Source: Urechis unicinctus
Lineage: Eukaryota > Annelida > Polychaeta > Xenopneusta > Urechidae
Length of the DNA stretch: 64,000 nucleotides
Assembly (NCBI GenBank): GCA_034190875.2
Contig: CM067345.1
Span: 26,814,415 to 26,878,414, forward strand
Direction: 5' to 3'
In this document: piece by piece, positions 1 to 64,000 of the stretch
How positions within the stretch are numbered: position 1 is the stretch's first letter
Layout: each line of letters starts with the position of its first letter
Position numbers and translations under genes: made by a program
Notes under the pieces: model-generated
Database searches by the model: none
Told to the model about the DNA's origin: nothing
Seen by the model: the letters and a program-made list of their open reading frames with translations, nothing else

Positions 1-2215
1 ACACTACGCGTTTGTTTTAACGTTTCACATTGATATCAAAACCTCGCTTTTATGTCAACACTACGCGTTTGTTTTAACGTAACACATTGATATCAACACC
101 ACGCTTCTATGTAAACACTTTGCGTCTGTTATAACGTACCACATCGATATCAAAACCTCGCTTCTATGTAAACACTATGCGTCTGTTATAACGTACCACA
201 TCGATATCAAAACCACGCTTCTATGTAAACACTATGCGTCTGTTATAACGTACCACATCGATATCAAAACCTCGCTTCTATGTAATCACTACGCGCCTGT
301 TTTAACGCAACACATCGATATCAAAACCTCGCTTCTATGTAAACACTATGCGTCTGTTTTAACGTAACACATCGATATCAAAACCTCGCTTCTATGTAAA
401 CACTATGCGCCTGTTTTAACGTAACACATCGATATCAAAACCTCGCTTCTATGTAAACACTATGCGCCTGTTTTAACGCAACACATCGATATCAAAACCT
501 CGCTTCTTCTATGCGCCTGTTTTAAACACTCAAAACCTCGCTTCTATGTAAACACTATGCGCCTTTTAACGTAACACATCGATATCAAAACCTCGCTTCT
601 ATGTAAACACTACGCGCCTGTTTTTTTAACGTAACAATCGATATCAAAAACACATCGATATCAAAACCGATATCAAAACCTCGCTTCTATGTAAACACTA
701 CGCGCCTGTTTTAACGTAACACATCGATATCAAAACCTCGCTTCTATGTAAACACTATGCGCCTGTTTTAACGTAACACATCGATATCAAAACCTCGCTT
801 CTATGTAAACACTATGCGCCTGTTTTCGATATCAAAACGTAAACACTATGCAATAACGTAACACATCGATATCAAAACCTCGCTTCTATGTAAACACTAT
901 GCGCCTGTTTTAACGTAACACATCGATATCAAAACCTCGCTTCTATGTAAACACTATGCGCCTGTTTTAACGTACACATCGATATCAAAACCTCGCTTCT
1001 ATGTAAACACTATGCGCCTGTTTTAACGTAACACATCGATATCAAAACCTCGCTTCTATGTAAACACTATGCGCCTGTTTTAACGTAACACATCGATATC
1101 AAAACCTCGCTTCTATGTAAAACACTATGCGATATCAAAACCTGTTTTAACGTTTTAACACATCGATATCAAAACCTCGCTTCTATGTAAACACTACGCG
1201 CCTGTTTTAACGTAACACATCATCAAAATCTATGTAAACACTATCAAAACCATCGATTCTATGTAAACACTACGCGCCTGTTTAACGTAACACATCGATA
1301 TCAAAACCTCGCTTCTATGTAAACACTATGCGCCTGTTTTTTAACGTCGCTTCTATGTAAACACATCGATATCGATATCAAAACCTCGCTTCTATGTAAA
1401 CACTATGCGCCTGTTTTAACGTAACACATCGATATCAAAACCTCGCTTCTATGTAAACACTACGCGCCTGTTTTAACGTAACACATCGATATCAAAACCA
1501 CGCTTCTATGTAAACACTATGCGTCTGTTTTAACGTAACACATCGATATCAAAACCTCGCTTCTATGTAAACACTATGCGCCTGTTTTAACGTAACACAT
1601 CGATATCAAAACCTCGCTTCTATGTAAACACTATGCGCCTGTTTTAACGTAACACATCGATATCAAAACCTCGCTTCTATGTAAACACTACGCGCCTGTT
1701 TTAACGTAAACACATCGATATCAAAACCTCGCTTCTATGTAAACACTACGCGCCTGTTTTAACGTAACACATCGATATCAAAACCTCGCTTCTATGTAAA
1801 CACTATGCGCCTGTTTTAACGTAACACATCGATATCAAAACCTCGCTTCTATGTAAACACTATGCGCATCTGTTTTAACGTAACACATCGATATCAAAAC
1901 CTCCGCTTCTATGTAAACACTATGCGCCTGTTTTAAAGTAACACATCGATATCAAAACCTCGATGTAAACACTGTGCGCCTGTTTTAAACTATGCGCCTG
2001 TTTTAACGTAACACATCGATATCAAAACCTCGCTTCTATGTAAACACTACGCGCCTGTTTTAACGTAACACATCGATATCAAAACCTCGCATCTATGTAA
2101 AGACTATGCGTCTGTTTTAACGCAGCTCATCGATATCAAAACCACGCTTCTATGACAACACTACGCGTTTGTTTTAACACAACACATCTTTATCAAAACC
2201 ACGCGTTTGTCGCTA
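1..2215. repeat. 57-bp satellite array
   Basis: Head-to-tail array of a 57-bp unit running in from the left edge of the window. The unit contains the palindrome ATCGATATC followed by AAAACCTCGCTTCTATG and a CGCCTGTTTTAACG segment. Successive ATCGATATC boxes at 721 and 778 give the period. About 38 units are present. Most are near-identical, but short deletions and scrambled partial units occur near 500-540, 640-680, 820-850, 1110-1150, 1210-1260 and 1340-1370, so the array is not held in a reading frame. The last units (2100-2215) are the most diverged. Confidence 0.95.
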
Positions 2216-2516
2216 TCAAGCCTCTGTGTCACCAGGGGCGAGGGTCGAGTGGAAAATAACACAGCTGTAGAATGAGAGATGACGGCTTTATAATGCAAGT
2301 GAACGACTGGCGTAAGAATTAAGTAAAACAAGCACACAGACGGTAAAGTCAACTGTGCGGAAGCAATGGTAACCTAAGCACCGAGATTAAAACATCGCAA
2401 TCAGTTCAAGGGGCATAGCAGCGAGGCTGGAGCCTGGATCCTATCGCGATCAACAGCCGCCAGGAGCTTCATTCCACAGTTACACGCCGCTCATCACGGG
2501 GAGATCGCTTCGTTCG
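2216..2516. other. short unique spacer
   Basis: Single-copy-looking sequence between the satellite and the 3' end of the minus-strand PLAC8-like gene; it would hold that gene's 3' UTR. I see no clear AATAAA-type signal on the minus strand and no other feature. Confidence 0.5.
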
Positions 2517-2930
2517 CTATTTGCGTTCCATTTCCACGTTGAGGGGCACCTGTTCGCCGATGTGGGATCCGAATAGGCCGTACAGTTCCTTATTCTCCTG
2601 GATCAGACTGCACCAAGGGCAGAGCATAGACAAAACCACGTCATGGATCATAGAGCCTTTGATCTTCTTGTCTTGTCGGATCCGCCATCGCATAAGGGGT
2701 CCGAATCCCACAAAGCCAGTGCAGTAGAGCACAGCGGCCACGGTACCGTCCTCGCCATAATACGACGCGTTTCGACCAAGTGTATAACACGGGCAGAGAA
2801 AGGTAGCCAGACAGAGTCGCCAGTCGCCCAGACACCCAAACAACTCGAACGTCCACGGCTCCGTGTTGGCGTCCTCGGACGGAGGTGATTTCTGCTCGCT
2901 CATGTCGACGGTAATCAGAGAGTAGGACAT
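2517..2930 (-). CDS. PLAC8/cornifelin-like small Cys-rich protein
   Basis: Single-exon reading frame of 137 codons that looks intact. The product belongs to the PLAC8 (cornifelin, plant cell-number-regulator) family: small proteins with a Cys-rich core, usually membrane associated. Visible family marks are a WTFELFGC start to the domain, the CPCYTLGRNA motif near residues 46-55, a hydrophobic stretch around residues 62-78, then RWRIRQDKKIKG and a second Cys motif CPWCSLIQENKEL near residue 104. Length is normal for the family. The first Met is at 2930. A second Met ten codons in (2903) gives a more usual N-terminus (MSEQKSPP) and may be the true start; a weak TATA-like TATTTA lies at 2961-2966. 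It lies divergent to a paralogue at 8031-8529. The exact function of animal members is poorly known. Confidence 0.8.
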   Translation of the reverse strand: MSYSLITVDMSEQKSPPSEDANTEPWTFELFGCLGDWRLCLATFLCPCYTLGRNASYYGEDGTVAAVLYCTGFVGFGPLMRWRIRQDKKIKGSMIHDVVLSMLCPWCSLIQENKELYGLFGSHIGEQVPLNVEMERK

Positions 2931-3424
2931 CGACTGGAGTCAGTGGCACGGCGCAGGCTCTAAATACATCCACCCCCAATTGTCAATAAGCTATGACGAA
3001 TGTTCAGCTGTCGCTCGAGGTGGGGTCTAACAGGCCGGCTGTGGCTGCTGGATGTTTTGTGTTGTGGACGGAGCGGTTTGAGCGTTGCAATGTAAGCAAC
3101 GCGGTGTAAGCGATGCGTACAACCAATTATTAGGACTAGTTCGAGCTGTTGCGCTATTCATTGGACTCTCAAAGCACGTTTCGAATCAATACTCAAGTAT
3201 TGAATATTGCCAGCTGAGCACCGAGCGCTCACCGCCAGATGGCGTTATGATCTCCATTAGGTGTGCCCCACCTGTAGACTGGACATGCAAGCGCGTGCAG
3301 TCGAAACTTGCTGTACTCATCCAAAACAAAAACAGACCACTAAGCTACGGGGCCAACCTAACGTACACAGATCATACCACACAAGTTCACGGGGCCAATC
3401 CAAACGAGGTCAAATGTAGCTGCC
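2931..3424. other. PLAC8 upstream region and lead-in to 42-bp array
   Basis: Sequence between the minus-strand PLAC8-like start and the minisatellite. It would contain the promoter of the PLAC8-like gene. A plus-strand open frame beginning with ATG at 3085 runs through here into the array, but its first 110 codons match no family I know. Confidence 0.4.
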
Positions 3425-5811
3425 AGCCGGGAGTAGGTTTGTTGATGGCAGAGTACAGTAGTTATCTGCCGGGCGAGAGGTTGTTGATGGCAGAGGAAGG
3501 TAGTTATCTGCCGGGAGAGAGGGTGTTGCTGCCGGGAGAGAGGGTGTTGATGGCAGAGGAGGGTAGTTACCTGCCGGGCGAGAGGTTGTTGATGGCAGAG
3601 GAGGGTAGTTATCTGCCGGGCGAGAGGGTGTTGATGGCAGAGGAGGGAAGTTATCTGCCGGGAGAGAGGTTGTTGATGGCAGAGGAGGGTAGTTATCTGC
3701 CGGGAGAGGGGTTGTTGATGACAGAGGACGGTAGTTTTCTGCCGGGAGAGAGGTTGTTGATGGCAGAGGAGGGTAGTTATCTGCCAGGAGAGAGGATGCT
3801 GTTGGAAGTGTACTGTAGTTATCTGTCGGCAGAGAGGTTGTTGATGACTGAGGTGGGTAGTTATCTGCCGGGAGAGAGGTTGTTGATGGCAGAGGAGGGT
3901 AGTTATCTGCCGGGAGAGAGGGTGTTGATGGCAGAGGAGGGTAGTTATCTGCCGGGAGAGAGGGTGTTGATGGCAGAGGAGGGTAGTTATCTGCCGGGAG
4001 AGAGGTTGTTGATGGCAGAGGAGGGAAGTTATCTGCCGGGAGAGAGGTTGTTGATGGCAGAGGAGGGTAGTTAACTGCCGGGAGAGGGGTTGTTGATGAC
4101 AGAGGACGGTAGTTTTCTGCCGGGAGAGAGGATGTTGATGGCAGAGGAGGGTAGTTATCTGCCGGGAGAGAGGATGCTGTTGGAAGTGTGCTGTAGTTAT
4201 CTGCCGGGAGAGAGGTTGTTGATGACAGAGGTGGGTAGTTATCTGCCGGGAGAGAGGTTGTTGATGACAGAGGAGGGTAGTTATCTGCCGGGCGAGAGGT
4301 TGTTGATGGCAGAGGAGGGTAGTTATCTGCCGGGAGAGAGGTTGTTGATGGCAGAGGAGGGTAGTTATCTGCCGGGAGAGGGGTTGTTGATGACAGAGGA
4401 CGGTAGTTATCTGCCGGGAGAGAGGTTGTTGATGGCAGAGGAGGGTAGTTATCTGCCGGGAGAGAGGTTGCTGTTGGAAGTGTACTGTAGTTATCTGCCG
4501 GCAGAGAGGTTGTTGATGACAGAGGTGGGTAGTTATCTGCCGTTAGCGAGGTTGTTGACGGCAGAGGACGGTAGTTATCTGCCGGGAGAGAGGTTGTTGA
4601 TGGCAAAGGAGGGTAGTTATCTGCCGGGAGAGAGGGTGTTGATGGCAGAGGAGGGTAGTTATCTGCCGGGAGAGAGGTTGTTGATGGCAGAGGAGGGTAG
4701 TTATCTGCCGGGAGAGAGGTTGTTGATTGCAGAGGAGGGTAGTTATCTGCCGGGAGAGAGGTTGTTGATGGCAGAGGAGGGTAGTTATCTACCGGGAGAG
4801 AGGTTGTTGATGGCAGAGGAGGGTAGAGGTATGCTGGGAGAGAGATTGTTGATGACAGAGGAGGGTAGAGGTATGCTGAAAGAGAGGCTGCTGTTGGAAG
4901 TGTACTGTAGGTATCTGCCGGGAGAGAGGTTACTGTTGGAAGTGTACTGTAGGTGTCTGCTGGAAGAGAGGTTGCTGTTGGAAGTGTACTGTAGGTATCT
5001 GCGGGAAGAGAGGTTACTCTTGGAAGTGTACTGTAGGTATCTGCGGGAAGAGAGGTTGCTGTTGGAAGTGTACTGTAGGTATCTGCTGGAAGAGAGGTTA
5101 CTGTTGGAAGAGTACTGTAGGTATCTGCTGGAAGAGAGGTTGCTGTTGGAAGTGTACTGTAGGTATCTGCTGGAGGAAAGGTTACTGTTGGAAGTGTACT
5201 GTAGGTATCTGCCGGGAGAGAGGTTACTGTTGGAAGTGTACTGTAGGTGTCTGCTGGAAGAGAGGTTGCTGTTGGAAGTGTACTGTAGGTATCTGCGGGA
5301 AGAGAGGTTACTCTTGGAAGTGTACTGTAGGTATCTGCTGGAAGAGAGGTTGCTGTTGGAAGTGTACTGTAGGTATCTGCCGGGAGAGAGGCTGCTGTTG
5401 GAAGTGTACTCTAGGTATCTGCTGGAAGAGAGGTTACTGTTGGAAGTGTACTGTAGGTATCTGCTGGAAGAGAGGTTGCTGTTGGAAGTGTACTGTAGGT
5501 ATCTGCTGGAGGAAAGGTTACTGTTGGAAGTGTACTGTAGGTATCTGCTGGAAGAGAGGTTACATTTGGAAGTGTACTGTAGGTATCTGCTGGAAGAGAG
5601 GTTGCTATTGGAAGTGTACAGTAGGTATCTGCCGGGAGAGAGGTTACTGTTGGAAGTGTACTGTAGGTATCTGCCGGGAGAGAGGTTGCTGTTGCAAGTA
5701 TACTGTAGGTATCTGCTGGAAGAGAGGTTACTGTTGGAAGTGTACTGTAGGTATCTGCCGGGAGAAAGGTTGCTGTTGGAAGTGTACTGTAGGTATCTGC
5801 CGGGCAGCTAG
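3425..5811 (+). repeat. 42-bp coding-compatible minisatellite (14-aa repeat)
   Basis: About 57 tandem 42-bp units in two blocks. The first block (3425-4890) encodes 14-residue units of the form ERLLMAEEGSYLPG on the plus strand; the second (4890-5811) encodes ERLLLEVYCRYLLE units. Intermediate units carrying LLEVYCSYL occur inside the first block, so the two types share an origin. The plus frame is open from ATG 3085 to TAG at 5809-5811 except for one TAA at 4072-4074, where the usual TAT of a unit has become TAA. All length changes I see, including a 21-bp partial unit near 3520, keep the frame. Many unit differences (GGA/GGC/GGT, TTA/TTG, GAA/GAG) are silent in this frame but not in the open minus frame 3410-4606. 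It may be a repeat protein gene or simply a minisatellite whose unit is a multiple of three. Confidence 0.85.
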
Positions 5812-5890
5812 AACCAGCGTCACATCTGCCGAGCCTACGGGGATGCTAGAACCAGCGTCACATCTGCCGAGCCTACGGGGATGCTAGAAC
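5812..5890. repeat. 38-bp direct duplication
   Basis: The segment starting AGAACCAGCGTCACATCTGC occurs twice back to back, with the start of a third copy, directly after the 42-bp array. Confidence 0.85.
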
Positions 5891-6002
5891 CAACATTCCT
5901 GACGTTAGTAAAAACTGTTTCGGACATATGCTTTAATTACACGCCATGTTATCAAAATGATAGCTCTTCTCGTGTTTGCCCCTCTTTTCAGCACATTTAG
6001 AA

Positions 6003-6288
6003 CCCCGGGGGGGGGGGCACTTGGCCTTATTCTGGATAGGGGTGTGCCGCGGGACCTCGAAAACCCGTACCCGTCGTACAAGGTCAAAATGGCCAAAAGC
6101 ATACCCCGTCGTACAAGGTATTATGCGAATGTATAACCCCTCGTACAGATTGAAGCTCAAAAACATACCCCGTCGTACAAGTATGAGGCCAAAAAACCCG
6201 TCGTACAAGTCAAGAGGCCGAAAAAACATACCCCGTCGCGCGGCACATATGTACTACCTCTATACCATTAAGTGCCCCCCCCCCCGGG
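6003..6288 (+). mobile_element. G-tract-ended MITE, copy 1
   Basis: A 286-bp non-autonomous DNA transposon. Its ends are inverted: CCCCGGGG...GGCACTT on the left and AAGTGCC...CCCCGGG on the right. A perfect 8-bp target duplication ATTTAGAA lies at 5995-6002 and 6289-6296. The inside contains CGTCGTACA five times at roughly 38-bp spacing. There is no coding capacity; the short open frames across it are incidental. Five related copies follow in the window. The 8-bp duplication is compatible with hAT, P or Merlin-type transposases, but the family is not assigned. Confidence 0.85.
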
Positions 6289-6354
6289 ATTTAGAATAAC
6301 CACATAAACACCACAATTTCTTTTCTAACAGATAGATAACAGAATGCTTAACTA

Positions 6355-6690
6355 GCCACATAACCAATCGCAAAACCGCACCCACATGACCAGCCGATTA
6401 ACTAGCGACATGACCAGCCACATAATCAGCCACGCAACCAGCCACATAACCAACCACATAACCTATAACATAACCAACCACATAACCAGCCCCAAAACTA
6501 GCTACATAACTAACCGCATAACCAGCCACATAACCACCCACATAACCAGCAACATACACAGCCCCATAACCAGCCACATTACTAGCTGCATAACCAGCAA
6601 CATAACCAGCCTCATAACCAGTCAGATAACCAGCCGCATAACCAGTCGCATAACCAACCACGTAACAGCCACAAAACCAGCCACATAACT
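6355..6690 (+). repeat. 12-bp ACATAACCAGCC-type minisatellite
   Basis: Degenerate short tandem repeat of about 12 bp (ACATAACCAGCC and variants such as ACATAACCAACC), roughly 27 units. Open frames on both strands arise from the short unit and are not taken as genes. Confidence 0.85.
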
Positions 6691-7237
6691 TGCATTTCAT
6701 TCGCGGTCCATACATCCCAATAAAACAACCAGCTGACCTTGCAAAGCATGGACAAATCCCATTCAAGCAGCGCCTATCCTTCTTTACTCAGCAGCACCTT
6801 CATCCCAGCGATTTGTATACACCCCCTGCATCTGTCATCCATCCTATCCTAGCCACCTAACTCTTACAACCCCTACCCACATCCTCATCCCATCTCAGCC
6901 ACTCATATCCACCCGATGAAACAAATCGCCTGCCCCTGTCGCCCGCATTGGCCATTATGACGGCACTTCCACAACTTTCAGTATCGTGCAAGGTGGCACG
7001 AATCATGATGACCGACATGCAGGATGGTCTTTGTCACAAAAGTCGGTGATTTGTCGTGATAACCCCATGCGATGGGTGAGGTGGGCGCGATGAGGGGGTG
7101 GGGATGGGGGCGTTGTCAGGTAAGGGGTAAAACTACAACGAATTTGCTGGTATGATGGGAGCGGAGGGAGGGGTGTAGATCAGTATCTCATAAACTGGTA
7201 CAGTGGGAGGGGCGTGGGGCTGGTGGTGGGGTTGTAG
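6691..7237. other. unique sequence, nothing recognised
   Basis: C-rich then G-rich sequence without a convincing gene, repeat or RNA. Confidence 0.4.
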
Positions 7238-7858
7238 CCCGGGGGTGCAATTAAGTGTATAGAGGTAGTATACATGTGCTGCGCGACGGGATATGTTTTT
7301 TTGGCCTATCGACTTGTACGACTTATACGATGGGTATGTTTTTCTTGGGCCTCATTTTTTTTTGGCCTATCGACTTGTACGACTGGTTTTGTTGGGCCTC
7401 ATACTTATACGATGGGGTATGTTTTTCAGCTGCAATCTGTACGGCGGTTTTTTGGGGGGCTTCGTTTTGTACGACGGGGTATGTTTTTCTCTTCCCATCT
7501 GTACAGCGGTTTTAATATATATTTTGTTTCAGTATGTCGAGATTTTCTCCCGGGATTTCCCACCGACCGTTTGCAATGCAAATGCAATGAATGGTCCCTG
7601 TGTGACGCGCCGAGAGTCACACGCTCGACCGTGCAAGCGCGCGAAGTTGTTATTGCATGTAATCAGAAATCAGCTGATCAGATTTTGAGATTTGTCCGAC
7701 ACTTTTACCCTGCCTACGACGTACGACGGGTTATACATTTGCATAATACCTTGTACAACGGGGTACGCTTTTGGCTATTTTCACCTTGTACGACGGGTAC
7801 GGGTTTTCGAGGTCCCGCAGCACACCCCTATCCGGGATAAGGCTAAGTGCCCCCCCAC
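7238..7858 (-). mobile_element. G-tract-ended MITE, copy 2 (diverged, enlarged)
   Basis: Opposite orientation to copy 1. The left end CCCGGGGGTGCAATTAAGTGTATAG and the right end CTAAGTGCCCCCCC match the family, and GTACGACGGG boxes recur inside. It is about twice the usual length because about 190 bp of extra sequence sits in the middle (7510-7690) and the first box segments are duplicated. No target duplication is visible: the right flank runs into a C/A-rich tract (7848-7877). Confidence 0.7.
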
Positions 7859-8030
7859 CCACCCCCACCCCCCTCCATATGCTGGTATGATCAATCAGAC
7901 AAGAACATCACAACTGTAGAGTTGCCAAGTGGTCCGAGCTCAATCAAAGCCGATGACCTGCCGTGCTTAACAACAAGCGGTACAGCGATGCGGGCCGATG
8001 CTGTAAGCGTTGAGTTGTACCAACATTCTC

Positions 8031-8529
8031 ATGAAGGTGAGCTCCAATGGACACAGTTTCATTAACGTGGAGAGGCAGCAGTAGTAGTGTTACAATCCAA
8101 TTTGTTGAATGATATCTTCAACAATCTTCAGAAACTATCCACCATAATGGCAACCGCACCTAGTCACAGGGAGAGAAGTTCACAGATCCCTGGATCTTTG
8201 GCCTCTTTGAATGCTCCAGTGACTGGCGACTGTGTGCCGCTTCCTTCTTCTGTCCCTGTTACACAGTGTCGCGCAATGCAGCCGCCTACGGCGAGGACGG
8301 CTTCGTAACGGGCGCCCTTTACTGCCTGGCCTATTTGGCTGTGGGGCCCGTTATGCGTTGGCGGATCCGCCAGGACAAGAAGATCAAAGGTTCCATGACT
8401 AACGACGTGCTGGTCGCCGGGCTGTGTCCGTGCTGCGCCATCATCCAGGAAAATAAGGAGCTCTATGGAATATACGGCTCGCATATTGGCGAACTGGTGC
8501 CTCTCAACAGCGACATCCAGCGACAATGA
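8031..8529 (+). CDS. PLAC8/cornifelin-like protein, two-exon model
   Basis: Paralogue of the minus-strand gene at 2517-2930, divergent from it. The main exon is best read from 8170 (after CAG at 8167-8169) to the TGA at 8527-8529. It carries the whole domain: DPWIFGLFEC, then CPCYTVSRNAAAYGEDG, the conserved RWRIRQDKKIKGSM and CPCCAIIQENKELYG. The domain frame meets a stop at 8161-8163, so translation must enter by splicing. The best fit is a tiny first exon ATGAAG (8031-8036) followed by a consensus donor GTGAGC at 8037, a 133-bp intron and a phase-0 join. The predicted protein is about 122 residues, normal for PLAC8. A start at the internal Met 8266 would cut off the first Cys motif and is unlikely. 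The first exon is inference; the domain exon is secure. Confidence 0.7.
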
Positions 8530-8807
8530 TGGAAATCATCCACAAGGGTAACACTGATCTAGTTGAGAACTTCATTCGTTGTGTGGTGACAAACGTTGTA
8601 TTTTTGATCGCTTATTGTCTACGACCCATTCCGGTCCTACAATCAACTCCGCAGATGTGTAGGCTGCTAGCAACTTATGTCAACATTGCGGAGGCCAAAC
8701 AAATACCCACACCAAGCCAAAAGTATACGAAGGTGATTCGAACTTGTAATAAGTGTCTCGTAAGGTGAGATATTTAGTTCGCAACTGCTTGCTATGATTG
8801 AAGTATA

Positions 8808-8813
8808 ATTAAA
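8808..8813 (+). promoter_or_regulatory. candidate polyadenylation signal ATTAAA
   Basis: ATTAAA lies about 280 bp after the stop of the plus-strand PLAC8-like gene. It is the first plausible signal downstream. Confidence 0.35.
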
Positions 8814-8894
8814 CAGGATTTTGTAAATCAAGACGTGTCCGTGATATCTCCCGAACCCTCTGAATTGGACTCATTCTTACTTCCTTAATTAACA

Positions 8895-9235
8895 GTGTAC
8901 AATACTCAGACGAGCTTCAACATAACAATCCACTGAAGAGGAAACTCTTAATCAATAATCAGACTTGACAATCCAATCAAGAGGTAATTCTAAATCAATG
9001 TTCAAACGAGCTTCAACTTAACAATCCAATAATTGATAACTCTAAATCAAACATCAGACGCGCTTCAACTTAAAAATCCAATAAAGAGGAAACTCTAAAT
9101 CAATAATCAGACTTAAAAATCCCATCAAGAGATAACTCTAAATACATTTTCAAACGAGCTTCAACTTAATAATCAAATACTTGATAACTCTAAATCAAAT
9201 ACTTAGACGGGGTTCAACTTAACAATCCAATAAAG
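8895..9235 (+). repeat. degenerate 50-60-bp tandem repeat
   Basis: About six imperfect units built on GAGCTTCAACTTAACAATCC, AATAAAGAGGAAACTCTAAATC and AATAATCAGAC modules. Units alternate between two sub-types. Confidence 0.75.
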
Positions 9236-9439
9236 CTCATTATTCTTACTACCTGGAAGTCACACCTGCTTGAATGCAGACAAATCAAAGCTGCTACCCG
9301 AAAAAAGCGTAGGAATGACGTCGATAGTTTAGCATGATTCACTGAACGCGTCAATATTGCGTGGTCTGGGCAGCGTGTTATATTATATTAAACCAGTAAG
9401 TATAGATATCTCTGACAATTCTTTAAACCAGACTGCATC

Positions 9440-10070
9440 AGCATGTGGCTATGGAATGGTGGTGAGGTGGGTGTGGGATGAAGGAGGGGTGGGTGAGGGA
9501 TAGTGGTGAGGTGGGTTTGGGATGATGGTGAGGTGGTTGTGGGATTATGGTGGGTGGGTGGGTGCGTGGATGGTGGTGAGCTGGGTTTGGTGCGTGGATG
9601 GTGGAGAGGTGGGTTTGGTGCGGGGATCGTGGTGAGGTGGGTGTGGTACGGGGAGGTGAGGTGGGTGTGTGATGGTGGTGAGGTGGGTTGGGTTAGGTGC
9701 GGGGATGGTGGTGAGGTGGGTTTGGTGCTGGGATGGTGGTGAGTTGGGTTTGGTGCAGGGATGGTGGTGTGGTTGGTTAGGTGCGGGGATGGTGGTGAGG
9801 TGGGTTTGGTGCAGGGATGGTGGTGTGGTTGGTTAGGTGCGGGGATGTTGGTGAGGTGGGTTAGGTGCGGGGATGGTGGTGAGGTGGGTTTGGTGCGCGG
9901 ATGGTGGTGAGGTGGGTAGGTGCGGGGATGTTGTTGAGGTGGGTTTGGTGCGGGGATGGTGGTGAGGTGGGTTTGGTGCGGGGATGGTGGTGAGGTGGGT
10001 TAGGTGCGGGGATGGTGGTGAGGTGGGTGTGTGAAGGTGTAGAGGTGGGTTTGGTGCGTGAACCCTCAGT
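9440..10070 (+). repeat. G-rich about 28-bp minisatellite
   Basis: Tandem units of the type GGTGCGGGGATGGTGGTGAGGTGGGTTT, about 20 copies with frequent shortening. There is strong purine/G strand bias on the plus strand, with almost no C, and many GG/GGG runs. Open frames here are low complexity and rejected. Confidence 0.9.
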
Positions 10071-11060
10071 TCGTGGTACTGTGCAGACCTCGTCCCAGAT
10101 GACGATGCGCGAACTGTATATTTGGCCCATGCATCCTAGTGTCCAATCTGACTGGTCCCGCTATCAAAAGAAGCTGTGATAAGTCTGGGCTCGTATACCT
10201 CTCTTTCACTTCTCCTTGATCAGTCTGTAGGTAGTAGGAACTCTATGGGGTTTCTTTCACGAAATAGCTCCATAGCACGTGTGGTTTTCCGCTACAACCG
10301 CCTCCATTTTCTGGCGAATAAAGCTGCTCACCCTTGTCGCACCCGTAGCTACTATGTGCCCAGCATACAGTTTTTGCAGTGTCTTGTGGTGCTCCAACGT
10401 TCCGCACGTTCTGCCGTCCTGGTGTTCATACTGGTTCACGGTGAGCTGTTTGTCGCCTCAACCCAGTAGCCAGACTGCAATCGGCTGGTCTTTCGTGGCC
10501 TGTTGAATGGCCTGCCATATGTCTTCTTCATAAATCTCAACCTGTCTGGAGCGGGCATGTCTTTCAAGGCGATGGTACGTTTTATGATCCTCTCAATATC
10601 TACAATGCCGTGAATGGTGGTGCCTGACCCATTGACCCACTCCTACAACTGCTGTATTTTCTACCTCCACATCTCTGTGAGCCCATGGCCTCTGGTTGTG
10701 GAGCGGGTCCATATTGGCGAGGTCTGGCTCCCAGATGGGATACAAGCCGTATACCGACTGGGAAGGCGTTCTGGTAGATTAACTGATCGATACCTTCCAG
10801 TAGTCCCGGCATGGTGGCTTGGGAAATGACTTTATCTCTGCACGGACCGAGTCGACCACGTCCTCCACGACCCACTCGGCCTCCGCTCGCTTGGGCAGAA
10901 ACTTGATCCTTATGAGGTAATCCCCGTTGTGACAAATACTCTGGGACTCTTGTCGCACTCGCATCGTTAAGGATGGCGTCTGCGATGGGTGTCTTCTACT
11001 TCGACCACTGATTTGATTCCAGTCGCCGCCATCACCAGAGCTTGTAGTGCTTGTAAGGCA
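10071..11060 (-). other. degenerate coding-like segment shared with 42.9-43.3 kb
   Basis: Contains stretches also found, in the same order and orientation, at 42990-43290: GTGCAGACCTCGT (about 10082 and 42990), AATAGCTCCA (about 10263 and 43139) and CTCACCCTTGTCGC (about 10328 and 43275). On the minus strand the first of these reads as IVIWDEVCT here and IVILYEVCT there, which suggests decayed coding sequence. Surrounding minus-strand frames are short and interrupted. I do not recognise the family. A Polinton-like or other large mobile element is possible because a Polinton-type polymerase remnant occurs elsewhere in the window. Confidence 0.4.
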
Positions 11061-12047
11061 ACCTTTCGCCCCGTATAGTCTGTACTCTAGCCAGTTTCTA
11101 CCTTGATCGCTTCTCTTACAAGCCGCAGGAGTGTTTCCTGGTTATTACTATGAAGTTGCCTATCTAAAACAATGTTCCTAGCGACAAACTGACGGATGTA
11201 ACATGCGGCCAAAAACTCGGCAAGTCTTCCCAAGCATTATCCGCGGGCAGAAGTTTAATCCTTTAGCAGGCGTTGTTGCTCTATACATATCGTACATCTA
11301 AATGAAAAATTATTTTCAAACAACAGTAACATGCTATGTTAGCATTACTCCGCTTTGACGCCCAATGTGTTGATTTTGAAGATGTCAGTGCAGACCATCT
11401 TGATCCAAGCCTTGAGCCCCGGCAGCACAAACTTGGCCGAGATATTTAAGGCTTCGCCCGGCGGCTTGATCCACCCGCTGTGGCGCTACCTGACGCCCTT
11501 CTTCTAAGGTGGCTCACCCGGAACCTGTATCGGGCCCAAAGTGGGAAAACACTTCAGCTTGTAGTGCTTGGACTGGCCACATCTTGTGGGCCCAGCGGAC
11601 GGAAGAAAATTTTATGGTTATACTGCGCTGTTCAAGCAGGTGCTGCCTCCCTCCAGCTTTTGTGGTACCTTGATGAATTCCTCTGGAGGGCATTGTGGCC
11701 AAGGTTGCTGTTAATGGCCTTGACCACGCCCACGGGGATAATCAGGTCAATGAGTCGCAGGTGGGTGCAATTGAGGCTGGTTATGATGGTTATGCGGGGT
11801 ACAGATTAGCCGTGCACGACGGTATATATTTATATTACCGTCGTACTTCATCTTCTTTAATGGATATATCAGGGTTTTGTCTGTAGTTATTGGGCGTTTA
11901 AAGTAAAAATCACGTTGCCTCTTTTTGTTTTTTTTAGGGTACGTTTGGGCAGGATTTTGCTCTATAAGACCCGAGAGATGGTATGGTTAGCCATAGTGCT
12001 GCTGAAACGAAACTCTGCTAGGCGCTTGTCTAGTGCTTGTAGGGCCG
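11061..12047. other. unique sequence with weak coding traces
   Basis: Long enough for genes, but frames are short and broken. The stretch at 11390-11800 has coding-like composition on the plus strand in two frames, possibly a continuation of the decayed element to the left. No family recognised. Confidence 0.3.
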
Positions 12048-12351
12048 CCCCCGGGGGCGGGGGGGGGGGGGGGGGGGGCACTTAAGTGTATAGACGTAGT
12101 ATATATGTGCCGCGCGACGGGGTATGTTTTTTCGGCCTCTCGACTTGTACGACGGGTTTTTTGGCCTCATACTTGTACGACGGGGTATGTTTTTCAGCTT
12201 TAAATCTGTTCGACGGGTTATACATTCGCATAATACCTTGTGCGACGGGGTATGCTTTTGGCCATTTTGACCTTGTACGACGGGTACGGGTTTTTGAGGT
12301 CCCGCGGCACACCCCTATCCAGAATAAGGCCAAATGCCCCCCCCCCCCTGG
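12048..12351 (-). mobile_element. G-tract-ended MITE, copy 3
   Basis: Full-length copy in reverse orientation: a long G run, CACTTAAGTGTATAG, several TTGTACGACGGG boxes, then AATGCCCCCCC. The flanks read GGGCCGCCC on the left and GGGCGCCC on the right, an imperfect candidate target duplication. The G tract at 12059-12078 is about 20 bases. Confidence 0.8.
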
Positions 12352-13044
12352 GGGCGCCCAGGATCTGAGGTATGGGAGATTTTCCTTCGTTCCTGCTAGG
12401 AAAGTGCTACACACCTCTCGTGCTCGCTGCCAATGTGTAACCTTAGATCTAGTGACAACTAGATCTCTATTTGGGATTTTGGTATACACCTATGAGGCGT
12501 TATCCCTAATAGAGTTTTGCGATTACACTTATGTCACCTTACCTCTAATAGAGATTTTCGTATACGCTTACTAAAGACGGGGCTGTACAGTTACCAGTTC
12601 ACTCAACGGGCCTGTATAATTGGTAATCTATTCAAGATTTTTTCTAGCCTCACTGTGCAGATGTAGCTGCGGTTCACCTGAGGTGCCTACGCCAAGCAAT
12701 GACACTCCACCACCAGATTCTGTTGCCCCATACACATTTTCAGTCCTGCAGCCAATTTGTTTAAAATTGTCCACATTCACTCGATCAATCAAGGTCTGTG
12801 TAAAAGCAACAATATCAAACTTGTGATTTAGCGAATGCTAGACTCGAAATCCTCGAAATTCCTTTGCAATCTACGAATGTTATCACGGATCAATCAAACA
12901 TTGGTACTGCTTACATTCTGTGAAGGCCTTCTATTATGTTTTAAGGTAATGGGTAAGAGAAGGTAAAATTTAGACAATATTCTTAAGAAAAAATATCAAC
13001 TGTTTAAGAACATCCGCAACATACATGCACTGGGATGATGCCGT
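12352..13044. other. unique sequence
   Basis: Contains two or three imperfect copies of an about 54-bp block around 12425-12570 (CTAATAGAG and TATACACCTATGAGGC-type segments). Otherwise nothing recognised. Confidence 0.4.
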
Positions 13045-13475
13045 TCAATCTGACAATGAGCAAGCATCTTATATCCGTTTTCATTACGTATTCAATCTGA
13101 CAATGAGCAAGCATCTTATATTCATTTTCATAACGGATTCAATCATTTTCATGACATCCGTTTCATACGTATTCAATCTGACATGAGCAAGCATCTTATT
13201 CATTTTCATAACGATTTTGACATTACGTTTCATTACGTATTCAATCTGACAATGAGCAAGCATCTTATATTCATTTTCATAACGGATTCAATCTGACAAT
13301 GCGCAGGCATCTTATATCCGTTTCATTACGTATTCAATCTGACAATGAGCAAGCATCTTATATTCATTTTCATAACGGATTCAATCTGACAATGCTAAAG
13401 CATCTCATACCCGTTTTCATAACGAATTCGATTTGACAATGCGCAAGCATTCTTTATTTGTTTTCATAACGTATT
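13045..13475 (+). repeat. 48-bp tandem repeat
   Basis: About nine units containing TTCAATCTGACAATGAGCAAG, GCATCTTATA and TTCATTTTCATAACGGA, with some truncated units near 13140-13230. Confidence 0.85.
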
Positions 13476-13579
13476 TAAGAAAACTGGTTTACAATTGGAA
13501 TGAAAAAAAAGATAAATTAAACTGCACCAACGTTTAGTAACCGATATTTTATAAGCAATATAAAAAATGATCTTGCAGA

Positions 13580-14245
13580 AATCTGAAGGAGATTTTTATG
13601 ATGGAACATTTGAACAGAATAGATCGATGCGACTTGCGCAGATCATGGGGCATTATAAAGAATGCTATCAATAAAAGGAAAGCTTATTGTATCTCGGACG
13701 AGTTCCACATTAATGTCATGACCGGAGAGAGAAACATAGCAAATGATTTTAACCAGTTTCATGTAAGTATCGGCTCTAATTTAAGTATGAGTCCACAGTT
13801 TTGAAGCCTTTAGTTCATATTCTCCACCTTTCATTCTAGTAAGACATTGGTCCCAAAGAACTTAAAATAGAGTGTGTTACACTGATAAATAAGAGTGTTA
13901 GCAGAAGAATAAATAAAAGATTGGTCTTTTTTTACACATGCTTTAAAAAAACTATTGGAGCGATGATGTAACCAAACATGATATATTGCATAGCCATCAG
14001 TATGGATTTAGGGTGGAGCGTAGGGCGAACGTGGCACTTACCTACCTAGTAGATAGCATAGTCAAAACCTACAGGAAAGGTAATTCAGAGTAAGAAATTC
14101 GTATTGGTCTCATAAAGCCATTTGATTTTCTGAATCATGAAAGTATAATACAGACACTCAGGGCGTATGGTATACGAGGCATATCTCTAAATTGGATACA
14201 ACATTATTTAAAATACAGGTACTAGATGAGTTGTCAAATCATGCA
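13580..14245 (+). pseudogene. non-LTR retrotransposon reverse transcriptase remnant
   Basis: The frame at 13598-13804 carries a typical pre-RT segment of Jockey/CR1-type LINEs: WGIIKNAINKRK, then GERNIANDFNQFHVSIGSNL. After a broken stretch, the sequence near 13970-14010 reads HDILHSHQYGFR, and the part to about 14240 gives a decayed palm with FDFLNH in place of the usual FDTLNH, followed by YGIRG and WIQHYLK. Stops and frame changes separate these pieces. The YxDD region is missing: the copy ends at about 14245, before it. It is a dead 5' or internal LINE fragment, unlikely to be expressed. Confidence 0.65.
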
Positions 14246-14379
14246 TTGCACGTTTTCTTGAACCACTTGAATGTGAAAATGATACATGAATACATGCATC
14301 TGTGGATGTCACATCGTCATTGTTTACAACAAAGATTATAATTATCTTTTTTTATTTTTTACACAATCAACCATTTATT

Positions 14380-14505
14380 GTAATTATTATTATTGCTATC
14401 ATTATTATTATTGTTATCATTAAAATTATTATCTCATTATTATTATCATTATTATTATTATCATTATTATTATCATTATTATTATTATCATTATTATTGG
14501 ACTAA
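14380..14505 (+). repeat. ATT/ATC simple repeat
   Basis: Low-complexity (ATT)n with interspersed ATC triplets (TTATTATTATCATT). Confidence 0.9.
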
Positions 14506-15100
14506 CCAAAGACAGCGACCTCATCTGTGTTGACCTGAGTGTATTGAAGCATTATAAGTGTGCCCTTAGGACGCAGGGGCTCACCGACATGAGGAGGCAG
14601 CACATCTAGAATATTCTCAAGGAGGCAATAATCTTGAAAAACATAACCAGCGAGGACAACAACAACAACGGCAATAAGTAACCTAAGAGATGGAAGACTA
14701 AAAACTCATCGACCACAAAAGCCACACCTGGTCTGAAGACCAGCACTTCCCCTAGACAAGACAGGTCCACGTCTAAGATGGCAAAGGGTGACTGGCCATT
14801 TCACAGGCCAAACTAGCCCCTGGCAAAACTGCCCCGTCAGGTCAGCCGCTGCTCTACCCAGTGCTATGCATACGGGCCAGACATTGACACCCCACTGCTG
14901 CTGATATTCCCCTTCTGAGCAAGTAGGAATTGTTAACTTCCGAGCGCCCTACTTTGCTGATTCCTCAACTGTGCTTACGATTTGGGCTACAAGAATGCCA
15001 GATTTGAGTTAAACTATATCCTGCATCGTTTGGGCCATCTAGTTATACCTACGTCCAAAGAAACGACAAGGAAGACCGAAAATTACAGATACAGTAATGG
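14506..15100. other. unrecognised sequence
   Basis: A plus-strand stretch at 14510-14690 reads without stops for about 35 codons (DSDLICVDLSVLKHYKC region), and the sequence is less AT-rich than its surroundings. No family recognised. Confidence 0.25.
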
Positions 15101-15109
15101 ATTACAGAT

Positions 15110-15690
15110 ATAGAGAGAGACAGCTCATGCAGCTGTCATCAGACACAGTGGCCAAAAACTGATACAGAGGCAGACTACTTATACAAAGGCAGTTGAATAA
15201 TCCAAACGCTAACAGCTGTAGTGAGTCCGACTTCTGATACAGAGAGAGATAACTGATTCATATGCCAACAACTGATACAAAAGCAGGCAACTGATACAGG
15301 GGCAGACTACTTAAAAAGAGACAGATTTTAGATACAGTGACAGACTACTGATTCAGAGACAGATTATTGGAATGAAAGACGACTAATACAGAGACAGACG
15401 ACTGATACAGAGACAGACGACTGGTACAGTGACAGGCTACTGGTATGACAGACGACTGGTACAGAGACAGACGACTAGTACAGTGACAGGCTACTGATAT
15501 GGCAGACGACTGGTACAGAAACAGACTGCTGGTATAGAGACAGACTAATTGGATGGAAGACGACTGACACAAGGGCAGGCGACTGGTACAGAGACAGACT
15601 ACTGGTATGGCAGACGACTGGTACAGAGACAGACTATGAAACCGAGACATGCGACTCATACAAAGTCAGACTACTCAAACAGATGATGAT
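15110..15690 (+). repeat. about 20-bp GATACAGAGACAGACGACTG minisatellite
   Basis: Degenerate tandem units such as CTGGTACAGAGACAGACGA and CAGACTACTGGTATGG. The minus-strand frame of 104 codons across it is a by-product of the repeat. Confidence 0.85.
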
Positions 15691-16430
15691 GGAGATTTAA
15701 TCAACACCCTTCACTCTGCGACGACGAGTGCTTTGTTTCCACTAATATTACTGTTTGATCACCCCCACAGATGACAAAATGGTGTGGGTCATAAAGCTCT
15801 AACGGAAAGGAAACCGGAAAATAATCACTTGCTCTAATCTTGACTTCATTCATTCATTCCACGCCTGGCACACTTTTTCACTGAGGATGAATCAATACGT
15901 TTGATTCATAATTTTGTTGCATACAAAGATATATCACATTTGAGCTAGCAAAGTACTTTAATGTCTTTTATACTTATAAATGACATGTTATGGCACCGCC
16001 CTATAAGGAATAAACGGAAAATAAGCCACGAGAAAGCAAATTACAACAAGTGATATTATAACATAATCTGGCTATTTTGAAAACATTCCAACATTAATCA
16101 AAGTGAATATCTGGAATATCGCCAAAACAGTGAAAATAAAGCCAACGCTATTGTATTACATTATAATTTCTGTTTTCCATGTTGGAATACAACAAGCAGC
16201 AATCGATGAAGTGAGATCATAATAACTATTAAGAGAGGCTATATGCGATTTAAGCAGCAGTAGAAGCAAGAGAAATGTTTATCCTCCATTCTATCCATCG
16301 GCTATATAGGTGAGTAGTCGTTCAGCACGTCGAGGATTGGTTAAGAAGCTGCAACAGTCAGATGTGTCCCATACAGACAGTATCTAATGGCCGAAAGTAT
16401 GCCCTTCTATCTCTACTATTGATTCATCTG
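15691..16430. other. unique sequence 3' of the MS4A-like gene
   Basis: AT-rich sequence holding, by position, the 3' UTR of the minus-strand MS4A-like gene. Nothing else recognised. Confidence 0.4.
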
Positions 16431-19400
16431 TTACTCACTTGGATGACCTGGTGGAATGCTGCAAGCGGTGGGCTGGTCAGGACCCGGATGAACTAGTAAG
16501 GGATTCCTCTGAGCATCGGCGTGCTGCTCCCCTGATTTCACATACATTTCCTGCACACAAGCAATTTTTTCGATGAGTCAAATATATCCTCCACACAGTG
16601 TACTATGTTATACTGTATACGCGGTAAGACGAACAGCTTCTACATACAGCGTTACACGGTATACTGAACCTCGTACAGAAGTACCCCAACAAAAACATAC
16701 GTGGACCATTAAGAAATTAAATAGCACCACATAGGGGAAGACATCAAAACCTTCCAACCAAGCACCACCCAGATGAGCAAATCACAACCTTCCAACCAAG
16801 CACCACCCAGATGAGCACATCACAACCTACCGACATAGAACCACCCAGATGAGCACATCACAAGCTACCGACATAGCACCACCCAGATGAGCACATCACA
16901 ACCTACCGACATAGCACCACCCAGTGGAGCAGATCACAACCTACCGACATAGCACCACCCAGTGAAGCAGATCACAACCTATCGACATAGCACCTCTTAG
17001 AGGAGCAGATCACAACCTACCGACATAGCACCACCCAGATGAGCACATCACAACCTACCGACATATCACCACTTAGAGGAGCAGATCACAACCTACCAAC
17101 ATAGCACCACCCAGAGGAGCAGATCACAACCTACCGACATAGCACCACCCAGAGGAGCAGATTACAACCAACCAACAAAGCACCACCCAGAGGAGCAGAT
17201 CACAACCTACCGACATAGCACCACCCAGAGGAGCAGATCACAACCTACCGACATAGCACCACCCAGAGGAGCAGATCACATCCTACCGACATAGCACCAC
17301 CCAGAGGAGCAGATGACAACCAACCAACATAGCACCACCCAGAGGAGCAGATCACAACCTACCGACATAGCACCACCCAGAGGAGCAGATCACAACCTTC
17401 CAACATAGCACCACTTAGAGGAGCAGATCACAACCTACCAACATAGCACCACACAGAGGAGCAGATCACAACCTACCGACATAGCACCACCCAGAGGAGC
17501 AGATCACAACCTTCCAACATAGCACCACCCAGAGGAGCAGATCACAACCTACCAACATAGCACCACACAGAGGAGCAGATCACAACCTACCGACATAGCA
17601 CCACCCAGAGGAGCAGATCACAACCTACCGACATAGCACCACCCAGAGGAGCAGATCACAACCTACCGACATAGCACCACCCAGATGAGCACATCACAAC
17701 CTACCGACATAGCACCACCCAGAGGAGCAGATCACAACCTACCGACATAGCACCACCCAGTGGAGCAGATCACAACCTACCGACATAGCACCACCCAGAT
17801 GAGCAGATCACAACCTACCGACATAGCACCACTTAGAGGAGCAGATCACAACCTACAGACATAGCACCACCCAGAGGAGCAGATCACAACCTTCCAACAT
17901 AGCACCACCCAGAGGAGCGGATCACAACCTACCGACATAGCACCACCCAGAGGAGCAGATCACAACCTACCGACATAGCACCACCCAGATGAGCACATCA
18001 CAACCTACCGACATAGCACCACCCAGAGGAGCAGATCACAACCTTCCAACATAGCACCACCCAGAGGAGCAGATCACAACCTACCGACATAGCACCACCC
18101 AGAGGAGCAGATCACAACCTACCGACATAGCACCACCCAGATGAGCAAATCACAACCTACCGACATAGCACCACCCAGAGGAGCACATCACAACCTACCG
18201 ACATAGCACCACCCAGAGGAGCAGATCACAACTTTCCAACATAGCACCACCCAGAGGAGCAGATCACAACCTACCAACATAGCACCACTTAGAGGAGCAG
18301 ATCACAACCTAACGACATAGCACCACCCAGATGAGCAGATCACAACCTTCCAACATAGCACCACCCAGAGGAGCAGATCACAACCTACCGACATAGCACC
18401 ACCCAGAGGAGCAGATCACAACCTACCGACATAGCACCACCCAGCGGAGCAGATCACAACCTACCGACATAGCACCACCCAGAGGAGCAGATCACAACCT
18501 ACCGACATAGCACCACCCAGAGGAGCAGATCACAACCTACCGACATAGCACCATCCAGATGAGCAAATCACAACCTACCAACATAGCACCATCCAGATGA
18601 GCAAAACACAACCTACCAACATAGTTGTACAGCTGATGAACCTTTCATAGATACTGATAGTGATATAGCCCACTAATATAGCGTCGGCCACCATTTTTTT
18701 AAATAGTGTGTTTTTTTTGTGATGAATAAGAAAAAATAGAGATAAATAACATAACATAGTTTTTCCGCGCTTCATGTAGGGTCCCGATTGTTGATTTGTA
18801 CTGACTTGTGGAAGGTGTACGATGATTTTTGTAAAGCAACCTGTATCCAGGGTCGGCATGCACGTATCAATGGCTAATAAATGATGTGATCATAAGAGAG
18901 AGATAGAAGCAGCACGTACGTGGGTCGCTGGCGGGTTCGGTTGCTTGTCGGAGCCGCACACCACTTTGCAGCAGAAAACAGAGGCTAGAACAGCCGTCAG
19001 TATCTCAGCAAGCGACACGACGGCCAGGAGAATGTTAAATGCCAGATGTGTTCCAGAAGATGCCTTTTCACAAAATCACAAGAAGTAAATTAGGGTCAAT
19101 GGCAAATCAATAGAAAGTAAAGTTATTGGCTATACAGAACAAATATCTTGGCTTTGTTTCCACAACTACCAAATACTGATCCTACGGAGGTACTGTGTAG
19201 TATACTAAAGCGTGCATAGATCATACGGAGGTATATTGTGTTGTATACTTACGCGTGAGTTGGATGTTCGTAAATAGCCTGGGGACAGTAGTGATAGAAT
19301 GGCAAGTACGAATGGCATGATAGCCATTACAGCTGCTAAGGTGGACAGCACCATACACACCGTTACCTTAACCATAACACATCAACCAAGTCAGACCACG

Positions 19401-21862
19401 TCAGGAAAATCACCAAAATCGACTCTAATTTATGATAAATACCATGGAGCGCCGTTTCTTTCTCGAAGCTATACCAAAGGCACCTGCGACGATATACTGA
19501 AACATGGGACATATGTTTTGCAACCGCGTGTAGTACTTTAATGACGTCAATCATACCTTATGAGGCACTCGTCGCAACTTTGTACCATGTAAACGCATTC
19601 ATCAATACTAAGCAGGGCATGAAACTAAGAAAATTTGCCACCGGCCAACCTGGCTGGTAGTTCCCAAAATCCACCGGCCCAGAAAAAATTCCACCAGCCA
19701 ACAAAATTTAACACAAGTTTATGCATCGTTATGAATACTTTATTTTTTTTACCCATATCCCGCATAATATAACTCACAATATGCACGAGCAAAAAATAGA
19801 TTAAAATTGCACCACATTCAATAACTTTATATACACAGCATGAAAAACATGACACTCGAGTAAGGACATACAATACACATAACAATAACACCCTCCTTAA
19901 CAACAGTCTTTCTGGTGTGTGGCCTCCTCACTTTCACATCGAATGTATTCCTTGTAACTGGGGCGTCGATACCAGGTCCCAGTTATCTGCCACAGTTCTA
20001 TAGCACGCTTGGGCTTGTAGTCGGCTATAGGGGTGACACAAGAAGCTCCTTCATCAGCTCATTGAAGGAGTCTGGGCTAAGACTGGACCTCCACTATTTG
20101 CTTCATTATGTTGAATCCTCTTTCACACTCAGCTGAAGAGGCAGGAAGGGTCAGAATGAGGTCCATGAGGTTTATACAGCATCAGCTCACCAGTGTTTTA
20201 AGCATTGCCTTCTGGTCTGGGATATATGCAGTGTCAACACCTACACCAGAGAGCCCAACACTGAAATGTTCAACGAGTTTGGCCGCTGCCTGATCATCAA
20301 AATCTGAAAGCATATTCAGACAGCTGCATCTATTTGGTTGCATATGTTCTGCAGCAATCGCAAAACATTACATCATGGTTTTCATCGTGTCGCAGCCAAC
20401 CTCTATCCTCTCCGCAGTCTGTTTTCAGCCAGCGAGAGTTCCATTTCCTGCCATTTTCTCATAATCTTTACTTTGAAGCCTTAGATCTTCTGGAAGCTTG
20501 CGCTTACTCGGCTGGGGAGGCTCGACCCCTTCAACGAAATGCCACATAGTGTATAAAAATTTGTGAAATGGACTCTGGCGATTCGACTTGGTCGATTCGT
20601 AGAACAGAGTTTTATGATTAATCAAGATCAAACGAAGACTTGGCTATCCACATAAGTTCGCCGAGACCCAAACGCAACGCGCGATGCTACGCAGCGAGCG
20701 ACGTTGCGCGTGTGTCATTACGTGACACGCTGACAGCACGCGCCGCATCGTGAGGCGCTGACCAGTTGAAAGCGCGAGCTCTTGTCGCAGCTTCTCAAAA
20801 CCCGACACTAACCTTGGAGTCATACCTCCGTGCAGCTACTTACATTATTACCTGAAACAACAACAATTAATTGGCACATACCGGCCCACAGCGACACATG
20901 CAAAGATAAACAAGCATTCAAATACAATTCTAGCACAACAAATTCACGGCTGCTTATAACTTCCGAAGTACGGAAAATATCGCTACGATTTCGGATATGG
21001 TAATGAAAGATTATATTGTTGGAATAAAGCAAACTCAGTTATGTTATATATAAAAGACCAGAAATCATATATGAATGAGGATGCGTCAGGTAAGTATAAC
21101 CGTCACATTGCAGCGTTAGTAAGTCGTCAGCTTAGTGAGCGACGGTATATTGGCGCCCAATTAACAATACCAACGGGACATCCGATAAAGTCGTATAAGG
21201 TGTCCAAATCTGTATATTTAATACTACCATGAAAACCAGAGACCCTCTAAATAAATACTCGCTGCCTTTGGAGTAAACAATCGCTGGCGATCTCAGTCGG
21301 GGTTTGGGGCTTAAGTGCGCGTTAAATTAAAGGTCGGGCGCTTCGTGTGCGAGCGGGCGCATAAAAACTTAATACAGGCGATTTGTTGACTCGCCACCCG
21401 GGCGACCAGTTTCGTAATTTCTACTCGCCCGAGCCGATTTTGACTCGCCATTGGCGGGCGGGCGGGCGTTAGTTTCGAGCCCTGCTAAGCCTATATTTAC
21501 AGTACATTCGTTAGCATTCAGTCCGCTCATGCACACATTCGTTAGCATATAGTCCAAATATACTTAGTACAAGACCAAATAAGCTTATTAATGAAATGTT
21601 AACTCACCAATACAGCACACCAGAGTGTGCTGTCCACGAAAAGCCGGTGCGCACAATAGTCGATACAAAGCCCGTTGAGAACAAGCGATATGACCCCCAG
21701 TATGATCTGTAGGATGCCGAGTACCTTTGAGGCCAATCCGCGGTACGACGGGTACACGCCCGCTGAGGGCACCGCAGACGTCCACAATGTCTGGCTCTGG
21801 CACGGCGCTTCAACCGGCGCTTGTGAACTACAAATCACCGACTTCAATGTCTCGTCATTCAT
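16431..21862 (-). CDS. MS4A/CD20-like four-transmembrane protein, multi-exon
   Basis: Spliced minus-strand gene assembled from four exons: 21608-21862 (ATG at 21862; donor GTGAGT), 19253-19366 (donor GTAAGT), 18920-19063 (donor GTACGT) and 16431-16550 (ends in TAA). All junctions are phase 0. The first exon gives a short N-terminal tail and TM1 (LGILQIILGVISLVLNGL), then the start of TM2 at STLWCAVL. The second exon gives TM3 (VCMVLSTLAAVMAIMPFVLA). The third gives TM4 (AFNILLAVVSLAEILTAVLA) and a cytoplasmic CCKVVCG. The last is a Pro-rich tail ending PPGHPSE. This order is that of the MS4A/CD20-like family of plasma-membrane proteins. An exon for the rest of TM2 should lie between 19367 and 21607 but I could not place it. 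The introns hold a 38-bp satellite and a dead hAT element. Family assignment rests on topology and TM1 character. Confidence 0.6.
16735..18625 (+). repeat. 38-bp satellite array
   Basis: About 50 head-to-tail units of CACCACCCAGAGGAGCAGAT followed by CACAACCTACCGACATAG. Variants exchange GAGGAGCAG with GATGAGCAC, and CTACCGAC with CTTCCAAC. It lies wholly inside the last intron of the MS4A-like gene. There are no unique spacers, so it is not a CRISPR array. Confidence 0.95.
19620..20640 (-). pseudogene. hAT-type transposase C-terminal remnant
   Basis: Minus-strand sequence near 20115-20165 reads TLPASSAECERGFNIMKQI, the hallmark of the hAT dimerisation domain. A preceding segment (20185-20310) reads DDQAAAKLVEHFSVGL, and a following one (about 20020) reads KRAIELWQ, the usual tail of the domain. 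Stops interrupt the frame between them, so it is dead. The style is that of hAT-derived ZNF862-like proteins. It sits in an intron of the MS4A-like gene in the same orientation. The short fragment at 21370-21485 (GESKSARA on the minus strand) and the 19625-19700 part look related to each other and may belong to the same repeat family. Confidence 0.65.
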
Positions 21863-22744
21863 AGTCCAAGACAACCAATGAAACAGCATAAAATCGGTCA
21901 GTAATGTTGAACATAGGTGTAAATTATAAACCAACTATTCACAAGAAACCTCAGCGCAAGAGTAACGTCCAGTCTGAACCGCACATCAACGTACATACCT
22001 GCTCATGGTCACTGATAGTAGACGTCAAGAATAAAACCTCGATTAAAGCCCTAGCATGTCGAGTCGGTTTATAACTAGGTCACAAGTTGTAAAAAATCGT
22101 TCAATACAGGTGCAGGCAATCGGAGCATGAAGCAGCGGAGCTTGACGAATTGGGTCGAATTCGTAAACGTTATCGCATAAGTCCTTATCATTCCTCCTTG
22201 GAAGGGAAGAGGCTGCCTCCAATTAAATACCGCGCGCAGATAAAGTCAGGCAACCAGCTCTTTTCTGTCTTTGAATTAGATTTCAACGACATCACATCGA
22301 TTTGCTCTCTGTTCCAAACCCCTCCCCCACTTCCCGTTTTCAATGCCATCCCGACTTTTGTACATGTTATGTTTTGTCATTCAACACTTGCTGTTGTAAT
22401 ATGTATGTCTGTACATGTATAGGTATATCAATTAATCCTATCTGTGTCATGACCAATTAAAGTAGCTTTATCCTGCGTTGTGTAACCAGTCCTAGACATA
22501 TCATAGTTATGTATCTCACTTATTGCATCGACATAATACATATACCTTTAGCTGGCAAACAGTCATAACTTTAATATACTTGTTATCATTATCTGCCTCA
22601 TTGTAATACTGGTAATTGATTTGTAGTGTACCTGCACTTGGGGATTACTCTGTATCCTATTATGTAGTACCAAATATTTTACGTATGTAATTTTGAACAC
22701 AATTTGCTACTTGAGAATTATTTCTAAATGAAATTAACCCAAAC

Positions 22745-22955
22745 ATCCCAGCGGGCACAACACGTGGAATCCACGTAGAAAACACATGGAGAGACCACGT
22801 GGATAATACGTGTATTTTAGGCGGATATTTCAATCGGAAATCATGTGATTATTTCCACGTGGAAAACACGTGGAGAGACCACGTGGAAAACACGCGTATT
22901 TTACGTGGATAATTCAATCGGAAATCACGTGGTAATTTCCGCATATATTCCACCA
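22745..22955. repeat. CACGTG-rich palindromic repeat
   Basis: Two or three copies of an about 75-bp block with CCACGTGGAAAACACGTGGA and GAGACCACGTGGA. CACGTG or near variants occur about ten times in 210 bp. The block is self-complementary and could fold into hairpins. It probably represents a palindromic MITE or satellite fragment. Confidence 0.75.
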
Positions 22956-23029
22956 ATTAATTATGCACGTTCTCCTCATAAATCACAGAAATGAGATGTA
23001 ATTTTCATGAATAACAAATAATTATTGGT

Positions 23030-25442
23030 CTAAATAATAGCACTCAGTATCATAAAAACGAAATAACCCCCCCACCCCTTGCATTTCGGTGCATTCCTCA
23101 ACTTGTTAGCCATCAGGGTAATCACAATGGTCTCCGTTGTAGTGTGGCTCTTAGTAATGCTTTCTGGAACACAACAAATTAATGATACATTTTAATCATT
23201 GTAAAAGAATTTCAAATGTCGATTGTATTCAGCAGAATAAAAAGAAAATATTATTTTAATCATTTAGTCGAACATTAAATCATTATGTTGGTTCTTACCA
23301 ATAATCAACTTGCATAAAGCAGTGTCAATAAATCCGACTTTGTTGCCCCGAGATCCTTTCATGTTCAACCCACTTATCAGGGCATTTGTCATCAGCCTGC
23401 AAATGTATTTTTTTTAAAAAGACAATCATATAAGAATCATGCAAATTAAATTAAACAAATCACAGCCACTCTAATATCTTATGTCATATATTCTGAATAA
23501 AGGAATAACTGTCTCATGAGAAAATCGTATTTGCAAAGATGTGTACCTGCTCGTCACATTATTGACCATGGGATCACCTATCTGCACCAACTTCTGCAGC
23601 TGCAATTATATGTATATTTTTGTTTAAAGAGCCACCAATCACCATAGAAGTAAGAATTAATTAATTATAAACTAGGTGTAAGTCATCTTTCTTTGACCAC
23701 ATTTGATACAATATTATCAAAGCTCATCAAAGAAAAAAAGAAAAATTAGTGCATGATAATGCAATATCAGAAAAGAAGCCAAAGATTGGAAAAGAAATTA
23801 AACTACAAACATAATAACCATCACCTAGCATAATTATTTAGCCAAATAAAAATATACAACTAATAGTTTTAGCCAGTGATTCTTAAGCCTATTTGTTTGT
23901 GAGTGATATAGTCAACCAATGAATATAAGCCAAAATCACAATTAATAATCAGGTTCAACGTAACATACCATTCCCAACTTGAGGCTTTATCATACAAATA
24001 TACTTACTGTCTTCGAAGAGAATGGAAACAAATAATGAAACTATTGTAATTATGAAATGGAAGGCAAGATAACTGCTTATTTACAAAATTAAGTATATAG
24101 TAATATAGTACTGGAATGCCAATTTATGGTAACAATTAGTGTTAATTAACCTAATGTGTCCAATTCCAGTGAAAACTAATACCTACCCAAACAGTTCTTT
24201 GTTCTATATCTATTAGCTGTCTATTGAGGTGCCCTAACTCCTCCATCGTGTTCAACTGAACCACTTCAGGCAGGTTGAACCAAGGTTCACTCCACCCTTT
24301 GCCCTTTCCTTCACAAAATCTCGTATCTCCAGAAGAATATGGAGACATCGCTTCTGGAATTCTTGAATATCAAAAGGCCAGATTAGAAACATCAATGTTA
24401 ATGTAATCAATTAATAATGAGAAGCAACAAGTTACTCATTTATGCTGTGGTAAAGTAGAACAAAAACGACAACGGGGGTTGGGGGAACAATATCTCCTCC
24501 TGAACAGCAAAGAAAAGATACAATATTTGTATAATGATGAACTCTGCAATTATATCCTACGCTCTATTTGAAATAACAGGAATATATTAATATATATATA
24601 TATATATGGATTTACCGTGGTGTGGATGTCCTTTGGATTTAAGAACCATTTTGAAATGTTGGTGGTTCTAGTGGCAAATCGATATCCGATTCTATAAGAA
24701 TGCATGAAATTCAGCAGATATCTCAAAAATTAAACATACTGTATCAGCAGCATTTGGTTTAGTAATACTAGTATGAAATCAACTGCATGACAATAATATA
24801 AATGGTTATTAGTTCACTCACCAGATTCAGAACCACCAGCATCTGTGACTATTTTTTCCTCCTTCGCTGCAACAAGCAGAGGCAATTAATATAATTTTCT
24901 TTGATATTATCAGGAAACCGATAAGCTGTCTTTAATAATGACACACAATATTGTCACAGAAGTATCAAAAGAGGTTTATAAAATCTTACCAGTCTTAAAT
25001 GTGTCATATATGAAGACATCACTTTGTTTTTGCTTTGTTTTTCTCTTTGCTGGCAATATTCCATCGTCATCACTTTTGAGCCCAGTTGTCACGCTAACTT
25101 GTTCACATTCTTCATACACATCTGTAAAAGGCATGACACCCACAAAATTGCATTTTCTATTTTGCATGACCTGTTACCTATATTTTCAAAGTTGACTCCA
25201 AAGCTGTTAATCAATATCAATGCAAAATTAAATAATGGTCTTACCAGAGGAATGTTATAATTTTATTAATTGGAACTGACGCCACTTCAGAAGGTCAGGT
25301 TCCACAGTTTTTATGGAAAGACTTGGCATTTCGCACTGGCAGCCAGTATACACTCTTTCCCACAATCCAATTTGACAGAATGACACCCTCCTCCTCTTGA
25401 GTGCCCTCCAACCACACTGCTCTTCCCCATTTGAATGACATC
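23030..25442 (-). pseudogene. DUF4806-domain-like gene with frame breaks
   Basis: Seven minus-strand exons with good splice sites: 25245-25442, 24990-25121, 24822-24866, 24187-24361, 23547-23593, 23299-23396 and 23030-23163 (stop TAG). The first exon carries the N-terminal block of this family (SNWIVGKSVYWLPVRNA, then EPDLLKWRQFQL). The later exons give the DUF4806-type core: LPEVVQLNTMEELGHL, KLVQIGDPMVNNVTSR, LMTNALISGLNMKGS and GFIDTALCKLI. Phases agree across every junction, but three faults interrupt translation: a one-base shift at an A5 run in exon 1 (25311-25315), an in-frame TAA later in exon 1, and a frame change inside exon 4 between the FQKRCLHILLEIRDFVKE part and the LPEVVQLN part. 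Family function is unknown. It is either a pseudogene or a gene with assembly indels. A 5' exon was not found. Confidence 0.55.
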
Positions 25443-25544
25443 CTGAAACAATAATCAGAATCCTTACCATTTACATCAACATAGCAATTAAAAGGCTTGG
25501 TTATATTTATGGAGAATAATGAAGACTTTTTGCTTGATGACCTC

Positions 25545-25892
25545 TCAATTATGTTCGTCTCCATGAAGCAAAGGTAACAGCACTTGGCCAGTGCCACGTG
25601 GCAGGCACACTACTTTTCTCAGTAACTGGTTGTAGTGCAGCACTCTGCGACTAGTACGTCTGCCCATTGACAAGAAGGCTTTGTTGAAAAGCTTCGAGTC
25701 ACATGGGTAGCGAAAAAAAGAGTCTGTGCGATCTTTTCTGACTATGTCACACACGTAGTGGCCATCATGTCGCTTCTCTCTTACAAAGGCATAGCTATCA
25801 TCAGCCAACAGAAAACAGATGTGTTTTGTTTTTGTAGAAATTAACTTGAATAGCTTCTTTGGGACGCAGGCCAAAGCACCCACTCTCTCCAT
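25545..25892 (-). CDS. uncharacterised 115-codon open frame
   Basis: Minus-strand frame just upstream of the DUF4806-like exons. Composition is protein-like, with KKLFKLISTKTKHICFLLAD, YAFVREKRHDGHYVCDIV and SFFRYPCDSKLFNKAFL segments rich in Lys, Phe and Cys. I recognise no domain. It might be a 5' exon of the neighbouring gene or part of another mobile element. A GT within GAGAAAAGTAGTG could serve as donor. Confidence 0.35.
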   Translation of the reverse strand: MERVGALACVPKKLFKLISTKTKHICFLLADDSYAFVREKRHDGHYVCDIVRKDRTDSFFRYPCDSKLFNKAFLSMGRRTSRRVLHYNQLLRKVVCLPRGTGQVLLPLLHGDEHN

Positions 25893-27160
25893 CTCTACTA
25901 AACGCTTTGCTACTCAATTATTAGCAGCATGTAGTATACGGGTGACCCCGTGATTTTGTGAACAATCCATTCCATATCCTTAAACTTTAAGTATCCTAAA
26001 ATGATAATGTTCATTACATATGTAATGATGCTCGTTTCCATCTGTAAAGCCTTAAATAATAACCTAACATCCAGTTAAAACAAGAACAAAAGTTTTCAAA
26101 AACTCGAACAGAACAGGCCAACAAAAGTATGAAACTTACTGTTGTGGTGTTTTTGGGGGCATTCTGTTCAATATCAAACACCTGGCTGCTATGTATTCTA
26201 TTTGAGAAGAACATTAATTTTTAAACACAATTGAACACGTATATGAACACTCTTAATCAGACCCGGGTGGATAACAAGCGAAATTTGAAACAATCATGGT
26301 ACGGCGTACTTCGATTTGAGTACAAAAATATCAGGTGTGGAAATGGATTGACATGGGGTGTGATGTTATCATCCATAAGTCACAAATATGCCATACTATT
26401 TTCATTAAACTATATTTCATATAATCTAGACAAACTATGTTCCGCAAAAAGTAAGTTCTTTTCTTTGCCAAACTCTTTCAAAAATGATTCTTGCCTCATC
26501 AATCTTCGGGAAAGACCCGATGGCTGCCGTACTAAAGTTTGAAAACGCGTAGAAAAGCCTTCTTGATTTTTTTGGCACGCATCTAAGTGATAACATGCAT
26601 AGTTTATAAAAACGATACATCGACGCCAAATCTTCTGTTAATAAGAGATAATAACGATTTTATTCCAACAATTTACCCAAGTTGCAAAACTCACGGGGCG
26701 GGGGCGGGTGCGAGGGTGTAGCGACACTCATTAAATTAAGTACAGACGAAGACATGTTGACTTTAAATTGATTCTTTTATTCCTGGACTCCACACTTGTA
26801 GCCACTAAAAGTACGTAAAACTGAAAAAAAGTAGACGTAAAACTGCAAAAAACAGCATTTAAATAGCCCTGGGCGTAAAGTTGACATAAGGTTCAGAAAT
26901 TAATCTTGCTCAAAAGAATAAATTGACATGTAAAAAAAAAAATAACAATCAAAACATGTTAGCATGTTAAATTTAGCTTTTTTCTCCTCGGACATAGGTG
27001 TTCGGCGATAATTTGAGTCCAAGTTTATTCAATATATACATACTTAGTTGAACAAATTCAAAACAAAGGCCACACAAATGAGGTAAGATAGGTTCAAAAT
27101 CTCCAGACGATGTTGTCCTTTGTTTTCAACCAGCCAGCAGGGTCTCCAGAAATTAAGCAT
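25893..27160. other. AT-rich sequence, nothing recognised
   Basis: Low-GC intergenic sequence. A minus-strand acceptor-like tract occurs but no coherent exon. No repeat beyond short A runs. Confidence 0.4.
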
Positions 27161-27164
27161 ATTC

Positions 27165-28726
27165 TTGCATTTGAACAAAACAAAAGAAAAAAAATTTATC
27201 ATTTTAACCAAAATGGAACACATCTCAGGGAAAATTTTGTTTATGGAGGCCACACCAACTTGAGTGTGTGGATAACTACCCTTATCTTGGTATAGAAAAC
27301 TTTGAACAAAACAAAAATTATCATATTTAACAAAATGAACACATCTCAGGGAAACTGAAGGCCACTCTGAGTGTGTGATAACTACCCTTATCTTGGTAAA
27401 AGCCTAATGGTTGAAGGACCTGTTGATACCCTCTACATAAAAGCCTTAAGGCCCTATAAACTAAAAACTCCTGGGTCATAACTATAATATAAGCACCATG
27501 ATGCATATCTTCGATCACACCATAAAACCCATACTACTGTATGGTTCTGAAGTGTGGGGAGTAGATATTGGACTGACACAGTCACGATCCCCAAATGCAT
27601 TCGAACAAAATCTGGATAACAATAAACTTTCTCAGTTAGAGTTAAAATTCTACAGGAGAATACTACATGTGAAAAGACACACCTCGATTATAGGAATCAG
27701 GGGTGAACTGGGCAGACACCCACTTAGTCTTCATGCCATAACTAATTCAATAAAGTTCTTTCTTTCTACCAAATTAAAATCTGGAGGCTGTCTAGCCAAA
27801 GAAGCACTAATAGAAAGTCAAAAGGAACATCCTACAACAAAAAAGTCATGGTTTGGAAAATTAACATCAATATTGGAGCACATACATCTACAATACAACA
27901 ACATTAACGTGCCTGAGAACAAAATAAAGATATTTGCAAAAAGAGCCGAAGGTGCGATGAAAACTCTCTATGAAAAATTCTGGCACAAAAAACTCAACAA
28001 TACTAACAGCCTATCGGGAAGACAAGGGGGAAATAAACTGAGAACCTACAAACTTTTCAAACAAAACTTTGGACTCGAGAAATACTTGCTTAATATAGAC
28101 AATATCAACCACAGAACTGCTGTATCACAACTACGCCTGAGCTCCCATCCATTAAATATAGAAGCAATGAGGGGAACCATTTCAAACCCAAACGATAGAA
28201 CATGTCAGTGCTGCGCAATGCAAGCTACAGAAGATGAAACACATTTCATGATCACATGCCCCAAATATAAAAACAAAAGAGCCCCATTGTTTAACGATAT
28301 TGACATAAACAACAAAAATTTTTCTCACCTGCCACCCAATGACAAATATATATGGATGATGAGTAACGAGGACAAACTATTGAATAAAAACATTGGCAAA
28401 TTCATAAGGGAATCGCTCGAGATTCGCAAACTGGCTCTAAATGGCCAACAACCCTCAGCTTCAGGTGTCTCGGTCAGTGGTCTCACTTAGGAATCCAACC
28501 CTGTAACTATGCTTTATCTCAATGTGTACCGTTTGTATTGAAATGTCTTTAATTTTGAGGTAGAATTAGTTGCACACTTATTGTATTCCCACTGTATTGT
28601 ATGTTGCACCTTCTCTGATCAAAATCATGTATATAACTCGATTGTATATGCTCCTAGAGGGCGCGTGATTGCTAATAAACGTCATTGTCATTGTCATTGT
28701 CATTGTCATTGTCATTGTCATTGTAA
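27165..28726 (+). mobile_element. 3' part of a non-LTR retrotransposon (LINE)
   Basis: The open frame at 27498-28490 (330 codons) is the C-terminal half of a LINE reverse-transcriptase polyprotein. It begins at the thumb (KPILLYGSEVWG), continues through LKFYRRILHVKRHT and ends with a Cys/His knuckle (CQCCAMQATEDETHFMITCP). The 5' part (27165-27497) is degenerate and contains an about 120-bp tandem duplication including NYPYLG-like sequence in broken frames. The element ends in seven GTCATT units (28681-28722), a typical LINE 3' microsatellite tail. It is 5' truncated. No endonuclease or catalytic YxDD is present, so it cannot move on its own. Confidence 0.75.
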
Positions 28727-29459
28727 TTAGTTCGGGTCTTAACACATTGAAGATGCTAAATAAATACAGTCGACCTAGCGTGTTCCGGATTTCGGAATTT
28801 TCCGGATTTCGGAATATGCCTTTCCAGACTCCCATTATCATGCATTCGTAAGTTTGGAAAAGCACAACCGTCTGTGTTAATCATAACGTTGCGGTTTTCC
28901 AAACGAACACCGTCTTGTCCACTTACGCCTTATCATTGTGAATATCGACCCAACGATAGAAATCGGAATAATTTTGTTAAAAAAGGGTGCGTTAACAGTC
29001 ACAAACGTACCTCAACGTTATTTCGTGATGGGGATTCTTAACGAAACAGAGCGACGTGATTGTGTGGGGTTTAAAATGTCTGCTGAAAATACGACCCGAG
29101 GTCCCGTCACTCTTGTCTAAATGTACGATGTGAGGCATATAACAGATCAACAGAACATCACTGATGCTAATGCTAATTAGCGTATTGTGGTCATTTTATA
29201 GGCAAGACACTCGCCCCATTTTTTATGCAGCTATCTCACTGCCAAATAAACAAAAATAACAAGAGGCCCATGGGTACAATGTATGACATTGTTTTTATCA
29301 TCGTTATCATCATTAAAGTCATCTGGGTTATCTTTAGATTTATCTTCATCACATAAATCGTCATTGACATAATCATTGTCGTCATAACTCTAATTGTAAG
29401 GGTAATCCTACGATTACTTACATTTAAAAAAAACTTACAAAATTAAACTACAGTAGTCG
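28727..29459. other. unique sequence
   Basis: Contains a small duplicated TTTCGGAATTTTCCGGATTTCGGAAT block near 28790-28815. Nothing else recognised. Confidence 0.4.
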
Positions 29460-31270
29460 GTAATTGTTTTGACGATCGAATCATTATCCAGAGAGATACG
29501 GATAATTTAAATTTTTGATCTTGACCTTGATTAGAGGCGCCAATTAAACCTTCCATTAAAAAAAACAATTCAGAAACTATATAAAATTGCGAGACAAAAA
29601 AAGTTAGCAAAAATTTATTTAGAAGCTGACAAACGTTAAACGCAAGAGGCTCATGAATACATGGGAGAACTTGGCGAACTGTATCAGAAAATTTTTAACT
29701 CGGCCCCAAAATGTCCAAGTTACTGTGGATTTATCGAGGGACTAAAATTTCCTTTGATAACCTTGACCTTAGTTTTCAATCAATGTCAAAATAAAATCTC
29801 TGGCTTCTGTACATCTTTGACACCTTCATTTAGAAAAAATAATCACAAAAATATATTGAATATTGCGTGCTGTATCGCAACACAAAAAAGGTAACAAACA
29901 TTGATTCAGAAGCTAACCAGCATTAATCGAAAAATCAAAATCGGCCCAAAAGTTATTTGGTATTAATTGATGATATAAAGTATCCTTCGATGACCTTGAC
30001 CTCATTTTATATTCAAGGTCAAAATAAAACCTCTGGGTTGTAAACATATTTGACACCTTCAATTTAAAAAAGGACAAAAATATATTGAAAATTGCATTTT
30101 GTATCGCGAGACATATATAGTTAACAAACATTAATTCAGAAGCTAACCAACGTTAAACGAAATAGACCTGGGGACATGGGGAAACTTGGCGAACTGTATC
30201 AGAAAGTTTGAAAATTTCAGAATCGGCCCATAATTGACGAACTTATTATGGATTTTAAATCTTTGGCGCAATTCAACCAATTTTAATGACCAACGCATGT
30301 TTATTGATGATTTTATAAGCAATCAAATTCATAAAAGAAATCCTGCTGTCTGGGGCCATGATATATTGACAATGATTTGGCTGACTCAAGGAAAAGCTTA
30401 GTGTATTAATAGTACCGCGGCGTACCATACTTGACCGCGTGCCTTGAGGCGAGCACAGAGTTAATAATTACATAAATTTCTAAAAGTGTACCATTGAGAT
30501 AGGCTTCCATAATATGCAACACTTATAACGATTGAACAATTCTCCATGGAGATGTTAATGTTTCATAATTTCTTTTGATGATCGTGAACTTGATTTGAAG
30601 TCAAGGGGAAAATAATGGCCCTGGATTCTGCGCATCATCCACACCGTCCAAATAGAAAAAAATATTTCGACAATATCTTGAAAATTGCTATCTGTATCAC
30701 GAGACAAAAATTCTTTTCAAACAAACAAGGACAAATTAAATGAAACCTTTAGGTGCAGCGCATGAATAAAACATTGGTTTTGTTTTTTTAAATTCGAAAA
30801 TATGTGGAAAATTGCGACCTGTATCGCAAGAACAAAATGAAGTTTACCAAGATTAATTTTGTTTCTTCAATACATAATCTAAGCTTCCCTAAAACTAAAA
30901 CACTTGTTACAATGGTTCAATAAACCGTTTTCAACCGGAGATGCATGGCTAATAGCTAATAATGGTACTTCTTAAGCAGTCAGCTTCTCTTCTAACTCAA
31001 TCAATGTATGCTAAAATCCACTCAACGTCGAATAAGCAGTGCATTGAATATGTGTACTCTCAAGTGGCCCTTTATCCAAGGAGCTTTATCAAAGAGGTGA
31101 TAGCTTTGCTAAGCGGATTCAAGTGGCTCTGCTTTCCTAATGATAACACGCAGTCATTGTTAGGTGATGCTATCGTGTAATAAACAAAAATGTATGTATA
31201 TGCTGGGTTGACATTATGATTAATGAGAGCAGCAAAAATTTCGTTTCACATATACTTTCCATTGCTAATA
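29460..31270. repeat. dispersed AT-rich repeat family, several copies
   Basis: Recurring modules GACCTTGACCTTA followed by TTCAAGGTCAA, CTCTGGGTTCTG, ATATTGAAAATTGC, TGTATCGCGAGACA, AGCTAACCAACGTTAAACG and AACTTGGCGAACTGTATCAG. The modules occur two or three times here and again at 37.8-38.2 kb and 39.4-41.0 kb, which marks a dispersed non-coding mobile repeat. No coding region is seen. Confidence 0.6.
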
Positions 31271-31277
31271 CTCATCA

Positions 31278-31282
31278 CACAA
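31278..31282. repeat. Gypsy target-site duplication, left
   Basis: CACAA immediately outside the left LTR; the same five bases follow the right LTR at 36231-36235. Confidence 0.85.
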
Positions 31283-31431
31283 TGTTATGTTATGTCCAAA
31301 TAACTATATTGAGAAACACACACACGAGGACGACACCATGTAGACCGGAACAGAACTGTCTTTATTCTTAACCACCATCCAACACATGAAGTGCACGTTA
31401 TGATTTTTAGTGAGGGCTTCATAATGCAACA
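31283..31431 (-). repeat. Gypsy 3' LTR (left copy)
   Basis: 149 bp, from TGTTATGTTATG to ATAATGCAACA. It appears identical to the copy at 36082-36230. Confidence 0.95.
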
Positions 31432-31446
31432 TCCCCCTTCTTTTAA
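31432..31446 (-). other. Gypsy polypurine tract
   Basis: The minus strand reads TTAAAAGAAGGGGGA directly before the 3' LTR, the expected primer site for plus-strand DNA synthesis. Confidence 0.8.
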
Positions 31447-31628
31447 GAAATCATCAATGACAGACATTATGTTAGTTGCTTGTCTGCAGTCACAAACAAA
31501 AAGGTAGCAGTCTGCCTGTTACAATAAAATGACATACAATTTAAGTCTAGTCCCAAGTTGACATTCATACAAAAACAATACTATCTGGTTCTGCTACAAT
31601 ATGAATATGTAGTTAGATTAAATATCTT

Positions 31629-32330
31629 CTATGAGACGACGTGGAGGCATGACATTTCACTTGGGGGACGTGGTGTAGGTATTGTAGTATTTCCACTTTT
31701 CTGTATCGCAGGTGAGGAGACTGTTGCGTTGTGATTCACTTTACTAGTAGGTGTGGAGATGGGATCAGGTACGGGGCTATCCTGTGTTGGCTGTAGAGGA
31801 GGTGGGGCAACTATCGGTGCAGCTGGTGGTGACGGAGTTGGGCTTGTGTAAATGTCAGTGGCTATGGGTTGAGGTCGTAGCAATATTCTGTTGCGTTTTA
31901 GAGGGCGACCTGTCGTGCGGCATAGCACTGTGTAGGAACGTGGTTCGGGGCCAATTCCAATAACCTTACCGGGGAGCCAGTTTTTACGTGCCACATCCTG
32001 GTAGTAAACGGGCTGGTTGATGTCAAGCTCATCAAGGGTTTTGCTCTGGCTGTTGTAACGCATTTCAGATTTCTGATGGGCTAGCTGTCTAGCTGCAGTT
32101 ATGTCATGGGCGTTGCCTTGATGGTAGACTGGTAGGTTGAAGTTAATTTTCCTTTGGAAAATGAGTTCAGCTGGTGAGGGGATTTTAGGGCCTAAAGGGG
32201 TTGTTCGATACACAAGAATAGCTTTGTCGGTTTCCTCAGGTGACTTCTTAATGAGGGCTTTCATGCTCCGGACCATGCGTTCAATAAAAAACCGTGTGAA
32301 CGAGGATGGTGAGGGGAGCTGGTGACATGA
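31629..32330 (-). CDS. Gypsy pol, integrase C-terminal part
   Basis: Third frame segment of pol. It starts with the catalytic-Glu region (FIERMVRSMKALIKKS), continues through YRTTPLGPKIPSPAEL and the basic integrase C-terminus (NWLPGKVIGIGPEPRSY), and ends in a Pro/Ser/Thr-rich tail and a stop at 31629. It is separated from the rest of integrase by a frame change at the A6 run 32286-32291 on the plus strand. The open frame extends further upstream to 32414, but that portion overlaps the other frame and is not the native reading. Confidence 0.8.
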   Translation of the reverse strand, partial: SCHQLPSPSSFTRFFIERMVRSMKALIKKSPEETDKAILVYRTTPLGPKIPSPAELIFQRKINFNLPVYHQGNAHDITAARQLAHQKSEMRYNSQSKTLDELDINQPVYYQDVARKNWLPGKVIGIGPEPRSYTVLCRTTGRPLKRNRILLRPQPIATDIYTSPTPSPPAAPIVAPPPLQPTQDSPVPDPISTPTSKVNHNATVSSPAIQKSGNTTIPTPRPPSEMSCLHVVS

Positions 32331-34030
32331 GCTATTCCATAGTTGTTTGTCATTGCCTGGTAAGCACTGCCTATAAACTGTGGACCGTTGTCCGAGATGA
32401 TGGTGTCTGGACAACCAAACATTGAAAATACATGACTGGTAATAGCAGCTACGTGACGGCTGGAAGTGTCACGTCCAAGGCATTCAACAATCGGGTATTT
32501 CGAGTGGTAGTCTGCTATGATGAGATAGTTCTCATCATTCAGTGTGAAGAGATCTGAGCCAATTGTATGCCAGGGATATGGTGGAACGGTTGTAATAACG
32601 GGTTCCATTGGCTCTTTACTCTGCGATGCCTGGTGCTTTTGACAAATGGCGCATTGTGATATTATGCCCTCGATGTCAGAGTTGATCCCGGGCCAGTACA
32701 CGCTACCTCTGGCGCGCATCTGACAGCGGATAATCCCTTGGTGACCAGTGTGGATGTCAGTTAGATATTGGTCATGGAGGATCTCTGGGATCAGCAGTTG
32801 ACTTCCCTTCAGAATGAGACCATTTTCAATGCTTAGTTCGTCTCGGAAAGGCCAATAAGGATGAATGCTGTGGTGGACGTCTCTTTGGCGTCCGGGAAAT
32901 CCTTGGATAATGTATTTTGACAGGCGATTGAGTGTCTCGTCATTTGTTATTGCTTCACGAAGCTCATCGAGTCGTCTGTTGCTAAATTGAACGAAGCATA
33001 CCTTAATATTCAGTTCAATATGCTCATCAGCACTAGACTTTGGGAGTCGAGAAAGGCTGTCCGCTAGAATCATCTCTTTGCCAGGTCTGTATTTTATCTC
33101 GTAGTCATAGCGTTGCAACCTCAACAGCATACGCTGCAGACGGGCTGGGGCAGATGTGAGTGCTTTGGCTGAGATCATCTCCAGTGGACGGTGATCTGAC
33201 TCGATGGTAAATGGTTTGCCGTACAAATATGTGTGAAAGCGTTCTGCTCCAAATACACATGCAAGTAGCTCTCTTTCTATGTTTGCGTACCGCTTTTCGG
33301 TGTCAGACAAACTTTTTGAGGCAAACGAGATTGGGTGACCATCTTGAATGAGTGCGGCGCCGAGGGCTTCTTGACTCGCATCAACTTGCAATACAGCTGG
33401 CTTGGTTGGGTCAAAGTATGAGAGCAATCCAGCTCTACTAATGAGCTGTTTGAGTTGGCTGAAAACTGCTTGATGCTCTGGATGCCACTGGAATTCAGAG
33501 TCCTTCTGTAGTAGCTGTCTCAATGGTCCTGTAACGTTACTCAGCTTAGGGATATACGGAGCAAGGTATGTGACCATTCCAAGGAATGACTGGAGTTCTG
33601 AGACGTTTGCTGGGGGCTTTAGGTCGATGATAGCCTGCACTTTGCTTGGATCAGGCTTGACCCCTGACTCCCCGTAGATGTTGCCGAAGAAGCATACTTC
33701 GTCTTGGTTGATTTTACATTTCTCTGCATTGAAGACAAGACCACATTTGCGAGCACGTTCCATCAACTGATGGAGATTGCGGTTGTGATCAGCTTGGTCA
33801 ACACCGAACACAGTGATGTCATCTGCAATGGATATGACGCCAGGCAGTCCATCGAGTATCTGATCCATTGCCTTTTGGAAGACGTCTTGGCTAGTTTTCA
33901 AGCCGAATGGGAGCCTTTGGAAACAGAACCTTCCAAATGGACTGTTGAACGTAGTGAGGTGTTGACTGGCATCATCTAACTGCACGCTCCAATAGCCGGA
34001 CTTGGCATCCAGTTTGCTAAAACACTTTGG
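32292..34030 (-). CDS. Gypsy pol, RT-RNase H-integrase core
   Basis: Second frame segment of pol. It contains the RT palm (KLDAKSGYWSVQLD; FGRFCFQRLPFGL; active site SIADDITVFG, with Ile-Ala before the two Asp), RNase H (VLQVDASQEALGAAL; ELLACVFGAERFHTYLYG), the integrase zinc motif (HTGHQGIIRC then CAICQKH) and the first two catalytic Asp regions (IGSDLF and IISDNGPQF). It ends in a frame change just before the third catalytic residue. Entry from the upstream segment needs a one-base change at an AAA run (TTT at 34026-34028). Confidence 0.9.
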
Positions 34031-34859
34031 CGCCCTTGAGTCTGTGTGTGACCTCTTCAAGTGTGGGGGTGCGGTGCTGACCCCTCTTTAGCGCCTTATT
34101 GATGTCTTTCGGATCCAAACAAATGCGGAGAGACCCGTTTGGTTTTTGAACATATGTTATGCTCGAGACCCAGTCTGTAGGTTCACTCACTGGGCGGATG
34201 ACATCTAGGTCCAGCATTCTGTCAAGCTCAGAGCGGATTTGAGATTGGAGCTGGATTGGAGCTCTTCTTGGCGCATGGATTACAGGACAAGCATCCTCCT
34301 TGAGGATTAGTGAATGCTCTCCTTTGAATTTACCCAAGCCTGTGAATCGGTCAGGGTACATGGACTTGACGTCACTCAGCTTTCCAAGGTTTGCAGTGTC
34401 AGTCTGGAGAGATATGGTACAGTTCATGGTCACCAGACTGAGAGCTTCGCAAGTTTCCAATCCAAAAATTACAGGACCTGGTGTGTCAGTTACATAAAAT
34501 TTTGTTGCTTGCCACTGGCTGTCCGCGTAACGACACGGGATGGTAAGTGTACCGTACTGACGAATCGGAGTGCCATTGTATGCAGTGAGTTTGGCGTCAC
34601 TTTTAACTAAGGTTGTTGGCAGTCCGTCTTCATTTACATGCGATGGGTATATATTGCGGAACGTTCGCAGAGGCAGGATATTCCCTTGAGCACCTGTATC
34701 CACTTTACCTCGTAGATTTGTCTTCTTGTTGGGGTATGCCTCAATGCGCAAGATTGCAAATGCTTTGTCCCGGCTTACTGTTGAAATGGAGAGAGTGTCG
34801 AATGTGCACTGTTCAAAACTGTGGGTCATCCTTATTCTCAACACAAACAGAGTGTACAT
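34017..34859 (-). CDS. Gypsy protease and RT N-terminus
   Basis: First pro-pol segment, overlapping gag by 47 bp in the +1 frame. It holds the aspartic protease with catalytic VDTGAQGNILP, a linker, then the RT fingers (WVSSITYVQKPNGSLRICLD and EVTHRLKGAK). The start Met at 34859 may be irrelevant if the frame is entered by +1 frameshifting from gag. It ends prematurely at the single-base difference at 34026-34028. Confidence 0.9.
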   Translation of the reverse strand: MYTLFVLRIRMTHSFEQCTFDTLSISTVSRDKAFAILRIEAYPNKKTNLRGKVDTGAQGNILPLRTFRNIYPSHVNEDGLPTTLVKSDAKLTAYNGTPIRQYGTLTIPCRYADSQWQATKFYVTDTPGPVIFGLETCEALSLVTMNCTISLQTDTANLGKLSDVKSMYPDRFTGLGKFKGEHSLILKEDACPVIHAPRRAPIQLQSQIRSELDRMLDLDVIRPVSEPTDWVSSITYVQKPNGSLRICLDPKDINKALKRGQHRTPTLEEVTHRLKGAKVF

Positions 34860-35739
34860 CAGGCTTCTGCTTCTGTTTGTTATACTTTGAAGTACTGTAC
34901 TTTATTGAGCCACTGCGATGTCCTTGCGTAGAACTGTGTGCAGCAGTACTGCGACAAACTTTTCCCCAATGACCAACTTTTAAGCATTTATTGCATTTCT
35001 GGTCGCGAGCGGGACATTCCTCCCGACGGTGTCTAGTCCCACCACAAAAGTGGCATGTGTTCCTTGAGGTCGATTCAGCATGTGGAATCGGTCCTTTCCT
35101 TTGGTTGTTTCGCTTTTGATGGATGCTATCCACCTTCGTAGCCTGCCCAAACTGATTGAGTTGTTGTTGTGTGGCCTCGTATGTTCGAGCACAGTCAAGA
35201 ACTTTGTCAAGTGTCAACTTCTCTGGATCGTGGTCTAGTAGCTTTTTACGAACGGGGTTGTGCACAGTGCCAATAATGATTTGGTCGATCAGCATGTCCT
35301 CGAGAGCAGCCTCGAATTTACACTTCCGTGCTTGCACCTTAAGACGAGTTGTAAAGGTGTCAATGGGCTCAACTGACTGTTGACGAATGTCGCGAAATTG
35401 AAAACGGGCAAGTCTATAGTTAGCCTTGGGCTCAAAATAGTCTTGGAATGCCTGCCACACTGACTCTGGCGTTTTCTTCTGCTCTACTGTCAGATGAGAC
35501 CAGTTGTCGTAGACTTCTAAAGCATTGGGTCCCAACCAAAGTAGGATGTAGTTAACAATTTCGTGACCTGTTTTGTTACTGTACGTAGGAGTCGACAACA
35601 ACAGTTCACAATAACGCTTGAATGAGCGAAACTGATGAGGCAAATCGTCACTGTCCCAGTTGAATGAGGGCATCTTGATACCGGCTAGATCGTTTGAGTG
35701 CACGTACTGCACGCTTGCTGCTGGGTTTGATTCCGACAT
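34813..35739 (-). CDS. Gypsy gag (capsid-nucleocapsid)
   Basis: Retrotransposon gag of 308 residues from the preferred start MSESNPAAS at 35739; the frame is open back to a Met at 35784. The capsid-like region includes WQAFQDYFEPKANYRLARFQF and FTTRLKVQARKCKF. The nucleocapsid has two CCHC knuckles, CHFCGGTRHRREEC and CNKCLKVGHWGKVC, which bind the packaged RNA. It is intact. The 3' end overlaps the protease frame. Confidence 0.92.
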   Translation of the reverse strand: MSESNPAASVQYVHSNDLAGIKMPSFNWDSDDLPHQFRSFKRYCELLLSTPTYSNKTGHEIVNYILLWLGPNALEVYDNWSHLTVEQKKTPESVWQAFQDYFEPKANYRLARFQFRDIRQQSVEPIDTFTTRLKVQARKCKFEAALEDMLIDQIIIGTVHNPVRKKLLDHDPEKLTLDKVLDCARTYEATQQQLNQFGQATKVDSIHQKRNNQRKGPIPHAESTSRNTCHFCGGTRHRREECPARDQKCNKCLKVGHWGKVCRSTAAHSSTQGHRSGSIKYSTSKYNKQKQKPDVHSVCVENKDDPQF

Positions 35740-36063
35740 GATTTGGCGGGCGATAAACTGCACACTGTCACTGACGCGATGCAATTATTTACCACAACGT
35801 CCAACACGATCACTAGACCTGATATTGTCACATGTAGAAGCTTACTTGCGATTTGCACTTTGCGCTCGTTTTGTTGCTCGACATTCCAACACCACAGTCA
35901 CACAATCCGTCGCCGACCATGTGCGTTTGAGCGGGGTCGTTGAGGAGGTGAATTGCTCGGTTCACTGAAATCCGGTGTCACTGACCTCAAGACGACAGTC
36001 GTTTCCACTGCTGACTAGCGGAAGATAAAAACACTGTTTTTAATCACTATGGGTCGTTTTAGA

Positions 36064-36081
36064 TCTCACTTGCTGCCACCA
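36064..36081 (-). other. Gypsy primer-binding site
   Basis: TGGTGGCAGCAAGTGAGA directly follows the 5' LTR on the minus strand; it starts with the TGG expected for pairing with a tRNA CCA end. The primer tRNA is not identified. Confidence 0.7.
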
Positions 36082-36230
36082 TGTTATGTTATGTCCAAAT
36101 AACTATATTGAGAAACACACACACGAGGACGACACCATGTAGACCGGAACAGAACTGTCTTTATTCTTAACCACCATCCAACACATGAAGTGCACGTTAT
36201 GATTTTTAGTGAGGGCTTCATAATGCAACA
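36082..36230 (-). repeat. Gypsy 5' LTR (right copy)
   Basis: 149 bp, apparently identical to the left LTR. The target duplication CACAA follows at 36231-36235. Confidence 0.95.
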
Positions 36231-36329
36231 CACAATAGGCATACGAATAGCGAAAATAACAAGTACAATATCACTGGTACAGTCCTTGCGCTCGGACATC
36301 TGCTACACTCGACACAGTAATTTGATTGT

Positions 36330-36700
36330 GTACAGTTGTTATTCTTGGTACAGGTATTACATTGGATTTTGTTGTTGTGCAGTTGTTGCCCTTGGCACAC
36401 ATTTAATAAAGAAAGTTGATACATTGGGTACAGTTACTACTCAAAAAAGTTTTTACCATCTGTACCGTTTTTACACTTGGTACGGTTGTGACTCTGGTGA
36501 AAAAGGATATATTTGCCTAGGTACTGCACTGGATGTATTTTTGCTTGGTCGAGTTATTACTCTGAATATAGTTATTACACTGTGGTTACCTTTGGTGCAG
36601 TTGTTACCGTTGATACGATTATAACCCTGGGTACAGTTGTTGCCTTGGTTACAGTTGTTACCCTAGTTAATGTTCTTATCCTGAGTAATACCCCACGCCA
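36330..36700 (+). repeat. degenerate GGTACAGTTGTTACC repeat
   Basis: Imperfect tandem units of about 18-24 bp (CTTGGTACAGTTGTTAC and variants). Open frames across it on both strands are repeat by-products. Confidence 0.7.
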
Positions 36701-37321
36701 ATAACCTCCTGCCCTGTGTAGGATAAGTGATGACTCAATACTTTCGTATTTTTCGCAAGTTGGCAAATCATCTGAGCATTTAATGATAGGTTGTTTGACT
36801 AATTATGGGTGTAGAAGATATGTTATCGGGGCTACAGTGAATATAGATGACAGATTATGTGTGTGTTGTAGTGAGTAGAGATTACACGCTTTATTGCAGC
36901 ACTGTATTTTACCTGCGATAAAGTTGATGTTGTTTCAATTCATTGAATGAACCGTCGCTGAATACTAAATACTTGGGGGAATGATTGACTGCCACTTGTA
37001 TATTTTATATGACCAGAGCGAGTATGGTAGGCTGCACAAACAAAATATTTTGTTCTCTGTAATGTTGACCAGAACCTTCAACTGCTCTAACGTGTCGACA
37101 TACGTAACTTACTCAAGAACACATACTAAAACTGAATATTCTTAATTATAAATGCAATGGAGAAGTGATCCCTGATACAATCATTCGGTTTATTTCTACA
37201 TGAAATCGTTTGATCTCAGTGGAGATATTCATGAATGTTTGATATTGACAAAACTAGCACACATCATATAACACGGATTGATGTCAGGCGTCGCCCATAA
37301 GGTGCGCAATAAAGCGGTTTA
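36701..37321. other. unique AT-rich sequence
   Basis: No gene or repeat recognised. Confidence 0.35.
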
Positions 37322-37642
37322 GTGCATACTATCTTTGTATGTTTTTCTTCGACGATATTTGTGGTTAACGATCCTGAAATAAAACTAACCGACCAAGACA
37401 TAAACGGAACTCTCCAGTTGAGGGTGATCTCTAAAGAGGACGTGACTCGAATACAGAGGAATATGGTGCGAGGTGAGATATTGCAAAGTGGGGTAGATAT
37501 ATACTCTAAGACATTCTGTTTGAAATATAAGGACGAGGAACATATAGCATACACCTCACATTCCACATATGACAAAATAAGTTTTACGGTCCGTTTTTTG
37601 TTTATCAAAACAAAAAACAAAAAAACGATCAACAATAGCTAA
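37322..37642 (+). CDS. uncharacterised 106-codon open frame
   Basis: Plus-strand frame with protein-like composition in its middle ([55 protein letters not shown]). It could be an old exon or a mobile-element fragment. No domain recognised. An open minus-strand frame also covers it. Low confidence that it is expressed. Confidence 0.25.
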
Positions 37643-37676
37643 ACCGTAAACCGTTTTTCATGTGCGACTATGCTAA

Positions 37677-37790
<114 letters not shown>

Positions 37791-38215
37791 CAGAGAAACA
37801 ATGCAATTAAATTAATTTACACAATGATGTAAAGCTTATAACGATCGGACCATATTCAGGAATTAAGGTTTTCCCATTATCTATGACCGTGACCTTATTA
37901 TAAGGTCAAGGGAAAAACAAAACCTCTCGGTTCTGCATATATGTTCAAAATTGAGACCTGTATCGCGAGACAAACATTTAACAAACATTTATTTACAAGC
38001 TGACCAATGTTAAACGTCAAAATAAAACCTCTGGGTTCAGCACATCTTTGACACCTTCAATAAAAAAAAATAATTACAAAAATATATTGAAAATTGCGTT
38101 CTGTATCGCAAATAGTTAATAAACGTTGATTCGGAAGCTAACCAACGTTAAACGTTAATCAAAAATTGCAGATAAAAAAATTGTCCACATAAAAACAAAC
38201 ATACATACATACATC
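37791..38215. repeat. dispersed AT-rich repeat, further copy
   Basis: Carries the same modules as 29.5-30.4 kb (TGACCGTGACCTTATTATAAGGTCAAG, CTGTATCGCGAGACA, GCTGACCAATGTTAAACG, AATATATTGAAAATTGCG). Confidence 0.6.
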
Positions 38216-38689
38216 CATACAAACGCGACTGACCAAAAAAGAAAAAAACTTACGATCGTACAAGAATGGATTTAATTATTAAGTATATTAGATATATACA
38301 CCCAGGAATCATGAATATCATTATGATTGCAAAAAGATTCATGGGAAATGAAAAATCATAAGGCACATATCATCATCGTTATCATCGTTATGATGTCTAG
38401 TGGGAACCATCGATAGCCAAGGATGATTATGTACTATTGACTGGCATGGTTCCGTTTCCTGTGTGTTGCATCAATATGTTCAATTTTTTAAAGGGCTTTT
38501 CATGACACGATTATACTTTAGCTATATATAACATGAAGTAAAGCAACAACAGAAACTCATTCACATCGGCCCACGCTTACCGCACCAATAATTAATTTAG
38601 TTTTATCGTCCAACTGATTGCCGCATTATAACGCTTCATTGTGTCATGCTCGCTGCAGTGGGCATGAATAACCTTCGGTAACACAGAGA

Positions 38690-38766
38690 AAATACGCTGA
38701 TGATGACGACAACGGATATGATGACGACAAAGGATATGATGACGACGATGATGACGATGATGGTGA
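38690..38766 (+). repeat. GATGAC-rich simple repeat
   Basis: GATGATGACGACAACGGATATGATGACGAC-type repeats (two or three 18-bp units, then GAT/GAC triplets). Confidence 0.8.
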
Positions 38767-39399
38767 TATCAGGATCAGTTATAAATGCCACGGTTGTATT
38801 CACAAAGAATCTTGAGTCTTAGTGCCCTAGTGCAAGTGAAGCGCCCAACACCGAGCGCAATGCACGCTGTTGCTCACTCGGCGGAGTTACGCGGACCGAG
38901 TTCGCGGAGAACAAAAAAAAAAAAGCATTCGGCAGATAGTGCATGTGCGCGTCGTTTACCAATTTTCACCGCATCAACAAGCCATACCATTTTTTGCTTC
39001 AGTAGTTATTCTTTGTCCGTTGGCTTAGACATATTTTGTCTCATCAACATTAATATTAACAAGCCCCTTATTCATTTAGAAATAAAGACCTACATAAACT
39101 TGAAATATCGGCTGTAAAAGATTGATCATGTCAGCTACTCGACAACTGGTTGTAATCGCACAATTCAAATAGTTTGGGTTGTTTTCTAACGATGTTTGCA
39201 AGTAGGCTATTGTATTCAGACACGTTTAATTTATATCAATTTGGCCGTAACTATATCTTTGGTTGTTAGTGTAAGCAATAACATCAATGATGTCCATAGC
39301 ATTCACAATGAAGCAGAGAGTAAACGCGCCCTATATTCTACATGCATTTTGACAGTTAATTGGACTGGTCCTTGCTGCGATCTGCCGGCGACCTTTGTG

Positions 39400-40985
39400 A
39401 CAATCAACCTTAAACATTTATTCAGAAGCCAACCGACGTTAAGCAGAAAAAAATCCGTATCGACCCATAATTGACCAAGTTACTATGGATTTATCAATGT
39501 TGTTGAAATTTTACCTGTTGTTGGCACCTAGTATAATCAGGTCAGATAAACAAAAATGTTCATCATGATTATGTTTGAACGCGTGGCAAGAGGCCGGTGT
39601 TCAAATCCTAGCGAAGTCAATTTTATTTTTGTTTCCAATTTTCGTGCCACCTAAATTTTTTCATCTGATTTTATGAGAAGGCTATTCGTGCTGTCGATGA
39701 CAACAGCTGCTTAGCGGATTTTTATGACTATTTAACTGATATTTACTATTTTATAAGCAATCGTAAATTTGACGAAAATTGACTGAGTGAAATTTGTTTT
39801 TTCAACTCAACGCGCTTTGAAAACGACGAATATTTTTATAGTATATATCAATTATCAAAGTTTGGTAATTGTATCAGCTTTTTGAAAATGTTAATGTTTT
39901 TACGATCGAATGATATAAGTGAATAGATTGCAAAATTAAAAAGTTTAGGGATTTTGGCTTCCAGAAAATTTTGGACCTGCTAGAATTTTTTTAACGATGC
40001 ATTATTTACAATTACATTTATTCAGAAAAAGTTTACAATTACACTACACTATCAGAATATGTAAACTGTATTAAAATGGAATTCTAAAGCATGGACGTAT
40101 TGAGCATTGAACTTGCGTCATTTTGTGCAAACTTTGTTGTTTAGTAACCGGAAGCGGCGTCATCGACATCCACGATATTTTAGGATACGTCTTAATATGT
40201 CGCGCAGAACATGTGAACCAATTTTTATTACCATCAGACATGTATTGACTGTTTTATAAGCGTTCGAAATATTCATGAAACTTTTGTTGACATTTGGACT
40301 GATACCACGATTTTTCGACCTCAGGCGCTTAGGAAAACTGTTGCTTCGATGGCCACATATATATGTAGCAAAAGTTTGCAATTAGTACACAATGATGTAA
40401 ATTTTGTAAAAATACGACCATTTTTAAGGGAATATTTCGAGATACTAGTTTTTCACTTATTCGATTACATTGACCTTAGTTTCCGGTCAAGGTCAAAACA
40501 AATCATCTGGGATTGAAATCAAGCATGGACGTATTATTATTTTTGTTTTGTAGGCAATAGAATTTCTAAGGTTAATTTTCTTAACATTTGCACTGACACT
40601 ACGATTTTTGACCTTAGGCACTTGCGAAAACTATAGATTTTTTACAACGCGATATATGTATAAAAAAGTTGGCAATTGAATTAAGCTTCAAAGTGGTGTA
40701 AATTTTGTAAAGATCGAACTATATTCCCCGGGGTAATTAGGGATTTTAGATTTTCACATTTTCGATGACCTTGACCTTAGTATAAGGTCAAGGTAACAAC
40801 AAAGAGTCTGGGGTCTTGGCTACTATGTTACTGACCTATATGGGTGGAGGGGGGGAAGAAATTTCATCAAAAATTGCGACCGGAATCGCCTGCCAATAAA
40901 AAGTTTACAAATCACAAACAAACAAACCCACAAACGCGACTAACGAACATAACTTGGCGAAAGCATTCGCCAAGTTAATAATGAC
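39400..40985. repeat. dispersed AT-rich repeat, diverged copies
   Basis: At least three diverged copies of the GACCTTGACC...GGTCAAGGTCA family at about 39.41-39.9, 40.0-40.55 and 40.6-40.98 kb. The last ends in an inverted ACTTGGCGAA...TTCGCCAAGTTA hairpin (40952-40978), possibly the family's 3' terminus. A B-box-like GTTCAAATCC at about 39599 hints that part of the family is tRNA-derived. Confidence 0.55.
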
Positions 40986-42205
40986 TTGGATTGAATAAGG
41001 TTCTCACATTTACAGCAACCTGGCAACAACAGAAAGCATTGGTAATCCAATTATAATGTCAGGCATCAAGCGTTGACGTTGGTGTTTCACCAACTTGCTC
41101 GGTTAGCGTAGATGCAAGGGGGTGGACATCATCCAAATAATATGAACTCCTTCCTGAGATAATCGTGTTTACGATAGAAGGGAAAATTACATCTGACTGA
41201 GGGCTCGACTCGTTTCACTGATCTAGGAAGCCAGTGAGTCACATATGACCACCGTTGAATGGCGCGTACGATCAGCCACCGTATCAGAGGATAAGGCTAA
41301 ACAAATCAAGGCCCTAAGTGGTTCTCTTTAATCCTTAATCTCTTTAAATAAGTTCGGCACTTTAACCACTGAATGCCGACACAATTTCGGCTTTTGGTAT
41401 GGCTTGACCAAATACTGTCCGGTCGCTGTAATTAACATGACCTACTTCCATGTTATGATAACCGATCCATTGCAACATCAGTTGTTATTCACCTCCACTA
41501 TCAATCCTGCTGGTGAAGCCTGCTGGATATCCCCACCATTTGACCAAATATTGTCAATCACATTTGCACTATCTTTCTTCCAACACCTACTCAATTCAGT
41601 GCACTTTTTATCCGCAGAGTTATAGACGTTAGGTGTTCCCGAGTGTATATTATGTATTGAAAACAAGCATTCACTCCAATTAGGTCAATTGCCCTTTTTA
41701 AACTTGCCATGTTCCTTACTAATGTGTACACGATCAACAATGTTACGGGTGATTTAGCAGTTTCGTAAATCAGGTCTCCTGTTAATACGCTCCATCGACT
41801 ATCGACCTGCGCAGGAATATCCCTTGAATACTTTCAACGACTTCTGTCATCACAGGGTTATCAGACACAACCCTTTGTTCCCTTTAATTCTCATCAGCTG
41901 GTTCCATAGTTTTGACTTATTCACCCGATCAGAAATTTTATTCGGTATTTATGCTGTGTTTGTGCCATTTTTGTGCAATATTTGATTGTACAACAAAACT
42001 TTATCCTTATCTATCTGGCCAGTAGGCTTACTTATTCCTACCGATTGAGTTGTTCCATTTATTACAGGAACAACTTGTATAGGACCAGTATCAGTGCCGA
42101 CACCAGAGGACAAACCCCATACGAATGATCTTGGTGTACTTAACCGCTGATGTTGGCAGCCCCTTTATTCAGTTTCATTCTAGGCACGTCAGTCGAACGT
42201 TTCCA
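40986..42205. other. degenerate sequence, weak coding traces on the minus strand
   Basis: Minus-strand stretches near 41.48-41.75 kb read for tens of codons (SADKKCTELSRCWKKDSANV region) in shifting frames. This looks like decayed coding sequence of a large element. Family not recognised. Confidence 0.25.
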
Positions 42206-43300
42206 TTACAGGGTCCATAGCATCTTAATATTGCATGCCGCCAAGTGGTTCTGCTGTGCGTCCCTAATCTGCAGGATATAGTCCATATTCAGGTTGAACC
42301 CTGACCTGTCCTTGGTCCGGTCCTGGCGCTTGTGGGCGACAAGCTTCTGCTGGATTGCCTTGTAAAGCTGCTGCTCATCTCGGAACCCGTTTCCAGGAGG
42401 CAGATTATCCGCTCGAGTTAGTGCATGTGCTCCACACGGCCCACCGCTCGGTAGACTAGGTTGGACATGCAAGAAGACGACGACGATCCAGACCTTCTGT
42501 GGTCTTTTACAGTGCTGCCCTGCAAGCTGTGAGGGCGTAACCAAGTCGCCAGCTATCAGTTTTCATGGCGGTCTCTGCAGCCTCGATGCTTACATCGATG
42601 ATATCTTTGCGAACGCGTACGTCGGTATAGTCTGAGCCCAGTATCTGCATCTCGACGTTTTAGCGCCGGCTGTCTTCGGGGTGATGCATTAGATGCACCA
42701 GCTCGTCTTTTCTAGCAGCTCCAATACCCTGTCGCTGCCCTTCAGACGGCTGGTCAGTATGAGTCCACCGATTCACGAACTGATCCTATTATAACTAAGG
42801 CACAGGGGATGGGGGTATTTTTGCGTTTCTCGACACTGAAGGTGACCTTCTCACAGAACGCCTTTTCTCGTGTGGCAGTTCTCCTGCAATAGGTGATAGC
42901 TAGACGTGGTCACCACAGCAGATGTTCACTACGTGATTCTAACCAACCCAGGAAAGTCTGTAGCTTGGAGCGTGATTCTGTGCAGACCTCGTACAAGATG
43001 ACAATTTCGGTCCATGCACTCTGGGGTCCACTCTGATTGACCTCTCCGCCTAAAGAAGCTGGGCTCATACATCTTCTGTTTAACATCTACTTGGCCAGAC
43101 GGTGGGCGGGTTTAAATATTACGGGATCTCATGAACGGAATAGCTCCACTTACGCCGCCCCCGTTGAGATATCTGAGCTGGTGTCTAGTCAATAGATATC
43201 CGCGTCGCTTGGCGGAATGCACATGCGTGTCTGTGCTGTGTGCGGGTGAGGCGTACCCTTCTGGGGGCGCAGATACTCACCCTTGTCGCGCCATTGGGCT
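42206..43300 (-). pseudogene. decayed coding region, unidentified mobile element
   Basis: The minus frame at 42206-42544 (112 codons) has a protein-like tail (GFRDEQQLYKAIQQKLVAHK, then GFNLNMDYILQIRDAQQNHL). Upstream on the same strand are broken frames, including IVILYEVCTESRSKLQTFLG at about 42950-43010, which is also present in altered form at about 10.09 kb. The two loci share the same order of short identical blocks. It is probably two remnants of one repeat family; the family is not identified. Confidence 0.4.
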
Positions 43301-43483
43301 GGGGTCACCTCAGGGAGGCACAGTGTGCCCAGGAGACAACAAGTCTCTTGGCAACAGTTGCCGAACCGCGGGACCACATGGGCCTTTACGTTGGCAAACT
43401 TGTGGAGCGCAGTCCGTTATACATAGATGATGTCAGTGGCCACGTGCTAGACATTATGACGATGTTAAAGAGACTGTTCACAT

Positions 43484-45540
43484 CGCCATAAACAACTATA
43501 CCCAAGAGAACCCTCACATCGCCATGAACAACTATAGCCAAGAGAACTCTCACTTCGCCAGGAACAACTATAGCCAAGAGAACCCTCACATCGCCAGGAT
43601 CAACTATAGCCAAGAGAACCCTCAAATCGCCATGAACAAGTTATAGCCATAGAGAACCCTCACTTCGCCCGACAACACGGTATAGGAAAAAATAACCCTC
43701 GACATCGCAAGTAAGGATCTATAGCCTGAGACCACAGCCTTACGTAGCGACTGAAAGTCTGAAAACTATAACTTTTGGAACCCAAGGTCGCGGTTGCCAA
43801 CACTATTGCCAAGGAAACCTCGTTCCAAATATGTGGCTGAACAGTCTCTTTAATGTGTGCACAGACCAGCATACCTTCGCGCAAGCGTGTTTGTTGTGAC
43901 TGCGTTTCGTCGTACATGAGGATGTGGCCAAGCGGGCACTTCTGCGGCGCCCCAACTAAGGCCAGAGGTCTCTCTGACAAGGTAGTAGAGCTCAAGTTGT
44001 TGGGTCACAAGTCTGCGGGTGAGAACTTTTACATTCAGCTTCACTTTGCCTTGCGAAAACTTAGCCAAGAGAACTCTCACTACGCCGTGACGACGGTATA
44101 GTGGAAGAGAACCTCATGTTGCATGAACAACTTGCCGACAGAGAACAATCACCATTCGCACATGCAGGTAGCCAAAGAGATCTGACATCAAGTAGGTCTA
44201 TGCCAACGCAGTGCTTCCAAAATCAAGCCGAGATGACAACTGGATAGCCGCCCTGAACCCTCCAATTCTTGATGGTCACCTATAGCCAAGAGCGGTAGAT
44301 CGATAGCCAACTATAGCCAAGTGGAACGCTGCCTCGCCGTGGAACTCTTTATGTCGAGAACTCTCGACGTCCAGGAACAACTTGTAGACCATACAGTTCC
44401 ACATCGCCAACTAAGCCCGAGAACCCTCGATCGCAGGAACAACTTAGCCAGAGAACATCATTCGCCAGGAACGACTAGGGGTGGGCCTCTCGCCAGGAAC
44501 AACTTTAAGCCACAATACTCTCAGCGTGGTAGGTGCCAAAGACCCCTGACAGCCAAGGCCACACCGCCCAGCCGAGTGGGGAACTCTTGCAAGAGAACCC
44601 TGGTGATCCCATGAACAACTATAGCCCGGAACCCTCCTGGATTACACAAACTGGTTCACCAAGAGGAACTGTTTGTCACCGAACAACCAGTAGCCAGACC
44701 GCCCTCCAATAGCCAGGACAACAATCCAGTAGCCAGACCGCAATCCAGTAACCACTACAGCCAATCACCCTGTCTCGCCTGGAACAACTGAGCCAAGGGA
44801 ACCCTCACTTAGAGGAACAATAAATAAACTCTCACATCGCCATGAACAACTATAGCCAAGAGAACCCTCACATCGCCATGAACAACTATAGCCAAGGGAA
44901 CCCTCACATCGCCAGGAACAACTATAGCCAAGAGAACCCTCACATCGCCATGAACAACTGTAGCCAAGAGAACCCTCACATCGCCATGGACTGCTGTAGC
45001 CAAGGGAACCCTCACAGCGACAGTGATTGCTGTAGCCAAGAGAACACTTGCAACGCCAGGTACTGCTGTTGCTTAGGAAACCCTTGCGTCGTAAGGGACT
45101 GCTGTATCCAAGGAGATCCTCACAACGCCCGGGACTGCTGTAGTCAATAGAACCATCATATCTCCAGGGACTGCTGAAGCAAAGGGAGTCCTCGCACGTT
45201 TATGTACGATTGTTGCCAAGGGAATCCTCACATCGCTATGGGCTGTTGTAACCGAGAGAAACCTCGCATCATCAAGGACTGTTGCCGCCAAGGGAACCCT
45301 CACGTCGTCAGGGACTGCTGGAACCAAGGGAACCCTCACGTCGTCAGGGACTGCTGGAGCCAAGGGAACCCTCACATCGTCAGGGACTGCTGGAGCCAAG
45401 GGAACCCTCACGTCGTCAGGAACTGCTGGAGCCAAGGGAACCCTCACGTCGTCAGGGACTGCTTGAACCAAGGGAACCCTCACGTCGTAAGGGACTGCTG
45501 GAACCAAGGGAACCCTCACGTCACCGGGAACTGATGCAGT
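43484..45540 (+). repeat. 36-bp minisatellite with a scrambled centre
   Basis: Regular 36-bp units (AACTATAGCCAAGAGAACCC then TCACATCGCCAGGAAC) occupy 43484-43670 and 44830-45130. A second unit type (GGGACTGCTGGAACCAAGGG, AACCCTCACGTCGTCA) runs to 45540. Between 43680 and 44830 only broken, indel-riddled traces of the unit survive amid other sequence. Open frames on both strands (YSQENPHIA plus; PAVPDDVRVPL minus) result from the 12-codon unit. Confidence 0.85.
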
Positions 45541-45550
45541 CTAAGGAATC

Positions 45551-46510
45551 CTCTATCTTTGTCGTCTAACGGGTGACTGATCCTCTGGATGACTACATCT
45601 ATGTCGTCTAACGGATGACTGATCCTCTGGATGACTACATCTATGTCGTCTAACGGGTGACTGATCCTCTGGATGACTACATCTATGTCGTCTAACGGGT
45701 GACTGATCCTCTCGATGACTATATCTATGTCATCTAACGGGTGACTGATCCTCTGGATGACTACTTCTATGTCATCTAACGGATGACTGATCCTCTTGAT
45801 GACTACTTCTATGTTGTCTAACGAGTGACTGATCCTCTGAATGGCTACATCTATGACGTCTAACGGGTGACTGATCCTCTCGATGACTACATCTATGTCA
45901 TCTAACGGGTGACTGATCCTCTGAATGGCTAGATCTATATCGTCTTACGGGTGACTGATCCTCTGGATGACTACATCTGTCATCTAACGGGTGACTGATC
46001 CTCTGAATGGCTACATCTATGTCGTCTAACGGGTGACTGATCCTCTGGATGACTACTTCTATGTCATCTAACGGGTGACTGATCCTCTCAATGACTACTT
46101 CTATCTTCTATGTCGCCTAACGAGTGACTGATCCTCTGAATGGCTTCATCTATGTCGTCTAACGGGTGACTGATCCTCTTGATGACTACATCTATGTCGT
46201 CTAACGAGTGACTGATCCTCTGAATGGCTACATCTATGTCGTCTAATGGGTGACTGATCCTCTGGATGACTACTTCTATGTCATCTAACGGGTGACTGAT
46301 CCTCTCGATGACTAATTCTATGTCGTCTAACGGGTGACTGATCCTCTGAATTGCTACTTCTATGTCGTCTAATGGGTGACTGATCCTCTGAATGGCTACA
46401 TCTATGTCGTCTAACGGGTGACTGATCCTCTCGATGACTACTTCTATGTCGTCTTACGGGTGACTGATCCTCTGGATGGCTACATCCATGTCGACTAACT
46501 GGTTACTGGT
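45551..46510 (+). repeat. 42-bp satellite array
   Basis: About 23 units of CATCTATGTCGTCTAACGGG followed by TGACTGATCCTCTGGATGACTA. Variants: GGATGACTA, CGATGACTA and GAATGGCTA. It abuts a MITE at 46521. Unrelated in sequence to the 42-bp array at 3.4 kb. Confidence 0.93.
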
Positions 46511-46520
46511 CTATATGAGA

Positions 46521-46803
46521 AGCACTTAAGTGTATAGAGGTAATATATATGTGCCGCGCGACGGGGTATGTTTTTTGGGCCTCTCGACTTGTACGACGGG
46601 TTTTTGGGCCTCATACTTGTACGACGGGGTATGTTTTTCAGGTTCAATGTGTACGACCGGTTATACATTCGCATAATACCTTGTACGACGGGGTATGCTT
46701 TTTGGCCATTTTGACCTTGTACGACGGGTACGGGTTTTTTAGGTGCCGCGGCACACCCCTATCCAGAATAAGGCCAAGTGCCCCCCCCCCCCCCCCCCCG
46801 GGG
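46521..46803 (-). mobile_element. G-tract-ended MITE, copy 4
   Basis: Reverse-orientation copy: GCACTTAAGTGTATAGAGG on the left, four TTGTACGACGGG-type boxes, and CCAAGTGCC followed by a long C run and GGGG on the right. The left G tract is missing and no target duplication is evident, so the left end seems truncated or rearranged at the satellite edge. Confidence 0.8.
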
Positions 46804-47690
46804 AGTAACCCCCTACAGCTAATATAAATTGCAAACTACAGCTTCCCAGATCCACGTGTGACCTACGCGTCACCTGTCACCTCCCCATCTCCTCATGCAC
46901 ACCCCATATACTACAGGCACATACCCATCCTGCTTAAGCAACGCCCGATTGGCCCGAGCGACTTCCCAGCCCTCACTGACTAAGTCGCCCGAGTTCAACA
47001 CATCTCTCTCCAATCTTAATGCAAATATGCATCTTAAATTCAAAAGTCAAGTAAAGTAATAAAGTTAACGATTCTTCTAAACCCTACACCTGGAGTTCGA
47101 GTCTTCCTTCATTATCGCAAGTGCGTATCGTGTGCATCTCTGCACCCACGCAGGCACCACCTCCCACGCACCACCTCACTGCACCACTAGCACTGCACCA
47201 ACCACGCCCCATCGTCCATCCTACGCCTGACCACGCATATTACTTGTTGTCATAGAACAAAACACTCCTCGTTAACAAGCTGAGACGTCTCACGAACCAC
47301 GGCCGTGTGACCACGAGTCACACCAGGCCTTACCTTCCACAAGCATCATAGAAAGCCACAACAACGACCGCTGACCTTGTATTTCTGTAAAAAGCCTATA
47401 AATCCACTTGTGACTGAATTATTTCTACGCCAACTGTCCTTTAGAAATTTGAGGTCACTAACTCTTACTATGTGTGACAAATATATGTAAATTAACAGCT
47501 ACAAATGGTCTTTATCTACATTGCGACCTCCATTAAGTCAACATCAGGACCTCCAGTAGGCCTACGCTCGTCTTAATCTACTTTCTAAACCTCCACCAGG
47601 TTGACATAGGGACCTCCAACAGGCCAACGCACGTCTTTATCTATATTGAGACCTCCATCAAATCGACATAGGGACCTCTAACATGCACCT
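46804..47690. other. unique sequence
   Basis: C-rich then AT-rich. A GACCTCCA-type phrase recurs at about 60-bp spacing in 47.52-47.68 kb. No gene recognised. Confidence 0.4.
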
Positions 47691-47696
47691 ACATTG

Positions 47697-47875
<179 letters not shown>

Positions 47876-48034
47876 ATTTTTTTAGTGCGTCCCATCCCCC
47901 CTACCCCAGTTGTAACTCAGTTGTTTGTCCCATTTTCCCGTTTTATTTACCGCTAAATGCCAGAGCTATGGTACGATTGGCGTTATATCCACTCAAGTTG
48001 GAAGATATGGCGCTTGTCAATAACCCATTGAAAT

Positions 48035-48170
48035 CTCCTCTGGCGTGGTTATCTCCCCAACCACCACCCTCCTCTGGCGTGGTTATCTCCCCAACCACCA
48101 CCCCTCCTCTGGCGTGGTTATCTCCCCAACCACCACCCCTCCTCTGGCGTGGTTATCTCTCCCACCACTA
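48035..48170 (+). repeat. 33-bp tandem repeat
   Basis: Four units of CCTCTGGCGTGGTTATCTCC followed by CCAACCACCACCC, with degenerate copies to about 48225. Confidence 0.9.
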
Positions 48171-48300
48171 CCCCTTCACTTGCTTGGCTATATCCCCCAC
48201 AACTGCCCTCCTCTCACTTGGCTACATGGTCAGAGTAATAAGAGCAACGGTACCGATTGGTTGATCACACGCCATGTTGGTAATGTAAGAAACGCACGGA

Positions 48301-48494
48301 GAGTAGTATAGAAACTAGAGGTTGTGGTCCATCTCTACTGATCCATAATACACGTTAAAATATGGCTTACACAGGACTTTTGCTCCCTGCGCAAGTTTGC
48401 TGGTTTTTAGGGTGAGCTTCACGCGAGAAAAAGGCGGGTCGGATCCGACCCCAGACAGGCCCGACTGTTTGTTTGCAGGAAAATTAACGTGACC
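48301..48494 (+). repeat. left inverted repeat of 11.1-kb segment
   Basis: About 194 bp whose reverse complement recurs at 59247-59445. Shared landmarks in order are GAGTAGTATAGAAA, TTTTGCTCCCTG, TAGGGTGAGCTTCAC, GCGGGTCGG.TCCGACCCC, CCCGACT and AAATTAACG.GACC. The ends read AGTAGTATAG, compatible with the AG-type termini of Polintons. No target duplication is clear: CGGAG on the left against CGGAC on the right. Confidence 0.7.
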
Positions 48495-48810
48495 TTAAAG
48501 GTCAACTACAGCGATTTTCATCATTTCTTTATAATGTGTTTCAAATTGAAGATTAATAACTCATAAACCAACGGGGACCCATAATTCATTGCAACGGCAT
48601 GCATAAGTACTAAAAATCCACCGATTAGGTTTCGTTCGGAAGAAAATACGAAGCCATCTTCTCGATGCCATTTTGCCTCAGTTGGCCGCTAGGTGCACGT
48701 TGCGTGACGTCATTCCTGCTGCGCTGCCTCCAAGAGAATTCGACTGCGAGCGAGCGAGCGAAGTGAAAAACGATTGTTTGGATTTTAAAATTACACCGTT
48801 TTGACAAGCC

Positions 48811-49873
48811 ATGTCGTCTTCTGATGAAGTTTACGAGTCCCCATAGCATAACGTTGGGGCAAATCATGTCCATGACTATTTATTTGAGCCAATACGGACG
48901 GGAGTTGAAAAATCCAAGTCACACTACGAAATGACACCGGGAGCTCTAAGTCTAACTCAAGGGTCCGCTTCGGATGAAGAATCAACAAAAGATTTCGATG
49001 AATGGTAAGTTTTAGAATACCCTTCCCAAGCTTTATTGAACTATATTAACTGGTAAAAAATAATCAAATAGTACTTGGCTAGTGAATGTAGCTTTGTCAT
49101 TGTACCCTGAGCACATTGAATATTGTGGACAGATGTTTGCATGCAGTTTATAAAGTATTTTCCTTTTATATTCATTCGTTGTACCACAAATATAAATTTA
49201 CAATGACTCGTTAATTATTTATCTAACTTAGGTGTCATTACTGCATCCCAATGGACACAGCCACAGAAGTTTGGAGAGAGTGATGGCTCTAACGGAGGAA
49301 TGGACATGCATCACCAAGCATCCCAGATTCCTGGCTAGCTGCATGAATAAAAATGTGCTGGAAGTGTCCAAATTTGAATCTATTCAAATGGACAGACCTG
49401 TTGGAGATGAGGTCTCTACAATGAGTAAGTTAGCCATTATTGCTACCAAAAAGGATGGTTTGAGGTTGAACAATCATATTTATTACAAAGGGAACATTAA
49501 TTCCACTGTGTAAAATATTCAGTGTTCATATTGATGAACTACAATATATTTTACATAGCCAAGAATAACTAATGCCAGTTACATGAAATCCAGAGGCAGA
49601 GCTTACAATAAAATTATGAAGTGAGGGAATGGTTGACAAATGACAATTGTTTTTTTAACTATACAACTTATTTTAAAACCGTGGACAACTAATTGACATA
49701 TTGCTTCAGATTATTCAGGTATCTAGCTTACCGCCAGTTTACACTCTGAATATGGCACAGACTGGGCAAAAGAAAAAGGAAAGTGCTGGCAGCCTGTGTG
49801 GTAACAGCTGTTAGAAAATCGTTCCCTGACCCGGGCGGCAAATATACAGGTTATCTACAATGGAGCTGAAGAT
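48811..49873 (+). pseudogene. P2RX7 intracellular-domain-like protein
   Basis: Three exons: 48811-49004 (ATG, donor GTAAGT after GAATG), 49232-49424 and 49719-49873. The encoded pattern is that of the Cys-rich domain found at the C-terminus of P2X7 receptors and in many invertebrate stand-alone proteins. It has an acidic N-terminus (MSSSDEVYESP, then YLFEPIRTGVE), W-C-x2-C (WCHYCIPM), HPRFLASCMNKNVLEV, RYLAYRQF and VLAACVVTAVRKSFPDP. Faults are an in-frame TAG at 48844-48846, a frame change near 49265-49290, and another in exon 3. These proteins are common next to or inside mobile elements; the role here is unknown. It overlaps the 3' end of the minus-strand gene. Confidence 0.55.
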
Positions 49874-50790
49874 TTTTTGGTCAGGTTGAATCGACACCTG
49901 TGAGCACCTACGAGAAGATCCTTTTCAGGTTTCTCGTACTGGGAGGCAATAGGTGGTGGGACAGTCCTGTCATCTGCAAGGACCTCAGCAAGTCTGTAGC
50001 TTGGGTATTTTTGTCTTAGATCAAGCACCTGATGTACATAGTCTGAAGCAAATCAATGATATTCATATTTTATGATAGTCATATAATAAGTAAGTCATAT
50101 TATATGCCAATTTTTAATTGGGTAACAATGTTTGTGCAAATGAAACTTATTCAGGTTTTGGTAATAAATGTCAAAATAACATGTGTTTCATTTTAGATTA
50201 ATGCATGTTCACACCAAAAGAAATTGGTACTTTGACAGGCTTGGGATTTTCCCATACCTGAACATGTTCAGTGTTCTAATAGCACTACTGCCACTATCAA
50301 AAATCCCTGAAGCCATAAACAAATTCCCTGCGGGCATAGCTCCTGTAAAAAGTTGGCAATCCCACATCTTACGGTGTCCATTCATGCCGATTTGTTCAAA
50401 AGAAGCAAAACTGCCCCGGTATCTTTGATTCTGACTAGGGCCATCCTCCAGATCAACACCACTGTACATAAGCATTCTGTGAGCTAAATTTTTCTTCCAT
50501 CAAATAAAACCCTGTGATTACACTACAAACAAAACAATATTTACCTAACAGTTCTTCAAACGCCATGTCATCATCAGTTTCCATCTCAGCATCATCACTT
50601 CGTCAGTGAAGTCATAGTCAGGGTCAGTTTCCATCTCATCAACGCTGTCCACCAGTCCAACATATTCCTCCTGGGGCTCATATTGGGTGCCCCTGGTGAC
50701 ACTTTTTGTGAGATGGGCCAACTTGGGTACCTCTTGAATATTTCTTTATCCCAGGAAAGATAGAACTCTGTGTCTGTAGGGACTTGTCAG
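49855..50790 (-). pseudogene. transposase-like gene, convergent to P2RX7-like gene
   Basis: Minus-strand exons at 50545-50790 (acidic; EPQEEYVGLVDSVDEMETD, donor GTAAAT), 50258-50476 (acceptor TCACAG, donor GTATGG) and 49855-50042 (terminal, stop TAG). The middle exon reads KMWDCQLFTGAMPAGNLFMA, then SGIFDSGSSAIRTLN. From memory this resembles a segment of large invertebrate transposase-like proteins (W-x-G-x2-P-x-G-x6-A-x3-F-x-G pattern). The acidic exon changes frame near 50600. The terminal exon overlaps the last P2RX7-like exon by 19 bp on the other strand. Assignment is tentative; it is the best candidate for the element's own transposase. Confidence 0.35.
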
Positions 50791-51697
50791 CCATCTATGG
50801 TATCAATACAATAAGTATGCTATAATTTCATTCATCATAGCCTTTAAGGATGTAAATGTTTACAAATTGACTCATGGATACATACAACAGAAGTTATCCC
50901 TGCCAACGCATTTCATCATATATAATAATGCAGTTGCCTTGTGACACTCACCAAAACATTTGCCTGCACCCCTAATGACAAGTGAGAGCAAGCTTCATGG
51001 TCGGCAGACGGCAAGGCACCCGCCCCTGGTGTAGCAAACAGCGCGGACGCTGACAGGCAAAGTTTCTTCGCCTAGCCTAGGTCGGCAGTACTTGAGTGTG
51101 ACACCTCAGTCTGTAATTCACCACTGTCACTTGATTTATCTATCTGCTCAGCTGCCAATACCATTTCGGAGCCAAGGTTTCTTACGAAATTCTAGACTTT
51201 TGAGCAGCTCTGGGTCAGTCTCATAAGCACTTTTCTCGAAATGATCAGAACATAGAACTGTCGTATAACTATAAGGGCAGGACTCCAGTGTTTACGCTTG
51301 AACTTTTTCGACACCCATATGCGACCGCATATGTCTTTGAGGACCTAGAAACAAAAAAAAACAAAAAAAAATCACACGCCTGACTTCTCATTGTTCCGAC
51401 AACCAAACGCACAACAATAAGGCATAATCCACACCAAGAAACGCACCAGACCGTGAAGAAAGACGAGTTAGTCACACGCTGTCAACCAACCGGGAAGGCT
51501 AAAGATGGCGATGAATATTTGCAAAACAACCTGAATGACGTCACTGTACGGAAATTCACGAATTTTACCGAGCGGTATCTTGTCAGATTCGACGTGTTGA
51601 AATATACATTTAAAAATCATTTTTCTTAATGAAAAAAAGTGCGCAGTCACCTTATTATGTCTTCCAACGATAGTTGGAAGACATATTGGTTTAGCCA

Positions 51698-51700
<3 letters not shown>

Positions 51701-51737
<37 letters not shown>
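51701..51737 (+). repeat. T37 homopolymer
   Basis: Thirty-seven consecutive T; in a plus-strand reading it could be the reverse of a poly(A) tail. Confidence 0.95.
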
Positions 51738-51759
51738 CTCCAGTCAAGGTTTTTCGGGC

Positions 51760-53362
51760 TATTCTCCGGAACGGTTAAACATATCAACATGAAATTTTGG
51801 GGAATGATAGCACCTCAATCAACTTGAGACACAAGCGAAATGCGCAGTGTTTGGAGGCTTATGCGATCGTTATGTTTGGAGCTTATCGATCGATTTTTCG
51901 TCGATTTTTTCCCCCATTTTCTGTAACTATCTCCTCCTAACTACTGCAGTTACGAACATATGAGTTATATGGTAGTAACAAGCAATTATCGTAGCATGGA
52001 ATAGGCGAAAAAAATATTTGTTTTTACCTTTTGTACTTTGTATAATGACATATATTTTAGAGTACCTATCGCGATTTTTGCTACGAGTTATAAAGAAAGA
52101 CTCCTCGCTGATATCTCTGAAACGGCTGTATTTACGGACATGAAATTTTGTCAGTATTTAGAACTTGGCCTCGTGATAATGATTGTAACAGTATTTTTAG
52201 CATTCACAGTACAAAAAACAAAGTAAAAAAGACGATTAGTTTCAAGGTTTTCTACTGCAGCAGCTTAGCGGCAGGCTAACAGCAGTTCGTGTTTAAGTAG
52301 GCCAAACCTTTCGTAATCGACCAGAGCCTTGGCTGGGTTTGCATCGAGGAAAGATAGAACTCTGTGGGTAGGGGGTCAGCCATCATGGTAAACAATAAGT
52401 ATGCTATATTTCATTCATCATAGCCTTAAGGATATGTTTCAAAGCGGCAGCATTCATCGCTACAACAGAAGTTATGTATTGACTTGGTTAAGGGGTCATG
52501 TCAAAACATCTAAGCGGCAGCAGCTTGGTGCAAGGATCTTATAATAGTGCGCGTTACCAGCTATTATCGGTCCGTGTATATACTGTCTTTATGTCTCAGC
52601 GACAGTGTGCACTGGATGTCCCATTGCGGAACGGTTAAACATATCAACAGAAATTTTGGGGAATGATAGATCAAGTTGAGACACAACTGGCGATCCATTT
52701 GACGCGCATGCGCAGTGTTGGAGGCTTATGGGATCGATTTCGTGATTTTTTCCCCCCATTTTCTGTAAACTATCTCCTCCATAACTACTGCATATACGAA
52801 TATATAGTTATATATGTAACAAGCAATTATCGTAGCAGGGAATAGGCGAAAAAAATATTGTTTTTATACTTTGTATAATGACATATATTTTAGAGTACCT
52901 ATCGCGATTTTTGCTACGAGTTCTCTCCTCGCTGATATCTCTGAAAAACACGAAATTTTGTCAGTATTTAGAACTTGGCCCGTGATAATGTAACAGTATT
53001 TTTAGCATTCACAGTAACAAAAAAACAGTAAAAAGGACGATTAGTTTCAAGGTTTTCTACTGCAGCAGCTTAGCGGCAGGCTAACAGCAGTTCGTGTTTA
53101 AGTAGGCCAAATCTTACGTAATCGACCAGAGCCTTGGCTGGGTTTGCATTGACTTGGGTAGGGGGTCATGTCAAAACAGGCCAAACCTTACGTAATCAAT
53201 CAGCGGCACATTCATCATCGCTTTCGCGGTGTATTGACTTGGTTTAGGGGTCATGTCAAAACATCTAATAGCAGCTTGTGATCTTATAATAGTGCGCGTA
53301 CCAGCTATTATCGGTCCGTGTATATACTGTCTTTAGTCTCAGCGACAGTGGTGCATGGATCC
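51760..53362 (+). repeat. 0.86-kb tandem duplication
   Basis: Two diverged copies, about 51760-52620 and 52621-53362. Shared landmarks are GGAACGGTTAAACATATCAACA, ACTATCTCCTCC, GTAACAAGCAATTATCGTAGCA, TTTAGAGTACCTATCGCGATTTTTGC, AGCTTAGCGGCAGGCTAACAGCAG and CTATTATCGGTCCGTGTATATACTGTC. The second copy has several internal deletions. Part of the tail (CGTAATCGACCAGAGCC) occurs once more within each copy. Non-coding. Confidence 0.85.
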
Positions 53363-53448
53363 GGTGTATATATATATTTTGGTCACGATACCCTTTTAAA
53401 ACATAGAACTTAGGAAAAATAGAATAAAAAAATCTTTGTAGTTGACCT

Positions 53449-54480
53449 TTAAGCTATGGTATCAACCCCGTTCGCACCTAAGCACTGCTTTGAGTCAAAT
53501 GGGGAGAGCGACGCCTTGTTGAAAAGCTGGATATATATCTTGGGGCAGAAGTGTTTCTTTGTGAACAGAGACTCCATGTATTGGTTGTGGTGTAGGTACT
53601 TCTTTACAACAGCCTTCTTCACTCCCTTCGCCCTTTTACTATCAGACGTCAATCCTACGTCAGACATCAGGATTGAAAACAGGCCTACATGCTCCTTGAT
53701 AGACCTTCTTATTGGTGCTGGTGTGGAATGTGCGATCAGGTGAGTAGCTGCTGGTGTCAAGGTGGGTGAGGTCAGCCTGCATGTCTGTGTACACGTCAAC
53801 TGAGCGGATCTCAATAAGAAGCGGGTCCGTGTCTGTATATAGCGGACCCAGGTTGCTACCACATACACAGCAGGAGCTTGGAGAGGTCGAGTGTGCACAT
53901 GCCTACATATACCGGGCGGTTTAGCACTAGGCGAGTCTTGTGCATATGCAGAGCAGCCAGGTCGTCATCGAATACTTCGTGACGAGCATGTGTGGGACTG
54001 ACCACAAGCCTACGTAGTTTTTCCTCTTCGTCCGAGGCCCCATGAAATCTCAACGCCTTCAGAGACTCTCCATTGCCTTACTGAACACGGAGTTGTTCAT
54101 CAGCTTGTACAGGCCCTTCTCTAAGTCGCTGGTGGCTCTGATTAAATATGAGCGCTCAGTGTATCTTGGTAAGCCACATTCCCAGTGACAGGTTGAGCTT
54201 GAGATTCCTGTAGTGGATCACATACTTCTCTTTGTTGCGCAGTGGATCGACTGATTTGCCTGTAATTAGGTAGTACTCACGCATAGCGTCGTCGACATGT
54301 CCCTAGCGGAAAGGGCTGCTCATTGATGAAGTCTAGCTGCTCAGCTCTCTTCTTAGCCCATGCTGCCTATGCAGACTGACGCTGCTCCATCGCCATATCA
54401 TGGCGTTTACATTCCGCGTCAACTAAGAGAATAAGGGGCTGCTCCCAGAGAACGCTAGGGCGTTGACAAGGGTACCTCCA
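53449..54480 (-). pseudogene. Polinton/Maverick-type family-B DNA polymerase, C-terminal half
   Basis: Minus-strand sequence reads, in the correct order but in more than one frame, as the palm and thumb of a protein-primed PolB. Landmarks are [14 protein letters not shown] (about 54.22 kb), motif-B-like KLMNNSVFSKAMESL (about 54.09), LNRPVYVGMCTLDLSKLL (about 53.9), the catalytic YTDTD (53825-53839), KRAKGVKKAVVKKYLHH (about 53.62) and a final SPFDSKQCLGANG before the stop at 53449. The polymerase would replicate the element from a protein-primed end. Stops and frame shifts make it dead, and the N-terminal exonuclease half is absent. A second short copy of the extreme C-terminus (DPFDSKRWIA, plus strand, about 59185) sits inside the right inverted repeat. 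Polintons are virus-related transposons integrated in animal genomes. Confidence 0.75.
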
Positions 54481-54548
54481 TCAAGCAGCGCAATAGAGGC
54501 TATATTTGTTTTGCAAACTTACTTCACCATATCGACTGGTATAATCCC

Positions 54549-55298
54549 TTGTTTTCATTATCATGTCCATGGCCGTGGCTAGGGCGATGTCGGAATCCTG
54601 AGATTGGCGTAACCTATAGAGAAACAAGAAACAACTGCACCATGGTACAGCGGGTAGACGGACATTTTTCCACCAGTAACCCGGCAACTGATGACAAAGA
54701 TGCTGTCCAGCTGGTCAGGACCAAGATAGTTTCAATCGTGGACAGCGACATATGCGGAAGAATGACTTTTTATGCTGCGAGCCGGTTCGTTCAAGTTGAA
54801 TCAAATATGACCATCACAGTATTCACATGGCGGTCAAAGCCTTCAGGAAAAGGAGAAGGTGCCTATTTTAAACCTGGCCTCTGGAACTTCAAACTTATAC
54901 AGGAGACGTTTGCAGCTATATGTCTTAGTCTGAAAGTTGATGCTTTAGATGAGACTACTACCCTCCCAATTCCTGATGGGACTGTACCCCGGGGGGGGCA
55001 CTTGGCCTTATTCTGGATAGGGGTGTGCCGCGGGACCTCGAAAACCCGTACCCGTTGTACATGGTCAAAATGGCCAAAAGCATACCCCGTCGTACAAGGT
55101 ATTATGCAAATGTATAACCTGTCGTACAGAATGAAGCTGAAAAACATACCCTGTCGTACAAGTATGAGGCCCAAAAACCCGTCGTACAAGTCGAGAGCCG
55201 AAAAAACATGCCCCGTCGCGCGGCACATATATACTACCTCTATACACTTAAGTGCCCCCCCCCTGGGGACTGTACAAAGTGACGATAGAGTGTTTTAA
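54549..55298 (+). pseudogene. uncharacterised coding segment split by a MITE
   Basis: Open plus frame of unknown product, divergent from the polymerase remnant. The coding-like part (54620-54987) reads LVRTKIVSIVDSDICGRM, FVQVESNMTITVFTWRS, then YFKPGLWNFKLIQETFAAIC. A MITE interrupts it after IPDGTV, and a few codons (QSDDRVF) follow on the far side, in frame after the duplicated target. By position inside the Polinton-like segment it could be a structural or accessory gene of that element, but no domain is recognised. Confidence 0.35.
54988..55267 (+). mobile_element. G-tract-ended MITE, copy 5
   Basis: 280 bp, full-length, with 8-bp target duplication GACTGTAC at 54980-54987 and 55268-55275. 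Left end CCCGGGGGGGGCACTT and right end AAGTGCC...CCTGGG; five CGTCGTACA-type boxes inside. Confidence 0.88.
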
Positions 55299-56965
55299 AA
55301 TGTTAGTTCTTCATAACTGTCTGGGGGGAGAATGGCTTCCTTTGGGTACTTACAAAGGTGACCGCCCATCAAATTTAGAATCTTAAGCCCACTTTATATA
55401 TATCTACATCAAGTCAGTACCATGCACAACATGCTCAATGGGGTCCCGTCACTGAAGCCCCTCAATACTATTTGGGCAGTAAAAAAAGAGGTACATTGGT
55501 TAAGGGAATGCACAAGTGGTCATTTGGTGATAGTACCAGTGGTGTTGACCATGAATATCCTATGCCATTACCGGGCCCAGTTTTGCATATGGGGCCATCA
55601 ACTAGTCCGAGTGGATGGCCAGCCCTTTTATGTGTAACTATTGTTGTTAATAGATATTATGCAACCAAGCCAAGGAACGATCATTGTGGCATTCAATATT
55701 TGACACACCTCTGGAGGTGGCTATGGAAGACGAAATCAGTTTCAGAACACGTGGGTCATCTAAGTCAGTAGTTTCAACATTAACTGAACTTGTAATTTAA
55801 GAAAATAGTTATAAAGACACCAACTACACCTAGTATTTACTCAGGGCTGCCCCTACCAATAAAAATTCAGGGCACTCCTATCGGTTGAATGAAATCAGCA
55901 ATACCTCAAGTAAGAGGTCACAAAATATGCCCAAATGAAGGGAAGAAATTAAGTTTTATTAGGTGTATATCAGCCTGTGAAAGACGTTTCCGACAATATT
56001 ATCGTCCATTGATGTCATTTTGTGGGTTTTTTTCAGTAATTCCATCGATTTTTCGGACCGTTTTGGCATATGCGCAAAAAACGACGGCCATTGGCTCTTT
56101 GGTTTGTGACGTAATATGTCACCGTTCAGCCAGATATCCTCGTTTGTTTACATGGAAACTTTGGTAGGTGTGAGCATAATCGTAGTTCATACCGTCATCA
56201 TCTACATCATATACCACAACGAATCACACCATTTCATACCATTTCATGTGGCTTGGAGTACTTGTTCGTCTAGAATATATTAAATTGTGACAAACATCTA
56301 TTATGTAGTTTGAAAACGTCAACCAAAGGGGACCGAGCGTTAATACAGGCAGTCCTGGAACACAGAGATGCACCTCGATTTCATGCCCGTTTCCTGGTTA
56401 TCAATGATTGATTCACCATTCGTCTTAGGCAAGGCACTCGCCCCATGTTTTTTGATGATCTGATGCCACCTTAGGGGCGAGTGGCCGTATGGCAGAATCT
56501 TTAAGGATGTAAGCAAATATACTCCCTCTCGCAATGCAGACAAGGGACAGTTTAAATAATATACATTTTCATATCCATAAATGTTTCATCATCAATCTTT
56601 CCTAGAGTGCAACAATAGTCATACTCCTTAATCAACAGAATCAACGAAATCCAACACAATTTTAAGAATTGTTGTCCATCATGGCTACCGCGCGAATCGA
56701 AAACGTGAGCGATATCACAGCGAATTAACTAAATTATGTTTCATTGTGGGAGTCGGCCATGTTGAGTTTTTGAACAAAGTTTCTTGATGTGCCGTATTTT
56801 AGTGCTCAAACAGAACAATTATACAAAACTGTAGTAATAGCAACAGTCCTCGTGTTATTTTGTGATATAACCTTCCATTTTGTCAAAAACAATTTGGCAT
56901 GGAGGGCTTTTGTAAGTTTTTAGCGAGTTCATCTGTCATTTTGACTTCGGAGCCTTAGAAATTTC
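55276..56965. other. unassigned part of the 11.1-kb segment
   Basis: Several short interrupted plus frames (around 55.42-55.77 kb). Nothing clearly recognisable. Part of it should belong to the second P2RX7-like element whose gene begins near 56.97 kb; a CRE-like TGACGTAA lies at about 56107. Confidence 0.3.
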
Positions 56966-56969
56966 TCCT

Positions 56970-57690
56970 CTAGAGCTGTGAATGTTCTTCTCACCAAGAA
57001 GAGGAACTAGGAGCCTGTGGTGGCATACAGCCATTCAGGTTTGAGCCTCCAGCTAAGACAAGGCCAATAAATTCTCCTCAAATAGAAGAGGACTTGAGCC
57101 GACTGGGTAACAGCACTTATTTCAATCCAAACAATTTGAAACCATTTGCTGATATTTTACTCTTTATTTTACAGTTGTCCTTAAGTCTTGCTTGAAGTCA
57201 TCTTCTTATTCATGTTTTATGTCAATTTAATTTTTTTTGGGCTGTAAAACTAGTAATTCATTGTAATTATGCCCTGTACTAGGTGCTCATGTGGGCCAAT
57301 GCTTACAATAGCAGAGAGTAAATGCTGTCATGAAATTCCATAGGTTCTCAAGAAAGTAAAATCTATGGGTGTGGCCTGTATAACAGCACACCCAGTATTT
57401 GTCTCTGGGTGCCTGCGTCCCCAGTCACTAGAAATAGCATATAGTGCTTATTGCCAGAGGTACAAGACGAAACTGAATGAAAAGCTGAAAAGATCTTTTT
57501 AAATTACAGGTTGTTCCAATTCATGGCATATTGGCAGTTGGTAGAGTGGTGATGGGGGTATCTAGGCAGACATCGCAGAGTGCCACTGTCAGCCTGTGTT
57601 GTTCTAGAAATAAGAGAAGTTTTTCCCAAGGACGAATCAGTTTATGTTGGTTTCAAACTGCCAACATTGAAATAATAAAGGGACAAAAAA
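56970..57690 (+). pseudogene. second P2RX7 intracellular-domain-like gene
   Basis: Three exon-like blocks in the same order as the first copy: ELGACGGIQPFRFEPPAKTR to DLSRLGN (57005-57110), CSCGPMLTIAESKCCHEIP to HPVFVSGCLRP (57292-57490) and a block with FMAYWQLVEW, WGYLGRHRRVPLSACVV and EIREVFPKDESVYVGFKLP (57515-57680). Two nonsense codons stand at family-typical positions: TAG at 57341-57343 after CHEIP, and TGA at 57550-57552 between two Trp codons, where other copies have Cys. It is dead and more diverged than the first copy. It lies in the inner part of the 11.1-kb segment and may mark a second inserted element ending near TTAA at 58692. Confidence 0.6.
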
Positions 57691-59246
57691 GCACAATGTA
57701 TTATTCTGTTATTTACATTAAGCTTTGCTAAAAAATATTAGAACCTATAGATGATACTACACATTGATGACAACCAGCAACAAAATTCAGTCAAGTGCTG
57801 TCCACTTAATTTATTAAAATGATAGGAAGCATCAATTCCAAAATCATGACATACCTGTAGGACATATGCATCTTTTTCCTGTATCTTACATCTTTTACAA
57901 AAAAATGCTGTATCACTCAAATAACGGTATGTTAACAGTCATTCACTTTTTGGCAGGATATTTTATCCATCCTGTGTCATTGCACAGCAATCATCGTGAT
58001 TGAATTTCGTAGGCACATTATACAAGTAATGCTTATTCAATTCTGCTCGCAGCTACCAAAAATGTCGGATTCTTATTCACTTGTCTGTTATAATGGAAAT
58101 GGCAAAATATATACAAATTTGACAGTAGGCCAGGGCTGAGCAATTTGTATTGCCCGATGACTGTCTAGGATGAGTGCAAGCTACTGTCAGGCAAGCATAC
58201 ATCTACATATAGCAGCCTGACGAGACATATCTATATTTTATCTGTGGAACAGCCTTATAAAACTTGAATCACTCCACACTGATCACTACCGGCCATGTCA
58301 ATTTTGTCAATTGGCAAGCGCAAATTCTGACCACTTTCTCAAGCGGACAAGCGATAGCTAGAGTTCCAGTACTGAAGACAGGCTACCGATATGTAAATGA
58401 CTTAACTTAATTGTCTACGAAGGAGGATTATAGCTTAAAACCCCTTTTCCATATATTCCACCACAGATGAAACGTCTCAAAAGGCAGCATTCCGACGCTG
58501 CGTCCGTGGCAACATCTTCAGGTGACATATGACGTCACAGCGCCTTCGTTCATCTTTGGCGTTTGGTCGGAAAGTTCCGGAATGTGTTGTTTGGTTTTTT
58601 TTATTTCTTGTTTTCTACAAGTCGGATCAAAAAAGAACTGAAAGAGCGTTCTATATGAGCCCGAAAATTCCTATTTTAGCCATTACTTGCCCTTTAAGAG
58701 AGCTTCTACACCGTCAAGCGGACTGTGAAAGATATAGACCCACCTCAATACACAGAGTGATTTCATTGCGCGACTTTTTATTCGCTGTATATACCTGTCT
58801 TTTGAATAAACGAGGGTGTTAGGTATACAATAAACACTGAAGAGTGTATTGGCGAGCTTGAAGGTTGTGTGAAAGAGATGGAGTTAGATATAGATTATCT
58901 GAGTGATGAGATGCAGGCCACGAGCTTGTGTAATGGGTAATAGGGACCCAGGAGTAGATAAATGAAGTTTCTGTATGAAATGAACGGCACTGTAGAAGTG
59001 CTTCCGTAGTAAATATACATAATAGTATAAACAATGGGGGAAAATGTGCCATTAGAAAGTGACTAAGAATGTGTGTAAAAAAGTTCGTCTTTCCTACAGG
59101 CAACTTTTAAATACAAAAAAGGCTGCAAAACCAAAGGCCAAGGGCTCCTCAGCGCCAAAGAGAGCTCTCCATGTAACAAAACAGTCATAGATCCGTTTGA
59201 CTCAAAGCGATGGATAGCCGTGAATGAAGTTGACAACTGAGTCAAT
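57691..59246. other. unassigned; includes polymerase-tail fragment
   Basis: Mostly non-coding. TGACGTCA occurs near 58530. Plus strand 59165-59240 carries a DPFDSKRWIA tail matching the polymerase C-terminus next to the right inverted repeat. TTAAAGGGCAAGTAATGGC, read on the minus strand ending at 58695, looks like a TTAA-type transposon end; no partner found. Confidence 0.35.
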
Positions 59247-59445
59247 GGTCCCGTTAATTTGCCGGCAACCTATGTGGAGGAGTCGGGTCCCTTGGGGGTC
59301 GGACCCGACCCGCATTTCTCTCCAGTGAAGCTCACCCTAAATACAACAAAAGTTAACAGGGAGCAAAAATCGATGTGCTGTATTAGCCATGATCTAACGT
59401 ATAGTAGGGATAAGTAGACCAGAACCGCTACTTTCTATACTACTC
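59247..59445 (-). repeat. right inverted repeat of 11.1-kb segment
   Basis: Inverted partner of 48301-48494; see there for shared landmarks. The homology continues inward into the polymerase C-terminal sequence, as on the left after removal of the TTAA element. Confidence 0.7.
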
Positions 59446-59544
59446 GGACTCTTGGGGTTGCTTATGGAGAATGCTAGTGGCGCGCTTTTGGGGAGTGCTA
59501 GTAAAGTTGGACTCTTGGAGGCGCTTTTTGGTAGCGCTTATGGG

Positions 59545-59755
59545 TAACGGTAATGGTAATATTGTAGTTTAACCTCACTTTCAACAATGAGGTGATATCG
59601 CGACACTATTCAGCAACCCGTTTTAGAGATGGGACCGTAATTTAACGTGATCATTCAAGTCACGGAGAACCAGTCAGGTTTTCACAGGTATTGAACCCAC
59701 AACCCGTGGGTCGAAAGGCGACGCAGTAAACCACTTAACCACGGGAACCGACTGG
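59545..59755 (-). mobile_element. tRNA-derived SINE
   Basis: The minus strand begins GGTTCCCGTGGTTAAGTGG with a good pol III A box TGGTTAAGTGG (59731-59741) and, 33 bp on, a B box GGTTCAATACC (59687-59697). The body ends with TTGAAAGTGAGGTTAAACTAC, like the conserved 3' domain of several invertebrate SINEs, then an ATTACC-type tail. It interrupts an about 45-bp tandem repeat (GGGAGTGCTAGT, GGGCTCTTGGTGGCGCTTATG) seen on both sides (59440-59540 and 59755-60040). Confidence 0.7.
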
Positions 59756-60526
59756 TGGCGCTTATACCTCTATCCCACAAAGACCACGAATCCCAATATT
59801 CGTAACTCTATCGTACCTGTATCGTAACTGAATCATAGAGCATCACGAATTGGACCAGAAAATTTGCAAAATTCCACGATTTCTCACGAATCCTAAAATT
59901 TACAATTCGTGGCGATTTGTGGGATTCGTTATTTGTATGGAATAGTAGCATTATGGGGAGTGCTAATTTGGCCACGCTCTTGGTGGCGCTGGTCAGGAGT
60001 GCTAGTTTAGTCGGGCTCTTGGTGGCTCTTATGGAGAGTGAAGTCGAGCAGTCGATCCATCTTAAGTATGACCTGAAATTATGACATCAGATGATCATCA
60101 TCGTGAATCGGGAATGAACTCCGCGCTGACGATGAAGTTCCTTGCGACTGTTCGAGGGCGGAGCTTACTGCGCCCCTCGTTAAACCACGTGACGCTCGTA
60201 CTCACAATTTATTCTTTCATTCATGGGGACATGATGACAACGCGTTGGTGGGCTGGTGAGGTACCCAGCCGAATCCAGCCGCCACAAGACACTTGTCCCT
60301 GTTGCATTGTTGCGCGACTGATTCACGGCCGCGCAATGAATGGAGCGTCAAAGGAGCTTTTTGTCGTTCATAGGGGGCCTTAATCGGTGCGTAACACGAT
60401 GCCTTCAAGTGGACAAAACTCAAGAAGAGCACGTGAGATGCACATTACCTACTTCACCAATATTAAATGAATTCGAAACAAATTTAAGGTGTGAGGATAA
60501 AATCATGGATCTCAAAAGTTTGCTAT
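59756..60526. other. unique sequence between SINE and MITE
   Basis: Includes the distal units of the about 45-bp repeat up to about 60040. The two overlapping frames near 60.1-60.5 kb show no family. Confidence 0.35.
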
Positions 60527-60534
60527 AGGTCGAT

Positions 60535-60841
60535 CTCGGGTGGGGGGGGGGGGCACTTGGCCTTATTCTGGATAGGGGTGTGCCGCGGGACCTCGAAAAC
60601 CCGTACCCGTCGTACAAGGTCAAAATGGCCAAAAGCATACCCCGTCGTACAAGGTATTATGCGAATGTATAACCCCTCGTACAGATTGAAGCTCAAAAAC
60701 ATACCCCGTCGTACAAGTATGAGGCCAAAAAACCCGTCGTACAAGTCAAGAGGAAAAAAAAAAAAAACATACCCCGTCGCGCGGCACATATGTACTACCT
60801 CTATACCATTAAGTGCCCCACCCCCCCCCCCCCCCCCCGGG
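60535..60841 (+). mobile_element. G-tract-ended MITE, copy 6
   Basis: 307 bp, with 8-bp target duplication AGGTCGAT at 60527-60534 and 60842-60849. Nearly identical to copy 1 inside, with a longer A run (60752-60767) and long G and C end tracts. Confidence 0.9.
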
Positions 60842-60894
60842 AGGTCGATGCAGACTGAGGCAGTCGTGTGCCGGATACATGACGATGTAGGCTT

Positions 60895-61115
60895 GCACTG
60901 GTGTAGGTCAGGGCCGGCTAGTGCAGGCCAGCGCGGAGTGATGCATGCCAGCATGGAATGGTGCAGGTTAGCGCGAGTGGTGCAACCCAGCGCAGAGTGA
61001 TGTAGCCTAGCGCAGAGTGATGTAGCCTGGCGCGGGGTGGTGCAGGTCAGCGCGGGGTGGTGCAGGTTCGCGCGAGTGGTGCAGCCTAGCGAGGAGTGGT
61101 GCTACTCAGCGCGGG
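60895..61115 (+). repeat. about 20-bp GC-rich minisatellite
   Basis: Units such as GTGGTGCAGGTCAGCGCGGG and GTGATGTAGCCTAGCGCAGA, about ten copies. Confidence 0.85.
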
Positions 61116-62047
61116 GCGGGGCACATAAGGTCGGGGTCTCGCCGCCCAGCTCAAGCGGACACAGCTCACTGACTTGCCGGGGCCAGCGTACGAGATATCG
61201 GCGAGGACAACTACCACTAGGGTGCGTTTGAACGAGAATGCGTCGGGCGATCAGCATGCCATCCGGGATGTTTGCTTAAATGCTCTGCCAATAATCTGTA
61301 ATTGACTCCCACATGAACAAATCCCTCAATCTCTAAATCTCACACACACTCTGTGAATGTCATTCGATACCGGGCGTCTTATTTGCTGTATAAACCAGGA
61401 TGGTGCGGCTTCTTCATTGGTCGTATTGGTTTGACTACCTGGGCTTGTCTTAATAACGCCCATTCTGTTGACCTCATCAGCTAACCTGCACCACGAGGCA
61501 GGTAATTTATGTTAATCAGAACTGATCCCTCTCTAACCGTGTGCTTCTGGGGGCGGGGCTAATTGTTGCCGAATATGACCAGCATTAAGGTGCTAGGAAA
61601 TGCCGCTGCGGTGCTGTGTCATGACGCTGCGGTGCTGTGTCAGTGACAATTATCATGTTCATTTTAGGCCGGAAGAGGATATTCACATCGAAACAGGATA
61701 TTCGCACGCTGGCTCGAGGTTATCGTTATGAGAAGGACAACGTCGATTAAATGATGAATGTGAGTGGCATCCTAACGACATCACTTGGTCATCGCAGCGA
61801 CGACCCAGGGAGGTCAAGGGGGCATGTATTATTTAACCATATCTATCAGGCGCTTTTCAGTGAAATTTGATGAAACATGTTATATAATATGGCTAGTTTG
61901 ATAGTGAGTTGTGAGCAATTGCTTTGCAATTGAAAACATTATTTCCGCATTGTGCACAATGTAGAGCTAGAACATGCTTTGGAGGTCAAAACAGAGGCCT
62001 TGATTTGATGGTATCTGGTAGCAACCCTACAATAGCAAATGTCTTTA
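61116..62047. other. unique sequence
   Basis: Contains a 20-bp GCTGCGGTGCTGTGTCA duplication near 61605-61645. No gene recognised. Confidence 0.35.
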
Positions 62048-62347
62048 TTATATACTGAAATCAAGCTTTCCCAGTGACTCCCTCTTCATCATCTCACCAG
62101 AGTAACCCAGTGAGACCCTCTCTCCCATGTCATCATTTAAGTGACCAAGTGGTGGCCCAAATATATTTGACTCATCATTCACTTGTACATAGTAATTACT
62201 GTGACCCATGTTTACATCAGGTTTGGACTGAATAAGCTTAGGTGCAGATGGTGCCAGTCCAAATACCATAATAATATAGCAAACACATTGTACAGTCAGA
62301 ATGATACACTTTATTACTACAACACATAATATCCTTCTTAAACCCAA
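62048..62347 (-). CDS. possible terminal exon, membrane-protein-like
   Basis: Minus frame of 99 codons: a hydrophobic segment (LCVVVIKCIILTVQCVCYII), then a polar tail with NDESNIFGPPLGHLNDDMG and a stop at 62048. It could be the last exon of a membrane protein, but no family is recognised and no upstream exon was found. Confidence 0.25.
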   Translation of the reverse strand: MGLRRILCVVVIKCIILTVQCVCYIIMVFGLAPSAPKLIQSKPDVNMGHSNYYVQVNDESNIFGPPLGHLNDDMGERVSLGYSGEMMKRESLGKLDFSI

Positions 62348-62529
62348 TTGTAAATAAAACGTAACTAGAACATGACATCAAAACATATTTTATGTATTTT
62401 TCTAATCAGGTAGAACAACCAAAGCAAACTGCCCTGGCTCGCTTGTTTTCAGATGTGCACTTCAAGTGGAACTTGCCACAGCACATCACGTCACATCACC
62501 ATCAACACGCCCAACAATGATTATAAATA

Positions 62530-62902
<373 letters not shown>

Positions 62903-63309
62903 TTGTTTGCAGTGACCTACTCTGAAACAATGGTGGGGTAAACCTATCTTTACCATAAACAGTCAACCTTTCCCATCATAAACAATAAACACATTCAACC
63001 TCCATTTCTTCTGAACTTTTTGCATCATGATGTGCAATGACTCCACTTTGAATATTATTTTCGAACTCGATTATTAAAAGACACCCACAAAACTCTTTTT
63101 CAGATAGAAAAAAGGTGCAAGGCTAATTGTGTGAATTATTCTTTTGCAACAAATATATAGAATGGAAGTCCTGTGGGCACCTCCTTGGTGATACACTAAA
63201 CTAAACCTGAAACAAGCAAAATGCATGGCAATCATTGATGCATAAATTGGATTATCAAGAACGATTCGATATTGCAATGGCCTTTACAGGAAATATGTTA
63301 GCATGGATC

Positions 63310-63775
63310 ACTTGATTACACAATTTGTAGCAGAATAGTTTCCAATGGTGCTGAATAAAAAACATTTGGAACTTCCAGAATTCTGCAATAAAACAAGCAT
63401 GTTTGACACTGCTATGATACCTGGTGTAGCAGCGGTGGATTTACATCCGAAATGGCTGTGATGGCCTCTGTTGGCTGGCGCAAAACTGAAACCTGTTGCC
63501 AATTCGCACATATCATGTGCAAATATGAATCAATCACCTGTAACATACAATGCAAAAAGGAATGTTTGGCTTTTAAATAACAACAGCAAAAAGTACGCAT
63601 TCTCAGAAATTAAGTTGAAGCTGGAAGTGTAATTACCTGATCAGTGATTTAGACAAAGCCTTTTAAAACCTAAATCAGATAGTGTCAATAAATATGGCCC
63701 ATGGCGAGCTAGAACAACATCCCGAGGGACCTTTGCTGATATACCACATATCATAGGTTCTTGTACATCATCAGC
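63310..63775 (-). pseudogene. Ulp1/C48-like cysteine protease fragment
   Basis: Minus-strand exon-like blocks. At 63653-63765, after a TTTTTTTTGTCCAG acceptor, the frame reads VPRDVVLARHGPYLLTLSDL. At 63421-63541, after TATGTTACAG, it reads VIDSYLHMICANWQQ with donor GTATCA. At 63308-63390, after TTTTATTGCAG, it reads FWKFQMFFIQHHWKLFCYKL. ITDQ joined to VIDSYLHMI resembles the start of Ulp1/SENP protease domains, and HHW sits where the catalytic His-Trp is expected. The first block changes frame and meets stops before its donor. No clear Asp or catalytic Cys block was found, so this is a tentative, probably mobile-element-derived fragment. Confidence 0.35.
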
Positions 63776-64000
63776 TGGACAAAAAAAACCGACTTCTTTA
63801 TGTTTACTTACCAAAATACATTTTATACATTTAAACATAAGATTAAAAAATAACTCAAAATGAACATGCCATGGTTTCTTTGAAAGTTTTTTGTGTTGTA
63901 TGCACCAAAATAATATTTCAATATCAGTGTTCAATATTGTACATGTATGGAATATATATTGTATTCATTTAATCATTAGATTGATGTAAACCAAGTTAAA

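Follow-up and report, generated by a model that had tools for sequence, protein, structure and literature searches.

A probable Polinton/Maverick relic invaded by smaller transposons in the genome of Urechis unicinctus

Introduction

Among described mobile elements, those closest to the locus reported here are the Polinton/Maverick group and, for a transposon nested within it, Kolobok. In the excerpted text of a study of vertebrate Mavericks, intact copies are given a 6-bp target duplication, and 96% of 3,511 loci are reported to be without coding capacity (PMC8097293). Excerpts of two other sources state a 5-6 bp duplication for the Polinton/Maverick group (PMC8547959) and a value of about 6 bp as typical of rve integrases, with one 5-bp example (PMC12220804). 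Kolobok transposons are described, in the excerpt of their source, by TTAA duplications, 5'-RR...YY-3' termini and, in the Kol0 group, a P2X7-ballast/KolX domain (PMC9587614). The same excerpt mentions a few piggyBac families that encode a protein resembling the C-terminal part of the P2X7-ballast domain, so the termini, and not the domain, carry the Kolobok distinction (PMC9587614).

The window analyzed here is the whole stretch of 64,000 nucleotides at C4:26814415-26878414 in the genome of the annelid Urechis unicinctus, which was searched as 1.19 Gb in 926 contigs. It contains, between 48302 and 59444, what is very probably an old Polinton/Maverick, reduced by internal deletion and invaded by smaller transposons. 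As in the vertebrate Mavericks of the excerpted account, the window copy has (AGT)2//(ACT)2 ends, long inverted repeats and a family-B polymerase, and a related copy on contig C3 also carries an rve integrase and ATPase- and capsid-like genes (PMC8097293). Unlike an intact Polinton/Maverick as that account presents it, the window copy amounts to about 3.15 kb, and searches of it revealed no remnant of the integrase, ATPase or capsid genes (PMC8097293).

Results

Inverted repeats bound the element, as a sequence-only reading of this DNA had claimed. The left repeat (48302..48494, plus strand) and the reverse of the right repeat (59194..59444, minus strand) are identical at 149 of 186 aligned positions (80.1%), with a local alignment score of 139 compared with at most 24 for random window segments (n=297), and the termini read AGTAGT...ACTACT, the Maverick-type end motif. 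The length of 0.19 kb given in that reading is true of the left repeat as cut by the insert, but not of the family. Among the best 40 of 530 candidates listed for a 315-base right-end query, 18 terminate at query 248-253, indicating a family repeat of about 250 bp (about 251 bp at the window's right end), of which the outer 193 bp were left when the TTAA insert shortened the left copy. The left repeat does stop exactly at a TTAA-flanked insert, with TTAA at 48495..48498 and again at 53449..53452. It had further been proposed that the same polymerase tail adjoins the repeat on both sides; tblastn finds it at both, but the tail belongs to the inverted repeat itself, because in this family the repeat includes the terminal part of the polymerase gene. 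On the left, the tail of the polymerase remnant doubles as the inner part of the repeat, and on the right a match to residues 1136-1164 (59175-59261, E 0.005-0.006) is weak alone but lies within the alignable repeat. The right-hand tail is more plausibly a mirror copy contained in the repeat. A right-hand gene using this tail was considered and rejected: codon-position differences over 87 bases between the window's right end and four other right-end copies were nearly even (7-5-6, 7-5-7, 7-5-9 and 7-6-8), giving no indication of selection on a coding sequence; two of the four, L016 and L033, look like mutual duplicates. Directly outside the left end, at 48033-48206, lies a 35-bp tandem repeat (CCTCTGGCGTGGTTATCTCCCCAACCACCAC and neighbours).

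A related young family has seven inverted pairs among the matches listed, whose outermost matched pieces lie 13.9 to 16.3 kb apart (three of the seven include an outer piece other than the terminus itself). Its copy on C3, which represents a related subfamily and not the window's own, has outer ends 16,065 bp apart and end repeats of 644 bp at 99.7% identity. The polymerase of this element, read over 1,165 residues, matches DNA_pol_B_2 (Pfam, E 1.2e-17); rve and YqaJ are likewise above the Pfam cut-off, with Pox_A32 (21.7 of 22.8 bits) and Capsid_N (22.8 of 24 bits) slightly under it. Long inverted repeats, a target duplication, PolB, an rve integrase, and an ATPase and a capsid at sub-cut-off scores are found together in this copy, and relatives with more Polinton genes, which the sequence-only reading had suggested searching for, do exist. 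In PHROGs, the integrase of the C3 element gave four weak matches (three annotated as transposase and one without known function); four other proteins gave none. A genome search with the PF03175 profile returned 91 scored matches from 630 candidates; long open frames hold many of these matches, and 14 control genomes gave none. In many listed copies of the abundant young family, the opening bases of the end repeat align at a separate place, or extra pieces (query 491-578) lie outside the main match, which indicates that the outermost part of the end is variable among young copies.

When 17 proteins of the C3 element were used as queries, three had matches at E <= 0.01 within the element of the window: the polymerase, a small gene adjoining the integrase, and the gene R5. 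Their remnants keep the gene order of the C3 element. The polymerase remnant (53452..54257, minus strand) is the C-terminal quarter of a family-B DNA polymerase, broken by frameshifts and stops over three tblastn frames; residues 840-1158 of the 1,165 residues read of the C3 polymerase (L006) match 54257-53452 at E about 1e-29 to 1e-33, so the protein-primed family-B polymerase is present in the window only as this broken piece. At about 54240 it is joined directly to the small-gene remnant (54240..54423, minus strand; tblastn residues 37-104, E 8e-12), where a copy on contig C6 has 694 more bases; a CAG is shared at this junction. The R5 remnant (54744..55451, plus strand; tblastn E 4e-9 and 2e-7) is interrupted by a MITE-like element. 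The right-end interior (58744..59193, plus strand) is also a Polinton remnant, judged by blastn to C6 (L040 946-1108) and C9 (L042 9239-9965). With the C3 proteins as queries, the window element gave no match at E <= 0.01 to the rve integrase, the packaging ATPase or the capsid genes; lacking an integrase match, it is regarded as the deletion relic of a Polinton and not as one able to move. A Pfam scan of ten window fragments gave no family above the cut-off; its single match, to Coagulin (E 0.083, 13.2 of 25 bits), was judged to be chance. Another Pfam scan, also of ten fragments, yielded zero families. By subtraction, Polinton-derived DNA comes to about 3.15 kb, including 55452-55950 as a putative part, and is made up of the ends together with a broken piece of the polymerase C-terminus and two small remnants of other genes. 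The core of 5.9 kb estimated previously was too large, as about 2.75 kb of other dispersed repeats had been included. Outside the element, at 42015-42158 (minus strand), a match to the C3 gene R6 (60% over 48 residues, E 7e-12; DNA 85% over 113 bases) is probably a fragment of another Polinton.

A sibling of the window copy lies at C6:29882934-29894586. In other copies, the interior adjoining the end repeat is of two kinds, similar either to the polymerase side or to the right side of the window copy, and the 11.65-kb sibling has both kinds of end in the window's order and orientation, with homologous interior on either side; end repeats with different neighbours elsewhere, named beforehand as the observation that would count against a single element, were thus not the pattern seen there. 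The sibling retains matches to ATPase, capsid-like and other genes, its polymerase match begins at residue 698, and no integrase match was found in it with the C3 proteins. Together with the AGTAGT...ACTACT ends, the 80% repeats and the polymerase remnant, this collinearity bears out the assignment to Polinton/Maverick that had been made from a family-B polymerase within AGT inverted ends. The short core had been ascribed either to internal deletion or to a compact relative. The former is favored, the window having no integrase, ATPase or capsid matches as against the related family of 13.9-16.3 kb with its gene-rich C3 copy, and the same family, with its length and additional Polinton genes, speaks against the latter.

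It could also be hypothesized that the window copy belongs to a non-autonomous Polinton family that is short by nature and was mobilized in this short form by proteins of another element. The sibling on C6 is likewise missing the integrase and the polymerase N-terminus, so integrase-less related copies exist more than once. However, the parts that are missing differ, as the sibling matches capsid-like, ATPase and other genes of which the window has none, and holds about 0.7 kb more at the polymerase junction; moreover, no second copy with the window's junction at about 54240 was seen among the loci compared. A short family is therefore an improbable explanation, and internal deletion of a Polinton is preferred. 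That two unrelated dispersed repeats face each other by chance can practically be dismissed: many end copies are single among the 40 listed matches, and some are members of a tandem array on C17, but the left and right ends are two distinct kinds, and the collinear C6 copy, with the window's order and homologous interior on both sides, already contradicts it.

The flanks of the window copy read CGGAG at 48297..48301 and CGGAC at 59445..59449, a putative target duplication matching at 4/5 positions; the expected 6-bp duplication was not there. The flanks of the C6 copy, TGTCA and ACTCA, match at 3/5. For the related family, six listed inverted pairs and the C3 pair were considered, seven in all, of which three without one end motif were left unscored; of the remaining four, three are flanked by exact 5-bp duplications (GATGG, GCCGG and TATGG), GATGG being found at both flanks of the C3 element, and one matches at 4/5 (CATGT and CAAGT). 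The related family thus has 5 bp where the excerpted account of vertebrate Mavericks gives 6 bp (PMC8097293). Given that values of 5-6 bp have been published, a 5-bp target duplication is not new. Weighing against the Polinton reading are the imperfect matches at the window (4/5) and C6 (3/5), the window fragments without a Pfam match above the cut-off, the integrase, ATPase and capsid queries that found nothing in the window element, and the membership of C3 in a related subfamily and not the same one.

The insert that cuts the left repeat occupies 48499..53448 (plus strand) and is 4,950 bp long, of which 1,715 bp belong to a nested repeat. Its termini mirror each other (AGGTCAACTACA...TGTAGTTGACCT), with AG...CT as the outermost bases. 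Within the insert family, 39 other matches listed of 941 candidates have 97-99% identity over the first 362 bases, and TTAA precedes eight of nine other family copies. The nested sequence (51652..53366, plus strand; 2,608 candidates) is an abundant dispersed repeat in the form of a tandem dimer, with boundaries set by comparison of copies (L081-L087). Without it, the window insert measures 3,235 bp, compared with 3,240-3,299 bp in six family copies paired by both ends. The claim of a TTAA-flanked insert is therefore sound in its outline, but the insert is itself split by this repeat. P2RX7_C was above the Pfam cut-off in two of four insert-family fragments (L074 and L076), in the same region of two copies, and was not matched in the window's own fragments. 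In a PDB search, the best matches of L074 were to P2X7 (E 0.07-0.22); window fragment 49232-49510 gave one adhesin match (E 0.35), which was taken as chance. The Pfam scans gave no transposase match in the fragments of the window insert and its family. Because TTAA duplications, RR...YY ends and a P2X7-type domain, here P2RX7_C, go together in the excerpted description of Kolobok, the insert is considered Kolobok-like on sequence grounds (PMC9587614). It shares with Kol0 elements carrying KolX the TTAA duplication, AG...CT termini and, in two family copies, a P2RX7_C fragment, and differs from the Kolobok of that excerpt in its nested 1.7-kb repeat and in giving no transposase match in the fragments scanned (PMC9587614).

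Alignment at the insertion site shows uninterrupted sequence in 19 of 28 other end copies, these 28 being the 30 left-repeat matches taken from the 40 listed (the best of 196 candidates), minus the window's own two ends. Copies without the insert, sought on the suggestion of the sequence-only reading, are thereby found, although the 19 cannot be counted as independent cases: a single tandem array on C17 accounts for five, three further pairs (two on C17, one on C9) are each 20-27 kb apart on one chromosome, and several of the 19 are tandem or segmental duplicates of one another. The array, at C17:16069230-16078982, has five right-type Polinton ends in the same direction, 2.39 kb apart, and it seems that a Polinton end was incorporated into tandemly repeated DNA there. 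Same-direction end pairs 20-27 kb apart are seen on C9, C11 and C17 among the matches listed. Direct terminal repeats were rejected for the two C17 pairs, in which the 20 bases outside are the same or differ by one base, suggesting segmental duplication.

Two other invaders can be recognized in the relic. A MITE-like element of 280 bp with an 8-bp duplication (GACTGTAC), read in the sequence, lies at 54988..55267. This element is C-rich, and a second copy, 92-94% alike, is found at 60546-60824, 5.6 kb away and outside the relic. Between 55951 and 58698, about 2.75 kb with TTAA at both edges consists, from genome matches, of other dispersed repeats and is not Polinton; of 70 genome matches, none except the window covers the whole stretch, and its edges recur among the matches at query 301-302 and 3046-3049.

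Discussion

Taking the end structure, the collinearity with C6, the detectable gene remnants and the similarity of the insert to its family as the observations, an order of events can be proposed in which the living element would have worked as other Polintons are thought to. In an intact relative, a protein-primed polymerase would copy the element from its long inverted ends, and an rve integrase would insert it. An old Polinton/Maverick may have integrated at this site, probably with a 5-bp target duplication. Internal deletions would then have taken away the capsid/ATPase block, the integrase and all but roughly the last quarter of the polymerase, and the surviving genes would have decayed. 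The MITE-like element, the roughly 2.75 kb of other dispersed repeats and the young Kolobok-like transposon would have inserted into the relic, with the Kolobok-like insert itself split by a tandem repeat. Mobility of the relic on its own is not to be expected. With a K2P distance between end repeats of 0.23 in the window (0.17 in C6, 0.003 in C3) and an insert at 97-99% identity to its family, the relic looks old and the TTAA insert much younger, as far as sequence divergence indicates.

Copies differ in where the inverted repeat ends on its inner side: the repeat measures about 250 bp in many of them, about 389 bp in C6, whose right end also matches the last 88 polymerase residues, and 644 bp in the C3 element of the related subfamily. 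A boundary that differs among copies, in a repeat that reaches into the polymerase gene, would fit a process in which the sequence of one end is copied over that of the other, perhaps in the course of replication, carrying the polymerase tail to the opposite end of the element. This idea is tentative and rather unlikely to be right.

Altogether, the window copy is an ordinary decayed Polinton of a known kind, in line with the degraded state reported for most vertebrate Mavericks in the excerpted account (PMC8097293), and nothing about it is unexpected. Old decayed and young, nearly identical Polintons coexist in this genome, which could help to date Polinton activity in the lineage.
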